DNA from: Scilla litardierei
Taxonomy: Eukaryota; Streptophyta; Magnoliopsida; Asparagales; Asparagaceae
Direction: 5' to 3'
Assembly (NCBI GenBank): GCA_030789695.1
Contig: JAULAV010002390.1
Span: 620,001-684,000, forward strand
DNA: 64,000 nucleotides
Below are positions 1-64,000 of this stretch, piece after piece. The notes under the pieces are model-generated. The model was not told the origin of the DNA and did no database searches. It worked only from the letters and a program-made list of their open reading frames with translations. Position 1 is the stretch's first letter; the number at the start of each line of letters is the position of its first letter. The position numbers were made by a program, and so were the translations under genes.

Positions 1-1752
1 CAATTTCCTCCGGCGCACGTATGGAGTGACGGAGGAGGAGGGAGGTAGCGTGGGTGCGGTGGAAGTGGTCGGGAGGGGTGAAGTGGATGCCGGGATGGGA
101 TGTGAAGAGGGAGGTGAAGAATGTGGTGAGGGGGGTGATGGATGTGGAGAAGTGTGGGTGGGTGGAGGAGAAGATCGCATGGGTGGTGAAGGTGGGGGTG
201 GTGAAGGTGGAGGTGGTCCGTGGATATGGGTAAGAAGGCGGAGAATGGCCGCCACGTTCCTCTCAAGTGCGAGGAAACGTGGGTGAGTAAGAAAGGAGGA
301 TGGCGATGGGTCCGAGGAAACAGTGGACATGGCGAGCTCACGAAGGGCAGCGACCTCCCTCTCAAGTCCTAGACGGGCAGATACCTGACGGCGACCAAAA
401 GACGTAGACTGACGCGAGGCAGAGGTGGTGCCGCCAGGTAAGGTCGAAGAGGTGCTGGCGGCAGTGGTCATGCCAGCACAGGAGACAAGGCCAGAAATGG
501 CCGCAAGGAGGTGCTCAGACGTGATCGGTCCCGGAGCAGAAACGGGACGACTCGGGCCAGCCCCTAAATCTCCCCCAGACGCAGGGATATCCTCCTCGCC
601 TAAGTGGGCGGCAGGGGACGGTGATCTGCGGGCGTCTGCGGGAAAGAAAGGAAGATTCAACCCAGCTAAGAAATCGGGATCAGGAGGGAAAGTCCAATCT
701 CCCACGAGAGCAAGGGTCATGCGAGCGGGGTTGGGCAGAATGGTGTAAGGGGCTGGGGGGTGGCCATAATGAAATATGAAGCGGCCATCCGAGCGGGGTT
801 TGATCATGTGGATGTGCCGTAGGACATCAATATCAAGATGTGAGGGTCCTGCGGCAGCAGGAAGATTACCGGGGATGGTAATATTAAATTAGGCGTGAGA
901 GCAGATGATCGTGATTATGCCCCCGCAACAAAACTTCCCCTTACCGGCCCGGCTGATCTCGAGTAGCTTGTAAACAAGCCAATCGCCGCCATGGATGGGG
1001 ACGGTAGGGGCCCTGAAGCTAACTCCATCATCATCCCGGACATAAGGAAAAGTCATGGCCCAAAGGATAAAAAGGTCAGGGATAGTCACAGTGCCTGACT
1101 CGTCCCTAGGAAAGAACGCAGATGAAATGATTCTGTGGGCCAATCGAAACACGGGATGAATGATGGAGGAGGCCTTGGCCCTTCCTCGGGGGTAGTCGCG
1201 GATCAATGTGAGGCGGAACCAGAACTGATCGACATCAAACTCGGGCGTGTACCCGTAGTGTCAGATGGCATCATCCCCGAGATTGGGGAAACCAAATATA
1301 TCATTAATCGTGTTCAGATTTGTGGTGACACTACGGTTACGCACCCTGAATCTAATGATCGACCCGGACTCCCAGACAAGTGTAGAGAGGAATTCGAGTG
1401 TGAGGGCCGGGTAGGATATGGCATGTGTATTAAGAAAGGCTAACCACCCTAAGTTAGCGAAAAGAGATTCGACCTCGGTGAAGACACCGAGATCGACAAG
1501 TGTACGTGCGTGCGGGAACTTTGTGGATAGATGCCCTCGAGCATCAAGCCTACGGTAAAAATCTTTGTGCTACTGGTTCTGAAAAATATACCCGTGTGGG
1601 CCCAACATTGGGTCCACAGGGGGAATAACAGGTGGAGGAGGGCCAAGTGTAAGTGCTCGTGTACGGGAAGGGGGGCGTGTTTGTTTTCGTCTCTTTCAAG
1701 ACGGTTCTTCTTCCCTCATGATACCCTTCCCCTTATCCTTATCTTTAGCCAT
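1..1752 (-). pseudogene. Athila ORF3-like protein (putative plant transposon domain), broken, runs off window
   Basis: The candidate start is the ATG at 1752-1750, after a TATA box at 2189-2196. The minus strand encodes a basic N-terminus (MAKDKDKGKG), then the conserved domain at about 1600-890, then a Pro/Ser/Thr-rich tail with a short helical stretch (below 880). The central part matches element A's ORF3 by eye: RAKASSIIHPVFRLAHR at 1180-1130 against RAKASAIVHPCLRIAQR, followed by a shared T(I/M)xxP(D/E)L segment. It is broken: a stop follows MREEEPS near 1697, there is a frameshift near 1575, further stops lie near 1255, and the block ends at a stop near 889. The function of this family is unknown; it sits where Athila elements carry their extra ORF. 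Plus-strand ORFs here are shadows. Confidence 0.7.
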
Positions 1753-2188
1753 GTGTGTGTGCGAGCAAGAATTAGTGCAAAAATCGTGGATGCACACCAA
1801 CACAAGCAAACGAGCAAGCACAATAAATAGGGAAAATGTATAAAATAAGCTTAGGAGCGAGTTTACCCAAGCGGAGTGGCGGAGCTTGCTCGTTGATGCC
1901 CCACACTGTTCAGCGAGAGTAGCGTGGAGCCGCGGCGAACTCCTTCGGCAATAATTTTCGAAATGGGGGTGGTTCGGGGGAAAATTAGGTCAAAATCTCG
2001 GAATGGGAGGAGAGAGAGGGTGTAGATGATGGAGGGGTTGATGAAGGAGGTGGAGAGTGGGAGTAATGGAGGAGTAGAGGGCGTGGGGGAGTGGAGATTG
2101 GTTGTTGGCGAAGAGGGGAAGGCGAAACGACGGCGGATTTTGGGGTTTTTCGATCGGGCGAGATGGAAACGAGCGGGTGTCAGGGGGG

Positions 2189-2196
2189 TTTATATA
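2189..2196 (-). promoter_or_regulatory. TATA box for ORF3 of element D
   Basis: The minus strand reads TATATAAA here, about 14 bp downstream of the last palindrome of the array and about 440 bp upstream of the ORF3 ATG. Element A has TATATAA in the equivalent place (34122-34128). Promoter activity is inferred. Confidence 0.55.
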
Positions 2197-2209
2197 GGGT
2201 TTTAAGTCG

Positions 2210-2554
2210 AACCGATCGGGTGACTTGTCACCCGATCGGTTGACTATTAAGTCAAAAATCTTGCCGAAGAAATGCTACAGGTGAACTGATCGGTTGAATT
2301 GTCAACCGATCGGTTGGCCGCTCCACTCAATTTCCCGAGAACTTAGGGCTGCTCACCCGGTCGCGTCAACCGATCGTGCTAGAACTCAACCGATCGGTTG
2401 ATATTCCCCAAGATTTCCCGAGAGTTCTCCCCAGCTCACCCGGTCTGCCACCCGGTCTCTTCATTACTCAATCGATCGGTTCATACGGGGACAGATCTCG
2501 GCAAGTATCTGATACGTCCCAACCGATCGGGTGAGTTGTCACCCGATCGGTTGG
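2210..2554. repeat. Palindrome array of element D (internal copy), motif ACCGATCGGT
   Basis: Repeated ACCGATCGG(G/T)T motifs occur here, several paired as long inverted repeats. Arms of 14 bp lie at 2210-2223 and 2228-2241; arms of 14 bp with one mismatch at 2284-2297 and 2302-2315; and perfect arms of 16 bp at 2519-2534 and 2539-2554. Each pair is separated by exactly 4 nt. Looser copies (ACCCGGTC) lie between them. The same motif recurs in the LTR of this element at 6575-6875. Confidence 0.85.
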
Positions 2555-2688
2555 GGCCTGTTTCCTGCAAAAACCAAGAAATTTGCTTAAGTCCCCGAAC
2601 GGATGTTCTCGCGGCTGATTTTATTTATAAAAAGTAGATAAAATAAAGTAAAAATTAACGCTAAAAAGTGGGAAAAAGTTTAGAACAT

Positions 2689-2700
2689 GGGTTGCCTCCC
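2689..2700 (-). other. Conserved GGGAGGCAACCC motif downstream of the gag-protease frame
   Basis: On the minus strand this 12-mer follows the stop of the gag-protease frame by about 50 nt. Element A has GGAGGCAACCC at 33505-33515, about 50 nt after its pol stop. As the motif normally follows integrase, finding it right after protease shows where pol is missing in D. Confidence 0.6.
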
Positions 2701-2749
2701 ATGAAGCGCACTTGTTTAACGTCGTTGGCTCGACGCCCGCAAGAGATGC

Positions 2750-5511
2750 TCATGGTGGCTGATACGGGTGATGCCCAAACTTCGGCATCTCTTCCTTGTT
2801 GGAGCTGAAGGCGCTTGGAGTAGTCAGCGGCTGGAAAAATACTTGCTCGACTACCCTCCCTTTGTTCTTGAGATCCGGGGGCTTTTCCTTGGTGTTGGCG
2901 CTTCCCGCCATCTTCTTCAGTATCTGGACCTCGTCTTTAGTGAGGTCCGTGAGCTCTTTCCCCGTTCTCCTCGCAGGAGGAGTCTTGGAGAACCCGGGAG
3001 GGGTCGTTCTTGCTGCACTCGGTTTTCCAGCAGCTTCTTTGTCTTCGGGGCCTTCTTCATCTTCTAAATCCCCCAAGTCATCGGGGGGGTTTCTCAGGAG
3101 AATCTCCCAGGAGCTCTCCTCTACAGCCTTTTCTTCTTCTATCTCAACCAAATTGCATCCAGGGTCATCAGGGATATCGGGGTGCTTCATAGATAATCCC
3201 AGGTCAAACTCAACTTTCTCTCCGCCGACGTTCAAAGATAGTTTTCCGTTCTTCACATCTATTAGAACGCCAGCAGTGGCCATGAAAGGCCGTCCCAGGA
3301 TAATGGGTGTGTGTGCGTCTTCGGGCATGTCCATGACCACAAAGTCCACAGGCACATGCACCCCTCTCACATTTACCGGTAGGTCATCAACAATTCCCAC
3401 CGGGTATTTGACCGACCGGTCAGCTAGTTGTAGGGTCATCCCGGTGGGTTCCAAATCACCCATCCCTATTCTTCTGTACATTGACAAGGGCATCAAACTA
3501 ACACTCGCTCCGAGATCGACGAGTGCACGATGAATCTTCACTGCCCCGATCGTGCAAGGAATGGAAAAGCTCCCCGGGTCTTTAAGTTTCGGCGGTTTTG
3601 CCCTCTGGATAAGAGCGCTACACTCCACCGTCAACACTACTTTCTCCTTTCTAGACCCTCTAGTCACCAAATCTTTCAAGAATTTTGCATATGAGGGGAT
3701 TGTTTCGATTGCTTCTAGGAAGGGGATCTGCAAACTCAGGTCCTTGACCATGGCGAAGAACTTGCCATATTTCTCATCAATTTTTGCCTGAGCCAACCGT
3801 TGGGGAAATGGCACAACGGGTTTATACACTTTAGGGTTCTCTTCCTCCTTCTTTTCTTTCTCTTCTTCAGAGACTCCCTCCGGAGTCATAGGATTGGATG
3901 ACGAAGCACCGGCGTCGTTTGATTTTTCGATCGGTTTCTCAACGACCGACGGTGCTTCCGGGTTGCTAGGGGGCACTCTAGTAGGAATTTGTGTCCCGCT
4001 TCTCAGAACGATAGCGGACACATTTGCGTGCTCGTGCAAGAGTGCCGATGTCTGGGTTACTCTCCTCGGGTTCACCTCCGGTTGTGGCGGTAATTGGTTT
4101 TGTGACCTTGCAAGGTTCGCCACTTGTAACCCCAGCTGGGTTACTTGGTCCGTGAGGGTCCGCTGACCCATTTCCAGCTTCTGGTTGATCCTCTCCTGGT
4201 TGGTAATATATTGAGTCAAGAGAGACTCAACCGGAGAGACGGCCCTCTGTTGGCCATACTGCTGCTGCTGCTGGAACGGCTGCTGCTGCTGGAACGGCTG
4301 CTGATTCCTGGGGGCGTAAGATTGTTGCTGAGATGGTTGCTGCTGATACTGTTGCTATTGAAACTGACTCTGCTGTGGCCTAGCCAGCTGATATGCTTGT
4401 TGCTGCGGCTGCTGAGGCGGCGAGGGCTGAAATGGTGGCCGGTAACTGAAATTCGGGTGGTTCCGGTTGTTGGGAGAGTAGGCCGGGTTGGAATTTGTCC
4501 TTGGTGGATATGGCGCATTCCCTGTGGGGTTGTAAAATAGTGCGCTCGCCTAATCCAACGGTGGTGAGATGTCACCACCGTCGAATTCCCCAAGGAATTC
4601 GGACTCTATCGCAGAAACTTGCTGTGTACCAGCCCCACCGGCTCCTACCATCAGTGTGGAGATCTGGGTCGAAAGCAAGTCCAACTTGCTTGAAAGTTTG
4701 TTGACGTCCTCGACTCTGTGTATACCCCCAGTTCTTGGTGTGGCTCTCTCGTCACACCACCGCTCATTGTTGGATGCCATATTTTCCAGAATATTCCCGG
4801 CATCTTTCTCGCTTCTAGACATGAAGGAACCCCCAGCCGCGACGTCCATAGAAGATTTCAGGTCATCCCTCAACCCATTGTAGAACAGATTAATAATCTG
4901 CCACTTCGGAAGCTCTTGGTGAGGGCATCTTCTTTGCATCTCTTTATATCTCGTCCAAGCTTCATGCAAGGACTCGTGGCTGGCCTGGGAGAAGGAGGAG
5001 ATTTCACTCCTCAACTTCATGGTCTTCCCCGGAGGAAAGAACTTTGTCAGAAAAGCGTTGGAGAGCTTCTCCCAGGTGTTGAAAGTGTTGGGGTCCTTCC
5101 CCCTTAGCCATTGCTTTGCTTTGTCTCGCAAAGAGAAGGGGAACAGCTTCAGACGGATAGCCTCTGTCGTGACACCATTGATCCGGAAGGTGTCACACTT
5201 CTCCAAGAAGGAGTCTAGATGCTCGATCGGGCTCTCCATGGGTGCACCCGCAAACTGATCCTGCTGGATCCACGTCACCAATGACGGCTTTAGCTCAAAG
5301 CTTTGGGCCGTGATAGCTGGAGGACGGATGGCGGAAGTGGACTCGATAGATGGCATCGAGTATTCCAGCAGAGACTTCTGAGGTGGGGTGTTCTCCTCAT
5401 GGATTCGGGATCTTCCCTTCTCCGCTTCTCGGCGGCCAAGCGCCTAAGGGTGGCGTTAATCTCTGGATCGAGGGGGATCAAGTCGTTAAGACTCCTTGAA
5501 CTCCTGCGCAT
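2750..5511 (-). pseudogene. gag: Athila-type gag plus aspartic protease, broken
   Basis: It encodes the capsid precursor and retropepsin. The start is ATG at 5511 (MRRSSRSLNDLIPLDPEI). One frameshift lies at about 5380-5395. From 5356 a single frame then runs to 2750, interrupted by in-frame TAG at 4550-4552 and TAG near 4362, with no other shifts. The gag domain (about 5300-4700) includes FPFSLRDKAKQWL and FLTKFFPPGKT. A Gln-rich segment lies at 4390-4250. The protease has the Athila-type site VDLGAS near 3510, followed by ILGRPF. The frame ends after a charged tail with a stop at 2750 instead of entering RT. Plus-strand ORFs over this span are shadows. Confidence 0.9.
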
Positions 5512-5679
5512 GAAAAACAACAAACACCCATGAAGCGACAAATGGGAAAGAGACAGATAAAATAAGAAATAAAAATAAGAAAAATAAAAAGAAAAAGGAG
5601 AATGCGAAAATTATCGCGAGGTAGGGATGTGAGCTAGACACGAGGGTTCATGAGATCCTAAAATAACAAGCACGTTGCC

Positions 5680-5697
5680 TCCCCGGCAACGGCGCCA
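5680..5697 (-). other. Primer-binding site of element D (tRNA-Asp type)
   Basis: The minus strand reads TGGCGCCGTTGCCGGGGA, complementary to the 3' end of plant tRNA-Asp. It lies 6 nt inside the LTR edge, the same spacing as in element A (29440-29445). Confidence 0.9.
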
Positions 5698-5703
5698 TAA
5701 ACT

Positions 5704-7116
5704 TGACCGGCGCCTCGCTTCCGTCGCGACGACGCGGTGTCGTTTACCGCAAGTTTCACGGTTAGTGTAGGGTGCGGGAATATCGAACTCAGGGAGACGA
5801 GGTTGTGCTTGGGTCAGGTAGGACCTAAATCACCCCGAGGGGCGAGCTAGCCCGAATCGGTAGATGGTTGTCACGAAAGAAAATAAAAGCGTATGAACAA
5901 AAAGAAAGTAAACCCGGGACTTTGGTTTCCAACCCGACGAGAGACTCTCGCCGATACGGCCTACGGGTATGGATAGCGATCGGGATTAGGGTCTAATGGT
6001 GAGACGTTGCCTCTGAAAGTGGTACCGGCGTCCCATGGGCCCGATATTCCGGTCGGTGCCCAGGATGATACACCGGACTTCCCGGATTCGATCAGTGGGC
6101 ACTCCCGTGTCCATTAACACTGATCGATCCCGGGAGCACTAAGTCCGCAACGATATCTCCCAACGTCTCATCCTGCCGCTCCCGCGTGCTAGGACTTGGC
6201 GTCTACTCTAAAGGCGTGAGCTATGGCTAGGGAGTCAACCGCCAAGTTTATTCCCCCTTGGCTTGACGGTCAAAGGCGGTCTTTTTCCCGCCGATGACAA
6301 TGAAACGCCCCGCGTAACCGTTAGATTCCTACTCCCTATCGATTTCCTAACCCTATGGACGCATCGGGAAGAGCCCCCGAAGGGGTTTCCACCAAAATCC
6401 CAGATTTGGGAACTACTCACAAAAATTCATGAAAAAGCAATCTAAATGAAATTTAACCGTTGGAATCATAATCGGACAATTGCAATGCGGAAGTGATAGA
6501 GTAATAAAGACAATACTAAAATTTTAGAAAGATCTGAAAACTTACAAATAAATATCAGAAAACGGCGAGTTTTCACCCGATCACATGAACCGATCAGGTG
6601 AGTTCTTGAGCGACCGGTTGGATCTTGGAGCGGTCGGGTGAATCGGCCGGTTCGACGTCCGTGTCTTCAGCTCATCTTTCTCAGCTACAGATGAACCGAT
6701 CGGGTGAGAGTCACCCGATCGGTTGGCGCTTTGCTTCGAGAAAACAGAGAATAGCCCCCGCTGAACCGGTCTGTGAACCGGTCGGGTGACTTCGTTGTGA
6801 GATGCGGCAGAGACCGATTGGTGCACGCGTGCATCACCCGATCGGTTGGAGATAACCAACCGACCGGGTGAGGGGCTGAAAGATGAATACTTCGCCGTTT
6901 GACCCCCTGGATCACGTGTGACTTCTCCCGTTGCTCCGGGAACTTGGGATATCATCGTAAAAGGTCCCCTACGTGGTCGAACTCCTGCAATCATGGACAA
7001 ACAAAGAAAAGTGAAAGAAAACGGGAAAATATACGAAAACGAATAAGAGACGGCGGAAAACACGGAGAAACACAAAAGAAAACGTGCGTGAATATATAAA
7101 ATATAAGCGCACGTCA
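5704..7116 (-). mobile_element. 5' LTR of element D
   Basis: The inner edge at 5704 ends in CA on the minus strand, 6 nt from the PBS. The outer edge at about 7116 (TGACGTGCGC on the minus strand) is inferred, because the partner LTR is off the window and copia coding sequence begins just beyond. A palindrome array lies at 6575-6875 in the probable U3, and a GC-rich structured leader at 5760-6400. Near the PBS, the CTTGCGGTAAA stretch is shared with the LTR of element A. Confidence 0.65.
6575..6875. repeat. Palindrome array of element D (LTR copy), motif ACCGATCGGT
   Basis: About a dozen copies or variants of ACCGATCGGG/ACCGGTCGG occur here. The clearest pair is 14-bp arms at 6694-6707 and 6711-6724. 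Centre-to-centre steps measured by eye are mostly about 13 or about 19-22 bp. This is the same motif as in the internal array at 2210-2554. Confidence 0.8.
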
Positions 7117-8781
7117 GTACGCAAGGATAGTAAGATCCAGATGAGGGAAAAGATGAAGGCGTACTTGAAGCAAGACGAGCCAAAGAAAAAGGCGATTGCA
7201 TTCAAGGCCGCTCCATCTACCGATGATGAAGAATCGGAAAATGAATTGGACATGGAATCCATTGCCCGTATGGCAAGGAAGTTCAATCGATTCCTCCGAA
7301 TAGGTAAATCTTTGAATAAATCTAAAGTTAGTTCGACTAATGCTAATACTCCCGTGTGTTATAAATGCAACAAGCCAAGGACACATCAAACCGGATTGTC
7401 CTCTCTACAAACACAAGGAGAAGGGGAAGGCATCTAAGTACGACAAGTCGAGAAAGCGCAAGAAAGGGCTTGTTGGCACATTCACCGACTCCGAAGAGGA
7501 TTCTTCAAGTGGAGAGTCGGATGATGGAAGAGTGGAGAAAGCAAAAATTTGCTTCATGGCTAATGATGAGGCAAAAGGTCAAAAGTCCTCCTTCGATGAT
7601 AGCGAGGATGAAAGCGAGGATGGTGGCGAGGATGAAGGTGGAGAGCCTACTATGGAAGAAATGAGGTTAGCTAACCAAGAAATTTGGTCTAAATTTACTA
7701 AATTAATAGATAGATATAATAAGACCAAAGATGAACTTGTTAGCCTCCAAACCTCTCCTAAGTCTACCATCACCAACAATGACACCATTGTTGAGACACT
7801 CGTCAATGAGAAAGCAAGTTTGCTTACTCATAATGGCTTGTTGAGAAATGAGGTGAAGAACCTCAAATCTCAACTTGAGCATGTTCATTTTGAGAAATCG
7901 GATGAACACAAGATGGCGGATTTGACTTCTCAAAACTCAACCTTGAGTATTGAGAATAAGAATCTCAAATCTCGTGTTTATGCACTCACATCGCAAGTAT
8001 CTACTTTCGATGCTTCGATGCATTCTCTCAAAGAGAAGTATGAGTGCACGTTAGGCCGTATCAATGATTTCAATAAAGGTAAGGGCCATTTGGATAATAT
8101 CCTAAATGACTTACTTCCGGCCAAACACCACATTGGCTTGGGGTATAAGATGGGAGACTCATCCAAATCGTCTATAACCTTTGTTAGGCCTACTTCCGAC
8201 GCCTCAACGAGTGGGAGCAAACACCCCATTGGTAGTTCTCCTACCAATAGTGCTTCCACTTCGTACACACCCCCGATTGGAAAGAAACCCACTTTGGGTG
8301 GACCTCCAAAGAGGGGTCATGCATTTTTGTACTCACATGCTATGCCACGTAGGAACACACATCCTACTCCACCGGTTCATATTAATGATGATTTTTATGC
8401 TCCGCACCCACGAGCACGTGCAAACACTCATATGAGACACCCACATGCACGTAATCATGCTTATGCACATCCTAATGCTTATGTTCAACATCTCATCCAC
8501 ATGTGCATGCCTACTCTCATAATCATCCTCATGCATACACACATCATCATACTATTGCTAGATCCCATGCTCCGAGGCCACATGCGCCACATAGAAATCA
8601 AACTTTTGTGCATGCAACCACTAGGAAGAGGATTCCCAAAATGTACACTATTTGGGGTCCCAAGAACACTAGCGATGATGCTATGAATGTTTATGTGAAA
8701 TCATATATTAATGATGTTATTTTGAATGATGATTATGTTGGGAAGTCAAGTTCCTCTTGGACTTGGTTTCCGAAGGGTTAG
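7117..8781 (+). pseudogene. gag: Copia (SIRE-like) gag, 5'-truncated, two frameshifts
   Basis: Three frame segments can be read in order. 7117-7375 holds KAIAFKAAPSTDDEESENEL and the first half of the zinc knuckle (CYKCNK). From about 7376 to 8500 come the second half (GHIKPDC), a Lys-rich linker, an acidic stretch, a long coiled coil (about 7660-8080, EVKNLKSQLEHV) and a Ser/Thr/Pro region. From about 8503 to 8781 comes a His-rich tail ending WTWFPKG. The first frameshift, one extra base near 7374-7376, splits the CCHC knuckle; the second lies near 8500. Residues from about 8395 to 8590 are unusually rich in His and Asn. RNA binding by the knuckle is the family role. Confidence 0.8.
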
Positions 8782-9919
8782 TTCCTTTAACCCTTCAATG
8801 CTTGGTACCATGAGTTTATGATCATGTTATGGGTACCAAGGCATGTGTTTATAAAATTGATTTTGATTATATTAATTTATGGGTTACAATAATTTTCATT
8901 TCGTATTTCAAATTTGTTGTCTAACCCATTGGATCCAAAAGGATTTTTGGATACCAAAATGAAGTTTTCTAGGTTCAATCCGCTTTGGGATACCAACCCT
9001 ACCAACTCCTCGATTTGCAAAGACTTTCATTCAAACGGAGTTGATGGTGCTTGATCGATGCACCAATGTAGGGGGAGCTTAATGTTGTAAGTATGATATT
9101 ACATTTGGTATCCATGTGTGATTGTATGCATGCATAGATAGAATTTTTACATTGGTATCATTTTGTTTCCACTAGTATGCTAGGATTGTGTATGCCTAGT
9201 TTTATGGTGTTTTATTTTTTTTGGCATAACATTTTTCCGTTTTACTTTTGATATCAATTCGATACATTTGGTATTGGTATTCTCATTGCATTTTGGTCTC
9301 TGATATTGACTATCGTCACTCGACGATTATCTTGATTTAATAGCTTTAGTTGTATGAAAACATAGAATTGTTTTCCATGCACTAGTATAGCTACAAATGT
9401 TGATATTGGAGAATAAATTCCTTTCATCAATGCATGAATTTACAATTGGTATTTTGATGACTTCATTTTGTTTCATTTTTTGTTTTTCGACTAAGGTCTC
9501 CTTGGCACACCTTTAATATGTTTTGGTATTTTACTTTGGTGTCATTGGACCGAGGTCGTATTCTTCGACTCACGTGATTCATGTATTATTTGGCCATGAT
9601 TTGTTATCATTGACTCCCTCCCGCACTTTTTGGATTATGCCAAAGGGGGAGAGATATAATAATGGCATGTGCTAAATGATAGTTTAGCATGAATCTAATT
9701 TGATATGTTAGATTCAGGGGGAGTTAAGAAAATATAAATGTATTTCAAATTCGATAACTGGATGTGTATTTTTAATTTTCTCGCCTGATTGATGCATATG
9801 TTTATTATTTCATATGGAACTAATGTGTCATCAATGCAGGGGGAGTAAGTAAATTTCATTTAGTACATTATTATTGATTATTATTTATGTTGGTTTGTCA
9901 TCACCAAAAAGGGGGAGAA
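8782..9919 (+). other. Element E 3' noncoding region with five polypurine-like tracts
   Basis: No coding sequence is seen. GGGGGAG occurs near 9070, 9645, 9716, 9840 and 9911; the last directly precedes the LTR and is the expected polypurine tract. Repeated tracts of this type are a trait of SIRE-like elements. Pol should lie before this stretch and is absent. Confidence 0.7.
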
Positions 9920-11617
9920 TGTTGAGTATTGATTCCCCGGATTTGGTTTTGATGATGAGCAAACATAAATATCGTGTACTAACTATTTGTGAGCGCAGTT
10001 ATGGAGATCGTCGCCAAAAGAATACGTTCATCTCAAGCGACGTCTCAAGACTTCTCAATACGTGTGATCATGTGCCTGAAGCTTTGTTTAAGCTCAAGGA
10101 CCTTTATTGAAGTCAAGAATGAAGATTGAAGCTTATGAAGACGGATCATCAAGGTTTTTTTATAGTCTTCTAGCTTCTTTACTTAGAATGTTAAGCCTTG
10201 AGTAGGACTTACATTATAATCTTCATTTCGCTCATATCTTAGAGCTAGTATTATCTTAGAAGCCCATAGGAACTTTCCTGAAGCTTCGCGCTTCTTCCCT
10301 CGGCTTCCGGTGCATCTTAGTTGGTTCAAGTAGGAGAACCAACCGACTAGATGACGATCTAGTCGGTCGGCAATCCTTCATGAATCGACTAGATGCCCTT
10401 GCTCAATATTGGCCATCTACTGTTTACAGTTAGTCGGTCCAAGAAGGCTCACCGACCGACTAGATGACGATCTAGTCGGTTAGGAATCCTTCTCAGACCG
10501 ACTAGTTTTCATCTCCCAATTTCAGCCTGAGCCACTGTTTACACTTAGTCGGTCAAAGCACATCTGTCGACCGACTAGTTGAGAAACTAGTCGGTTAGAC
10601 ATTGTTCTTAGATCGACTAGTTAAACATGTTTCCAGCCTTTGAGTTTCATCTCTTAGTCGGTCAAAGAACACTGACCGACCGACTAGTTGTCCAACTAGT
10701 CGGTCGGCAAGTCTTCTTAGACCGACTAGTTCATATTGACCGTGAAATTTTCTATCTTGGCTGTCAACTCGTTAGTCGGTCCATGCTCATTGACCGACCG
10801 ACTAGATTGTGATCTAGTCGGTCGGGCATCCTTCTTTGACCGACTAACCAGCTTCAGAAAAGAGCCGTTGGGATCTTTTTGAACTCGTTTTTCCTTGCCC
10901 CTTTAAATAGAATCCTGATTCATTTCTTAAGGGGTTAAGCAATATATTAGAGATATTTTCAGATCAAAAGAGAAGAGCAATCAACTCTATTTCCAAGCTC
11001 TCTCTTCTCACAAGAATCTCTCCCTCAAGTTCTTGAGCCCTAAATCCTCAAGAGAGATTCTCTCCATTGTGAGCCATTCAAGCTAGAAGCTTGATTCTAG
11101 GTCACCATCTCCACCCTAGGCTTCCATTGCTGGTCATCTTCATGAAGCTAGGGTTTGGTGCCATCTTCCTCCACCAAAATCCCCCTTGCCCTAATTTGGT
11201 AAGAATACTCAAGGCATAGGTATTTTGTTGGTAAGCATTTCATTTCATTTACATTCGTTATTTGAATTGTATACTCTCGGTTGTGAGAGTTTGTGTGATC
11301 CCGGGTTGTGGGATTCACGGACATCGCTTGTAGTTAGTTTGCACTTGCAAGGTTTTTGCAAGTGGGCATATTGGAAATCTTGGGTTAGAGGTTTTCTAAC
11401 TCAAGTATCCGGAGGGGATCCGGATGGTTGGGACATAGGATCACCGGGAACAAGTCGGGGAGACTTGGGTGGATCCGAACCCATTAAACCATTTGTTTGT
11501 GTTTGCATTTATTCTTGTTGATCGTTATTATTTCGCATTGTTGTTTGTTAATTGCACGATAATTAGGAATAACTCTCCCTATTATTTAAAAGTACTATTC
11601 ACCCCCCCTCTAGTACA
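9920..11617 (+). mobile_element. 3' LTR of element E
   Basis: It starts TGTTGAGTATTG right after the polypurine tract. It contains an inverted-repeat array (10342-10822), a TATA-like TTTAAATAG near 10902, and a C-rich end (CACCCCCCCTCTAGTACA at about 11600-11617). No second E LTR is in the window, so the end is placed by the CA and by the start of reverse-oriented sequence. Confidence 0.7.
10342..10822. repeat. Inverted-repeat array of element E, motif ACCGACTAG / CTAGTCGGT
   Basis: There are five composite sites of 26 bp, each an 11-bp arm (ACCGACTAGWT type), 4 nt, then the reverse-complement arm. They start at 10342, 10455, 10570, 10679 and 10797, that is every 109-118 bp. Single copies of the half-site lie between them. 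The array ends about 80 bp before a TATA-like box. Confidence 0.9.
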
Positions 11618-13238
11618 TGTGCAGTAGCTATACATGGCATTACACAAGCAAACCACTCTCACAAACCGAGAGTAAAGCTAATATCGAAAGATATGAAATA
11701 ATGAAATAGCAACACTTATAATCACATATGCCTTGAAGTAGAACTTGAAGGAGCAAGTGTGTTGTGCGTTGAAGTCTCTTCCAAGAAGAGAGAACGTCAT
11801 TACTCTTGTCACCATCAATTACCTCGAGGATATCACTTTGATTCTAGGTTGAAGAGCAAGAGAGAATGAGATTGGAAATCTAGGGCTTTTGGATTTGAGA
11901 GCTTTGAAAACTTGAGGATGAAAGCTTAGGGTTTCAAGAGATGATCAAGTAGACGAGTAACCCCTCAATGGAACAGAAGAAACCCTCTTTATAGGTTCTC
12001 TAAAACCCTCAAAGAGAATCTCCAAAAATCCCTTTGAAATTCATAGAGAAACAACCAACGAATAGAATTTACACACTCGACAGTCGACTGATGAAGAACC
12101 AACAGTCGACTGCTGCACTGTGTTAGAGGGTAGGTAAGAATTCAAACGTTAACTTACCACGTTGGACAGTCGACCGATGAAGGTCTGACAAGCGCCTGTA
12201 AACCTAACATGCGACAGAGAAACCTTCTAAAGGTGAGTGAGCGAAACATGAGTAAGTTGAGAAAACTCAGGAAGTTTTGTGAAGACATGACAAACGACTG
12301 ATGTGGTAACCACAGTCGTCTGTGCCATTGACAGGCGACTGTGAAACCAACATCAGTTGTCTGGCTGAAACTTACAGACTTGTAAAACACCAAGTGTAAA
12401 GACAAGGATCGACAGGCGACTGAAGAAGAATTCACAGGCGCCTGTGCCATGGACATGAGACTGTGAAACCAACATCAGTCGTCTGGCCGAAACTTGCAGA
12501 TCTTGTCAAACACCAAGTGTTTAAGCCAAGGATCGACAGGAGACTGAAGAAGAATTCACAGGCGCCTGTGCTATGGACAAGCGACTGTGAAACCAACATC
12601 ATTCATCTGGCCGAAAGAAGCCAAGTTAATGATCTTTGGGTAAGGAAGAGACAGACGAATGACTAACAAGGCACATGCTCCTATAACTTGGACATGCGTC
12701 TGTACTTTGTACATCAGTCGCCTGATGAAAGTCATGACTGAAAACCCATAAAACCAAATGATAAAGTATGTGCAAAATAAACGACTGTAGAACAAATCAC
12801 AGGCAACTATTTGGAGACAGGCGCCTGTAAAACTTTCAGTAATCGCCTGTTGAAATCCAAAATGCACATGTTTGATAATTATGAATTGGAGGCCAAAGAT
12901 ACATGATCTAATGATTTCATAGGACACAAATAAAGATGTGTGTGCTCCAACATAGTTCAACTTCTAAGCTACATACTAGAAGAGAATAAAAAGATTACCT
13001 CTTGTATTAGCCTCTATTCTTTCCATAGAATGAGCTTGAAGTCTTCTAGGGCTTCATTCACCATATTTGATCGTCCAATTCACTTTTCATGCTTTAATTG
13101 ATCCTTGAGTGACATCCATTGCTTATTGATCTTTATGATATGCTTATGCAATGGATTAACTGCAAGTAGGGGATTAGTCACAGGTATTTATATTTGCTCA
13201 TCATCAACACCAAGTAGGGAGAAGTCCAATACTCAACA
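11618..13238 (-). mobile_element. LTR of element F (minus orientation)
   Basis: The minus-strand start TGTTGAGTATTGG at 13238 follows a polypurine tract (GGGGGAGAA). A palindrome array lies at 12081-12860, then a TATA-like CTATAAAG near 11990 (minus). The distal end abuts E's LTR and its true border is not defined. The 12154-12960 minus ORFs are chance frames through the repeat. Confidence 0.65.
12081..12860. repeat. Palindrome array of element F, motif CAGTCGACTG / CAGGCGCCTG
   Basis: Decamers of the form CAGNCGNCTG repeat with fixed spacing. Quartets start at 12291, 12413 and 12537 with internal steps of 22, 19 and 22 bp. Examples are 12413-12422, 12435-12444, 12454-12463 and 12476-12485. 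Earlier copies lie at 12081, 12103, 12167, 12189 and 12208, and looser ones to about 12850. Part of the regularity comes from tandem duplication of a unit of about 123 bp. Confidence 0.9.
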
Positions 13239-13872
13239 TTCTCCCCCTTTTTGATGATGAAAAACAAACATAAACAAAAAGATAAATAATTGTGTGTAAT
13301 GAATATTTACTCTCCCTACATAGATGCCAATCAAGTTAGTCAAATTAAATAAAGGGTATCTATTGATCAATTGAAGCAAACATGTAAGATATGCTTGAAT
13401 GAAATGATTTTACTACATGAAATTTATGATTTTATAATCCAAGTTCATTATATCTTACTCCCCCTGAATCTAAGGCAACTTCAATCTTTGATTCAAGTTT
13501 AGAAGTTACTTAGCACAAAATTATGATTTGTTTATTTCTCTCCCCCTATGGCATTATTCCAAAAAGTGGGAGTAGAAAAGCAACAAAAATAGTGCTAAAT
13601 AAATACTAAAAACAATCATGAGAGTATAAAGAATGTGATATTTGTTTAATGTGATACCACAATAAAATCGAAAAAATACGAAGGTGCATCACAATGATAT
13701 ATACCAAAAAATCATTAATAAAAGAAATTTTAGTTGACATTCCAAAGGCAAGTAAATGTCTCACATCACTTCATGTATATAATAGAGCACACAGAGACAC
13801 ACAATTGCACAATGAATACACAAAGGACAACAATATATATAGTATAGAGATTCAGAGAGAAATGTCATCATT
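13239..13872 (-). other. Element F 3' noncoding region
   Basis: AT-rich DNA with CCCCC-rich tracts near 13243, 13459 and 13542 (polypurine tracts on the minus strand). They align by eye with those of element E (for example the AGATTCAGGGGGAGT type at 13459 and 9709). No coding sequence is seen. Confidence 0.6.
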
Positions 13873-13955
13873 ATACATATATGTGTATATATATATACAT
13901 ATATGTGTATATATATATATATACATATATGTGTATATATATATATACATATATC
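13873..13955. repeat. TA/TG microsatellite
   Basis: Alternating ATATATGTGTATATAT units, about 80 bp long. It may be the AT-rich target of the Helitron-like start next to it. Confidence 0.85.
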
Positions 13956-14240
13956 TATATTATAAAACAGGGATGTTATCATGGGTTTTTGGATAAGAGT
14001 TTTTGATAAGAGAAATTGGATAAGGGTTTGAATTGTATTTGGGGGTATATAAATGAGGGATGTTATAATGAGATATGGATAAGAGATATTTGATAGGAGA
14101 AATTGGATAAGAGAAATTGGATAAAGGGTTGAATGATGGATGTTATAAGAGTTATTGGATAAGAGATATTTGATAGGAGAAATTGGATAAGAGTTTGAAT
14201 TGTAATTTTGAAATTTGGGGGGAAAAATTTGAATTTCAGT
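13953..14240 (+). repeat. Helitron-like 5' start followed by a GATAAGAG minisatellite
   Basis: TCTATATTATAAAACAGGG at 13953 resembles the TC...TATTATAAAA 5' termini of plant Helitrons and follows an A, as expected for insertion between A and T. It is followed by degenerate repeats of GGATAAGAGAAATTGGATAAG, with a duplicated block at about 14072 and 14156. A related GGGATGTTAT start occurs at 25921. A matching 3' hairpin plus CTRR end was not found nearby, so this is a weak call. Confidence 0.35.
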
Positions 14241-14399
14241 GTGAAACCCAAGGGGGAAAGGATGTTTCACGTGTCTTTCATTTTGGGGAAACCAAAAGGA
14301 ACATGCCCTTCATTTTGAAAACAAAATTTCTCAGCCTCGCCCCTCTCCTCCTGGCACGCTGGCAACCCCACCCTCTGCGAAAAGCCATCAAAAGCTTCG

Positions 14400-14590
14400 G
14401 CACGGCACGATGATCTCCCTGGAGGTGGTGGGCACGATGATCTCCCTGGAGGTGGTGGGAATGCCCTCAAGCACCGAAGACTCTCGATTTTGCTCGAGCC
14501 CTCGAGCCCTCGAGCCCTCAAGCACCGAAGCCCTCAAGCCCTCAAGCCCTCTCGCCGTCCTTCAGAAGCCCTCAAGCCCTCAACGATGAT
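14400..14590. repeat. Low-complexity repeats (CTCGAGCC / CTCAAGCC and GATGATCTCCCTGG)
   Basis: Short direct repeats of CCCTCAAG/CCCTCGAG, and three copies of GATGATCTCCCTGGAG. No coding meaning is seen. Confidence 0.7.
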
Positions 14591-17500
14591 CTCCCTGGAG
14601 CTGTATTCCAAATTATAAATTGCTGCAGGATAAAAAATTTTGCTTTGGTGTTATATTTGAGGTTATTAGTTCCATAAAAACTTGCAAGTTTCCTTTAATA
14701 AAATGACGATTTTTGTAAGTTTCCTCTAATAAAATGACGATTTCTGTACTATTACTTTGCAGTTTGCACGGAAGATAAGTATTCACGTTTACTTCTATTT
14801 GTTTTAATTTTGATGCAAATGTTCATGTATATAGGTATTTCTACATTAAACCAGCAATTAACTAGGGATAATAAGATAGTAAATAGGATGAAACTAAAAA
14901 GTTTTTATTTCTTCATTGATGCAAATGCCCACGTACTTCATTGTTCTCCATTAAATTCATTTTTCCATTATTGGGATCTGAGCTTCTCCCATTTGATCGA
15001 TTTCCCACTCCACAAGAAAACCCAGCTAAAAGCATTTAAAAGGAGAATTTACATGTTACATATATAAATATTGAGAGATATGGCTATGTTCATGTAATAT
15101 AGAAGATAAGATATTATATGCTGATCTTTGATGTTGACAGAGAGGTTACGTTTGATGCGTGTGAGAATTCTTTTCTAGCTTCTTGAGAGGCTGCCTGTTG
15201 AATTCTGAGAATGGGGTTGTTGCCATTTTTTTGGAGAAATTTTGGAAGTTGAACAAAGTTTGCAGAGTTGTTTTTTTGTACGTTATATAGTTAAAAATGC
15301 AGTGATGAAATTTGGGGGGGACTCATCATGATAAGTTGGAGTTGATTCAGAATTTCTTCCTTCGGAGGTTGAAAAGGGTTTGTGATCACTGGTATGCTTC
15401 TCATTTCTAAGTTCTCCCCTTTTTATCAATTTCTTTTTTTGTTTTTCTAATCATGTTTTTGTTGCTAATATTTCTTTTCTGCCGATATTAGTTGATTTCA
15501 ATTTCTTGACAATTCATGTGCTGCTTATTAAATTTCTGTTCCCTAACCTTTAAAAACAAATATAACATTAAATTCCCTCACTTTAATGAATTGTTGGGTC
15601 CTATGGATTTCTCACTGCTAGCTATTTTATAAGAAAAGTTTTCATATTTAGTTTAAGTCAGGTGTAAATTTAGAATTAGAAACATTGTCAATCTGAGTTG
15701 CAAGTTCTCAACAGTTAACAATATTAATCTGGCCAACTACATAAAATATATAGAACATTTTTGGGTGCAAATTCCTATGCACTTTAATCCTCTACAGCAC
15801 TCTACAGATTGCAGGGTTAACTATCTAGGATCCTATGTGTTTAAATAATTTAGCTTCATGGCTTTCTGCTCATGGGTGTATCTGATTCTGATACATACCG
15901 CATGTTATTCATGAACCATAACAAAAGTAGGGTCAACATTTTCTACCTGAAACCTGACATGTGCACCTTAATGCAAGGATGTGGTGACTATAGTCATTGT
16001 TTCGGTGAACCTACTTGATGTTCTAGCCTTGATTGGTGAGTTATTAAGTTTAGGACGTGAAAGTTTAACATCTATTGTAGTTCTTCAATTTAACTTTTGG
16101 TCTATGTTATTATTACATCATCAGGACCTCTTCTAAGGAATCCCATGATTTTTCGTATGTAAGGTGCATAAATTCTAATTTCACCATAAATCAGTTTATG
16201 CAAGCAATATTGATGTGTCATTAAGAGAATATTTTTTCTCTGACAGGCTTATAATCCTTTGTTGGGTACTGACATGTCTCCACTGGTTATATTTTGTTTT
16301 GTACTATTTTCTGAACAAGTAAGCTATTTTCACCTGGCATAGGAAATTCCTCGATTATTTTTGATACTAAGTTACCGGATCGAAATTTATCATCTCTTCC
16401 ATATTTACTGGTGACACATGTGGGCAAGATCTTCGAAACAGCACCTTGATTTCGATCCTGTCATGCGACGATCAGCCTTCGGTAAGGACGTTGACCCCAT
16501 TGGGCTTCCAACATTAACTCTGTGGTGCTTGGGCTTCCAACGTTAACTCCATGGTGCTCACAGCAACAGTAGCATCATCGTCATGGCAGCCGCCTAACTA
16601 TGTGTACCATGACCCCATTCCTGAATTCGCCGCAGCTGTACGTTAGTTCTTTGATTTTTATACTCTTTATTTATTTATTGGTTACTTATTCATTTATTGA
16701 AACCATTCAATTTATGGAAAAAGGGTAGGGCAAGTTGATGTCTTCCTACCATGGCAATTAGATCTTAACGTTTCATAATAGTCTTATTGACTTTAAGATA
16801 GAGACTGCCACACCATTCTCAATAATTGTTTACAATATTTAATGACTCTTTGGTTTTGATAATTACTATTAGCAGTTATTTAAATGATATTTCTTTAGAT
16901 TTTATGTGTGTTGTAACTTGAATTCTTTGAGCTATGTAATTGACTGACACATTATGTAGTATGTAACTTGAATCCTTTGCTCAATAATTACTATTAACAG
17001 TTTGATAAACCTCAGATGAAGTATGTAAATGACTGAAACATTATATAAACAGGATGATTTCAAGAAAACTTTTTAACATCTGTGCAATTCATGCATAGAA
17101 CCTATTTGATCTTTTTCCTGACAAAGCTCTTAAACAGTAATGGAATCGAGAGGTGATTTGCAGGGCTCAGATCTTTGCATTATCTATTAATTCAGCCATC
17201 TCAATTTTTGGTTGGTTTCCAAGTCCTGTTTTTAGTTGTATTTTGGTTGTATTCAGCCATCTCTAGCTGTTAATTCAGCCGTCATCATTTTTAGTTTTAT
17301 TTTGCCTTTTTGATCACACGTTTGGAGTGGTTGTTGTTGTTGTGAATATTGGGTTAATTTGAGTAAGTTGTTGCAAACAGTTATTTTGAGTTCAACATTT
17401 GATGCATGTTTTTTCTACATTTTGCAACTCCATTAACATTTCTCATATGCCATGTAAAAAAGAAAAAGAAAATGCAGCCGCATCAAATGTTTTGGCAGCT

Positions 17501-17742
17501 CCAATTCCATACAATGGAACATTCCCTTTGCGACATTCATGCATGTTTTAGAACTTAGAATAATCAAAATTTTCAGCAATGCTGCCACTATCAACGGCCA
17601 ATAAATGAGAGAACTTATTGCAAGTTTGTTGTGCTTAGAATTTTCTACATCCTAATCTATTTGTTGTGAATATTGTCTATTTTCTACATCATAAGTTCAG
17701 AACTTAGAATTTGGATTCATGCATGGTTGCTGTGCTTTTTGC
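14591..17742. other. AT-rich DNA, no gene recognised
   Basis: The stretch looks like intronic or intergenic DNA with many in-frame stops. A CG-richer patch at about 16430-16640 may be a decayed exon, but I cannot assign it. Confidence 0.5.
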
Positions 17743-17914
17743 AGGAGTTTCGGAATTGGGACTCTGGGAGAACGATGGAGGCAAGCGTATACATTTACCC
17801 GGGAGATACGAGTGCTTGTGGAGATGGCAGAAAAAGAGATGGCTTCAGCTGGGAAGAACCCCGAGAAGTTGCAGTGGGCAGGTCCGTTCTTGATGAGTGT
17901 TCAGGGAGTTTACA
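17743..17914 (+). other. Exon-like segment, gene not recognised
   Basis: It is preceded by a T-rich stretch and TTTTTGCAG and followed by GTGAGTTT, so it has plausible splice sites. One frame gives ERWRQAYTFTREIRVLVEMA and then KNPEKLQWAGPFLMSVQ. The GC content is higher than the flanks. It may be a captured exon; the function is unknown. Confidence 0.3.
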
Positions 17915-18535
17915 GTGAGTTTGATCTTAATCATCATTCATTTACAATCGAACATGATACTTATGGTAGTTTTCATATTTTCGCTATTTTATCATGTATG
18001 CAATTGCTCTTCTTCCGTCTTCCCACTTAATATGCATTGTAATTGAATATCGATGCCCGATTCATAAATTGTAACCTAAAAGTTGTGATAAAGTTTTTCT
18101 TTTGTTAATTGTAGGTTGTGGGGTTATAGCTCTGGCAAATAGAGATGTAAAAATTTGTTGTTTAACAAAATTTTTGTAATTTGTTGAAAAAAATACACTC
18201 ATTCATGTTAAATAATTTTGTTTGTAGCTTTCAACATCAATTTTACACGCATTTTTTGTTTGTGTAGCTCAAGTACAAATTGAATTATGAATGAAAAATT
18301 CAAGGAAACGCCAACAAGAATAATTTATTACATATACCAAAATATGCCAAAATGAAAATCAATCAAACCAAAAAAAGGAAAATTTTGTAAATTGATTAGT
18401 TGAATAAAAAAATCGGTTTGTAATTCAGTTAGATTTGGGGTTGCAATTAAAATCAATAATGCTCCTATTTGACCAACTTAATTCTAGCTTGCAATCAGTT
18501 TATGTTTCAATGAGATGTTGTTTGTTTGTAGAGAG

Positions 18536-18702
18536 CTTGCAATACGGGAAGAGGCATCGTTGAAGAGATCATATCTTCCATTTTGGATTGTTCTTTTATC
18601 ATGGATATGAGGCATTTTTGGTCGGGTTCGTTGCACTCTGATCATGCTCGATACCTGCGAGGGGGATATGTCAGTTCTCTTGCTAAATTTGATGATGAGG
18701 TA
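18536..18702 (+). other. Exon-like segment, gene not recognised
   Basis: An open stretch reads GIVEEIISSILDCSFIMDMR and later HARYLRGGYVSSLAKFDDE, followed by GTAATG as a possible donor. It lies about 260 bp before the DDB1 fragment and does not match DDB1 as far as I can tell. Confidence 0.3.
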
Positions 18703-18964
18703 ATGAATTTGGCAACTCCATTTTCATTTTTGCTAACCTGTTAGCTTTAAGTTCACGTTGTTGTATTAGTTGATATATCATCTCTTCTTTATCTTGCTGG
18801 TTGTCAATCCCTTTGTATTAGTTCATATATCATCTTTCTTTATCTTGCTGGTTGTCTAATCCCTTTTTTCCCTTTATTTTATTTTATTGGTTGACAAAAC
18901 TATGTAATGCTTCCAAAGCTTATGTATTTGTTAACAGTGGAGACAAATGGGTATTAATAGCAGT

Positions 18965-19335
18965 TTTTGTAAACACTGCTTTTGTATTTGTTCATAACTT
19001 CATTCTTTCTGATTCCAGCTGTCTTACAATAGCCAAGGAGGGTGAGCTTTCAATCAGAACTATTGATGAGATTCCGAAGCTTCACATTCGCTCGATCCCA
19101 ATGGGGAAACATGCACGTCTGATCTACCATCAGGAGCAGTATCGGACTTTCGCCATATATAGCTTCAAAAACTGACATATAAGTACAAAGGAAATAGAAA
19201 CACATTGTGTTAGGCTATTGGATGATCAGACTTTTGAGTTTAAATCAACTTATCCATTGGATACTTATAATAATGGTTGCTCCATTAGTAGTTGTTCCTT
19301 CTCAGATGATAACACCTTATTATCAATAAGAAATA
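18965..19335 (+). pseudogene. DDB1: DDB1-like (damaged DNA-binding protein 1) gene fragment
   Basis: The frame reads TIAKEGELSIRTIDEIPKLH, HIRSIPMGKHARLIYHQEQ and RTFAIYSFKN. After an in-frame TGA at 19173-19175 it continues in the same frame with ETHCVRLLDDQTFEF, STYPLDTY and GCSISSCSFSDD. These blocks match, in order, a segment of plant DDB1, the WD-like beta-propeller adaptor of CUL4 ubiquitin ligases. Only about 110 of some 1,090 residues are present, with a stop and no flanking exons. It is therefore a captured or decayed fragment rather than the host gene. A possible splice acceptor (TTCCAG) precedes the block near 19016. Confidence 0.8.
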
Positions 19336-21202
19336 GTTTTCTTTCTTTAAAGTGTGTTTAGGAATTCATTCGATTTGGTGATGGATATTTGTTTTCAAAT
19401 GTAAATTGCTGAGTTTTCCTCAAGCTTTCCATGTTTTAAATGGGAGCAAACTATATGGTGTGTTCGTTCTTACAGCCAAAAAGTGCTTTCTGGGTTGTAT
19501 TGAACTCCCTACTACTAGATATGTGCTCATTCTTTTTAAGATGCCAAAATCGTTGAGAATATGGAGTTTGAAGTTTTCTGCAATTGAGCATTTTCTTTTT
19601 TGCAGGATTAGAATATTAAGGACCCTTCTTGAGGAAGGAAGCACGCTAGCTGACAGGTAATAGTTAATCATTGATGATATTGATTAGGGATTGCAATTGA
19701 TCATTGTTATTAGAAAAATATTATGTCATGCCTTCATGATAGTGTGTTTAACGCTGGTTCATTTGCTGATATATATGCTTTGTATATTCATCAGGTTTAT
19801 TATGGTGGGAGAGAACTCTTGATGGCTTTCTTATTATGGATTATGGAACTGAATGCAAGCTGCGCCCAGAATAGATGTGAAATAATACATGTTGTTAGCA
19901 TTCAAATGTTACATGACTCATGGCTCACTAATCTGATTGGATTTTTATGATTTAAAGAGGGAATAACCAAAGAACTTGCTCACAGCCAAAAGATTTTATG
20001 TTAAAAAACTCTATGGATGCATAAATAGTGTTACCATGTTTATTGGTTCTTAGCTAACCACTTTTGTGAATTTTATTACGCATAATGTTTTCTGGATTTG
20101 GATTTCATGTATCATGAATTGGTAACTGGTGAATCCATTATATTCTCAGGATCAACATGTATATAAAAACCACTAAGATACTAGGAGTTCGTTGGTATCC
20201 AATTTCTAATCCAATTGATACATGGCCAAATATGTTAATTAATTATTTTGAGAAATATGAAGGAATACTGGTAACATTTAGTGAAACCAAATCATATATA
20301 TATATATTTGCATCCCTGAAAAAAATGTGTCAGCAGATGCGGCCATGCTTTCTTAGCGGTGCACCGCCTTTTCATTTTTAAACAATTGCCTTTTTCATGC
20401 TTTTATTTGCTCTCAAATTCTTTTCAAGATGATCTGGATGTGTCAGCCCTTATCAGAGGATGAGTTCTGTCATTCTATCAAAGAACACTATTTTGAGCCC
20501 AATAATTTTCAATTTGGCTTATCATATAATCAGGTTTCATGTCTTACAATGTGTTCTGATTAATACAAAAAGGGAAATGTCTACTGCTGGTTTTCTTCAA
20601 TTAGAGTCTGTATCAAAGGGAAATGGCTACTACCGAATTATTTACTTCTTATCAATAAGAAATAGCTTTTGTTAATTAATTTATGTTGTTTATGTTTAAT
20701 TATGTTACAACAATATTGATGCATGTGTAGATCTCTGCCTTTGCTGGTCCTGCTCCTACTCTAATTAGAGTTTGCATCAAAAAGTGCTAGAATATGTTCA
20801 GAAATAGAAGTAACAAGATTTTTTTAGAAATAGAAGTAATAAGAATATGAAATGGAAGTAACAAGATTTTTTTTCAGAAATTGATAGAAAAATTCACTTA
20901 AGTGCAAATGTTAGGTGTTTGGCATGAGAGTTGTTGGTTTAAGAGGAGTAGAAGTTGATGTGTTATAAAAATGACCGAAGCAATGTGTTATTTTAAATGT
21001 CTCCTACTACATCGATGTTGCATTTGTGAAGCACATTGTGGAAGAGAAATGCGACGTCCAGACTGATTATCAATTATTGAGGTTAACTTAAATTCAACCA
21101 AATAATTTACTTATTATCAATAAGAAATAGTTTTCTTTCTTTAAAGTTGTATAATTTCTAACTAAGTTATGTTGTTTGTGTTTAATTATGTTACAACAAG
21201 CT
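19336..21202. other. AT-rich DNA, no gene recognised
   Basis: Only short chance frames. The phrase TTATCAATAAGAAATAG recurs near 19320, 20650 and 21113, which suggests old internal duplication. GT-AG-like signals occur, but I cannot join exons. Confidence 0.45.
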
Positions 21203-21345
21203 TGAGGGGAACTGAGTTCTTTGGTGGATCGAATGTGTTCGACTCGGACTGGGTGGTCCAGTACGCGGCTCAAGACGGAATCGTCTTGAAGCAGGGGTCG
21301 TTCGATGTCGAAAACAATAATTTTGGAGCAACGATTTGGAGGTAA
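21203..21345 (+). other. Exon-like segment, gene not recognised
   Basis: A GC-richer open stretch reads TEFFGGSNVFDSDWVVQYAA and then QDGIVLKQGSFDVEN, ending before GTAATTTAG. It is surrounded by AT-rich DNA. The family is not recognised. Confidence 0.3.
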
Positions 21346-24300
21346 TTTAGTAAGAAAAGTTGACATGCTTATTGCATGCCTTCCTTTTCCTCTGTTGTTT
21401 GCTTTCGATTTTCTTTGAAGGTAATTGGAGGTAATTGTAAGCAATGATCTGGAGCAATGATTTTTGTAAGCTTCCTTTCTCGAACGAAACATGGGCGAGC
21501 AGAAGCATGATATTTTTGTTAGTTTGAAATTGCATGTCTGTTAGTGAATTCTTCTATACATTTATGCATCCTGTTAATCCATGCAACGCTATGTATTTAT
21601 CTCTGTTAATGGGATAAAAATTTTGGTGATAGTTAATTGATGCCACTTTGTGTTTGTCAATTGTTCACCATATCATTTCCAACAAATGTGTGTTAGCATC
21701 ATCTGTATTTTGAATCAATATTTTTGCAACACAAATGCAAAAATGTATTTCTATATCATTCCAACAAATGCAAAAAATGTATTATTCTCTGAATTAATGT
21801 ATCATTCCAACAAATGCAAAAGTTTGGAGTACCCACCATTTCATCTTTCTCATGCAGTTAAAATAAGCAAGAAAATGTGAATTATATATATATATAAGAT
21901 CCAAACATATATAACAGATCTAATAAGAAAAATTGTTTTTTCTATCTGCTTGGATCTTTCTTATAGAATGATGTTGTTTTAATTGGAAATTTAGTCTTTT
22001 TCTAAAAGCTATTTGTTTTCTCTGTATATTTCTAATTGTTTGGATATTTCTAATTGTCAATGAAATATGTCTTTTGGGAAATATGTCAAACAATTGCCAA
22101 AGCTAGCAACAACAATTGCACTGGATATTTATACTCTAATGGGGCAGATATTCTGTGTATGGATTATAAAACTTCTTTTACCAGTAAGTGTTATATGACT
22201 TTGAGCACTCCCACATTCTTAATGTTTTCTGTATATGTTTCTATGGTTTTCCCAGGAATTAGTGCCTCACCTCAGGAGAAAACATGTGATATGTCATCGT
22301 CATGATTCTTGGCCCAACACAGTTTTCATATAAAGGTGATTTCATTTTAATTGAGTTGTTATCGAGTTTGAATTGGTCTAAATTTGGGTGATCGATTGAG
22401 AAATAGAAAAAAATGTTTTTCTTTGACCACTCAATTATGTGATATTGGGATATAAGATATAATTTTATCTCATACCAAATATAATTCATTGTCAAATGTT
22501 ATTAATCATAATAAGGAAATTAATCATAACCTTTTGGGTGTTTTCCTTGGTTAAATTTCAAGTCTATCCTTAACAACTCTTTAATTCTCTTGCTCTTTTT
22601 TTCACATCACTGTTTAGTGAAATAGAGCATATAGGCCATGTTTTGTCTACAAAATTTGCATTAGAATAACAAAATTTTCAGTGTCCTTATGTCCTTTACC
22701 CCGTGCGTGTGGGCTTTTTTGTTGGGGGGGTTAACATCAGCCCTAAGTCCGCATAAGATGTTTGACCTATGTGTATGTTAACTAGCTTATAACAACAGAT
22801 AGCGGAAGCGTGAAAAACATTTGGTTGTCTTTTTTGTTCATTAGTTGAAATTATTATCTTTCCAATATTTTTAAATATATTTACTTCATCCTAAAGTTCG
22901 GTGTGATCTGTCCTAATTTGCAGGCATCCAAAGCCTACCTCCATCTGTTGAGAGGTGCTGGTATAGAGATGTAGTTTGAATATGTCAAAGAAATACCAAA
23001 GCCAGCAACAACAATTACACTAGACATTTCTTCTCTAATGTGGTAGTTATTCTTTGTATGTATTATAGAACTTATAATACCAGTAGTAACTGTGATATGA
23101 CTTAGAGTACTCCCGCTTTCTTCATGTTATCTTTATATGTTTCTATGTTTTTGAGAACTTTCTTATCTTTATTAAGATTACAGTTTTTTTCCTCTTTTTT
23201 GCAGGACTTTCATCATCACGATGCCTTTGGTCTCTCTTCCACTAATTTAGGTGGGCATCTTTAGAGTTATGCATCTATGTGGTTGGTTAATTTGATTATT
23301 AGCAAACTAAGGGTGTTGAGATTTGATTTTTTTACTGTTTGTTAAAGATTTGTGTGATTTCAATGATCAGGTGTCGATGTATATATCATACACATCTACT
23401 CAGAACATGAGAGGAGGCATTGGTTTAGTGAACACGAGAGGAGGCATTGCATCAAAATTTTGTTATTGACCTTGCTTGGGAGAATGATCCTTGCGTATAA
23501 AATAATTTCAGATGTAAACTATTGGATTACTCTTGAAAACGAATCGAAGCCAATTTTATGACCTTTCTTGGGTTAATTATTGTTTGAACTGATACTTGGA
23601 ATATTGATTTTAAACATAGAGTAAATTAATTTAATTAATTAAATTGTTTGAAGGGCAAGACCCTTCAAACGTTTTGTTCTTTCTTTATGCATATAACATT
23701 ACTCCATCATACTATTTGGATGTTATTTTTCCTAAATGCATGCTATCTTCTCTCTCTAATTCTCGATTTATTTCAAGAGCAAGGATATATTCAATAATGC
23801 ATGATCTATTACTGATGGTCTATATTATTTATTTTAACATTGCTGTTTGATCATGAATCATATAGGTTGCACAAGTTCCAACTGTCTCTTCAGCCCTTAA
23901 GATTAACTCACATGGTATGTAATTTGCAACTTTTCTATTGGTTTGATTTGTTTTGATGTTGCAGCGAACATGCATAAACTTGGTTTTGTATCAAATTGCA
24001 GAGACACAGGTATAGAAGATCCCATCATGGTGATTCATAACCGAAAAGTAAGTAAACAAATCGTTTGGGTTCTTATATATAGCTAATTTTTCATTGATGA
24101 TCTATTAACTAAAAAATCAGAATTAGAGGAAGTGAAGGTAAGCAACATGTGGTTTCTAATGTGGGTAATATTTTTCATTGATGATCTATTAACTCTAACT
24201 ATTGATTGATTTATTTATTTTGGGGGTTTTGGAATTTTTCTTAATTTTTGTTTATTTTATTCTAATGGAATGTTCTACTTGGCTCAAAGGAATCTTCTAA

Positions 24301-24431
24301 TACCTTCAATGGACTTAAATGATTCCAGCAATGGTAAACTTTATTTTATTTACGGCTTTTGTTTATTTATAAAAAATCAGTGTTCTGTTTTACATTATTT
24401 CACAAAATATTAGTTTGTTGCTAGGTTGTTT
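21346..24431. other. AT-rich DNA, no gene recognised
   Basis: Two related stretches are visible: around 22060-22240 and 22975-23110 both carry CAAAGCYAGCAACAACAATT followed by similar sequence, an old duplication. Otherwise there are only short chance frames. Confidence 0.45.
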
Positions 24432-24590
24432 GGGTCGACATGGAGCCCATCGATGCGGATCTGGATGAGGTGGAGCGGATGGAAAAAGTGGGGTTTCCGT
24501 CATGGTTTGATTCGACAAAGGGGAAGCCGGGTACTTACGTCAAGGTTTGATTCGACAAAGTGGAAGCCGGGTACTTATGGCTAACGTGAG
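24432..24590 (+). other. Exon-like segment with an internal 45-bp duplication
   Basis: The frame reads MEPIDADLDEVERMEKVGF and then PSWFDSTKGKPGTYVK before a stop. The block GGTTTGATTCGACAAAG to CCGGGTACTTA occurs twice in tandem (about 24501-24537 and 24545-24581). The FDSTKGK phrase faintly recalls the C-terminus of the tri-snRNP 27-kDa protein, but this is a weak resemblance only. Confidence 0.25.
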
Positions 24591-25165
24591 TGAGGTTAGG
24601 GTTGTAATGAAGCGACAACCGACGTAGTACATGAATCGCAGTGACTGGTTTAATTGGCCACTATTGCTCCTTGCAGAATCTGTAGAATTGAAATGTCTCC
24701 TGATAAGGAAGACGATTAGGATTTAAACCTTTCTACTCTAAAAATTTGTTTGAGAAATTGAGTTGATTTTAATGAATTTTTCATTGTTGTTGCTATGTAA
24801 CATAGATTTTCTTATATCAATATGTTCATTGTGCTCTTCCATTAAAAGGGATCAATTAAAGTTCTATGTTTTTGCATGCTGAGTATAAAATAAACCATGA
24901 TTAATTTTGATGAAATCAATTTTTAGACTTGGATTGGGCTAATCATTATAGACCTAGGCATGTACAAGTGTTTATCTTTTTTGTATTCTATTTATTGAAA
25001 TTTTATTTATGCGTATGCTTAAGCTGATGTTTGGTTCTCTTTGTTTGAGAGAATTTGTGTTGTATGTTTGATGTCTCCTTTTTCAGTTTTAGTGAGAGTC
25101 AATGTGTTGTTCTGTTGTAGTTTAGGTCGGTAGCAAAATGCTTCACTTTTGGACATGGTTGATGT

Positions 25166-25696
25166 ATGTGTGGCAAACGGCTCAGGTTGTCCGACCCGGA
25201 TTTAATCCGGGTCAAGAACATAAGACCCATACCTGACCTTGCAGGTTGCAGATCACCCGAACCTGACCCACATTCCATTCCTTTTAAAAAATGTTTGTAA
25301 TTAATTGCTGAAAGCATGATTTGAACAACAGATCCCTATGATACTAAAACACAAGCCAACCGAGTTAACAACCACATGTGAAAGTTGCACATCAATTATT
25401 CATTTATTTAAATTCCAAACTCATGTTAAACAATGAAAAATGACATGCCTATAATGGGATTCGAAGCTGAAACCTTTCTTAAAGCAGCACACCCACCAAA
25501 TGCGCTAATCGAACTCCTAACTCCCGTCGATCTGTAAATCAGGTAGAATCTGGGTATATACGGGTTGACAGGTCAAACCCGGACCTGACCCGGATTTAAT
25601 CCAGATCGACCTGGATTCCACCCGACACAGATAGACCCACACCTATACTGGGTTAAGGAGGCCGGGTTCGGGTCAGGTTCATTTTGCCACCCATCC
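25166..25696. mobile_element. hAT-type non-autonomous element (MITE)
   Basis: The terminal inverted repeats contain GTGGCAAA at the left end (25169-25176) and TTTTGCCACCCATCC at the right end. An 8-bp target duplication, GTTGATGT at 25158-25165 and GTTGATGA at 25697-25704, matches at 7 of 8 positions. The interior repeats GACCCGGATTTAATCC twice. There is no transposase frame. Confidence 0.65.
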
Positions 25697-25920
25697 GTTG
25701 ATGAATGTTAACCCAAATTTAGGAATCATGTTAGCTATTTTTTATGTTGGGATTTTAATAAATGTATTGTACTGCATGCTTCTTAGCTTTATTGATAAAC
25801 GTAGGATCTTGATGTGTTTCATGATGCTCTAGGATCATATCCTTTATCAATTTTGTCAGCATTGATCAGATGTTTTTTCCTTTTTACTATGACTAAGGGA
25901 ATGCGTTATGACTATCTATC

Positions 25921-26379
25921 TATTATACATTTGAGGGATGTTATTGAATTAGTTTACCGACTTGGAAAAAATGGTTAATAGAAAGACGGCTGAGATTCAA
26001 TCTTGAGGATGAAAGTTTGTGGAAAAAATTGGCGAAAACCCCTAAAGTTTTGAGTGAACAAAATCTGGAGGGTACGAAATTTTGGGAGAATTAAAGTAGT
26101 TGGGTTAACTAAATTCTCTTAGGTAACTAAATTTTGGGAAACCTAAACTTTTTGACGAACTGATTGCAATTATTGTGTCTTAGTTATTGTTGTTTGTTTA
26201 AATTTAGGGGGATCCAAGATTTTGAGGGTGGATATCTTCAACGAGGGCCCAAATTCAACACTCAATGAGTCCCCAGCACATGAATCTATATTACAATTGA
26301 GGGCAGATTTTGAATTTGTCCTATGTGGCAATGTCACATCAAGTTTTGGAGGGAAATTTTTGGGTTAAAGAAAAATTTA
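25921..26379 (+). mobile_element. Helitron-like sequence left of element B
   Basis: It starts TCTATTATACATTTGAGGG, similar to the start at 13953. At 26175-26230, TGTTTGTTTAAATTTAG followed by CCAAGATTTT resembles 48083-48120 on the other side of element B. Element B may have inserted in, or between, Helitron-derived DNA. No coding sequence is seen. Confidence 0.35.
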
Positions 26380-27313
26380 TGTTTCAGAGTGTTTTCTCAC
26401 TACAAAAGCGTTGACCGTGGACAACCCGGTCAACGTGGTCAAGGGGCCTGTTTGGGTCCCTCGGGTGAGTCGAGTTGGTGCAGGCGAGGCTCGAGTCGGA
26501 TCTGCAGACGACGTGGAGCACGTCGGCTGGGTCGAATCGGGGTCCTCGGTTGTTGGTAGGGCGAGGGGAAGCCTCGGCCTGGGTTGAGACGCTCGGCCTC
26601 GGTCGGTTGTGCTCGGCCTCGGCGGTCGGACGACGAGGGGAAGCCTCGATCGTCCAGCTGGTTGCGTGGTCGGCGAGGGGCGGAGGGGAAGCCTCGGCCC
26701 GTGGATTGGATATCCTCCTGCGTAGACGAGAACACTCGTCAGGGGGGCCGGACCTTGGTTCCGGCCAAAACCCCTCCGATGCCTAAGTCAGACAGTGATC
26801 TGAAAGAGGAGGCCCGGCGGAGACGGTACGACTCGAGAGGAGATCGGTACGGCGTCTCACGGCGCGAGCGGGGGAGGAAGGAGGAGAAATGGGGGAACTA
26901 GGTCGTTGATGGAGTACCTTAGGTTTTAGATACCTGAGATGCGGTCTTTTGTCCTGTCGTCCTCCTAGCCCCTTTATAGACCTCCGCCGTGATTGCCCCC
27001 GACCCACGTCGCTCGTCCGCCCTCAATCGTGCCCCCTCAATCCGCCCCCCCCCCCCCCCCCCCCCCGTCGCCGCTCCCTGCGCCATGCCAGCATCTCCCC
27101 ATTACTGCCATTAAGTGGTAGCGGGATCGAGGGAGCGGTTATCACAGGAGTGGGTGAGTGACCAGTGTGTTACCGGGGACGGGTCGGATCGACATTGGGG
27201 GGGGGTCCCCCATAGGGCCTTATCGAGTGGGCCTGAGTGCGCAGATGGGCTCTTGACCGGCGGTCGGGTTTCTGGGCTCGTGTCTTTCGGGCCTCGGCTA
27301 AATAGGCGTAACA
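26380..27313 (-). mobile_element. 3' LTR of element B (934 bp)
   Basis: It begins TGTTTCAGAG and ends GGCGTAACA on the plus strand. It is nearly identical to 46950-47868 except for a longer C tract. On the minus strand CTATAAAGG near 26975 is the likely TATA box. Downstream of it, short hairpin-like repeats (CGAGG, 5 nt, CCTCG) occur three times. Confidence 0.95.
27045..27066. repeat. 22-bp poly-C tract in the LTR of element B
   Basis: Twenty-two consecutive C, against eleven at 47611-47621 in the partner LTR. Slippage or assembly noise is possible. The tract lies about 70 bp upstream of the minus-strand TATA box. Confidence 0.85.
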
Positions 27314-27618
27314 ATTGCCCCCATCGGTCGGGTCGATCAGCTTCGGCCGGTTCGGCTCAGCCGATGTGACTTCCGCCGACTTTGACAGGCTCGCCAGTCG
27401 ATGCCGACTCATTTATTAGTCGTCATCATGAGTTGGCCCGTTCGATACTTTTAAGGCGCGGGCTCCGAAGCGACGTCGGTCCTCTGATGCTGCCACGTGT
27501 AGGTGCAAGCTTATCCCCACCGCTCGCGGGGTCGTCTTAAGTTGAGAAGCCGAGGGGTTCGTGAGCCGCCATCCCGTCGTTTTCTTCTTTGTGCTGATCC
27601 CTATTCTGCCTGAGCTCT
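27314..27618 (+). promoter_or_regulatory. Element B polypurine tract and severed promoter/leader of its antisense ORF
   Basis: 27314-27325 is the minus-strand polypurine tract (GATGGGGGCAAT). The rest aligns closely with 60770-61008 read in reverse in element C, which lies upstream of C's antisense ORF. It is thus the aORF promoter side. Element A now separates it by 13 kb from the aORF ATG at 40654. Confidence 0.7.
27614..27618. other. Left target-site duplication of element A
   Basis: GCTCT directly before the LTR start TGATCACTCC; it is repeated at 40644-40648. Confidence 0.95.
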
Positions 27619-27916
27619 TGATCACTCCTTATTTTACACCTTTTTTCCCGCATTTTTGCATGCCATTTAGATCGCCCAAATCATGTTTTTCACGATATAT
27701 CGACGATATTGCGATGCTTTTCACGATTTGTTGTTTTTGTCGCATTTCAGGTGATTTGGCGCGATTTGGAGTGATCTCGAGATGCGCTTACTCCAGAGGG
27801 TCACCGACGACCTCCCCGAGGGGTATTTTGCTGTTGGAGAGGAGCGGATGAAGAACGGACGTCGCAGGAGCGACGAGGAGGCCAAAATAAGCAGATTGGG
27901 CATGTTTAGTGTCCCA

Positions 27917-28294
27917 CTCGGCCGAGTGGAGGACCCACTCGGCCGACCAGCGAGACACCGCTCGGCCGACCAGATCAGACACGATTCCTATGTGCACTCG
28001 GCCGAGCGACGGAGACCACATCAGCCGAGTGAAGAGACCACGTCCGCCCGAGTGGCGCCCAGACGAAGCCCTTCATAAATCTCCAAGTTTCTGTTTTTCA
28101 GCTGCCTGAGCTTCAGAAGACCCACTCGGCCGAGTGGAGAATCCCGTCCGCCCGAGTACAATGAAGCCATCGGCCGAGTGACGACAACTCACTCAGCCGA
28201 GCCGCCCCCGAAGTAGAGACCCCTGAAGGCCCCGACTTACTGGAAAATTACAGGGTTTCTCACTCGGCCGAGCGACTTTTGTCACTCGGCCGAG
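27917..28294. repeat. Palindrome array of element A (5' LTR), motif CTCGGCCGAG
   Basis: Twelve decamers start at 27917, 27938, 27961, 27997, 28020, 28043, 28125, 28147, 28169, 28192, 28263 and 28285. Within clusters the steps are 21, 23, 23, 23, 22, 22, 23 and 22 bp; the gaps between clusters are 36, 82 and 71 bp. Most copies are the perfect palindrome or differ at one or two positions. The array ends about 85 bp before the TATA-like box. Confidence 0.95.
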
Positions 28295-28379
28295 TGCGAC
28301 GCGCTGCCTGTAGCGAAAATTGCGGAAAACAGGCTGCGCAGGGGTATTTTGGTCACAGTTTTTGGACGATTTTAGGGGG

Positions 28380-28386
28380 TATTTAA
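28380..28386 (+). promoter_or_regulatory. TATA-like box of element A LTR
   Basis: TATTTAA lies inside an inverted repeat GGGG...CCCC, downstream of the palindrome array. It is the likely start region for the genomic RNA, which would put the hairpins at 28783-29081 about 370-670 nt into the leader. Confidence 0.5.
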
Positions 28387-28782
28387 CCCCTGTTTTTACC
28401 CTAGTTTTAGAGAGCTTCTCCTTAGATTTTTTTTTGCAGCTTTTTAGATTAGCTTTTTAGTTTTATTCTTGAGATTGGAGAGGAGGCAAAGTTTGATTTT
28501 TGTTGGATTAATTGAAGAACTCCATTGGTTTGTCTTTCTCTTCCCCAAAAATTCTATTTTTATTGCATATCTCAATATTGTGATGAATTCTATTGCTTAT
28601 TTCATTGATTATTTTTGTGATCTTGCTATGAATTGTGAGTAGTCGCCACGTCTTGGGGCGTGGGGATGAACCCTACAAGCCCAACTTCATATTTGTGATG
28701 AATTAGTAGAAATTTTGCTAGAATCGATATCTAGGGATTAGATTGGGATCAATTTACTACGGTTAGCTAGGAGTTCATACCG

Positions 28783-29081
28783 ATCAGGATTTGCAAGAGA
28801 TTGGATCCCGATTCGATAGGAAACCCTAGAAATCCGAATTGGGTTGGAATCGAATTTCCGTAGTATCGGTTTGCAAGAGATTGGACCGATACTAGGGTTT
28901 CTGGTTGCAATTTCGTGCCAATACCCGTTTGCAAGAGATTGGACGGGTAGGAACTATCCCAATCTAGATCGTGAGCCGAGTTTGCAAGAGATTGGGCTCG
29001 GTGCGCGATTGGACGATGATGTTGACCCTAATGCTAGTTTTCCTAGGCTAGGGTTTGCAAGAGATTGGACCCAAACCTAGG
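28783..29081 (+). promoter_or_regulatory. Five constant-loop hairpins in the leader of element A
   Basis: The 14-mer TTGCAAGAGATTGG occurs at 28791, 28871, 28929, 28982 and 29055. Each copy is flanked by complementary arms of different sequence: ATCAGGAT/ATCCCGAT; TAGTATCGGT/ACCGATACTA; TACCCGT/ACGGGTA; GCCGAGT/GCTCGGT (with two G-U pairs); and GGGT/ACCC with an outer CCTAGG/CCTAGG. The loop is constant and the stems covary. The 3' LTR repeats the set at about 39987-40285. The location between promoter and PBS suggests a role in the RNA, such as packaging, dimerisation or translation; that is inference. Confidence 0.85.
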
Positions 29082-29445
29082 ATAGCTATAGACCGGCAAC
29101 AGCGCGAGAGCGTGAGCTTGGTTCTACATTCAGTTGCAACTAGTCCATCCAAAATCTCAATCTAGCAATTTTGAAACCGACGAACCACATTTATGAGATA
29201 CGGTGAGTAGCGGGGATTCCCCATTCCCTAGACGTTTTTTATTTGATTCGATATTTCCGCACTTTGTCTGACGATTGTGACAGGATCGCCAAAGGCAAAT
29301 CTTTCTTCTTGAATAGCCAGGGTGATTGGAACAAGCACGGTCATTCGTCCTCCCTGTGTTCGATATCCCGCTCGATGCTACACCGTGCACTTGCGGTAAA
29401 ACTACAACCGTTCTTTAGGGTTACGTCCCGGAGCGATCAAGTTTT

Positions 29446-29463
29446 TGGCGCCGTTGCCGGGGA
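29446..29463 (+). other. Primer-binding site of element A (tRNA-Asp type)
   Basis: TGGCGCCGTTGCCGGGGA, 6 nt after the LTR. Identical to the PBS of element D. Confidence 0.95.
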
Positions 29464-29579
29464 GGGCGTTTAGACGGTGTTCGTCATATACCACCCGGTT
29501 ACTTCTTCTTTCTCTCTTTCTTTACTTTCTTCTGTTCGCACATTCTCCTTGTATTTTGCATAAGGCCTTTGCAGGAAGA

Positions 29580-32500
29580 ATGGAGAATGCAATGTCAACA
29601 ATAGAACTCAGTCTGGAAGACTATGACTCCTTCACAGACCTCCTTAAGGAGCTTGTCGATGAGGTCCACGCTACCAGAGCTTTTGCTATCGACGTCAAGG
29701 ACCCCGCCGAACAACTGTTTGCTAGTTTCGTGATGGACCAGATCTCCCCGGAGGGGACTATCGGGGGCAATGTCAGAGTTGACGTGATCGACGACAAATT
29801 ATATTTCGAAAACGGTGGAACAAGTGTCGAGGATCGCCATACTCCGGGAGGATCTTCAGAGCAAACCAGCTTTCAGGGAGTTACACCCCATGACACTTAC
29901 TCTTGCTTCTATGAATCGTCTGATGTGTTTCAAGATTCCAGGGACGAACCGGAGCCGAGTGAAAGCTCTAACAAAGCTAGCGCAGAATCGGAGAGCGCTT
30001 ATTTCGATGCATCATCCTCACTAAGTAGTGAGTCTGACTCTTCACAAGAGAGCGCGCCACCTGAGCACGAGCTAGACCCGGATGGCAAGGAAGGAGCGAA
30101 ACTCATGCGAGCCGATGAAGTAGAAGGAGAGGCGCCTCTTCAGGTAGAACTTAAACAATTACCTCTGAATCTAAGGTACGCCTTTTTGGGTAACAAATTA
30201 ACTTTCCCGGTGATAGTAAACTCCCACCTCGCGCCAGACCAACTTGAAAAACTCCTAGACGTTCTTAGGAGCCATAAAGATGTCCTGGGATACACTATCT
30301 CCGATCTAAAAGGGATAAGCCCTAGGCTTTGCACGCATAAGATCCATTTGGAGGATACCGACGCCACCTCCATAGAGCCTCAAAGGCGGTTAAACCCGAA
30401 CATGAAGGAGGTGGTTAAAAAGGAAATCCTAAAATTGCTAGAAGCCGGTATAATCTATCCTATCTCAGACAGTAGATGGGTTAGCCCAGTTCATGTCGTC
30501 CCCAAGAAAGGGGGGATGACTGTCCTAAAAAATGAGAAAGGTGAGCCCATATCTACGCGCACCGTCACGGGATGGCGAATGTGCATTGACTATAGGAAAC
30601 TCAATAAAGCCACCCGAAAGGACCATTACCCATTGCCCTTCATTGATCAAATGCTTGAACGCCTCGCAAAACATAAATACTTTTGCTATCTAGACGGGTA
30701 TTCGGGATTCTTCCAAATCCCTTTGCACGAAGATGACCAAGAGAAGACAACTTTCACTTGCCCCTATGGCACCTATGCCTACCGTATGATGCCGTTTGGC
30801 CTTTGTAATGCTCCCGCCACCTTTCAGAGGTGTATGAAATCCATATTTTCCGATTACATTGAAAATATTATGGAAGTCTTTATGGATGATTTCTCGGTTT
30901 ATGGAAGTGAGTTTGACTCTTGTTTGGAAAATCTTACTAAAGTCCTAAAAAGGTGCCAACAAAACAATCTCACTCTCAATTGGGAGAAGTGTCACTTCAT
31001 GGTCACGGAAGGTATAGTTCTCGGACACCTAGTCTCTTCGAGAGGGATTGAGGTAGATAAAGCAAAGATTGAGGTAAACGAGAAACTCCCTCCTCCTATT
31101 AATGTCAAAGGCATTAGAGGCTTTCTTGGTCACGCGGGGTTTTACCGCCGCTTCATCAAGGATTTCGCCTCGATTGCCCGACCACTTACCTCTTTGCTCG
31201 CTAAAGATATTCCTTTTATTTTTTCAGGTGAATGCTTACAAGCCTTCAACGCCTTGAAAGAAGCACTAGTCTCCGCGCCCATCATACAACCGCCGGATTG
31301 GAGCCTTCCTTTTAAGCTGATGTGCGATGCTAGCGACCAAGCCATTGGAGCGGTATTGGGACAAAGAAAAGATAAGAAGCTTCATGCGATATACTATGCG
31401 AGCAAGACATTGGATGACGCACAGAAAAACTACACAACTACCGAAAAGGAGCTTCTAGCGGTCGTCTATTCCATAGAGAAATTTCGCTCCTACCTCCTCG
31501 GTTCCAAGGTGATTGTCCACACCGACCATGCGGCATTGAAGTATCTTTTAAACAAGAAGGAGGCCAAACCTCGGTTGATTAGGTGGATACTCTTGTTGCA
31601 AGAATTCGACTTAGAGATCAGAGATAAGAAGGGTACGGACAATGTCGTGGCGGATCATTTATCTAGGCTCATGCGCGACAAGGAGGACGAGAGTTTGCCT
31701 ATCGACGACACATTCGTGGATGAGAGGCTATATGCCATAAGGACCGGTGAAGTACCTTGGTACGCGGACTTCGTCAACCACTTGACTTGTGGAATCAAAC
31801 CGCATGGGATGTCTACGCAACAAAAGAGGATATTTCTGCATGAGGTCCGTAGCTAATTTTGGGAAGATCCCTACCTTTTCAAGATATGCAAAGATAGTGT
31901 CATTCATAGGTGTGTTTCTAAAGAGGAGGCGACATCCATCATTTTGCATTGCCACGGTCTACCATGCGGAGGACATCATGCCGCCTCTAAAACAACCGCT
32001 AAGATCTTGCAGAGCGGATTCTTCTGGCAAACAATGTTTAGGGACACCCACGCTTTTGTGAAGGGGTGCGATAGATGCCAACAGACCGGGAATATCTCCA
32101 AGCGCAATGAGATGCCGATGAGACCCATCCAAGAAATCGAGCTTTTTGATTGTTGGGGAGTAGACTTCATGGGGCCATTTCCGTCGAGCAATGGTAACAA
32201 ATACATCCTATTGGCCGTTGACTATGTCTCCAAATGGGTGGAAGCAATTGCCACCCCTACTAATGATGCAAGGGTCGTCTCCAAGTTCTTTAAGCAAAAT
32301 ATCTTCCCACGCTTCAGAGTGCATCGTACCTTGATAAGCGACGGGGGAAGCCACTTCATAGAGAACAAGTTTGAAGCCATGCTAAAGAAGTACGGGGTAA
32401 ATCATAGAGTTGGCATGGCATATCACACCCAGACAAGCGGCCAAGTGGAAGTCTCAAATAGAGAAATTAAGCAAATTCTCGAAAAGACGGTGGATCGATC

Positions 32501-33455
32501 TAGAAAGGATTGGTCAATGAAGCTAAATGATGCTCTATGGGCATATCGCACGGCCTTTCGCACTCCCATAGGCACCACACCGTTCCGGCTCGTTTATGGG
32601 AAAGCTTGCCACTTACCCATAGAGTTGGAGCACCGCGCGTATTGGGCCATCAAAACCTTTAATTATGATTACAAGAGTGCGGCGGTGAGGCGACTCTTGG
32701 ACATCAACGAGCTTGATGGGATAAGAAGAGACGCCTACGAAAGCTCAAGAATTTACAAAGAAAGGACCAAGATTTTCCACGATGCCCGCATAACCGTCAC
32801 GGACTTCAAAGTAGGAGACAAGGTCTTGCTCTATAATTCCCGGCTCCGACTATTTCCCGGTAAGTTGAGGTCACGTTGGTCCGGACCTTTCACCATCAAG
32901 CATATACAACCGGGAGGAGCTTTCGAGTTGGAGAGCAAGGACGGTTCCACGTTCAAAGTAAATGGTCAGAGGCTCAAACACTATTCCGAGGGAGTCCCGA
33001 CGGGCGAAACCAATAGAATATATTTGCTTAAGGGACGGCCGGATGATCTTTCATACCTCCTTGATGAGGTAATTGAGGAGGCGATCCCCCACTCTATTGG
33101 CGCTCTATTCGATGAAGATTTCGAGGAAGGCCCGGATTTAGGCCAAAATGAGAAGAAAGATGATTCCCACGACCTCTCCGCTGAAGATGATGAAGGCGAC
33201 GCTGATGTCGCAAGGATTCGAGAGCTCTGTAAGCTCTCGAAATTAAAGTCTCCAAAGAAAGCTCCTCCGGTACGGAAATCGGCATCACCGGTGAAGCCGT
33301 TGACCGGAGCAAATGCTAGCTTGGGGGAGCCTCCCCCCAAGACTATTCGAGATGGGAGACCACCGAGGGAGAACACGCCGCCACGTCCAAATCCAAGCGT
33401 TCTCCCCGAAAAGTTTGATGGGTGCATCTCATATGCACCAAACATCCCACATTGA
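29580..33455 (+). pseudogene. pol: Athila-type pol: RT, RNase H, integrase; one in-frame stop, no gag or protease
   Basis: One frame from ATG 29580 to 33455 would give about 1,290 residues. It is interrupted only by TAA at 31854-31856, and the same frame continues after it ([12 protein letters not shown]). The first 190 residues or so are acidic and Ser-rich, with no gag or protease motif. RT follows ([26 protein letters not shown] at 30879-30893), then RNase H ([25 protein letters not shown]). Integrase has the zinc-binding [11 protein letters not shown] and CDRCQQTG, the catalytic core with VDFMGPF and SDGGSHF, and the downstream [10 protein letters not shown] charged tail ends at 33455. 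The lone stop lies in the linker between RNase H and integrase. The frame is open upstream to 29445, but that part overlaps the PBS. Confidence 0.93.
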
Positions 33456-33786
33456 TTGAAAATTATAGGGGGTCTAGCTCACGACCTTAAACGAGCGCTT
33501 GTCAGGAGGCAACCCGACGGTTTTTGCTTTATTTTTACTTTTTCTTTATTTTCGTTTTAGAAATTTTTAGTGTTTTGAGTCGTTCGCCCAAAAATTTTGT
33601 GATAACGGGTCCTATTTTTCTTGACAGGAGAGGAGATAGGTAGATCCATCATGAGGAGGATGAACACGGCGACGAGGAGCGCCCCAAGAAGGCGCTCGAC
33701 GCTTAGGAGTAAGATGAAATCGACTGGATGAAGAAAGACGGAGTTTAGAGCCCAAACGAAGACAAACAGCAGAACACAAGGCTCAC

Positions 33787-34108
33787 TCGGCCGAGCATAC
33801 TAGTCACTCGGCCGAGTACAGAAGTTCGTCCGGCCGAGCCGCTCACGAACGAGGGAAGTCTGCTGTACCCAACTCTCTGTTTATTTTCCTGATTTCAATA
33901 TAACTGCTACTCGGCCAGTATATATTCCCACTCGGCCGAGTAAAACGGATACCCTCCTAGGGCGAGTCATGCCGAGTAGCTTGAGCCACTTGGCCGAATG
34001 GACTTACTCCACTCGGCCGAGGCTGGTAAGGCCACTTGGCCGAAGCGTAGGCGAGGAGGAAATTTCCATTGACCTCGCTCGGCCGAGTGACCACGTCACT
34101 CGGCCGAG
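33787..34108. repeat. Palindrome array of element A (internal copy), motif CTCGGCCGAG
   Basis: Ten or more CTCGGCCGAG decamers or near copies, mostly 21-23 bp apart within clusters. The last two form an inverted composite: arm CTCGGCCGAGTGA at 34078-34090, 5 nt, and its reverse complement at 34096-34108. This is the same motif as in the LTR at 27917-28294. Confidence 0.9.
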
Positions 34109-34121
34109 TCGTAACTTTTAT

Positions 34122-34128
34122 TATATAA
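34122..34128 (+). promoter_or_regulatory. TATA box for ORF3 of element A
   Basis: TATATAA starts 14 bp after the last palindrome. The equivalent box in element D is at 2189-2196. It implies a separate internal transcript for ORF3. Confidence 0.55.
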
Positions 34129-34675
34129 GGGCCGAGGGGGGCGCGATTTTCGAAACGCAAAACCCAATCGCACCCCGACTCTTCAGCTCCCCTCGCCCGA
34201 CTCCCCTCGCTCGCGCCCCCACTCGCCCGACCGGCCACCTCGCGCCGCCGCTCGGCCCGCCACCGCCGGTCGAGCACCCGCCGACGCCTCGCCCGAGTCG
34301 CCGCCGGCGGCCGCCGCTCCGATCGCCTCCGGTACCCCCTATTTCGCCTTTTTCGCCTCTTTTTGTGTATTTTTCGAGGATCCATGTGCTTAACGAACCC
34401 CTAACCCAAATCAATTTCTATATTTATCCGTTATACCCCTAATGCTCCATACGTTTTGAATATTACCCGCTGATATCTCCATTTCACGCGCAGGTTGTTT
34501 TTGGGAGCTTAGGGGAGCCCAGGGGAGCTTCTTGGGACTGATTCGGGCTTCGCGGAGGCGCTGTCTTCGCACGCTTCCATTGCTTAGCACTCGCGGCGTG
34601 TCGGGGGTACACTCTTTCCTTTATTTTGCACACGCCGCACTTTTTACACTTTTTTGGCGCGCGCTCGGGGCTGAT

Positions 34676-36865
34676 ATGCCGCCCCGGACACGGCCGCGGA
34701 CGAGGAGACCTTCCGCCAAGCGGAAGCGGTCGGATGATGTCGGCCCATCCCACGAGGTGGAAGGCTCTCCTCCTCCTTCTCCCACACACGCCGTCCACCC
34801 AGCACAGCCTGCAGGCCCCGCACACCCCGCACAGCCTGCAGCGACCGCACAGCCCGCACAGCCTCTCCCTGCCGCTCCACAGCCACCACCACCGGCTCCA
34901 CTGGTCGGGCCGCTCAGGATTACGTTCCGAGATGACGCACACCGCGCCGTCTTCGAGCGTATCTCCCAGCGCTCGATCGTTCCCTCCAGGTTTGCACACC
35001 TTGCTGACCTAGGACGCCTGGGGGTACTAGAGGGGATGCTCACGTTGTACGACAACATGGGCTGGCGAGATTTCTTCCAGGTGTCGGCGGACACGTTCAC
35101 CCGCCCGACACTTGAGGTTCTGAGTTCGATCGCCCGGACCGACGAGGGATGCTCGTTTCGGTTCATGGATCGAGAGTGCCAGGTCACTCTCGATATGATG
35201 AGAGCGTTTTTCTCGTGGCCCGCTGTCCCCGGAGCCGATCGCGGTTACGGCCCCACCCATATCCCCCCACCTTCCTTCAACGCCGGTGCCTTCTGGGCCC
35301 GGATTACGGGTCTTCACGCTGCCTTTGACCCTAGTAGGGCCAAGGCCTCGGCCATTGTCCATCCCTGCCTCCGTATTGCTCAGCGCCTTATGGTGACGAC
35401 CTTTTTGGCCAGATATGAGCCGGGCACGATGTCTACGCCAGAGCTCTACATGCTCTACGCGATGACACGTCCCAGAGCTCTATCTAGGGATGGCGATGAG
35501 CTTGTCCCTGCCGTCGTGATCGATATCGCGGCATGGTTTTTAGACCGCATAATCGTATCGGTGGGCGCTCGCTCACCGATATGCTGCGGCGTCCTGATAA
35601 CCTTGCTTGCCCTTATGACCGGCGAGGACTTCCCTGACGACTTGCGACGAGTCCCGGGCCCCACTTCTCTGTCGATAGATGTTATGGCCCGGATGAAGAT
35701 GCTTCGTCCGCACAGTGAGCGTCACTGGGTCTGGTTGCACGGCCCTTACGGGGCCGATTACATGATTCTTCCGAGCCCAGCTCGGACTCAGATTGCACCA
35801 GCCCAGGCAGACTGGCTCCCTGCGATGGATGTTCTCATCCCCGCTGCTTACGTGCTCGAGGCCGAGGAGGCCGAGGAGGCCGAGCAGGCCCACGCTGCCC
35901 ACGTTGCCCACGCTGCCCCCGCAGACCCTGTTGCACACCCTGCCGAGCCTGCTGCCCCTGTTGACCCCGTGGCCCCTCAGCCTATACCTGATGTTTCCGT
36001 TGCTCCTGACACCTCTGTCAGTGTCGGGAGTACCTTAGCTGAGACCACCCCCACTGCTTCCGAGGCTGTCACCACCACTCCCACCGCCACCACCGGCCCT
36101 CTTCCCGTCGAGCCTCTTTGCTCCGCACTCCCCGAGCACCCACCGACCTTTGTTGAGAGTGGAGAGCCCTCGTTTGCCACGGTCGTGGAGACCATGGCTA
36201 GCATGGTCTCCGCTGGGGTTGCACCTTTTGGACCACACACTTCCACCCCAGCGGTAGTCACCTCTGTCTCCACCCCTGCTGTATTTTCCGAGAGCGTCAT
36301 GGCGTCTGTCCACACTTCTGTGCCACTGACCTCTCTGGCCGCCTCGCTGCCACTTTTGCATTCTTCTTTCGTTGCTACTACCTCCACTTCTCACCAGTCG
36401 GTGCCCCGGCCTCACACTGAGGCCAGGCCCACATTTGCGAGCGCAGCACCTTTCGTACCCTTCCCCGCTGAGCCCGTCACATACGCGACTCGAGTACGCC
36501 AGCCACGCCCTGCACAGCCCCGACCGGTGCGTCCCTCTGCACCACCTCCCCCTGACACTGTACTTCAGAGCATTCGTGCTCTAGAGGGGGCGGTGAGTGG
36601 CCTCAGAGGCGACCTTAGGACCCTGTCCTCCACCGTCTCTGCGATGGCTGGGCGCTTTGACCTGCTCCCCCAGATTCACTACTGTCTTACTCAGGTCCTG
36701 GAGCGTCTCCCGCGCGTACCCACACCCACCCAGCAGGTTCCCGCCCACACTTCCACACACACTCGACCTGCTACCACTCCCACACCCACACCCGCTCATC
36801 GGCCTGTCCAGCCACCACCACCACTTCCGCCTCAGGACGGAGACGGTGCAGCACCACCTTCCTAG
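34676..36865 (+). CDS. Athila ORF3 protein (putative plant transposon domain), intact
   Basis: Start ATG 34676 (MPPRTRPRTRRPSAKRKR) gives 729 residues; the frame is open further upstream without a better ATG. The order is: a basic, nuclear-localisation-like N-terminus (1-25); a Pro/Ala-rich stretch with repeated PAQPA (about 35-75); a conserved domain at about 80-420 (RITFRDDAHRAVFERIS, RAKASAIVHPCLRIAQR, STPELYMLYAMTR); Glu/Ala repeats; a long Pro/Ser/Thr-rich low-complexity region (about 430-640); and a helical segment (SIRALEGAVSGLRGDL to QVLERLPR, about 625-690). The domain is homologous to ORF3 of element D. The molecular role is unknown. Its own promoter with a palindrome array makes a DNA-binding or anti-silencing role worth testing, but that is inference. 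Confidence 0.8.
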   Translation: MPPRTRPRTRRPSAKRKRSDDVGPSHEVEGSPPPSPTHAVHPAQPAGPAHPAQPAATAQPAQPLPAAPQPPPPAPLVGPLRITFRDDAHRAVFERISQRSIVPSRFAHLADLGRLGVLEGMLTLYDNMGWRDFFQVSADTFTRPTLEVLSSIARTDEGCSFRFMDRECQVTLDMMRAFFSWPAVPGADRGYGPTHIPPPSFNAGAFWARITGLHAAFDPSRAKASAIVHPCLRIAQRLMVTTFLARYEPGTMSTPELYMLYAMTRPRALSRDGDELVPAVVIDIAAWFLDRIIVSVGARSPICCGVLITLLALMTGEDFPDDLRRVPGPTSLSIDVMARMKMLRPHSERHWVWLHGPYGADYMILPSPARTQIAPAQADWLPAMDVLIPAAYVLEAEEAEEAEQAHAAHVAHAAPADPVAHPAEPAAPVDPVAPQPIPDVSVAPDTSVSVGSTLAETTPTASEAVTTTPTATTGPLPVEPLCSALPEHPPTFVESGEPSFATVVETMASMVSAGVAPFGPHTSTPAVVTSVSTPAVFSESVMASVHTSVPLTSLAASLPLLHSSFVATTSTSHQSVPRPHTEARPTFASAAPFVPFPAEPVTYATRVRQPRPAQPRPVRPSAPPPPDTVLQSIRALEGAVSGLRGDLRTLSSTVSAMAGRFDLLPQIHYCLTQVLERLPRVPTPTQQVPAHTSTHTRPATTPTPTPAHRPVQPPPPLPPQDGDGAAPPS

Positions 36866-38824
36866 GCACCCTTGATGCCATCGATTATTCCTGCTGTTGT
36901 GCTGCACGTTTCTGCTGGGTCCTGTTGCACTTTTGACCACCCCCTCCCCTCACTTATTTTGGGATTCTCATGTCGACCATATATTTATATATCTTTTCTG
37001 GGAGAGAGGGAGCGTTTTTGGTGACACTCTTATATATCTATATCACTTCTATCTGTGCATGCATCATGTCCGCATCATATTTTCATGTCTTTATCTTTCT
37101 TTTTATTTTTCTTTTCATCATGCATGCATCCTCACCTTCCCCTCATATTACTTGTCTCTCGGTGTGCCACACTTTGCATATTGAGGACACTGTGCCATTT
37201 AGCTTGGGGGAGTGAGTTCTCACGTTCTTTTTCGATTTGCCACCTTTATTTTTAGTTTTTTTTCACACCATTTTTCGCTTTTGCACTTATTTTTCATCAT
37301 TTTTCTTTTATTTTGCCATGCATCATGCTTTTCTTATTTTTTCTTCGTGTGTCGCATTGTAAATAGTTTTATTTTCCCTTTATCTTTATTTCTTTTTCAT
37401 CTCATGCTGGAGATGACTTTTCTATGATGATGATGACGTTGGATTTAGCTTACTCTATATGCATGCTATATTTGTCATGTCTTAGACTTTATTTCTGATA
37501 TCATATGCTATGACTTGCCTTGCATCTAGAGATAGTAACCCACACTTTTGCCACATGAAATTGGATGAAATTCTATTATTAGCTGAGTCTGAATATTCAT
37601 ATGTATGCTATCACAGAAAACACACCAAGATTCACGCATTGAATGCTTATATCTGGAGTACTGATTTCTTTTTCCTATATCACTTCTATATGCATGAATT
37701 GTACACTTCACTTCAGGATGATTGAATGATGTTAGCTATGATAAATCTGGATTAGTTAGCTTTTTTGTGATCGAAACTGAGTAGATTAGATTACCCTGCT
37801 GAAGTTGTCGTGCATGTCTTATAGAGTGAACCGAGAGATATATTCATTTCTTTCTCCACAAATCTTGAACATCATTTCTCTACTTTTAAAATCATTGGTG
37901 AATCTCCCCTTAGCGATTCTACTATATGGCATTTCCCCCGCTATTAACTCCTAGCTCCAAATTTCTTATTCGAAAAAAAGAAGAAGGAGAAAAAAGAGAA
38001 AATATTCATGTATATCATTTTCTCTCTTTGAGTTGGGATCGTTGTGTATATATGCTTTTGCATCACAAAAAAAAGAGAAAAAAAAGAGAGAAAAGAGGAA
38101 AAATCCTCAATAAAAGATCCCATCTCACTTTCTTACTTTCTCTTCTCTCTTCATCGCTTTTGGAGCTATATAAAAATGGGGATGTGAATATTTTTTTATG
38201 TCACCACGCTTATAGATAAGCTTGGGGGATGGGATCCATTGATGTGTGAGAGAGTGACTACTTGACGTTGCACGACAACCTAGGCTAAGTAATATTCTAT
38301 ACTCGGTGAGATTATTTCTAGCTTTACGAAATCCAGAAATCTAAGCCTAGCGTTCATTTCATGAAATCCATACTTTTCTATTATCTCTCTATTCTATTGT
38401 GTGATACTCTTATACTCCTGATAGAAAGCATTCAATTGAAAAGTGTGTGATCTGTGATTTGTATACCGCTTTAAATGATTCAGACGATGTTAATTTTAAA
38501 ATTATTCCGTTTTTCATGATTATATCGTTGTTCGTGGGTTTTCCATTTCTATTTGCACTATTATACTATGATATCAAAATAAAATCTTTTGACATGAGTT
38601 TTTCACTCGGTGCATGCTATATGAGTAAGTGAAACCCCCGTCCTGAGAAAATGATCTAGTAGCTTACCTCTTCGCTTCTTTCTCTCTTCTTTATTTTCAT
38701 TTCATTTTCCATTCTTCTCCGTTTTCCATTTTTCATTTTTCGCCATTTTCGTTTTCCAATTCCACTGGGTTCGCCATTTACTTATCTTCCTCGAGGACAA
38801 GTAAGAGGCAAGCTTGGGGGATTT
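36866..38824 (+). other. Element A 3' region with three AGCTTGGGGGA tracts
   Basis: T-rich noncoding DNA. The purine-rich AGCTTGGGGGA occurs at about 37200, 38219 and 38812. The last, directly before the 3' LTR, is the working polypurine tract; the others are duplicates. The short ORFs here are chance frames. Confidence 0.75.
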
Positions 38825-40643
38825 TGATCACTCCTTATTTTACACCTTTTTTCCCTCATTTTTGCATGCCATTTAGATCGCCCAAATCATGTTTTTCACG
38901 ATATATTGACGATATTGCGATGCTTTTCACGATTTGTTGTTTTTGTCGCATTTCAGGTGATTTGGCGCGATTTGGAGTGATCTCGAGATGCGCTTACTCC
39001 AGAGGGTCACCGACGACCTCCCCGAGGGGTATTTTGCTGTTGGAGAGGAGCGGAAGAAGAACGGACGTCGCAGGAGCGACGAGGAGGCCAAAATAAGCAG
39101 ATTGGGCATGTTTAGTGTCCCACTCGGCCGAGTGGAGGACCCACTCGGCCGACCAGCGAGACACCGCTCGGCCGACCAGATCAGACACAATTCCTATGTG
39201 CACTCGGCCGAACGACGGAGACCACATCGGCCGAGTGAAGAGACCACGTCCGCCCGAGTGGCGCCCAGACGAAGCCCTTCAAAAATCTACAAGTTTCTGT
39301 TTTTCGGCTGCCTGAGCTTCAGAAGACCCACTCGGCCGAGTGGAGAATCCCATCCGCCCGAGTACAATGAAGCCATCGGCCGAGTGATGACAACTCACTC
39401 GGCCGAGCCGCCCCCGAAGTAGAGACCCCTGAAGGCCTCGACTTACTGGAAAATTACAGGGTTTCTCACTCGGCCGAGCGACTTTTGTCACTCGGCCGAG
39501 TGCGACGCGCTGCCTGTAGCGAAAATTGCGGAAAACAGGCTGCGCAGGGGTATTTTGGTCACAGTTTTTGGACGATTTTGGGGGGTATTTAACCCCTGTT
39601 TTATCCTAGTTTTAGAGAGCTTCTCCTTAGATTTTTTTTGCAGCTTTTTAGATTAGCTTTTTAGTTTTATTCTTGAGATTGGAGAGGCGGCAAAGTTTGA
39701 TTTTTGTTGGATTAATTGAAGAACTCCATTGGTTTGTCTTTCTCTTCCCCAAAAATTCTATTTTTATTGCATATCTCAATATTGTGATGAATTCTATTGC
39801 TTATTTCATTGATTATTTTTGTGATCTTGCTATGAATTGTGAGTAGTCGCCACGTCTTGGGGCGTGGGGATGAACCCTACAAGCCCAACTTCATATTTGT
39901 GATGAATTAGTAGAAATTTTGCTAGAATCGATATCTAGGGATTAGATTGGGATCAATTTACTACGGTTAGCTAGGAGTTCATACCGATCGGGATTTGCAA
40001 GAGATTGGATCCCGATTCGATAGGAAACCCTAGAAATCTGAATTGGGTTGGAATCGAATTTCCGTAGTATCGGTTTGCAAGAAATTGGACCGATACTAGG
40101 GTTTCCGGTTGCAATTCCGTGCCAATACTCGTTTGCAAGAGATTGGACGGGTAGGAACTATCCCAATCTAGATCGCGAGCCGAGTTTGCAAGAGATTGGG
40201 CTCGGTGCGCGATTGGACGATGATGTTGACCCTAATGCTAGTTTTCCTAGGCTAGGGTTTGCAAGAGACTGGACCCAAACCTAGGATAGCTATAGACCGG
40301 CAACAGCGCGAGAGCGTGAGCTTGGTTCTACATTCAGTTGCAACTAGTCCATCCAAAATCTCAATCTAGCAATTTTGAAACCGACGAACCACATTTATGA
40401 GATACGGTGAGTAGCGGGGATTCCCCATTCCCTAGACGTTTTTTATTTGATTCGATATTTCCGCACTTTGTCTGACGATTGTGACAGGATCGCCAAAGGC
40501 AAATCTTTCTTCTTGAATAGCCAGTGTGATTGGAACAAGCACGGTCATTCGTCCTCCCTGTGTTCGATATCCCGCTCGCTGCTACACCGTGCACTTGCGG
40601 TAAAACTACAACCGTTCTTTAGGGTTACGTCCCGGAGCGATTA
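38825..40643 (+). mobile_element. 3' LTR of element A (1819 bp)
   Basis: It matches 27619-29439 throughout, with scattered substitutions and a few 1-bp indels. It ends TTA where the 5' LTR ends TCA. The palindrome array is at 39123-39500, and the five hairpins are at about 39987-40285. In hairpin 1 the stem is fully paired here (ATCGGGAT). In hairpin 3 a C-to-T change leaves a G-U pair. Two loops carry single changes. Its orientation points into the aORF of element B. Confidence 0.97.
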
Positions 40644-40648
40644 GCTCT
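40644..40648. other. Right target-site duplication of element A
   Basis: GCTCT, identical to 27614-27618. The aORF ATG of element B follows at 40654. Confidence 0.95.
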
Positions 40649-40653
40649 GCCTC

Positions 40654-42793
40654 ATGTCGTCTTCCTCTGCCACGGGTTCGGGTCGGCCGGAGCGCGACGC
40701 GGCTCCAGGCCTGGCGGGTAGCCCTCCTTCGGTGATTTGTCGGCACGGGGATGATCTTTCAGGGGTGCCCCCAGAGGTCTTGTCGTGGCCTTCGTCGATC
40801 TGTGCCACCGCCATCGGGAGCATGCGCTCCGCCTACCTGCTTCCGCCTTACTCGGCTCGTGCCCCTGGGGCTGACGAGCGGATCTGCTTTCCTGGCTCCA
40901 ACGAGGTTGGAATATACGAGAAGTGTTTCCGCTTCGGGCTTCGTTTCCCGCTCCATCCTTTTATCATTGAATTCCTTCAGGCCCACAACGTGTGCCTGTG
41001 TCAATTCTGCCCCAACGCCGTCGGGCTCCTCGTCGGGTTCATTGTTGTCTGCATGCTGAGGGGAGTGGCGCCCTCTCTTCGTCTCTTTGCCCAGTTCTAC
41101 CGCCTGAGCCACCACCAATCAGGGGCGTGGATTTACATCAGCGCCCGCCCGAAGATGACCCTAGTGCTGGGGTTGCTGAGCTCCCTGAAACGCTGGAAGG
41201 GGGAATACGTGTTTGTCATGTTCCCGTCGAGTGTACCCTTCCCAGTTAGGTGGGAGGCGGCCGATGCAGTCATCCTCGATCTGGGTGAGCCGACGGTCGC
41301 CGAGCAGCAGACGGCGAAGGACATGCTGGCGATTCATGCGAGGGAGCGATCGATCGATGTCCTCTTTAGTGACCATAACTTGCGTAAGACGGTGTGGCCC
41401 CTAGGTAAGCTTCTCCGAGTGTTCGCCATCCGAGGTCGCCCGGGCTCTGCTTGGTCTCTCATTTCTCCTTTGAGTGCAGGTGGATTCCCTCTCGGTCCTT
41501 CTCCCGCCAGTGCTCACGTGCAGGTCCCAGATCCGGATCCGCGCAGAAGGGATCATGTGCTGGAGGTCCGGAAGAAGCAGCGGGTCGTGACCACGACCGG
41601 AGGCTCAAAAAGGAAGAGGGTGTCATCCCCCGCTCTCCCCTTGCTGGGGTCTTCCAAGAGGGTCCATGAGGGGGTCGAGGGGGTTGATGTCCTGCCGACT
41701 GCTGATCAACCTCAACCCGCCCCCGTTGAGGTTGCTTGGCCGTGGGTCGGCCCTTCACCTCTCCCGGACGGTTCTCTCCCCGATGCCTACGATCGGTATC
41801 TTGGCACATTCCGCTCCACTCCTGGCGAGTTCCCTTCGTCAGGGGAGGGTCTTCTTCGTCCACGCTTCCCGGTGGGGGAGAAGGAGTCGTGTTTTCGAGC
41901 CGCGGAGCCGCCGCACGAGTGGCCGAGAACTGTAGTCTCCCTCCCGATCAGGTAGTGTTGGACGGAGTCAGAGGTGACTGTTTGGCCACCTTCGTGATTC
42001 AGGCTGGTCAACAGGTAGTGTGTCTTTGCTTGCCCTCCCTTCCTCCAGCTGCTTTCGCTGCCTTACCTTCGTTGCCTTGGTGTAGTTGTCCTCGGTGGGC
42101 CTCTCAATGAGGCGCCAATTCGCGGCTCCTCCCAAAGCCAAATCCGATGCCGGGCGAGGCCCTGAGGCCCCCGGTGAGGAGGGGGAGGCAGGTCAGTTAG
42201 AGGAAGCACGGGTCCAGTCCTTGGAGTCCCGCGTAACTGAGCTGTCCTCTGCCCTGGAGGAGGCGGACCGGGAGAGAGCCTTGGCTCTGACTGCAAAGTC
42301 GGAGGCTGAGGCGCGGGTCGCCGAGCTTTTAAGAGGCGCCGACACGTCTGGGGGAGCCGGACAGATCCCCATCCCTGCTGCTGCCTCCGAGACCTTGGAG
42401 CTCTCCGATCGTCTGGAAGCGGCGGAAGAGCAGGCGAGGATCCTCCTTGATCAACTTGGCGAGAGATCCCGGGAGATCGAGAAGGAGAGGGCGGAGCACC
42501 AACGCCAGATCGAGACCTTAGAGGCCCGGATGCGTGGGCTTGAGGAGGTGGATCTGGCCCGGATCGCTCAGGATGCCGTGGCTGAGTATGCCACCTCCTT
42601 CGTTGAGACCGCCTTATCGGAGGCGTTCGAGAAGGGCTTCGCCCGGTGTCAGTCCGAGATCCAAAAGAAGTTCCCACTCTCGGGGGTCAACTTCGAGGAT
42701 CTTCAGATGTACCCTGATGTCGAACGGAGTATGGGGGAAGGCCCTAGTGGACTGCCAGCCTGTGGCTCCACCGGTGCCCCCGGAGAAGAATGA
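40654..42793 (+). CDS. Antisense ORF (aORF) of element B: putative gypsy-type transposon domain plus coiled coil, spliced
   Basis: It runs opposite to B's pol, as in Retand-type elements. Exon 1 (40654-41404) carries the conserved domain, with DERICFPGSNEVGIYE and FGLRFPLHPFIIEF, matching element C's aORF. Intron 1 (41405-41479, GTAAGC...TGCAG) is 75 bp, keeps the frame and has no stop, so retention adds 25 residues. Exon 2 (41480 to about 41951) is Pro-rich with a basic patch (KKQRVV, SKRKRV). A donor GTAGTG follows. The last exon, to 42793, is a long coiled coil (about 42190-42590) ending near SEIQKKFPLSGVNF. The junction into the last exon is not settled: acceptors at 42049 and 42086 meet stops, while one near 42111 keeps the frame. 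The promoter was split off by element A. Confidence 0.75.
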
Positions 42794-42901
42794 GGGAGGG
42801 GAATGGCCCTCGGCCTCTTCGTGCGTCTCTCTGTATATCTTTTTGCTTTATCTGGAAAGGAATGAATTCAAAGTAAATTTATTTCATAAGAAACGATACA
42901 T

Positions 42902-45900
42902 CTATTGAAAGTATTTGCGTAAATGTTCCGTATTCCAGGTGTGAGTGAGAATCCTCCCCTCCATATCGGCTAGTCGGTAGGCTACGGGTCCGAGGACCTC
43001 GATAACTTTGTAGGGCCCCTCCCATCTAGCCGCGAGCTTCCCTTTGCGAGCGGTATCAGAGTTGAAGCCCGCTTTTCGGAGGACCAGGTCTCCAAGGTGG
43101 AAGCTTCTTCCCCATACCTGAGCGTTGTAGTATCGGGCCACCTTCTGCTTCTGGCGAATGATGGTGGCCAGTGCCTGCTCCCGTCGCTCGCCGAGGAGCT
43201 CCAGACTGAGCCCCAGACCCTGCGAGTTCCTGTCTTCGTCAAAGTATTTGAGGTGGAGAGATTCTTCGCCCAATTCGACCGGCACCACCGCCTCAGCCCC
43301 GTAGGTGAGCATGAACGGGGTCTCGCCAGTGGCCTCCTTGTGGGTCGTCCGGTAGGACCAGAGTATCCCGGGGAGCTCCTCCGGCCAGTTCCCTTCGGCG
43401 TCTTTCACTTTCTTTCGGAGGGGCTCTATGATGCACTTGTTGGCCGCTTCCGCCATCCCGTTGGTCTGGGGGTGCGCTACAGAGGCGAAGAGAAGCTTGA
43501 TTCCTCATTCCTCGCAAAAATCTTTGAACCCTGCGGAGTCGAACTGCTTCCCATTGTCTGTGACGATGGCCCGTGGCACTCCGAATCTGGAGATGATGGA
43601 ATTCCACACGAAGCTTTTGGCTTTCTTCCACGTGATGGTGGCCAACGGTTCGGCCTCGATCCACTTGGTGAAGTAGTCCACCGCCACAATCAGATACTTC
43701 CGCTGCCCTCGGCCCGGTTTAAACGGTCCGAGGATGTCGAGCCCCCATTTAGCAAAGGGGATGGGGCTCACGATAGGGATGAGTTCTGACGGGGGAGTCG
43801 AGGTGTGGTGGGCATACCTCTGGCATTCTTGGCATTTTTGGACGTAACTTGTTGCGTCTTGGGCCAGGGACGGCCAGTAGTATCCCTGCCTTAAGATCTT
43901 CTGTGCGACCATCTTGCCCCCGTGGTGATTCCCGCAGATCCCTTCGTGAACCTCCCGTAGGACGTAGTCAGCTTCATGCGGTCCGATGCACTTCAAGTAT
44001 AGGAGGACATCCGTCTTGGTCCAGCATCTCCGGTAGAGCGTCCCCTCATGGATCATGTATCGGAGCGCCTTTCTCTCCAGGGTTCGGTGTTCGTCCCCAT
44101 CTGTCGGCACCTCCCCATGAGTGAGGTACCGGATGATCGGATCCATCCAGGTGGGTTCCTGGTCGATCGCCATCATCTCCTGCTCTTCCGTGCTGGGGGA
44201 CTGCAGATTCTCCACGTAGATAGTGCGGCCCAGCTCCTTTGGCGAGGACGAGGCTAGCTTCGACAACGCATCTGCCTGTGCATTCTCCAATCGCGGGAGG
44301 TGCAAGACTTCCACGTTCTTGAACTTGGACAACGCCGCTCTGGCGACAGTGAGATACCTCTGCATCGCCTCCTCCCGCGCCTCGTAACTCCCCAGGAGTT
44401 GGTTGACAATGAGCTTCGAGTCACTGAGGAGGCGGATGGACTCGGCCCCGAGCTCCAGGGCCAGCCTTAGGCCGTTGATCACCGCTTCGTATTCCGCCAC
44501 GTTGTTGGTGGCTGGGAACTCGAGCCGCAACACGTATTCCACAATGTTCCCTTCCGGAGATCGGATCGCAATCCCCGCCCCGCCTCCTGACTGTGTGGCC
44601 GATCCGTCCACATGGACGATCCACGCTCCTGGAACTCCTGGCTGGAGGTGGTCAGCCGAAAGAAAGGACAAGGGTCGGGGAATTACCGTTGCTGAGCCTT
44701 CTTCCTCCGGGGGGCCATTTCCTTCCGTTGTGCACTCAGCGATGAAGTCGGCCAGGGCCTGCCATTTGATGGCCGTGCGTGGTTTGAATCGGAGGTCGAA
44801 CTCGCTCAGTTCGACTCCCCAGTTTAGCATCCTCCCCATTCAATCGAATCTCTTGAGGTTCTGCTCCAGTTGCGAGTCGGTCAGGATCAGTATGGTGTGG
44901 GCCTGGAAATAGGGTCGGAGCCTTCGTGCTGAGAGAACGAGGGCGTACGCCAGTTTCTCCATGGGCGAGTATCGCACCTCCGCCCCCTTCAAGATCCGGC
45001 TCGTGTAGTATACCGGCCACTGCACCCCTCCGTCTTCCCGGATCAGCACCGAACTCACAGCTTCCTCCGCGCACGCCAGGTAAAGGCTCAGCGACTCCCC
45101 TTCCCGTGGCTTGGACAGGAGAGGCGGGCTGCAGAGATACTCCTTGAGATCTGCGAACGCCCTGGAGCAGTCTTCGTCCCATAGTATCGCATTCCTATTA
45201 TCTGAAGGTTCCGCGATCGCTTTCCTCAGGACCTTGAAGACGGGAAGCGATCTTTCCGCTGATTTGGAAAGGAATCGCCCCAGGGCTGCGATGCGCCCAT
45301 TCAGCCTCTGCAGCTCTTTGATCGTCGTCGGCTTATGCATGTTGATCAGCGCCTCGATCTTGTCAGAATTATCTTCAATGCCACGGTTAGTTATCATAAA
45401 CCCCAAGAATTTGCCAGATCTTACCCCGAACGTGCACTTTGCGGGGTTGAGTCGAATGTGGTGTCGCCGCAACCGCTCGAAGGTCTCCCGCAGGTCGGCT
45501 ATGTGGTCTTCCGGTCGTCTTGACTTGACAAGCATGTCGTCGACGTAGACTTCTAGGTTCCTCCCGATCTGGGAGCTAAAAACCTTGTTGACCATTCTCT
45601 GGTAGGTGGCCCCTGTGTTCTTCAAGCCAAAGGGCATCTTCTTGTAGCAGTAAGTTCCCCGGTCCGTCGTGAAGGCTGTCATTTATTCGTCCCGGGGGTC
45701 CATCTGGACTTGATTGTACCCTGAGTAGGCGTCCATGAAGCTAAGCATCTCGTACCCCGAGGCGTTGTCCACCAGGTGGTCGATGCGCGACAGGGGGTAG
45801 CTGTCCTTGGGACAAGCCTTGTTGAGGTCATTGAAGTCCACGCACATTCGCCATTTCCCGTTGGGCTTCCTGACCATCATCACGTTCGACAGCCATTCCG

Positions 45901-46744
45901 GGTACCAGACCTCTCGTATGAAGCCGACGTCAAGGAGACGCTCCACTTCCTCGGAGGCCGCCTTCATCTTCTCGCCGCCCAGGTTCCGCTTCTTCTGCCT
46001 GACCGGCTTGAAGTTGGGGTCGGCGTTGATCTGGTGGACGATCACCTGGGGGTCTACGCCGGGCATGTCCTCCAGTGACCAAGCAAAGATGTCTAGATTC
46101 GCCTCCAGGCATTCGATCAGTTGATCCCTCAGGTCCTGGCTTAGCCCTCTCCCGATCGAGACGAACCGGCCCTCGACGTTCGTGACCGGGATCTGCTCTT
46201 GCTCCTCCACGGGGGCGGGCCTCGGCCCGCTCCTTAAGTCGAGCGCGGCCATCCGGTCGGCTAGACGGTCTTCGGGGCCTTCCTCCGCCAGTTGATAGCG
46301 GGTACTCGATCTCCCCGCGTCGCCTTCGACTTGCCCCATCCCCCCGGGCGTTCGGAACTTGATAGTCTGGTGGAGGGTCGAGACTACCGCGCCGACGGCG
46401 TTGAGTAGGGGTCGGCTGATGATCCCATTGTATTCCGACCCGATCCCCAATACGATGAATTCCACCACCAGGGTCACCGAGTCTGGTGCGTCTCCGAGTG
46501 TCACCGGGAGATGGATCATGCCGATGATGGGGGTGGAGTGACCCGTGAATCCTACCACAGGACCCGAGTGAGGTCGTAAGTCTTCTTTCCGCCGCCCCAT
46601 CTTTTCCAGGGTTGACATGAAGAGGACGTCGCAGGAGCTGCCGGTGTCGACAAGCAGTCGCCGTACCATGGTAGTGTCTATGACCACCGACACCACCAAA
46701 GCTACGTCCGAGCTGCGCGCCGTTACAGATGCACTCGGTCTCCC
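42902..46744 (-). pseudogene. pol: Tat/Retand-type pol: PR, RT, RNase H, aRNH, integrase; three in-frame stops
   Basis: A single frame runs from about 46744 down to 42902 with no frameshift. It is broken by stops at 45683-45685 (within RT), 44840-44842 (end of the first RNase H) and 43505-43507 (within integrase). The protease has LLVDTGSSCDVLF near 46640. RT has KWRMCVDFNDLNKACPKDSY, FMDAYSGYNQ and YVDDMLV near 45540. The RNase H tail has YSPMEKLAYALVL. The second, archaeal-type RNase H is at about 44640-44230 (VDGSATQSGGGAGIAI, NNVAEYEAVINGL). Integrase has CQECQRYA, WGLDILGPF and VTDNGKQF, and continues after the last stop with HPQTNGMAEAANK. A C-terminal chromodomain-like end is not evident. 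Plus-strand ORFs here are shadows. Confidence 0.93.
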
Positions 46745-46929
46745 GATCGGTGGGGACGGGGATGGTCTCCCGGCCCTTTCCTCACGATCCTCCTCGCGTC
46801 GGGCCCGTGCCCATTCTTGCCAACGATGGCGGGCCCTGTCGCTTCGCGTCAGGGCCTTGCTCTCCTTTCACCGAGACGGGTGAGGTTGCGTCATTGCAGG
46901 TGTGGTTTGTTTCTTCGTGGGACAGTTCG
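46745..46929 (-). other. Short remnant between PBS and protease of element B (gag missing)
   Basis: Only about 200 bp separate PBS and protease. The equivalent space in element C holds 1.6 kb of gag. No gag motif is readable. The deletion removes the capsid and the zinc knuckle. Confidence 0.7.
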
Positions 46930-46947
46930 TTCCCACAGATAGCGCCA
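46930..46947 (-). other. Primer-binding site of element B
   Basis: The minus strand reads TGGCGCTATCTGTGGGAA, 2 nt inside the LTR. Element C has the closely similar TGGCGCCGTCTGTGGGAA. I could not assign the tRNA. Confidence 0.8.
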
Positions 46948-46949
46948 GA

Positions 46950-47868
46950 TGTTTCAGAGTGTTTTCTCACTACAAAAGCGTTGACCGTGGACAACCCGGT
47001 CAACGTGGTCAAGGGGCCCTTTGGGTCCCTCGGGTGAGTCGAGTTGGTGCAGGCGAGGCTCGAGTCAGATCTGCAGACGACGTGGAGTGCGTCGGCTGGG
47101 TCGAATCGGGGTCCTCGGTCGTTGGTAGGGCGAGGGGAAGCCTCGGCCTGGGTTGAGACGCTCGGCCTCGGTTGGTTGTGCTCGGACTCGGCGGTTGGAC
47201 GACGAGGGGAAGCCTCGATCGTCCAGCTGGTTGCGTGGTCGGCGAGGGGCGGAGGGGAAGCCTCGGCCCGTGGATTGGATATCCTCCTGCGTAGACGAGA
47301 ACACTCGTCAGGGGGGCCGGACCTTGGTTCCGGCCAAAACCCCTCCGATGCCTAAGTCAGACAGTGATCTGAAAGAGGAGGCCCGGCGGAGACGGTACGA
47401 CTCGAGAGGAGATCGGTACGGCGTCTCATGGCACGAGCAGGGGAGGAAGGAGGAGAAATGGGGGAACTAGGTCGTTGATGGAGTACCTTAGGTTTTAGAT
47501 ACCTGAGATGCGGTCTTTTGTCCTGTCGTCCTCCTAGCCCCTTTATAGACCTCCGCCGTGATTGCCCCCGACCCACGTCGCTCGTCCACCCTCAATAGTG
47601 CCCCCTCAATCCCCCCCCCCCGTCGCCGCTCCCTGCGCCATGCCAGCATCTCCCCATTACTGCCATTAAGTGGTAGCGGGATCGAGGGAGCGGTTATCGC
47701 AGGAGTGGGTGAGTGACCAGTGTGTTACCGGGGCCGGGTCGGATCGACATTTGGGGGGGGTCCCCCATATGGCCTTATCGAGTGGGCCTGAGTGCGCAGA
47801 TGGGCTCTTGACCGGCGGTCGGGTTTCTGGGCTCGTGTCTTTCGGGCCTCGGCCAAATAGGCGTAACA
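46950..47868 (-). mobile_element. 5' LTR of element B (919 bp)
   Basis: Partner of 26380-27313, with the same ends. On the minus strand it starts TGTTACGCC and ends CTGAAACA. It is close in sequence to the LTRs of element C near the U5 end. Confidence 0.95.
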
Positions 47869-48643
47869 GTTGGGAATACACAAAAGCATTGAAATTAGGA
47901 ATAGCCTTTTAATATTAGTTATGAAAAAAATGTTGTGCATACACACAATCTCATCTTGGGAATGAACGCGAGCTGTGAAAGAATGAACGCGGGAGATGCT
48001 GCCAACTCATTGATCAGCGTTGCAAAACCCTGTAAAATTTCGATATCATCTGCTGATATTTCAGGGGAAACTAATAATTATTGATGTTTGTTTAAAATTA
48101 GTGGGCCCAAGATTTTTAAATGAACAGTTTCCCAAGGGCACTGGTTATATGTATATGAAGCAATCGTCGAAGGCGCCAGCTAAATTTTTTAACGCTAATT
48201 TGTTGTTCCGTGCCTGAGGCACCCGCGCCGAAATTGTTGTTTTACATCGAATGAGTAGTTCTACACCGAAGGCATCCACGTCGAATTTGGTGTTCTGTGT
48301 CGAAGGCGCATGCGCTGAATTTGTTGTTCCGCGCTAAAGGCGCCCACGCCATTTTTAACGCTGATTTGTTGTTCCGCGCCTAAGGCACCCGCGTCGAAAT
48401 TATTGTTTTACATCGAATTTGTTGCTCTGCGCTAAAAGCACCCACATCGAATTTGGTGTTCTGTGTCGAAGGCGCATGCTTTGAATTTGTTGTTCCACGC
48501 CGAAGGCGCCTGTACCGCTAAATATTGTAAACTAATTTGTTTTTCTTTTAAATTTTGGCTTTGAAAAAAAAATTTCGGGGAACAAAGATTTCGCATGGGA
48601 AAATCTTAAATGAACCGTGCCCGCGGGCACGGGTTATGACTAG
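47869..48643 (+). mobile_element. Helitron 3' end, plus orientation, 5'-truncated by element B
   Basis: It ends with the 18-bp perfect palindrome CCGTGCCCGCGGGCACGG (48615-48632), then GTTATGA and CTAG at 48640-48643, followed by T. This is the hairpin-plus-CTRR terminus of plant Helitrons. The body at 48180-48500 holds degenerate repeats of about 45-50 bp (AATTTGTTGTTCCGYGCC...). There is no coding sequence. Confidence 0.75.
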
Positions 48644-48663
48644 TGTGTATATATATATATACA

Positions 48664-49125
48664 CTAGTCATAACCCGTGCCCGCGGGCACGGTTCATTTA
48701 ACATTTCCCCCGCGAAATATTTGTTCCCCAAAAAATTATTTCCACAACCAAAAATTAAAATAACAACAAATTAGCCTAAAAATATTTAGCGACACGGGTG
48801 CCTGTGACGTGGAACATTAAATTCAGCGTAGTCGTCTTCGACATGAAACAACAAATTCGACGCGAGCACTTTTGGCGAGAAACAACAAATTCGACGTCGA
48901 CACCTTCAGCGTGAAACAACAAATTAACGTAGAACTATAAATTCGGTGCGGACGCCTTCAGCATGGAACAACAAATTAGCGTAGGCACGGGCGCCTTCGA
49001 CCATAACACGCTCAGGCACGGTTGATTTAAGATATCACCTCAAAATATTTGTTCTCCCCAAAAATTATTCCCCCTCCAAAATTTAAACGAACACAAATTT
49101 AGCTTCGACGCGGGGACCGATTGAT
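48664..49125 (-). mobile_element. Helitron 3' end of the same family, minus orientation
   Basis: The mirror image of the previous element: CTAG at 48664-48667, the same 18-bp palindrome at 48675-48692, then related AACAACAAATT repeats on the minus strand to about 49125. The two termini face each other across 20 bp of TG/TA repeat. Confidence 0.7.
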
Positions 49126-51478
49126 GACCAAGACTAATCGTAGTTAGCCCTAGGATTAAAAAATTGTATAACTCACTCGATTACTAATTACTAAATAAGC
49201 CGAGCTTGATTAGTGTTGGCAAACTTTTGGTTAGTTTAAACCCTACCAATCATAACAAATGTTAATAAATATAAAAAGAGACAGAATGTGGTTCTTGGGA
49301 CTGAAGTTCAAAGACTTTCTATGAGCTTTGGATAATGTGATGATCATGCAATGTATGTACATACAGCTAGAGAGCATTATCTTGTAATTGAATGCTTTAA
49401 TTTACTCTTAAAGTTGCTAAAGCTTGTCGTTAGGCACACAGTGTTATTTTTTCCAAGCAATTATTCTAACCCCCGTATCACAACGAACAGAGGTTAGTTT
49501 GGGATTAAAATTTTTTGAATTAAATCACAACTCATCACAAATTTCAAAATATTGATTTTTACGCTAATTTTTTGCTTGGTTTGATGGCATGATTTTAATC
49601 TTGATTATTTGCTTGGCAAATTTTTGCTTGGTTTATTGGCATTATTTTGCTGCCATGCATTAAATATGGAATTATGTGAATTTAGCTGGAGTACATAGCA
49701 AATCCAGAGTTTTGGTATCAAATATTTAAATGGTTAGCTGGAATACATAGCAATCCGTAGGTATGCTTTTTATGTATCTGGAGAAATATTATGTGCTATT
49801 GTTTCAATTTTGCCTAAACGACACTTTTTGATTGGTATCAAATCTGGAGTTCATATCAAATCCATAATTCTTTTTATGTATCAGAGTTTTGGTATACATA
49901 GTTCTTTTTATGTATCAATCTGCAGAGTTCTTTTGGTATCATTTATGGAGTACATAACAATTTGCAACTTAGACGCTGGAGGTATGAATTTTTTATGCAT
50001 ACCCCAAACCACCATGTACACGTGCAGCTTACATAACAATCTACAGCTTACATAACAATCTGCAGCTGAAACTGCATATGAGTACAATATACTTTGCTTG
50101 GTTTCTAGAAATGCAACAATTGGTTATCAAACTCCATATACTTTTTTTGGAAATGCAACAATTGGTTATCAAACTGCAAGTACTTAATTGGTTTTTGGAA
50201 TGCAACAATTGGTGTGTACAATATACTTTTTTGGGTATTAAAGTGCATCTACATGTATGCTTTTTTTATTTAGATGGAGAAATATTTTTGTGATATTGTC
50301 TCAATTTTGTTTAAACTACACTTTTTGCATTTGCATGTATGCTTAAGCTGCACTTTTTGCTTGGTATAAAATCTGGAAGTTGATATGCACTTGAGAAGCT
50401 GTCACCTGGAAGCAAATATCACCTAAGATGCGCTTGAGAAGATGTGCTTGAGAAGCTGTCACCTAGCCGCCTCAATTTTTTCTTGGTATAAAGTTTTCAC
50501 ATGGTATCAGCCGCAATCAGCTAGCATCAAATATCAGCCTCAAAGAATCCATGTTACAACACACAAAATCTAATGAAAAATCATTAAAAACTGCTAACAG
50601 TAATTATCAAAACCAAATTAGCCCCTCAGCATTAGGAGCTTATCTCATATATCAAATTCATATGGGGAAGAATCTTAGAATCTCATTAATATGGTCAATA
50701 GGACCCTACAATGAAGTTCAACCATTGAAAAAACAACCTTTATTTCAGAATTTGAAAACATCAATAGAGGTCTAACTTTCACTTCTGGTTTTCTTTTCCC
50801 TCAAAGAGGGAGTAACCATACGCCAACGAAATAGGCCCAAAAAATATAATGTTGATCACCTCTATAAGACCTTACTCTGTGCTCAAACATTAGGCAGTGT
50901 CATAGGCAATTCATTATCTTGAGTCCAAACCCCTGCTTCTGATTATCAACCTGACAATGGTTAGAGATAATGTTAGAGGCAACTTCAAAAATAGAAAGCT
51001 AGATGAACTGATCAAAGAAGAAAAGGCTCAGGTAAATTCTGCAGCACGTTTTTGGGGAAATTGTCAGTAGTCCATAATGCATAAATTTGATATAAAGCAA
51101 TGTACATAACTATTTACATTCTATATAAACATATCATAAAAGCAATACCTCGAAAACAAACATGTTTTCATTGTAATTGGCAGCATGCCCAGATGTTTCA
51201 CATAATTTCATGTTGTACATATTTGGGATCAAGACCTATAAAACAAAGCAAATGAAGTTAGAACCTTAGATTTAAAATATCTGACGTATCACATCAATCA
51301 AAAAAGTTATATAACCTTTGTCTCTATATTGTCCACGGATGAATTCAATTAACTTACTATATACTTGTTCCATATGGTAAGAAGAAACAACTTCCAAGGA
51401 TGCATGCTTAACCAAAACCAAGTTGCTAGCCAATCTTTAGGGTGCAAGTTCTAAAAAGAAAATTTATCGTATATTTAC
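49126..51478. other. AT-rich DNA, no gene recognised
   Basis: It contains degenerate internal repeats (GAAATGCAACAATTGGTTATCAAACT, here shortened, twice at 50110-50180; GCACTTTTTGCTTGG type at 49820-50360). A possible exon near 50957-51030 reads VRDNVRGNFKNRKLDELIKE before GTAAAT. I cannot name it. Confidence 0.45.
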
Positions 51479-51561
51479 CTAAGGTAATGAATAAAGAACA
51501 ATTCTTGATTCTGCCCCAATATCCTATGATCATACTCCTCCTGCTTCTCCTTGCTCCACTT
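51479..51561 (-). other. Exon-like 83-bp unit, copy 1
   Basis: On the minus strand it is bounded by TTTGTAG and GTAAATA, and reads KWSKEKQEEYDHRILGQ then NQELFFIHYL. A second copy lies at 51916-51998. The family is not recognised. Confidence 0.4.
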
Positions 51562-51915
51562 CTACAAACATAACAAAAACACAAATCATTTCAAAAAATA
51601 AATTCAAACACAAAAAACAAAATTGTAGCAATAGCTAATATTATGTTGTAGCTAATTGTATAATAGATTTCTAAAGAGAGAAAGATAGTGATGGTGCTTA
51701 CCATTAGTCCTCATTATAATGTGGCCTGTAATCTATTTGTCGATGGAATATAAAGCTAATGAGGGTTTCGATGAAATCACAACAAAATTCCCAGCATAAT
51801 TATCCAGTTGCATATGCTTGGGTTACATAAATAAAAGCCAGCATCACCATCAACCAAGTTGCTAGCTAATACTTTAGATTGCAAGTTGTAGAAAGAAAAT
51901 TTATCCTAAATTTAC

Positions 51916-51998
51916 CTGAGGTCATGAAAAAAGAACACTTCTTGACTCTGATGCAATATAATGTGATCATATTCATTCTGTTTTCCCTTGCTCCACTT
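51916..51998 (-). other. Exon-like 83-bp unit, copy 2
   Basis: The same length and splice-like borders (TTTGCAG, GTAAATT) as copy 1; it reads KWSKGKQNEYDHIILHQ then SQEVFFFHDL. The surrounding 200 bp is also duplicated, with a spacing of 437 bp. Both frames stay open despite divergence. Confidence 0.4.
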
Positions 51999-54460
51999 CT
52001 GCAAACATAACAAAACCCTAATCATTTCAAAAAATATATGCCATGTGAGTAGCAAAATAGAATATATTTAGCTAAGATAAGTGCCATGTGAGTAGCAAGA
52101 AACATGAAGTGGTTAGGAGTTCATAATTTTATTGCCATAATTATGTGCATATTTTTATAATTTACTAAATGATATGAACACAAAAGGAATTAAACTTTCA
52201 GGCCTTCTTCCTATCTGTTGTAATTAAGTTTTTTGAATTTAACAAATGTCAGATAAATTCATAACTGAGGATGAGAAGAAAAATGTTAGATAATCAAATC
52301 AACTGCAAATTTCTACTTCATAAAACAAACTCATAATTCAAGACAATTTCTTAGCAAAAAGCTAGCTTCACCAAATTATATAATTCAATTGAACAAAATG
52401 CCTTACATTAGGGGTCAAACCACATCTAACTGAACATAGATGAAGAATCAAGACTATTCAAGCTCATTAATGACAAAAAAATGGTGTAAAACAATGGGAG
52501 AACATACAAATCATTCCACATCCACAACTAAAATTTAAACAGGAACTGACCTCAAACAACCAATTTTAACAAAAAAATATGTTGAATTGAACAAAATTAA
52601 AAGAGGAACTGGCCTAAAACATTAAATTTCTCCAAGCAAAAAGAGCTACATTTTTGGCAAACTACTTATATATCGGCTCTAAGATTCATCATTGGATGAT
52701 TTTGGAACCAATAACAGTGAGAGGGGATACATTGCAAGTCATTTGATTTCTTGAATAAAACCAATAATAATGACAGATGATACATTGCAAGTCATGGTTC
52801 ACATTTGTCGGCATTGACTACAAAGCACTGGAAAGCATACATGTATTCAGTTGCTACGCTTTTTCTTATTAAAGGATAGATGATACAAAGTACATGCCCA
52901 TAATCTCTGCCAAGAAAAGTACGACATATGTAAATGAACCACTACTTACTCTCAAAACAGCAAAGAACTGCAATTTCAATGTCTAATTCCTTCTAAGGAT
53001 GTGAGTAAAACCATGGAAGTTGAGTAAGGAGAACATAATAATAAAATGCTACACTTTCAATGTCTAATTCCTTCGATTACAATTTGCGTATCAAAAAGTC
53101 AAATTTCTCTTTAAACTACTTCCATCACATAAATGTAATATTATTCCAGCCCAATTAAGAAAAGTGATGGCAAAATTTCAAAGAGAAATTTGACTTTTAA
53201 AATAGAAATTTTGCCAGCTTAAGTAAATTCTCAGTGTTTAAATATTATTCCAGTCCAATTAAGAGCTCAATTTTACAGAGGAATTACAATAGAAATCAAT
53301 TAAAACTTACGACCCAAATAAATGATGAATCACATTTTACCAATATAAAGAACATCAGTTTCATGTAGAAGCACTAATGATTGAAGCTATGCTTAATCAT
53401 TGAGCATGGAAGATAAAGTAAAAAAAGCAGGGAAGATAGAGTAAATAGAGGCACATAATTACCTTCATAAGATTTGTTAGGAAGCCTCTGACAGATATGA
53501 CAATCAGCATTCTGATTAACAGTAAGGATATGTACTGTCACAAAGAGGCATAAAACAAAAGCAAATACAATATTAGCCTGTCAGCCAAGCAAGTATGGAA
53601 TATATAAAGTCGTGACAAATACATGAATGCATAAAAGATATCAAGGAATATATGTATACATATGTCTATTTGTGAGATATCCATTCATACGGTGTCTGCT
53701 TTTTAAGCCGACTCAATGCAGATGTTGTGGTACCTGCTGTTTAATGTCATCTATGTTTTTAATTAATGTGTTATTTATGTACAGAGTTCTCAAAGTTGCA
53801 CATTATTTTGTGTTGTATTACTTCAGTGTATACATGATAGAATTAGTGTGCCATCATTGAATAAATTTTTTTATTTATAAATTGATGACATATCTTTTGA
53901 ACTTGGCAGTATAGGTAATAATTTTCATGAAGTATCATAAAACTATGATTATAAGCAAATATTTGAAACATCCGAATTCGATGCATATCCTCTCTTAAAC
54001 TATGATTTTAGGGTTTTAGCTTGAACATGCATGGTATTTGTTCACAGTTTGTATTGGGATGGAAATGGTTGCTGCCCATATTTTTGGCTGCATAATTGTT
54101 TCACTGTTAAGACTGGAGCACAGGACAGAGAGGAGAATCAATTTTGCTGCCATTTTCATGCCTAGCAGGTATAATCATAGTGCCATCCTAAAGACATGAA
54201 AGAAAAAGGCACCAATGATGAAGCACATTTTAATTGATTTCTATTTTTAAAACCTCTGTAAAATGGATATATCTCACCAATAATAGTGTCTAGTACATTG
54301 ACAATGAAGCTCTATGAAATATATGTCTACCTGAAACTGATACATCATACCGGTGTCAATTTGATCTGCTGGCCCATTTAATTTTAATTGATGCTGATTC
54401 TTAATTACAAAAAAAGCATATGAGTAGAAATCCAACAAACCTGCTTAAGGATATCCCTGC
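51999..54460. other. AT-rich DNA, no gene recognised
   Basis: Only short chance frames. GTCTAATTCCTTC recurs at about 52980 and 53060 with flanking similarity, a small duplication. Confidence 0.45.
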
Positions 54461-55406
54461 TGTTACGCCTATTTGACCGAGGCTCAAAAGACACGAGCCC
54501 AGGAGCCTATCTGCGTCCTCAAGCCCATTCAACAAAGGCCCTATAAGGGATCCTCTCGAATGTTAATCCGACCCGGCCCCGATAACCCGCCGGTCACTCG
54601 CCCACTCCTGTGAAAACCGCTCCCCCGGACGCGCGACCACTAAATGACGGTAATGGGGAGGTGCTGGCATGGCGAAGAGAGCGGCGGCGAGGGGGCGGAT
54701 TGATGGGGCACGATCGAGGGCGGGCGTGGGACGTGGGCCAGAGGCAATCACGCTGGGAGCTCTACAAAAGGGCTAGGAAGACGACGAAGAAGAGGACCGC
54801 ATCTCAGGTAACAAAACCTAAGGTACTCCATCAACGACCTCATTCCCCCAATTCATCTCCTTCCTCCCCCGCTCGCGCCGAGAGACGCCGTTACGATCTC
54901 CTCACGAGTCGAACCGTCTCCGCCGGGCCTCCTTTCTCAGATCACTATCTGACTTAGGCATCGGAGGGGATTTGGCCGGAACCAAGGTCCGGCCCCCTGA
55001 CGAGCGTTCTCGTCTACGCAGGTGGACAGCTGATCAACGGGCCGAGGCTACCCCTCGCCCCTCTCCGACCACTCGATCGACCGGATAGTGAGGCTTCCCC
55101 TCACCGTCAGCCTGCCGAGGCTGAGCACGCCCTACCGAGGCCGTGCGTCTTAGTCGGGTCCGAGACTCCCCCTCGCCGCCCGTCGGCCGTGCATCTACCG
55201 GGGCGACTGAGGCTACCTCTCGTCCCCCTTCCAACCGAGGCCGAGCACGTCTTTCCGAGGCCGAGCGTCTCAACCAGGGCCGAGGATTCCCCTCGCCCCT
55301 TCTGCACCAATTCGAAGCCCCCCAAGGGACCCAAAGCGGGCCCCTTGACCACGTTGACCGGGTTCTCCACGGTCAACGCTTTGTAGTGAGAAAACACTCT
55401 GAAACA
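54461..55406 (+). mobile_element. 5' LTR of element C (946 bp)
   Basis: Starts TGTTACGCC and ends CTGAAACA. The transcribed part carries repeated CCGAGGCCGAGC and hairpin-like CGAGG...CCTCG motifs, as in element B. Confidence 0.95.
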
Positions 55407-55408
55407 TC

Positions 55409-55426
55409 TGGCGCCGTCTGTGGGAA
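55409..55426 (+). other. Primer-binding site of element C
   Basis: TGGCGCCGTCTGTGGGAA, 2 nt after the LTR. The cognate tRNA is not assigned. Confidence 0.85.
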
Positions 55427-55465
55427 CCTGAAAATCATCCCACAAAGCAGAAAACCACACCAACA

Positions 55466-57099
55466 ATGGCACGAGCCAGCAACGGAAGGAAGCGCATGCC
55501 CCCAATCCCGAAGGAGGGGAATGACGCATCGAATGGCAACCCCGAGGACATGCCCGTCGGTGACCACCATGCCCTCTCAACCGAAGAGACCGGCGGCTCA
55601 GAATTGGCCACGCAAGGACAACTCCGCGCCCTGGCTCAGGAGACCAACGCAAGCCTCCAGACGTTGGTCGCGACGGTGCAGCAACTCGTCGGCCCGGCGC
55701 CGCCCAACAGGGGCACGTTGGACGATGGCCATCGATGGACAGGGGATCCCCCGCACTTGCGGTCTGCCATGGTCGACGACCACGGGGCCCAGAAACCGAA
55801 CACGGAGCGTCGGTTCACGCTGTCCGGCTCTCGTCAGGCGAGGTCACGCGCCTCCTCACCCTATCGTGAAAGGAGCCGAAGAGAGACCGAAGGGACGGAC
55901 GGCGAATCGAGGACGGCATCGTCTCGTCGATCACGGTCGTCCCGCCGCAGGAGAAGCGAATGACACCACTCGAGAGACCGATCACGGCGGAGCAGGAGCT
56001 CCCGCAGGAGGAGTCGGGAGCGTCAGGACAGCCCGACCCCCAGCGTGGCGAAGGCTGCGGAGCCAGCCCCGCTGGCGTCGGTGCTACCTCCACCCCTGAT
56101 CGATCCAGAGGCAGGCGAGTACCGCATCCCTGGAGGCATCCACGGAGACCGGTGTCCCTTATCACGGAGAATAACCGACGCACGGGTCCCCTCTCGATTC
56201 AGGATCCCGGTGCTGGGAAAGTACGACGGAATAGGAGACCCGGCACACCACGTGATGGACTACGAGGGGGACATGGCCTTCCAGGGAGCTGACGATGACC
56301 TGCTTTGCCGGGCTTCTATTCTACTCTCAGGGGAGCGGCGAGGATCTGGTACCACAGCCTGCCCGGCCGCTCCATCGACAGTTTCGAACAACTCGCCCAG
56401 TTGTTCTGCAAACAGTTCATGGCGGGGAGGCTGATCAAACCTGGTGCTAAACATCTGTTCAACATAGTGCAAGGCCCGGCCGAGCCACTCCGACAGTTCA
56501 TGCGCCGCTTCAATGCGGAAAGGCTGAACGTGAACAACCCGTCCGACCTGGTGGTCCAGACGGCCCTTAAGAAAGGACTTCGCCACAGGGGCCTCAAGAA
56601 GTCCCTACACAACGACCCCCCGAAGGACCTCCCCGGGATCATGGCAAGGGCCGAACGCTTCATGCTGACCGAGGAGGCCTTGGCCGAGGATGCAGGAAAA
56701 GCCGCTCGAGGGACCAAGCGCGGCGACGGCGGACGAGTTAGCCCCGAAGGGTACCGGACCGAGAAGAGGCAGAGGAACAGGCAGCGGGGAGAAAGCGCGA
56801 GGGACACCACCCCGGACGCCATTCTCGCCCAAGTACAGAAGGAAGAGCGAGCTGATCGCCCCCCACCGAAGGCTAAAAGAGGCGGGAAGAACAAGGAGAA
56901 GTACTGCAAGTACCACAAGGACGATGGTCATGACACAGAAGATTGCTGGCATTTGAAAAAGGACATTGAGAAGCTGATGAGCCGAGGGCACACCAGGAAT
57001 CAGGCCGACGAGCCGGCCCACGGAGAAGGGACCTCCACACAGCCAGACAAGGGGAAGAAGATCAACACCATCCAAGGCCCCCTCCGCATCATAGAGTGA
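55466..57099 (+). pseudogene. gag: Tat/Retand-type gag, one stop and one frameshift
   Basis: Start ATG 55466 (MARASNGRKRMPPIP). The same frame runs to about 56310 with one in-frame TGA at 55961-55963, then shifts; the second frame runs to 57099. An N-terminal segment of about 160 residues ends in an Arg/Ser-rich block (RSRSSRRRRSE, then RSRSSRRRSRERQDS). The capsid domain lies at about 56190-56700 (RIPVLGKYDGIGDPAHHV; ARIWYHSLPGRSIDSFEQLA; FCKQFM). A zinc knuckle at about 56905-56945 has CKYHKDDGHDTEDC. The frame ends IQGPLRIIE, with no protease after it. The Arg/Ser block is unusual for a gag and could bind RNA. Confidence 0.9.
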
Positions 57100-57334
57100 G
57101 CGGGCGACGTCTCTCCCCCCGGAAGCTGCCTAGTATGAGGGAGTTATCTAAGTTTACATCTCTCTGTCTAGCTTCATTTCTTTTTTTTCCATTTCCTCCA
57201 AATGTACCGGTCCGGCAGGACTCTTGAGAGTACAAATGCATTCCTTTTGTTATCTTCATTTAAAACCCCGACGGAGTTGACATGACACCAATAGCACGAA
57301 AGGTTGGGGACCGCCGCCTCACTGGAGGAGGAAG
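57100..57334 (+). other. Element C spacer after gag
   Basis: AT-rich, noncoding. Pol should begin here in an autonomous relative, and is absent. Confidence 0.6.
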
Positions 57335-57963
57335 AGGAGCTTTGCCCTCGCCGACCGACTCCAGCGCTTATAAGTCTGGGGGCAATTCCCCCAGCAGGCA
57401 CGGACGTCGACCGGTCCTAAGCCGAGGAGCTTTGCCCTCGCCGACCGACTCCAGCGCTCATAAGTCTGGGGGCAATTCCCCCAGCAGGCACGGACGCCGA
57501 CCGGTCCTAGCCGAGGAGCTTTGCCCTCGCCGACCGACACCAGCGCCCATAAGTCTGGGGGCAATTCCCCCAGCAGGCACGGACGTCGACCGGTCCTAAG
57601 CCGAGGAGCTTTGCCCTCGCCGACCGACTCCAGCGCACATAAGTCTGGGGGCAATTCCCCCAGCAGGCACGGACGCCGACCGGTCCTAAGCCGAGGAGCT
57701 TTGCCCTCGCCGACCGACTCCAGCGCTCATAAGTCTGGGGGCAATTCCCCCAGCAAGCACGGACGCCGACCGGTCCTAAGCCGAGGAGCTTTGCCCTCGC
57801 CGACCGACACCAGCGCTCATAAGTCTGGGGGCAATTCCCCCAGCAGGCACGGACGCCGACCGGTCCTAAGCCGAGGAGCTCTGCCCTCGCTGACCGACTC
57901 CTGCGCCCCTAAGTCTGGGGAGAATCCCCCCAGCCAACGCCAGCTTCGTCCATTCCTAAGCCG
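57335..57963 (+). repeat. 90-bp tandem repeat, seven copies
   Basis: Units begin with AGGAGCTTTGCCCTCG at 57335, 57425, 57514, 57604, 57694, 57784 and 57874. The unit is 90 bp (one is 89). Each has a hairpin CTGGGGG, 5 nt, CCCCCAG. The GGGGGCAATT inside it equals the core of the element's polypurine tract (60998-61007). The last copy is the most divergent. Long frames on both strands through the repeat follow from the 90-bp period and are probably not genes. Confidence 0.95.
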
Positions 57964-58338
57964 AGAACAAGGCGACAACGCAAAGAACACAAGAAGTCCA
58001 AGTAAGTCGATTTCGTTTATAATAGTTAACCAGAGTACAAAAATGCGTCTTATTTACAGGGGATCAAGGCGAAGGAAACACCCTACAAACAATCTACTCA
58101 TGACGAATGACAGAGTTCTTCGCCTACAGAAGCTAGATCGACACCGACAGAGCAAAATTGGTTGACAAAAGACCCGAAGTAGGTAGCCCAAGCTAGCAGC
58201 CATGCAACCAGCAATTATTGGCCACGGAGCCGATAACGAAGCCGAAGGAGATAGCGGGGCCAGGGATCCATTTCAAGTAGACTGGCCCAAAGCGAAGCGG
58301 ATGCTTAAAAATTTGAGGATAAGGCCGGGAGGGACGGC
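57964..58338. other. Element C spacer between tandem repeat and aORF end
   Basis: Noncoding as far as seen; it is the 3' UTR side of the antisense ORF. Confidence 0.55.
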
Positions 58339-60386
58339 TTAGGGAGCCCGAGCTCGGGAGGACACGTCCTCGGGCACTTCGCCCTGCTCGGAGCGAGGGG
58401 GATCGACCGGCGGTGGGGCTTGCCGAACACGCTCCGCACATTCCCGGAAAGAAGACTGGACGACTTCGACGATCCGAGGGGCGATGAGGTCTTCATACTT
58501 ACTGAAGGCCTCCCTGAGAACCTCGAAGATCCTCTTCCCCAGGTTCTCGACGACGCCCTTCTCCACCTCCTCTGCAAGCCGCATCACCTGGCGCCGGTCC
58601 GACAGTTCCCTCTGAAGCTCCTCCCTCTCCAGGCGGAACGACTCCGCCGCTTCCTCAGCCGACTGATGAGCATCATCCAGCTTTCCTTGGAGGGCAACCA
58701 CTCGTCCCTCCAACTCGGCCACGCGGAGGTTGAGACACCGAGACTCCATCTGGGCCTCCGTCATAGCCACCTCAGCCGCCCCGGCCCGCTCCTGAGCCCT
58801 CATGGAGGACTCTTCCAGCTCCTTCAAGCGGACGGCTCGACACTGCAACTCCACAGCAAGCGCTGAACCCTGAAAAGACGAGGCATGGGCTAAGAAGAGG
58901 ATAAAGAGAAAGAGAGGATAGCTAGATAACCGAACCTGTTGAAGGATCCAGACCAAGGAATCCGACATCTTGTCGGCCGGTATCTTCTTGAGGAAGCTGC
59001 GATCCCGGGGGAGGGACGGAGACCTCGGCAACCTGCTGGGCCAGATCTTGGTCAACAAACATTGAACTCCCAGGGACAACGATCGAAGCCAAGTCGCCCG
59101 CCAACAAGGCCCCGACCCCCGGTGATACGGGCAAAGACGCTGCGAGGGGGGTGGCAGACAAAGCTGCCGAAGGATCCCCGGCGGTTGCCACGGGAAGCGC
59201 GGAACCTGCCGGACTGGAGGGATCCACGTCCTCCCTCCTCTTCTTTCCTCCGTGGGGCTCCGAAGGCGCCGGAGGGGAACGCTTCCGCCTCGCACCATCC
59301 TCACCCCCCCGGAAGGGGATCGCCAGAAGAAGAGGCGGGAGGCGCGGCCACCACCTTACCCACGGAAGGCTCGGCTCGGCGCACTTCCTCCTCAACGACC
59401 CTCCGAGGCGCCCTTCCAGAGGTACTACCTCGGCTCCGAGCGGCTCCACGACGGATCAGCTCATCGACGTCACGGACGAATTCGCGGCCAGCCATCCCTG
59501 CAAAGGAGACCGAAATCAGGATGAGTCATATGGCGATCCGGGGATGAAAAAGCGACCTACCCGGAGACCACAAGACAGCCTTCAGGAGTAGGTCGTCCAA
59601 CAAAGACCAGATGGACTTTGCTTCCAAAGGAAGAGCCAACAGAAGCGCAGCGGCTGCCCGGTCGGCGTCTGAGAGAACTAACGACGGGCGAGGATGGACA
59701 GAACCGCCCCAGCTTGTTAGAATCTGGGCATCACCCAAGAAGACCACAAAGACATAATCCGAGCTCCAATCCCCCGACCAGCGGGGTAGCCCGATCAGAC
59801 ACTCCCTCCTCGAACGGGCTCAGAGATGCAGCCATGACCCCGGCCCGACCGTCTGGATCTGGTAAAAATGGAAGAGAAGGGGGAGGGACGGATCCAGGCT
59901 GCGGGTGCAGTAGAGCGTGGCGAAACCCGTCAGTACCGCAATCGAGCAAGGGGTAAGCTGACAAAGCGGCACCATGAGATACTCCATGACCTGGATAAGG
60001 AAGGGATTGAGCGGGAAGCGAAGACCCAGGTGAAACATTTCGACGTAGACGCCGACTTCATTACTCCTCGGAAGGCAAATCCGCTCGTCGACGAACGGAA
60101 CACGGACATCGTACGGGAAGCAGAGATACCTTTCCCAGATCTCCGAGACCACCGAAGGAGCAGTCCTCGACGGTGTATGGAGGATGACCGGGGGCACGTT
60201 AAGACGCACGGCAGCCGACGCCACGTCATCGCAGGCGTAGTCTGGGAATAGCTTCCCCTTCCCCTTATCTTGGAGGGGACGACTCCCGGGAGAGGAACCT
60301 GATCCCACTGGCTGGGGCTTACTCCGCCTGGACTCTAGAGAATCCCTCACCACTCGGCCAGAACCGCCTATCCTAAGAGCAGCCAT
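58339..60386 (-). pseudogene. Antisense ORF (aORF) of element C, three exons, one stop and one frameshift
   Basis: Start ATG 60386 (MAALRIGGSGRVV), 140 bp after a TATA box. Exon 1 (60386-59561) holds the same domain as B's aORF: DERICLPRSNEVGVYVE, GLRFPLNPFLIQV, and, past an in-frame TGA at 59820-59822, YVFVVFLGDAQ. Intron 1 (59560-59498) is 63 bp with GTAGGT and TTTGCAG, at the same codon position and phase as in B. Exon 2 (59497-58936) is Pro/Ser-rich with a frameshift in a G run near 59305-59311. Intron 2 (58935-58870) has GTTCGG and TTTTCAG. Exon 3 (58869-58339) is a coiled coil (AVELQCRAVRLKELEESS, RLEREELQRELSDRRQVM) ending EDVSSRARAP. The role is unknown. Confidence 0.8.
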
Positions 60387-60527
60387 AATACGAGAGCGAG
60401 AAAGAAATTACCTTTTAGCTGGGTTGAAGGAGGAGAAGAATCGAAGGCGACGGGAGACTCCGAGATGTAGAAAGCTTAGAGCAATGGGAAGAGCAAGAAA
60501 GGAGAGGAGATCAACGCAGCAGGGGAG

Positions 60528-60535
60528 CTTATATA
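60528..60535 (-). promoter_or_regulatory. TATA box of the aORF in element C
   Basis: The minus strand reads TATATAAG, 140 bp upstream of the aORF ATG. It supports independent antisense transcription. Confidence 0.6.
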
Positions 60536-61008
60536 TCGGACGCAAGGACGAATTCGAAGCGCCTGACAAAAACGCGTGGCAAGGCTCGAAGAACCGGCGG
60601 CGTTTCAAAATCGGCGCCAGGGGAAGTCCAATCGGTCCGCCTCATCATGACCTACATTTATGACCACGCCTCGATTGAAGCGCCGCCCGGAATCCCAGGA
60701 GGCACAGCGGTCGATCCGAGCAAGCCAAGGCTGATCGACCCCACCAAGGGCGGCTCACGAACCCCTCCGCTTCTCAACTTAAAGACGACCCCGCGAGCGG
60801 GGGGGGATAAGCTTGCGGCTACACGTGGCAGCATCTGAAGGCCGACGACGCTTCGAAACCCGCACCTCAAAAAGCATCGAACGAGCCAACTCATGATGAC
60901 GGCTAATAAATGAGTCGGCATCGGCTGGCGAGCTTGTCAAAATCGGCAGAAGTCACATCGGCCGAGCCGAATCGGCCGAGGCCGATCAACCCGACCGATG
61001 GGGGCAAT
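60536..61008 (-). promoter_or_regulatory. aORF upstream region and polypurine tract of element C
   Basis: 60770-61008 aligns closely, in reverse, with 27314-27560 of element B. 60998-61007 (GATGGGGGCAA) is the polypurine tract for the plus-sense element. Noncoding conservation between B and C suggests shared aORF promoter elements. Confidence 0.65.
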
Positions 61009-61954
61009 TTTTACGCCTATTTGACCGAGGCCCAAAAGACATGAGCCCAGGAGCCCATCTGCGTCCTCAAGCCCATTCAACAAAGGCCCTATAAGGGATC
61101 CTCTCGAATGTTAATCCGACCCGGCCCCGATAACCTGCCGGTCACTCGCCCACTCCTGCGAAAACCGCTCCCCCGGACGCGCGACCACTAAATGACGGTA
61201 ATGGGGAGGTGCTGGCATGGCGAAGAGAGCGGCGGCGAGGGGGCGGATTGATGGGGCACGATCGAGGGCGGGCGTGGGACGTGGGCCAGAGGCAATCACG
61301 CTGGGAGCTCTACAAAAGGGCTAGGAAGACGACGAAGAAGAGGACCGCATCTCAGGTAACAAAACCTAAGGTACTCCATCAACGACCTCGTTCCCCCAAT
61401 TCATCTCCTTCCTCCCCCGCTCGCGCCGAGAGACGCCGTTACGATCTCCTCACGAGTCGAACCGTCTCCGCCGGGCCTCCTTTCTCAGATCACTATCTGA
61501 CTTAGGCATCGGAGGGGATTTGGCCGGAACCAAGGTCCAGCCCCCTGACGAGCGTTCTCGTCTACGCAGGTGGACAGCTGATCAACGGGCCGAGGATACC
61601 CCTCGCCCCTCTCCGACCACTCGATCGACCGGATAGTGAGGCTTCCCCTCACCGTCAGCCTGCCGAGGCCGAGCACGCCCTACCGAGGCCGTGCGTCTTA
61701 GTCGGGTCCGAGACTCCCCCTCGCCGCCCGTCGGCCGTGCATCTACCAGGGCGACTGAGGCTACCCCTCGTCCCCCTTCCAGCCGAGGCCGAGCACGTCT
61801 TTCCGAGGCCGAGCGTCTCAACCAGGGCCGAGGCTTCCCCTCGCCCCTTCTGCACCAATTCGAAGCCCCCCAAGGGACCCAAAGCGGGCCCCTTGACCAC
61901 GTTGACCGGGTTCTCCACGGTCAACGCTTTGTAGTGAGAAAACACTCTGAAACA
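61009..61954 (+). mobile_element. 3' LTR of element C (946 bp)
   Basis: Equal in length to 54461-55406, with few differences. The first bases read TTTTACGCC where the 5' copy has TGTTACGCC, so the terminal TG is lost. It ends CTGAAACA before TCTGC. Confidence 0.95.
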
Positions 61955-63414
61955 TCTGCAAAAATAACAGCTCCTTGTGCGGCAGGTAGCTGGGGGGAGG
62001 AGGTAAGAGGGGGCTAAAGGGAGAGGGGGTTGTGGGCTGAGGGCAGGGCTCGGCTTATTTTTCTTTTCATATTCCATGCACTGTTTTTGGGTTGGGGTGG
62101 GAGGAGGTAGGTGAGAGGATGGCCGACATGGGGGATGCCCAATAGCAAGGGGGTCTTGGGGATGATGTAGGAGGAGCTCGGCAGGGGGCTTGCATCCAAA
62201 GTGATAGAGAACATTTAAATTCAGTTATATTTGACATATACAATAATTAAATACAACACTATCTACTAATGAATCTTTGGCCAACAAAACTTTGCTTCAT
62301 AAAATGTGCCGATACTCAGATATGTCCAGTGTTGGACTTCAACAAAAATCAACCTGGATCTTGTCAAAAGAAACAAAGAACCAACAAAAGTTGGTGCCTC
62401 CCACACCCAGACCAAGCTAATCAGATTGTATACCAACTATGATACACAGTGTTGGTCCAAACATCAAAAATGATAAAACAATTATAGGGAGTGACAAATG
62501 TATACCATGCCAGTTATTTTTATGGCCATAAATTTAACTATATTAAGAACTAAATTTTAATAATCTAAGTTCTGCAAGACTAAGGAATGAGAATCAAATA
62601 TTTGTGCATCATTCCAACATTCTTTTAATTAAAAAGGAAAAAAATTAAACTGCAAGAATGCGACCCATATAAAGCTGTCGTACAATGAATAAAATGATGT
62701 ATACTTGGAATGAATTCATTCACCCACATGGTCCATGGACCTATTGCTAGAATTTCCACCATCCGAACTTCACTGAACATGAATGTTGGGGTAATTTCTA
62801 AGCGGGGAAATTTTTTGGGGTATATAAATGAGAAAATCACACATATGTAACAGTTTTGGAACCTTTGGATGGATGGATGCAAGAATCCTCCAAATGTTAT
62901 ACACAGTTTTCAATTGAAGCTCTTCCTTTATTATGTGATCATGGTGGGGATTTGAATTATGTCAAGGCATGTGGTTTATTAAACAATCTTACCATTCTAT
63001 CAGATAATGATATGAACTATGTGTTCATAATTATATTAGATAATGATATGAAATCACTTAATGTATTGCAGAAATGCTAATTTTGGGCTTTTTCATATTT
63101 CATTTGAATAGCTAAATAAGTTATCCTTTATAGTTGCAAACATTTAGGAGCAAAGCCATTACAGATGCTTAGATTACTTGTTTTTGGTTCATGTATTTAA
63201 ATCTTCTGAAACATAAAAAAACTTTAGTAAGAGATTTTTTGTCTGTTATGGAAGGGCCTTCGGGTCACATTGCATTATGTTAAAATGTAGACATTGATCT
63301 TTGCTCCTATCATTTGACTATCTCTGTACTCTTGATTGGTAATAAACATATTTTGATTTATATGGAAATCGTTGAAAAATCCGATTTCTTCTTATAATCG
63401 GTCGTGTTTACCAG
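61955..63414. other. Flanking DNA, no gene recognised
   Basis: G-rich at 61980-62180, AT-rich after that. Short frames at 62625-63080 show no known motif. Confidence 0.45.
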
Positions 63415-63538
63415 AACCTGGTTACTAGAAGATGGGAACTTTGGTATCAGGCTGGATAATGCTCTTATAGTCAAGGAGGTGAATACAAAATTCAATTTTG
63501 GTGACAAAGGCTATTTAACATTTGAGCACATCACAAAG
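63415..63538 (+). pseudogene. X-Pro aminopeptidase P (APP1-like) C-terminal exon fragment
   Basis: It is bounded by TTTACCAG and GTAAGTAAG. After PGY there is a 1-base loss near 63427 that shifts the frame; then EDGNFGIRLDNALIVKEV and NTKFNFGDKGYLTFEHIT follow. These match the metal-site region of plant cytosolic X-Pro aminopeptidase (the EDGNFGIR block carries a metal-binding Glu). The frameshift and the absence of neighbouring exons suggest a pseudogene or captured exon. If the lost base is an assembly error, it could be an exon of a real gene extending right. Confidence 0.75.
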
Positions 63539-64000
63539 GTAAGTAAGCAGTTTGATGCTTTCTTTCTTTTTGGAAATGAGAACCATCAAATGTCATGTTG
63601 CATGGATTAGGCCACATTTACAATAATCCTACATAGCCAGATCATTTAATTTGCATGATTTTCTGTTTGACAAACATGAAGGCTTCTTCGTCTATGATTT
63701 GGGAACTTTCATTTTTATAGCATCAGACAGGATATTTCATTACACACCATTGAACTTCACAACTGACTATCTTATAAGAGAGTATGATGCTCCTAATACA
63801 TCAAGTGGGTGTACCAGTGTTCTGTTGCAAAAAGAAAAATAACCTGACACTTCTTGGTGGTCCTCATTCTGTTAAGATCAACTACTATTAATTAATGCTG
63901 GTATAAAACCATAATAACTGTCATCCCTAGACTAAAATTGATTTCTAAAATTACTGGGACCTTTTAGGTGCCAATATAAGTTGACACAGATGCATTCAAA
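63539..64000. other. Flanking DNA, possible decayed coding segment
   Basis: A frame at 63651-63842 (IFHYTPLNFTTDYLIREYD) has no recognised relation to aminopeptidase P. Nothing else is seen. Confidence 0.35.

Follow-up and report, generated by a model that had tools for sequence, protein, structure and literature searches.

An array of five predicted hairpins with a constant tip and covarying stems in the LTR leader of an Athila-type plant retrotransposon

The packaging signal of embecoviruses is described as an invariant apical loop on covarying stems. Coronavirus SL5 carries repeated UUYYGU loops, and in some deltacoronaviruses one loop motif recurs on five stems set close together; for both, a packaging role is called unproven in the review (PMC12911879). 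In MMTV, Gag is reported to bind a purine loop as well as the primer binding site (PBS) (PMC8096270). Among plant LTR retrotransposons, Sireviruses are reported to have palindromic motifs in two places, the LTR and the beginning of the env gene (PMC2829016), and the Gag-less BARE2 has been reported to be packaged in BARE1 particles (PMC3735527). The selection of genomic RNA by plant LTR retrotransposons is little known.

Here we describe five hairpins in the leader of element A, a retrotransposon found in 64,000 nucleotides of Scilla litardierei DNA (the window, meaning the whole stretch that was analysed). The array has the feature of repeated-loop RNA packaging signals, an identical loop on several neighbouring stems. 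As in the coronavirus signals, neighbouring stem-loops share a loop motif, and as in embecoviruses the stems covary; unlike those signals, which belong to an unrelated virus and have unrelated sequences, the array consists of five 15-nt words in a plant LTR leader and is known from sequence (PMC12911879). The MMTV signal is similar in its leader position near the PBS and in having a stem-loop with purine-rich bases, but it has one purine loop, in a stem-loop that also holds the dimer start, whereas element A has five copies to which Gag would bind (PMC8096270). The CaMV and RTBV leaders share with element A a long plant leader with uORFs and are described as having a purine-rich packaging signal atop a stem-loop, although theirs is one large stem-loop and in element A a repeated tip sits on five small hairpins (PMC5902531). 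The Sirevirus motifs are likewise repeated and non-coding within a plant LTR. However, those palindromes are described as lying upstream of the TATA box, whereas the array lies downstream of position 28380 and TTTGCAAGAGATTGG is not palindromic as a whole, so that the resemblance belongs to the U3 repeats of element A and not to its hairpins (PMC2829016). BARE, likewise an LTR element of plants, uses different RNAs for translation and for packaging, but it belongs to the Copia superfamily, derives its RNA pools from two promoters and has no hairpin array mentioned in the available part of the paper (PMC3735527). In the open-licence full-text literature we found no such hairpin array in any retrotransposon and nothing joining Athila, LTR, leader and stem-loop, and the array sequence itself had no match in papers of that collection.

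Element A and its leader

Element A occupies positions 27619-40643 of the plus strand, with GCTCT target site duplications at both sides (27614..27618 and 40644..40648). LTR alignment placed the 5′ LTR (TGATCACTCC...GGAGCGATCA, ends set by eye) at 27619..29439 and the 3′ LTR at 38825..40643, both on the plus strand; they are 1.82 kb long and 98.46% identical over 1820 nt. A plus-strand PBS, TGGCGCCGTTGCCGGGGA, lies at 29446..29463, and we take it to be of the tRNA-Asp type. Diaspora/Calypso, of the Athila lineage of soybean, have a PBS of this same type, and the text available on them does not mention a hairpin array (PMC1142308).

Pfam searches identified RT and RNase H in a plus-strand open frame at 29445..31856, integrase zinc-binding and core domains in a second frame at 31944..33455 and, downstream of integrase, a frame of the ATHILA ORF-1 family at 34532..36865. 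The domain order is therefore RT, RNase H, integrase and then the ATHILA-family frame. In Brassica protein P0109, the only one checked, the ATHILA match likewise followed the integrase zinc domain, and the best protein relatives of element A were plant proteins where named (among the best 120 of 7955 listed). On its domains, PBS and relatives, element A is classed as a plant Athila-clade Ty3/Gypsy retrotransposon. Pfam gave no match to a Gag or protease domain in the first frame, six-frame translation of 29438-38823 contained no CCHC knuckle (C-X2-C-X4-H-X4-C), and first-frame residues 46-245 had no homologue among 1285 candidates. Thus, this copy of element A looks defective or non-autonomous. 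The start of the first frame (29581-30300) holds about 200 residues without a detectable homologue, in the part of the element in which one would expect gag and protease.

A TATA-like box of putative function (TATTTAA, 28380..28386, plus strand) predicts an RNA start near 28410. Counted from this presumed start to the ATG at 29581, the leader is about 1.17 kb long and contains nine upstream ATGs, three of them in one linker of the array; the upstream frames span 2-32 codons, the longest uORF being 32 aa. The array would lie about 370-670 nt into this leader and is upstream of the PBS, so its original placement between TATA and PBS agrees with both landmarks. A pararetrovirus shunt leader has a short uORF that stops shortly ahead of one large stem-loop; the leader of element A has nine upstream ATGs, but its hairpins are five separate ones.

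Putative splice-like sites also occur on the plus strand of the leader. Donor-like GTGAGTAG is found both upstream of the array (28635..28642; 7/9 to consensus, near the top of 63 GT sites) and downstream of it (29203..29210; 8/9, the best of the 63), and an acceptor-like AG (CTTTGCAG) at 29573..29574 precedes the ATG at 29581. By a crude score this AG was second best of 17, the better one lying inside the ORF. For Diaspora, too, the LTR has predicted donors and the start of gag has predicted acceptors close by; the same paper remarks that, as of 2005, reports of an intron ahead of gag were lacking (PMC1142308). Splicing from 28635 to 29574, which would remove the array together with the PBS, stays a conjecture because the scoring is crude, a better donor lies downstream, a better acceptor lies in the ORF, and the equivalent donor-like site of a second element in the window, element B, matches at 6/9.

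The U3 region of element A carries palindromes of type CACTCGGCCGAGTG. Palindromes of the U3 type appear again at 33784-34129 (CACTCGGCCGAG), and after them comes a good TATA box, TATATAAG, at 34122; this stretch lies a short way upstream of the ATHILA-family frame at 34532 and resembles an internal promoter laid out in the manner of the U3. Three different sequences in the window have similarly placed arrays of short palindromes, at 27914-28297 (plus strand), 6573-6871 (minus strand) and 10317-10869 (plus strand). The palindrome type differs in each, being CACTCGGCCGAGTG, TCACCCGATCGGTT and ACCGACTAG...CTAGTCGGT, respectively, and in two of the three (elements A and B) the array is upstream of a TATA-like box.

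The constant tip and its covarying stems

The original prediction placed five copies of the 14-mer TTGCAAGAGATTGG in the 5′ LTR, and all were exact at 28791, 28871, 28929, 28982 and 29055. Five more were found in the 3′ LTR, at 39995, 40075 (one mismatch), 40133, 40186 and 40259 (one mismatch). As the T ahead of the 14-mer is also invariant, the constant word is 15 nt rather than 14. All five hairpins of the 5′ LTR are on the plus strand. Hairpin 1 (28783..28812, tip 28791-28804) has eight stem positions with one A-C mismatch; hairpin 2 (28861..28894, tip 28871-28884) has a 10 bp stem and hairpin 3 (28922..28949, tip 28929-28942) a 7 bp stem. Hairpin 4 (28975..29002, tip 28982-28995) has seven pairs, two of them G-U, to which folding adds a longer outer stem. 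Hairpin 5 (29041..29082, tip 29055-29068) has 4 bp, a 3x3 internal loop and an outer stem of 7 bp; this outer stem had been given as 6 bp, whereas the arm lengths of 4-10 bp stood. Sequence and folding place the same array on the plus strand of the 3′ LTR at 39987..40286. The tips are spaced at 80, 58, 53 and 73 nt with no fixed period, and the closing arms are complementary within each copy and different between copies.

Among the five 5′ LTR copies, eight of nine stem pairs were changed on both sides. The covariation score was 0.577, as compared with 0.199 (sd 0.057) after shuffling, and was reached in none of 500 shuffles. Pairing was present in 90.8% of 65 alignment cells, including 39 of the 45 stem cells, and fell to 46-48% when the partner was slid by one column. 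When all ten copies were used the score was 0.538, again reached by 0 of 500 shuffles; 9/500 matched the count of pairs changed on both sides and 123/500 matched the count of pair types. The ten-copy set adds little since it consists of five pairs of near-identical copies. This is covariation among paralogous hairpins of one element, not among orthologous hairpins, and because the tip is constant between hairpins it backs the stems only and not the inner fold of the tip.

Plain tandem duplication was rejected as an explanation of the array, as the 10-nt arms of different copies agreed at just 1-6 positions. This result, together with the shuffling, bears out the earlier description of a constant tip on covarying stems rather than a simple tandem duplication. 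Some flank similarity was left between hairpins 2 and 3 and between hairpins 2 and 5 (p ~0.003 each, uncorrected for ten comparisons), which fits an old duplication of hairpins followed by paired changes in their stems.

Comparison of the two LTRs identified 26 substitutions. Eight of these were inside the 326-nt array, and all eight were transitions; two of them fell in tips, one each in hairpins 2 and 5. Differences in hairpins 1 and 3 had been offered as evidence of selected pairing. The changes themselves are real (28786 A in the 5′ LTR versus 39990 G in the 3′ LTR for hairpin 1; 28925 C versus 40129 T for hairpin 3), but both LTRs were copied from one template and were identical when inserted, so that these differences postdate insertion and are silent on selection. 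As judged from their distribution, the substitutions in the array show no constraint since insertion. The selection visible in the array is an older one, seen in the five-fold divergence of the stems.

Several controls addressed the role of chance. With up to two mismatches, the 14-mer had 10 matches against 0.72 expected, and none of 100 shuffles reached 10. Watson-Crick pairs were counted in nine closing positions and numbered 7, 9, 7, 6 and 7 for hairpins 1-5 of the 5′ LTR. When chance copies of the 14-mer were taken from viral contigs (at least 120 stretches, with a single copy each in the 80 rows listed), 1 of 118 copies in phage contigs reached six of nine closing pairs and none had more. 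Six closing pairs were reached at 1.5% of random window sites, and 0 of 1,000,000 five-site draws from the window or from the LTR matched the observed pairing sum. We also scanned for arrays, taken as a 10-mer of any sequence that recurs within 600 nt on three or more different closing stems. Only the 5′ and 3′ arrays of element A were reported in the window, and none was found in 127 background loci (1,129,525 bases, mostly viral and not plant) or in 20 block-shuffled windows. A covariance model built from the ten hairpins found those ten only in the window, the next matches having E values of 0.61 (window position 11347) and 2.4 (L121, a locus described below). Chance hairpins are ruled out by the phage copies, the five-site draws and the array scan.

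Two further candidates were rejected. A coding cause is unlikely because the tips alternate between two reading frames (start mod 3 = 0,2,0,2,0), and no known RNA family was recognised, as Rfam 15 gave no matches in the window at the gathering score and none with E up to 1 for 28380-29600. Elsewhere in element A there was no 8- or 9-mer complementary to the tip. Comparison of the tip with 28380-29600 gave one complementary 7-mer (AGATTGG with CCAATCT at 28959), a match that may arise by chance.

Predicted tip fold and strand

When the five hairpins of the 5′ LTR were folded as isolated 48-nt pieces, all five gave one common predicted tip fold, in which the variable stem is followed by a U-G pair, a UG bulge, CAA paired with UUG, and a GAGA tetraloop. 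The advantage of this fold over an open 14-nt loop was 3.3 kcal/mol for four of the five 34-nt pieces; for hairpin 4 a different fold was better. Hairpins 2 to 5 kept the common tip when the 326 nt of the 5′ LTR array were folded together, with hairpin 1 displaced by other pairings, and hairpin 3 was displaced in 74-nt folds of both LTRs. The copy of hairpin 5 in the 3′ LTR breaks the inner tip fold. What had been called a 14-nt loop thus stands as a constant tip but not as an open loop; in the predicted folds it probably forms a bulged mini-hairpin capped by a GNRA tetraloop, GAGA.

The fold energy of 28770-29095 was low (z -3.4 for the 5′ LTR and -4.8 for the 3′ LTR), and that of the neighbouring sequence was near zero on either side (z 0.1 and 0.56). 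However, the minus strand of the array folds as low (z -4.75), so that fold energy cannot pick the strand. Wobble pairs in the nine closing positions comprised three G-U versus two A-C in the 5′ LTR and four versus one in the 3′ LTR; this lean to the plus strand is a weak sign of plus-strand structure at the RNA level. With energy equal on both strands, the strand assignment rests on the direction of transcription and the weak excess of G-U.

Possible roles of the array

Because the tip is constant and the stems are free to vary, some partner would be expected to read the tip as presented on a stem. We tentatively interpret the array as a multi-copy cis-acting RNA signal, most likely one that selects genomic RNA for packaging, an interpretation to which we give somewhat less than an even chance. 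Gag is the first candidate for the partner since this is an LTR element and the leader lies next to the PBS. The tip would be recognised by a single RNA-binding protein, most likely a Gag supplied by an autonomous relative; five spaced tips would bind several Gag molecules together and mark the full-length RNA for packaging, and the presence of five copies suggests cooperative or multivalent binding. The lack of Gag in element A is no objection, given that Gag-less BARE2 is packaged by BARE1. In a weaker extension of this mechanism, the donor upstream of the array and the acceptor before the ORF would allow the array and the PBS to be spliced out together, which would leave the signal on unspliced RNA only. 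The packaging interpretation is supported by the covariation of the stems, the invariant tip, the common tip fold, the chance controls and the position upstream of the PBS, and by analogy with the coronavirus and MMTV signals, which are close to it in form. Counting against it, related element B has no repeated tip, one element of the family was seen, and hairpins 1, 3 and 4 give way to other folds at some lengths; the splicing step is opposed by the best donor, which lies downstream of the array and would leave the hairpins in spliced RNA. The broadest form of the model, which we consider unlikely as a whole, is that a plant endogenous-retrovirus-like lineage packages its genomic RNA by a modular multivalent code, in which the stems are interchangeable and the five bulged GNRA tips identical, array and PBS share a leader intron and would both be carried by unspliced RNA alone, and Gag can be recruited in trans for Gag-less copies.

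An invariant tip on free stems would be read by one partner in any case, and this could be a host RNA-binding protein (an export, stability, splicing or silencing factor) bound to the repeated tip. That element A has no recognisable Gag of its own is in keeping with such a protein, but no known motif was matched, with zero matches in Rfam, and we consider a host partner doubtful. The hairpins could instead act on translation, with no role in packaging, by slowing or diverting scanning ribosomes through a shunt, through internal entry or with the help of a host protein bound to them, and so lower or time translation of the ORF. The leader of about 1.17 kb with its nine upstream ATGs would suit this mechanism, and plant pararetroviruses are described as using structured leaders with uORFs (PMC5902531). 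Roadblocks, however, require stable stems and not five identical tips, the single large stem of a shunt is absent from the fold, and the upstream frames reach just 32 aa, with a third of the ATGs confined to one array linker. We consider translation control unlikely.

A purely DNA-level feature, either a repeated protein site set in inverted repeats or a set of decayed duplications without an RNA role, would account for the equal folding of the minus strand and for the flank similarity between some copies. It would not call for self-matching arms that differ between copies, and neither the irregular spacing of the tips nor the G-U pairs in the stems speak for it; we regard it as very improbable. 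The poorest prospect of all is a set of dimer start sites, in which the UUGCAA of the tips, a 6-nt palindrome of which each RNA holds five, would kiss between two genomes. The energy of the self-duplex (-7.1) was equalled or beaten by 466 of 2000 loop shuffles, and the predicted tip fold hides half of UUGCAA; dimerisation through the loop, one of the roles originally proposed, is thus not favoured.

Should the array prove to be a packaging signal, it would be a compact and repeated one that can be read from sequence alone, which would make it searchable across plant genomes and testable with a 35-nt RNA. Moreover, five natural stem variants on one tip separate what the partner would read, the tip, from its holder, the stem.

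Element B, which lacks the repeated tip, is a second Athila-like element (5678-7150, minus strand) with the same tRNA-Asp PBS near 5696. It matches element A at the LTR end (29332-29465 versus 5811-5678; 74% over 142 columns) and has U3 palindromes of its own. Its leader contains a long hairpin with arms at 6080-6097 and 6118-6135, and the two halves of this leader are partly structured (z -2.6 and -0.6). The ten-hairpin covariance model found nothing there at E up to 10. The repeated tip would thus be a feature of the family or subfamily of element A and not of all elements with this PBS. The body of element B runs left towards the edge of the window.

Relatives were also sought in other collections. 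Two copies of the 14-mer 30-60 nt apart were found in neither viral nor genome contigs, the 18-mer GTTTGCAAGAGATTGGAC had no match in public collections, and a search for three 10-mers gave four stretches, all tandem repeats in viral contigs and none scored as an array. The element A RT protein had no match in viral contigs, and an RT alignment gave nine candidates there, none of which was confirmed. The PBS matched one phage-like contig among the viral contigs, and the element A leader had no match in plasmids. In genome contigs, the RT alignment identified two loci, L121 and L122, which are plant-type Athila sequences in bacterial assemblies; both begin at gag without an LTR and are therefore uninformative on the leader. 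The two are near-identical (99.7%) despite lying in assemblies of the unrelated Solirubrobacter and Geminicoccus (both CPCC strains), and shared contamination is the probable explanation.

The window contains two other repeats. A tandem array at 57240-57958 has a 90-nt repeat in seven register copies of 62-100% identity, and a 244-nt inverted repeat without a spacer at 48410-48897 is 73% complementary and could form a long hairpin.
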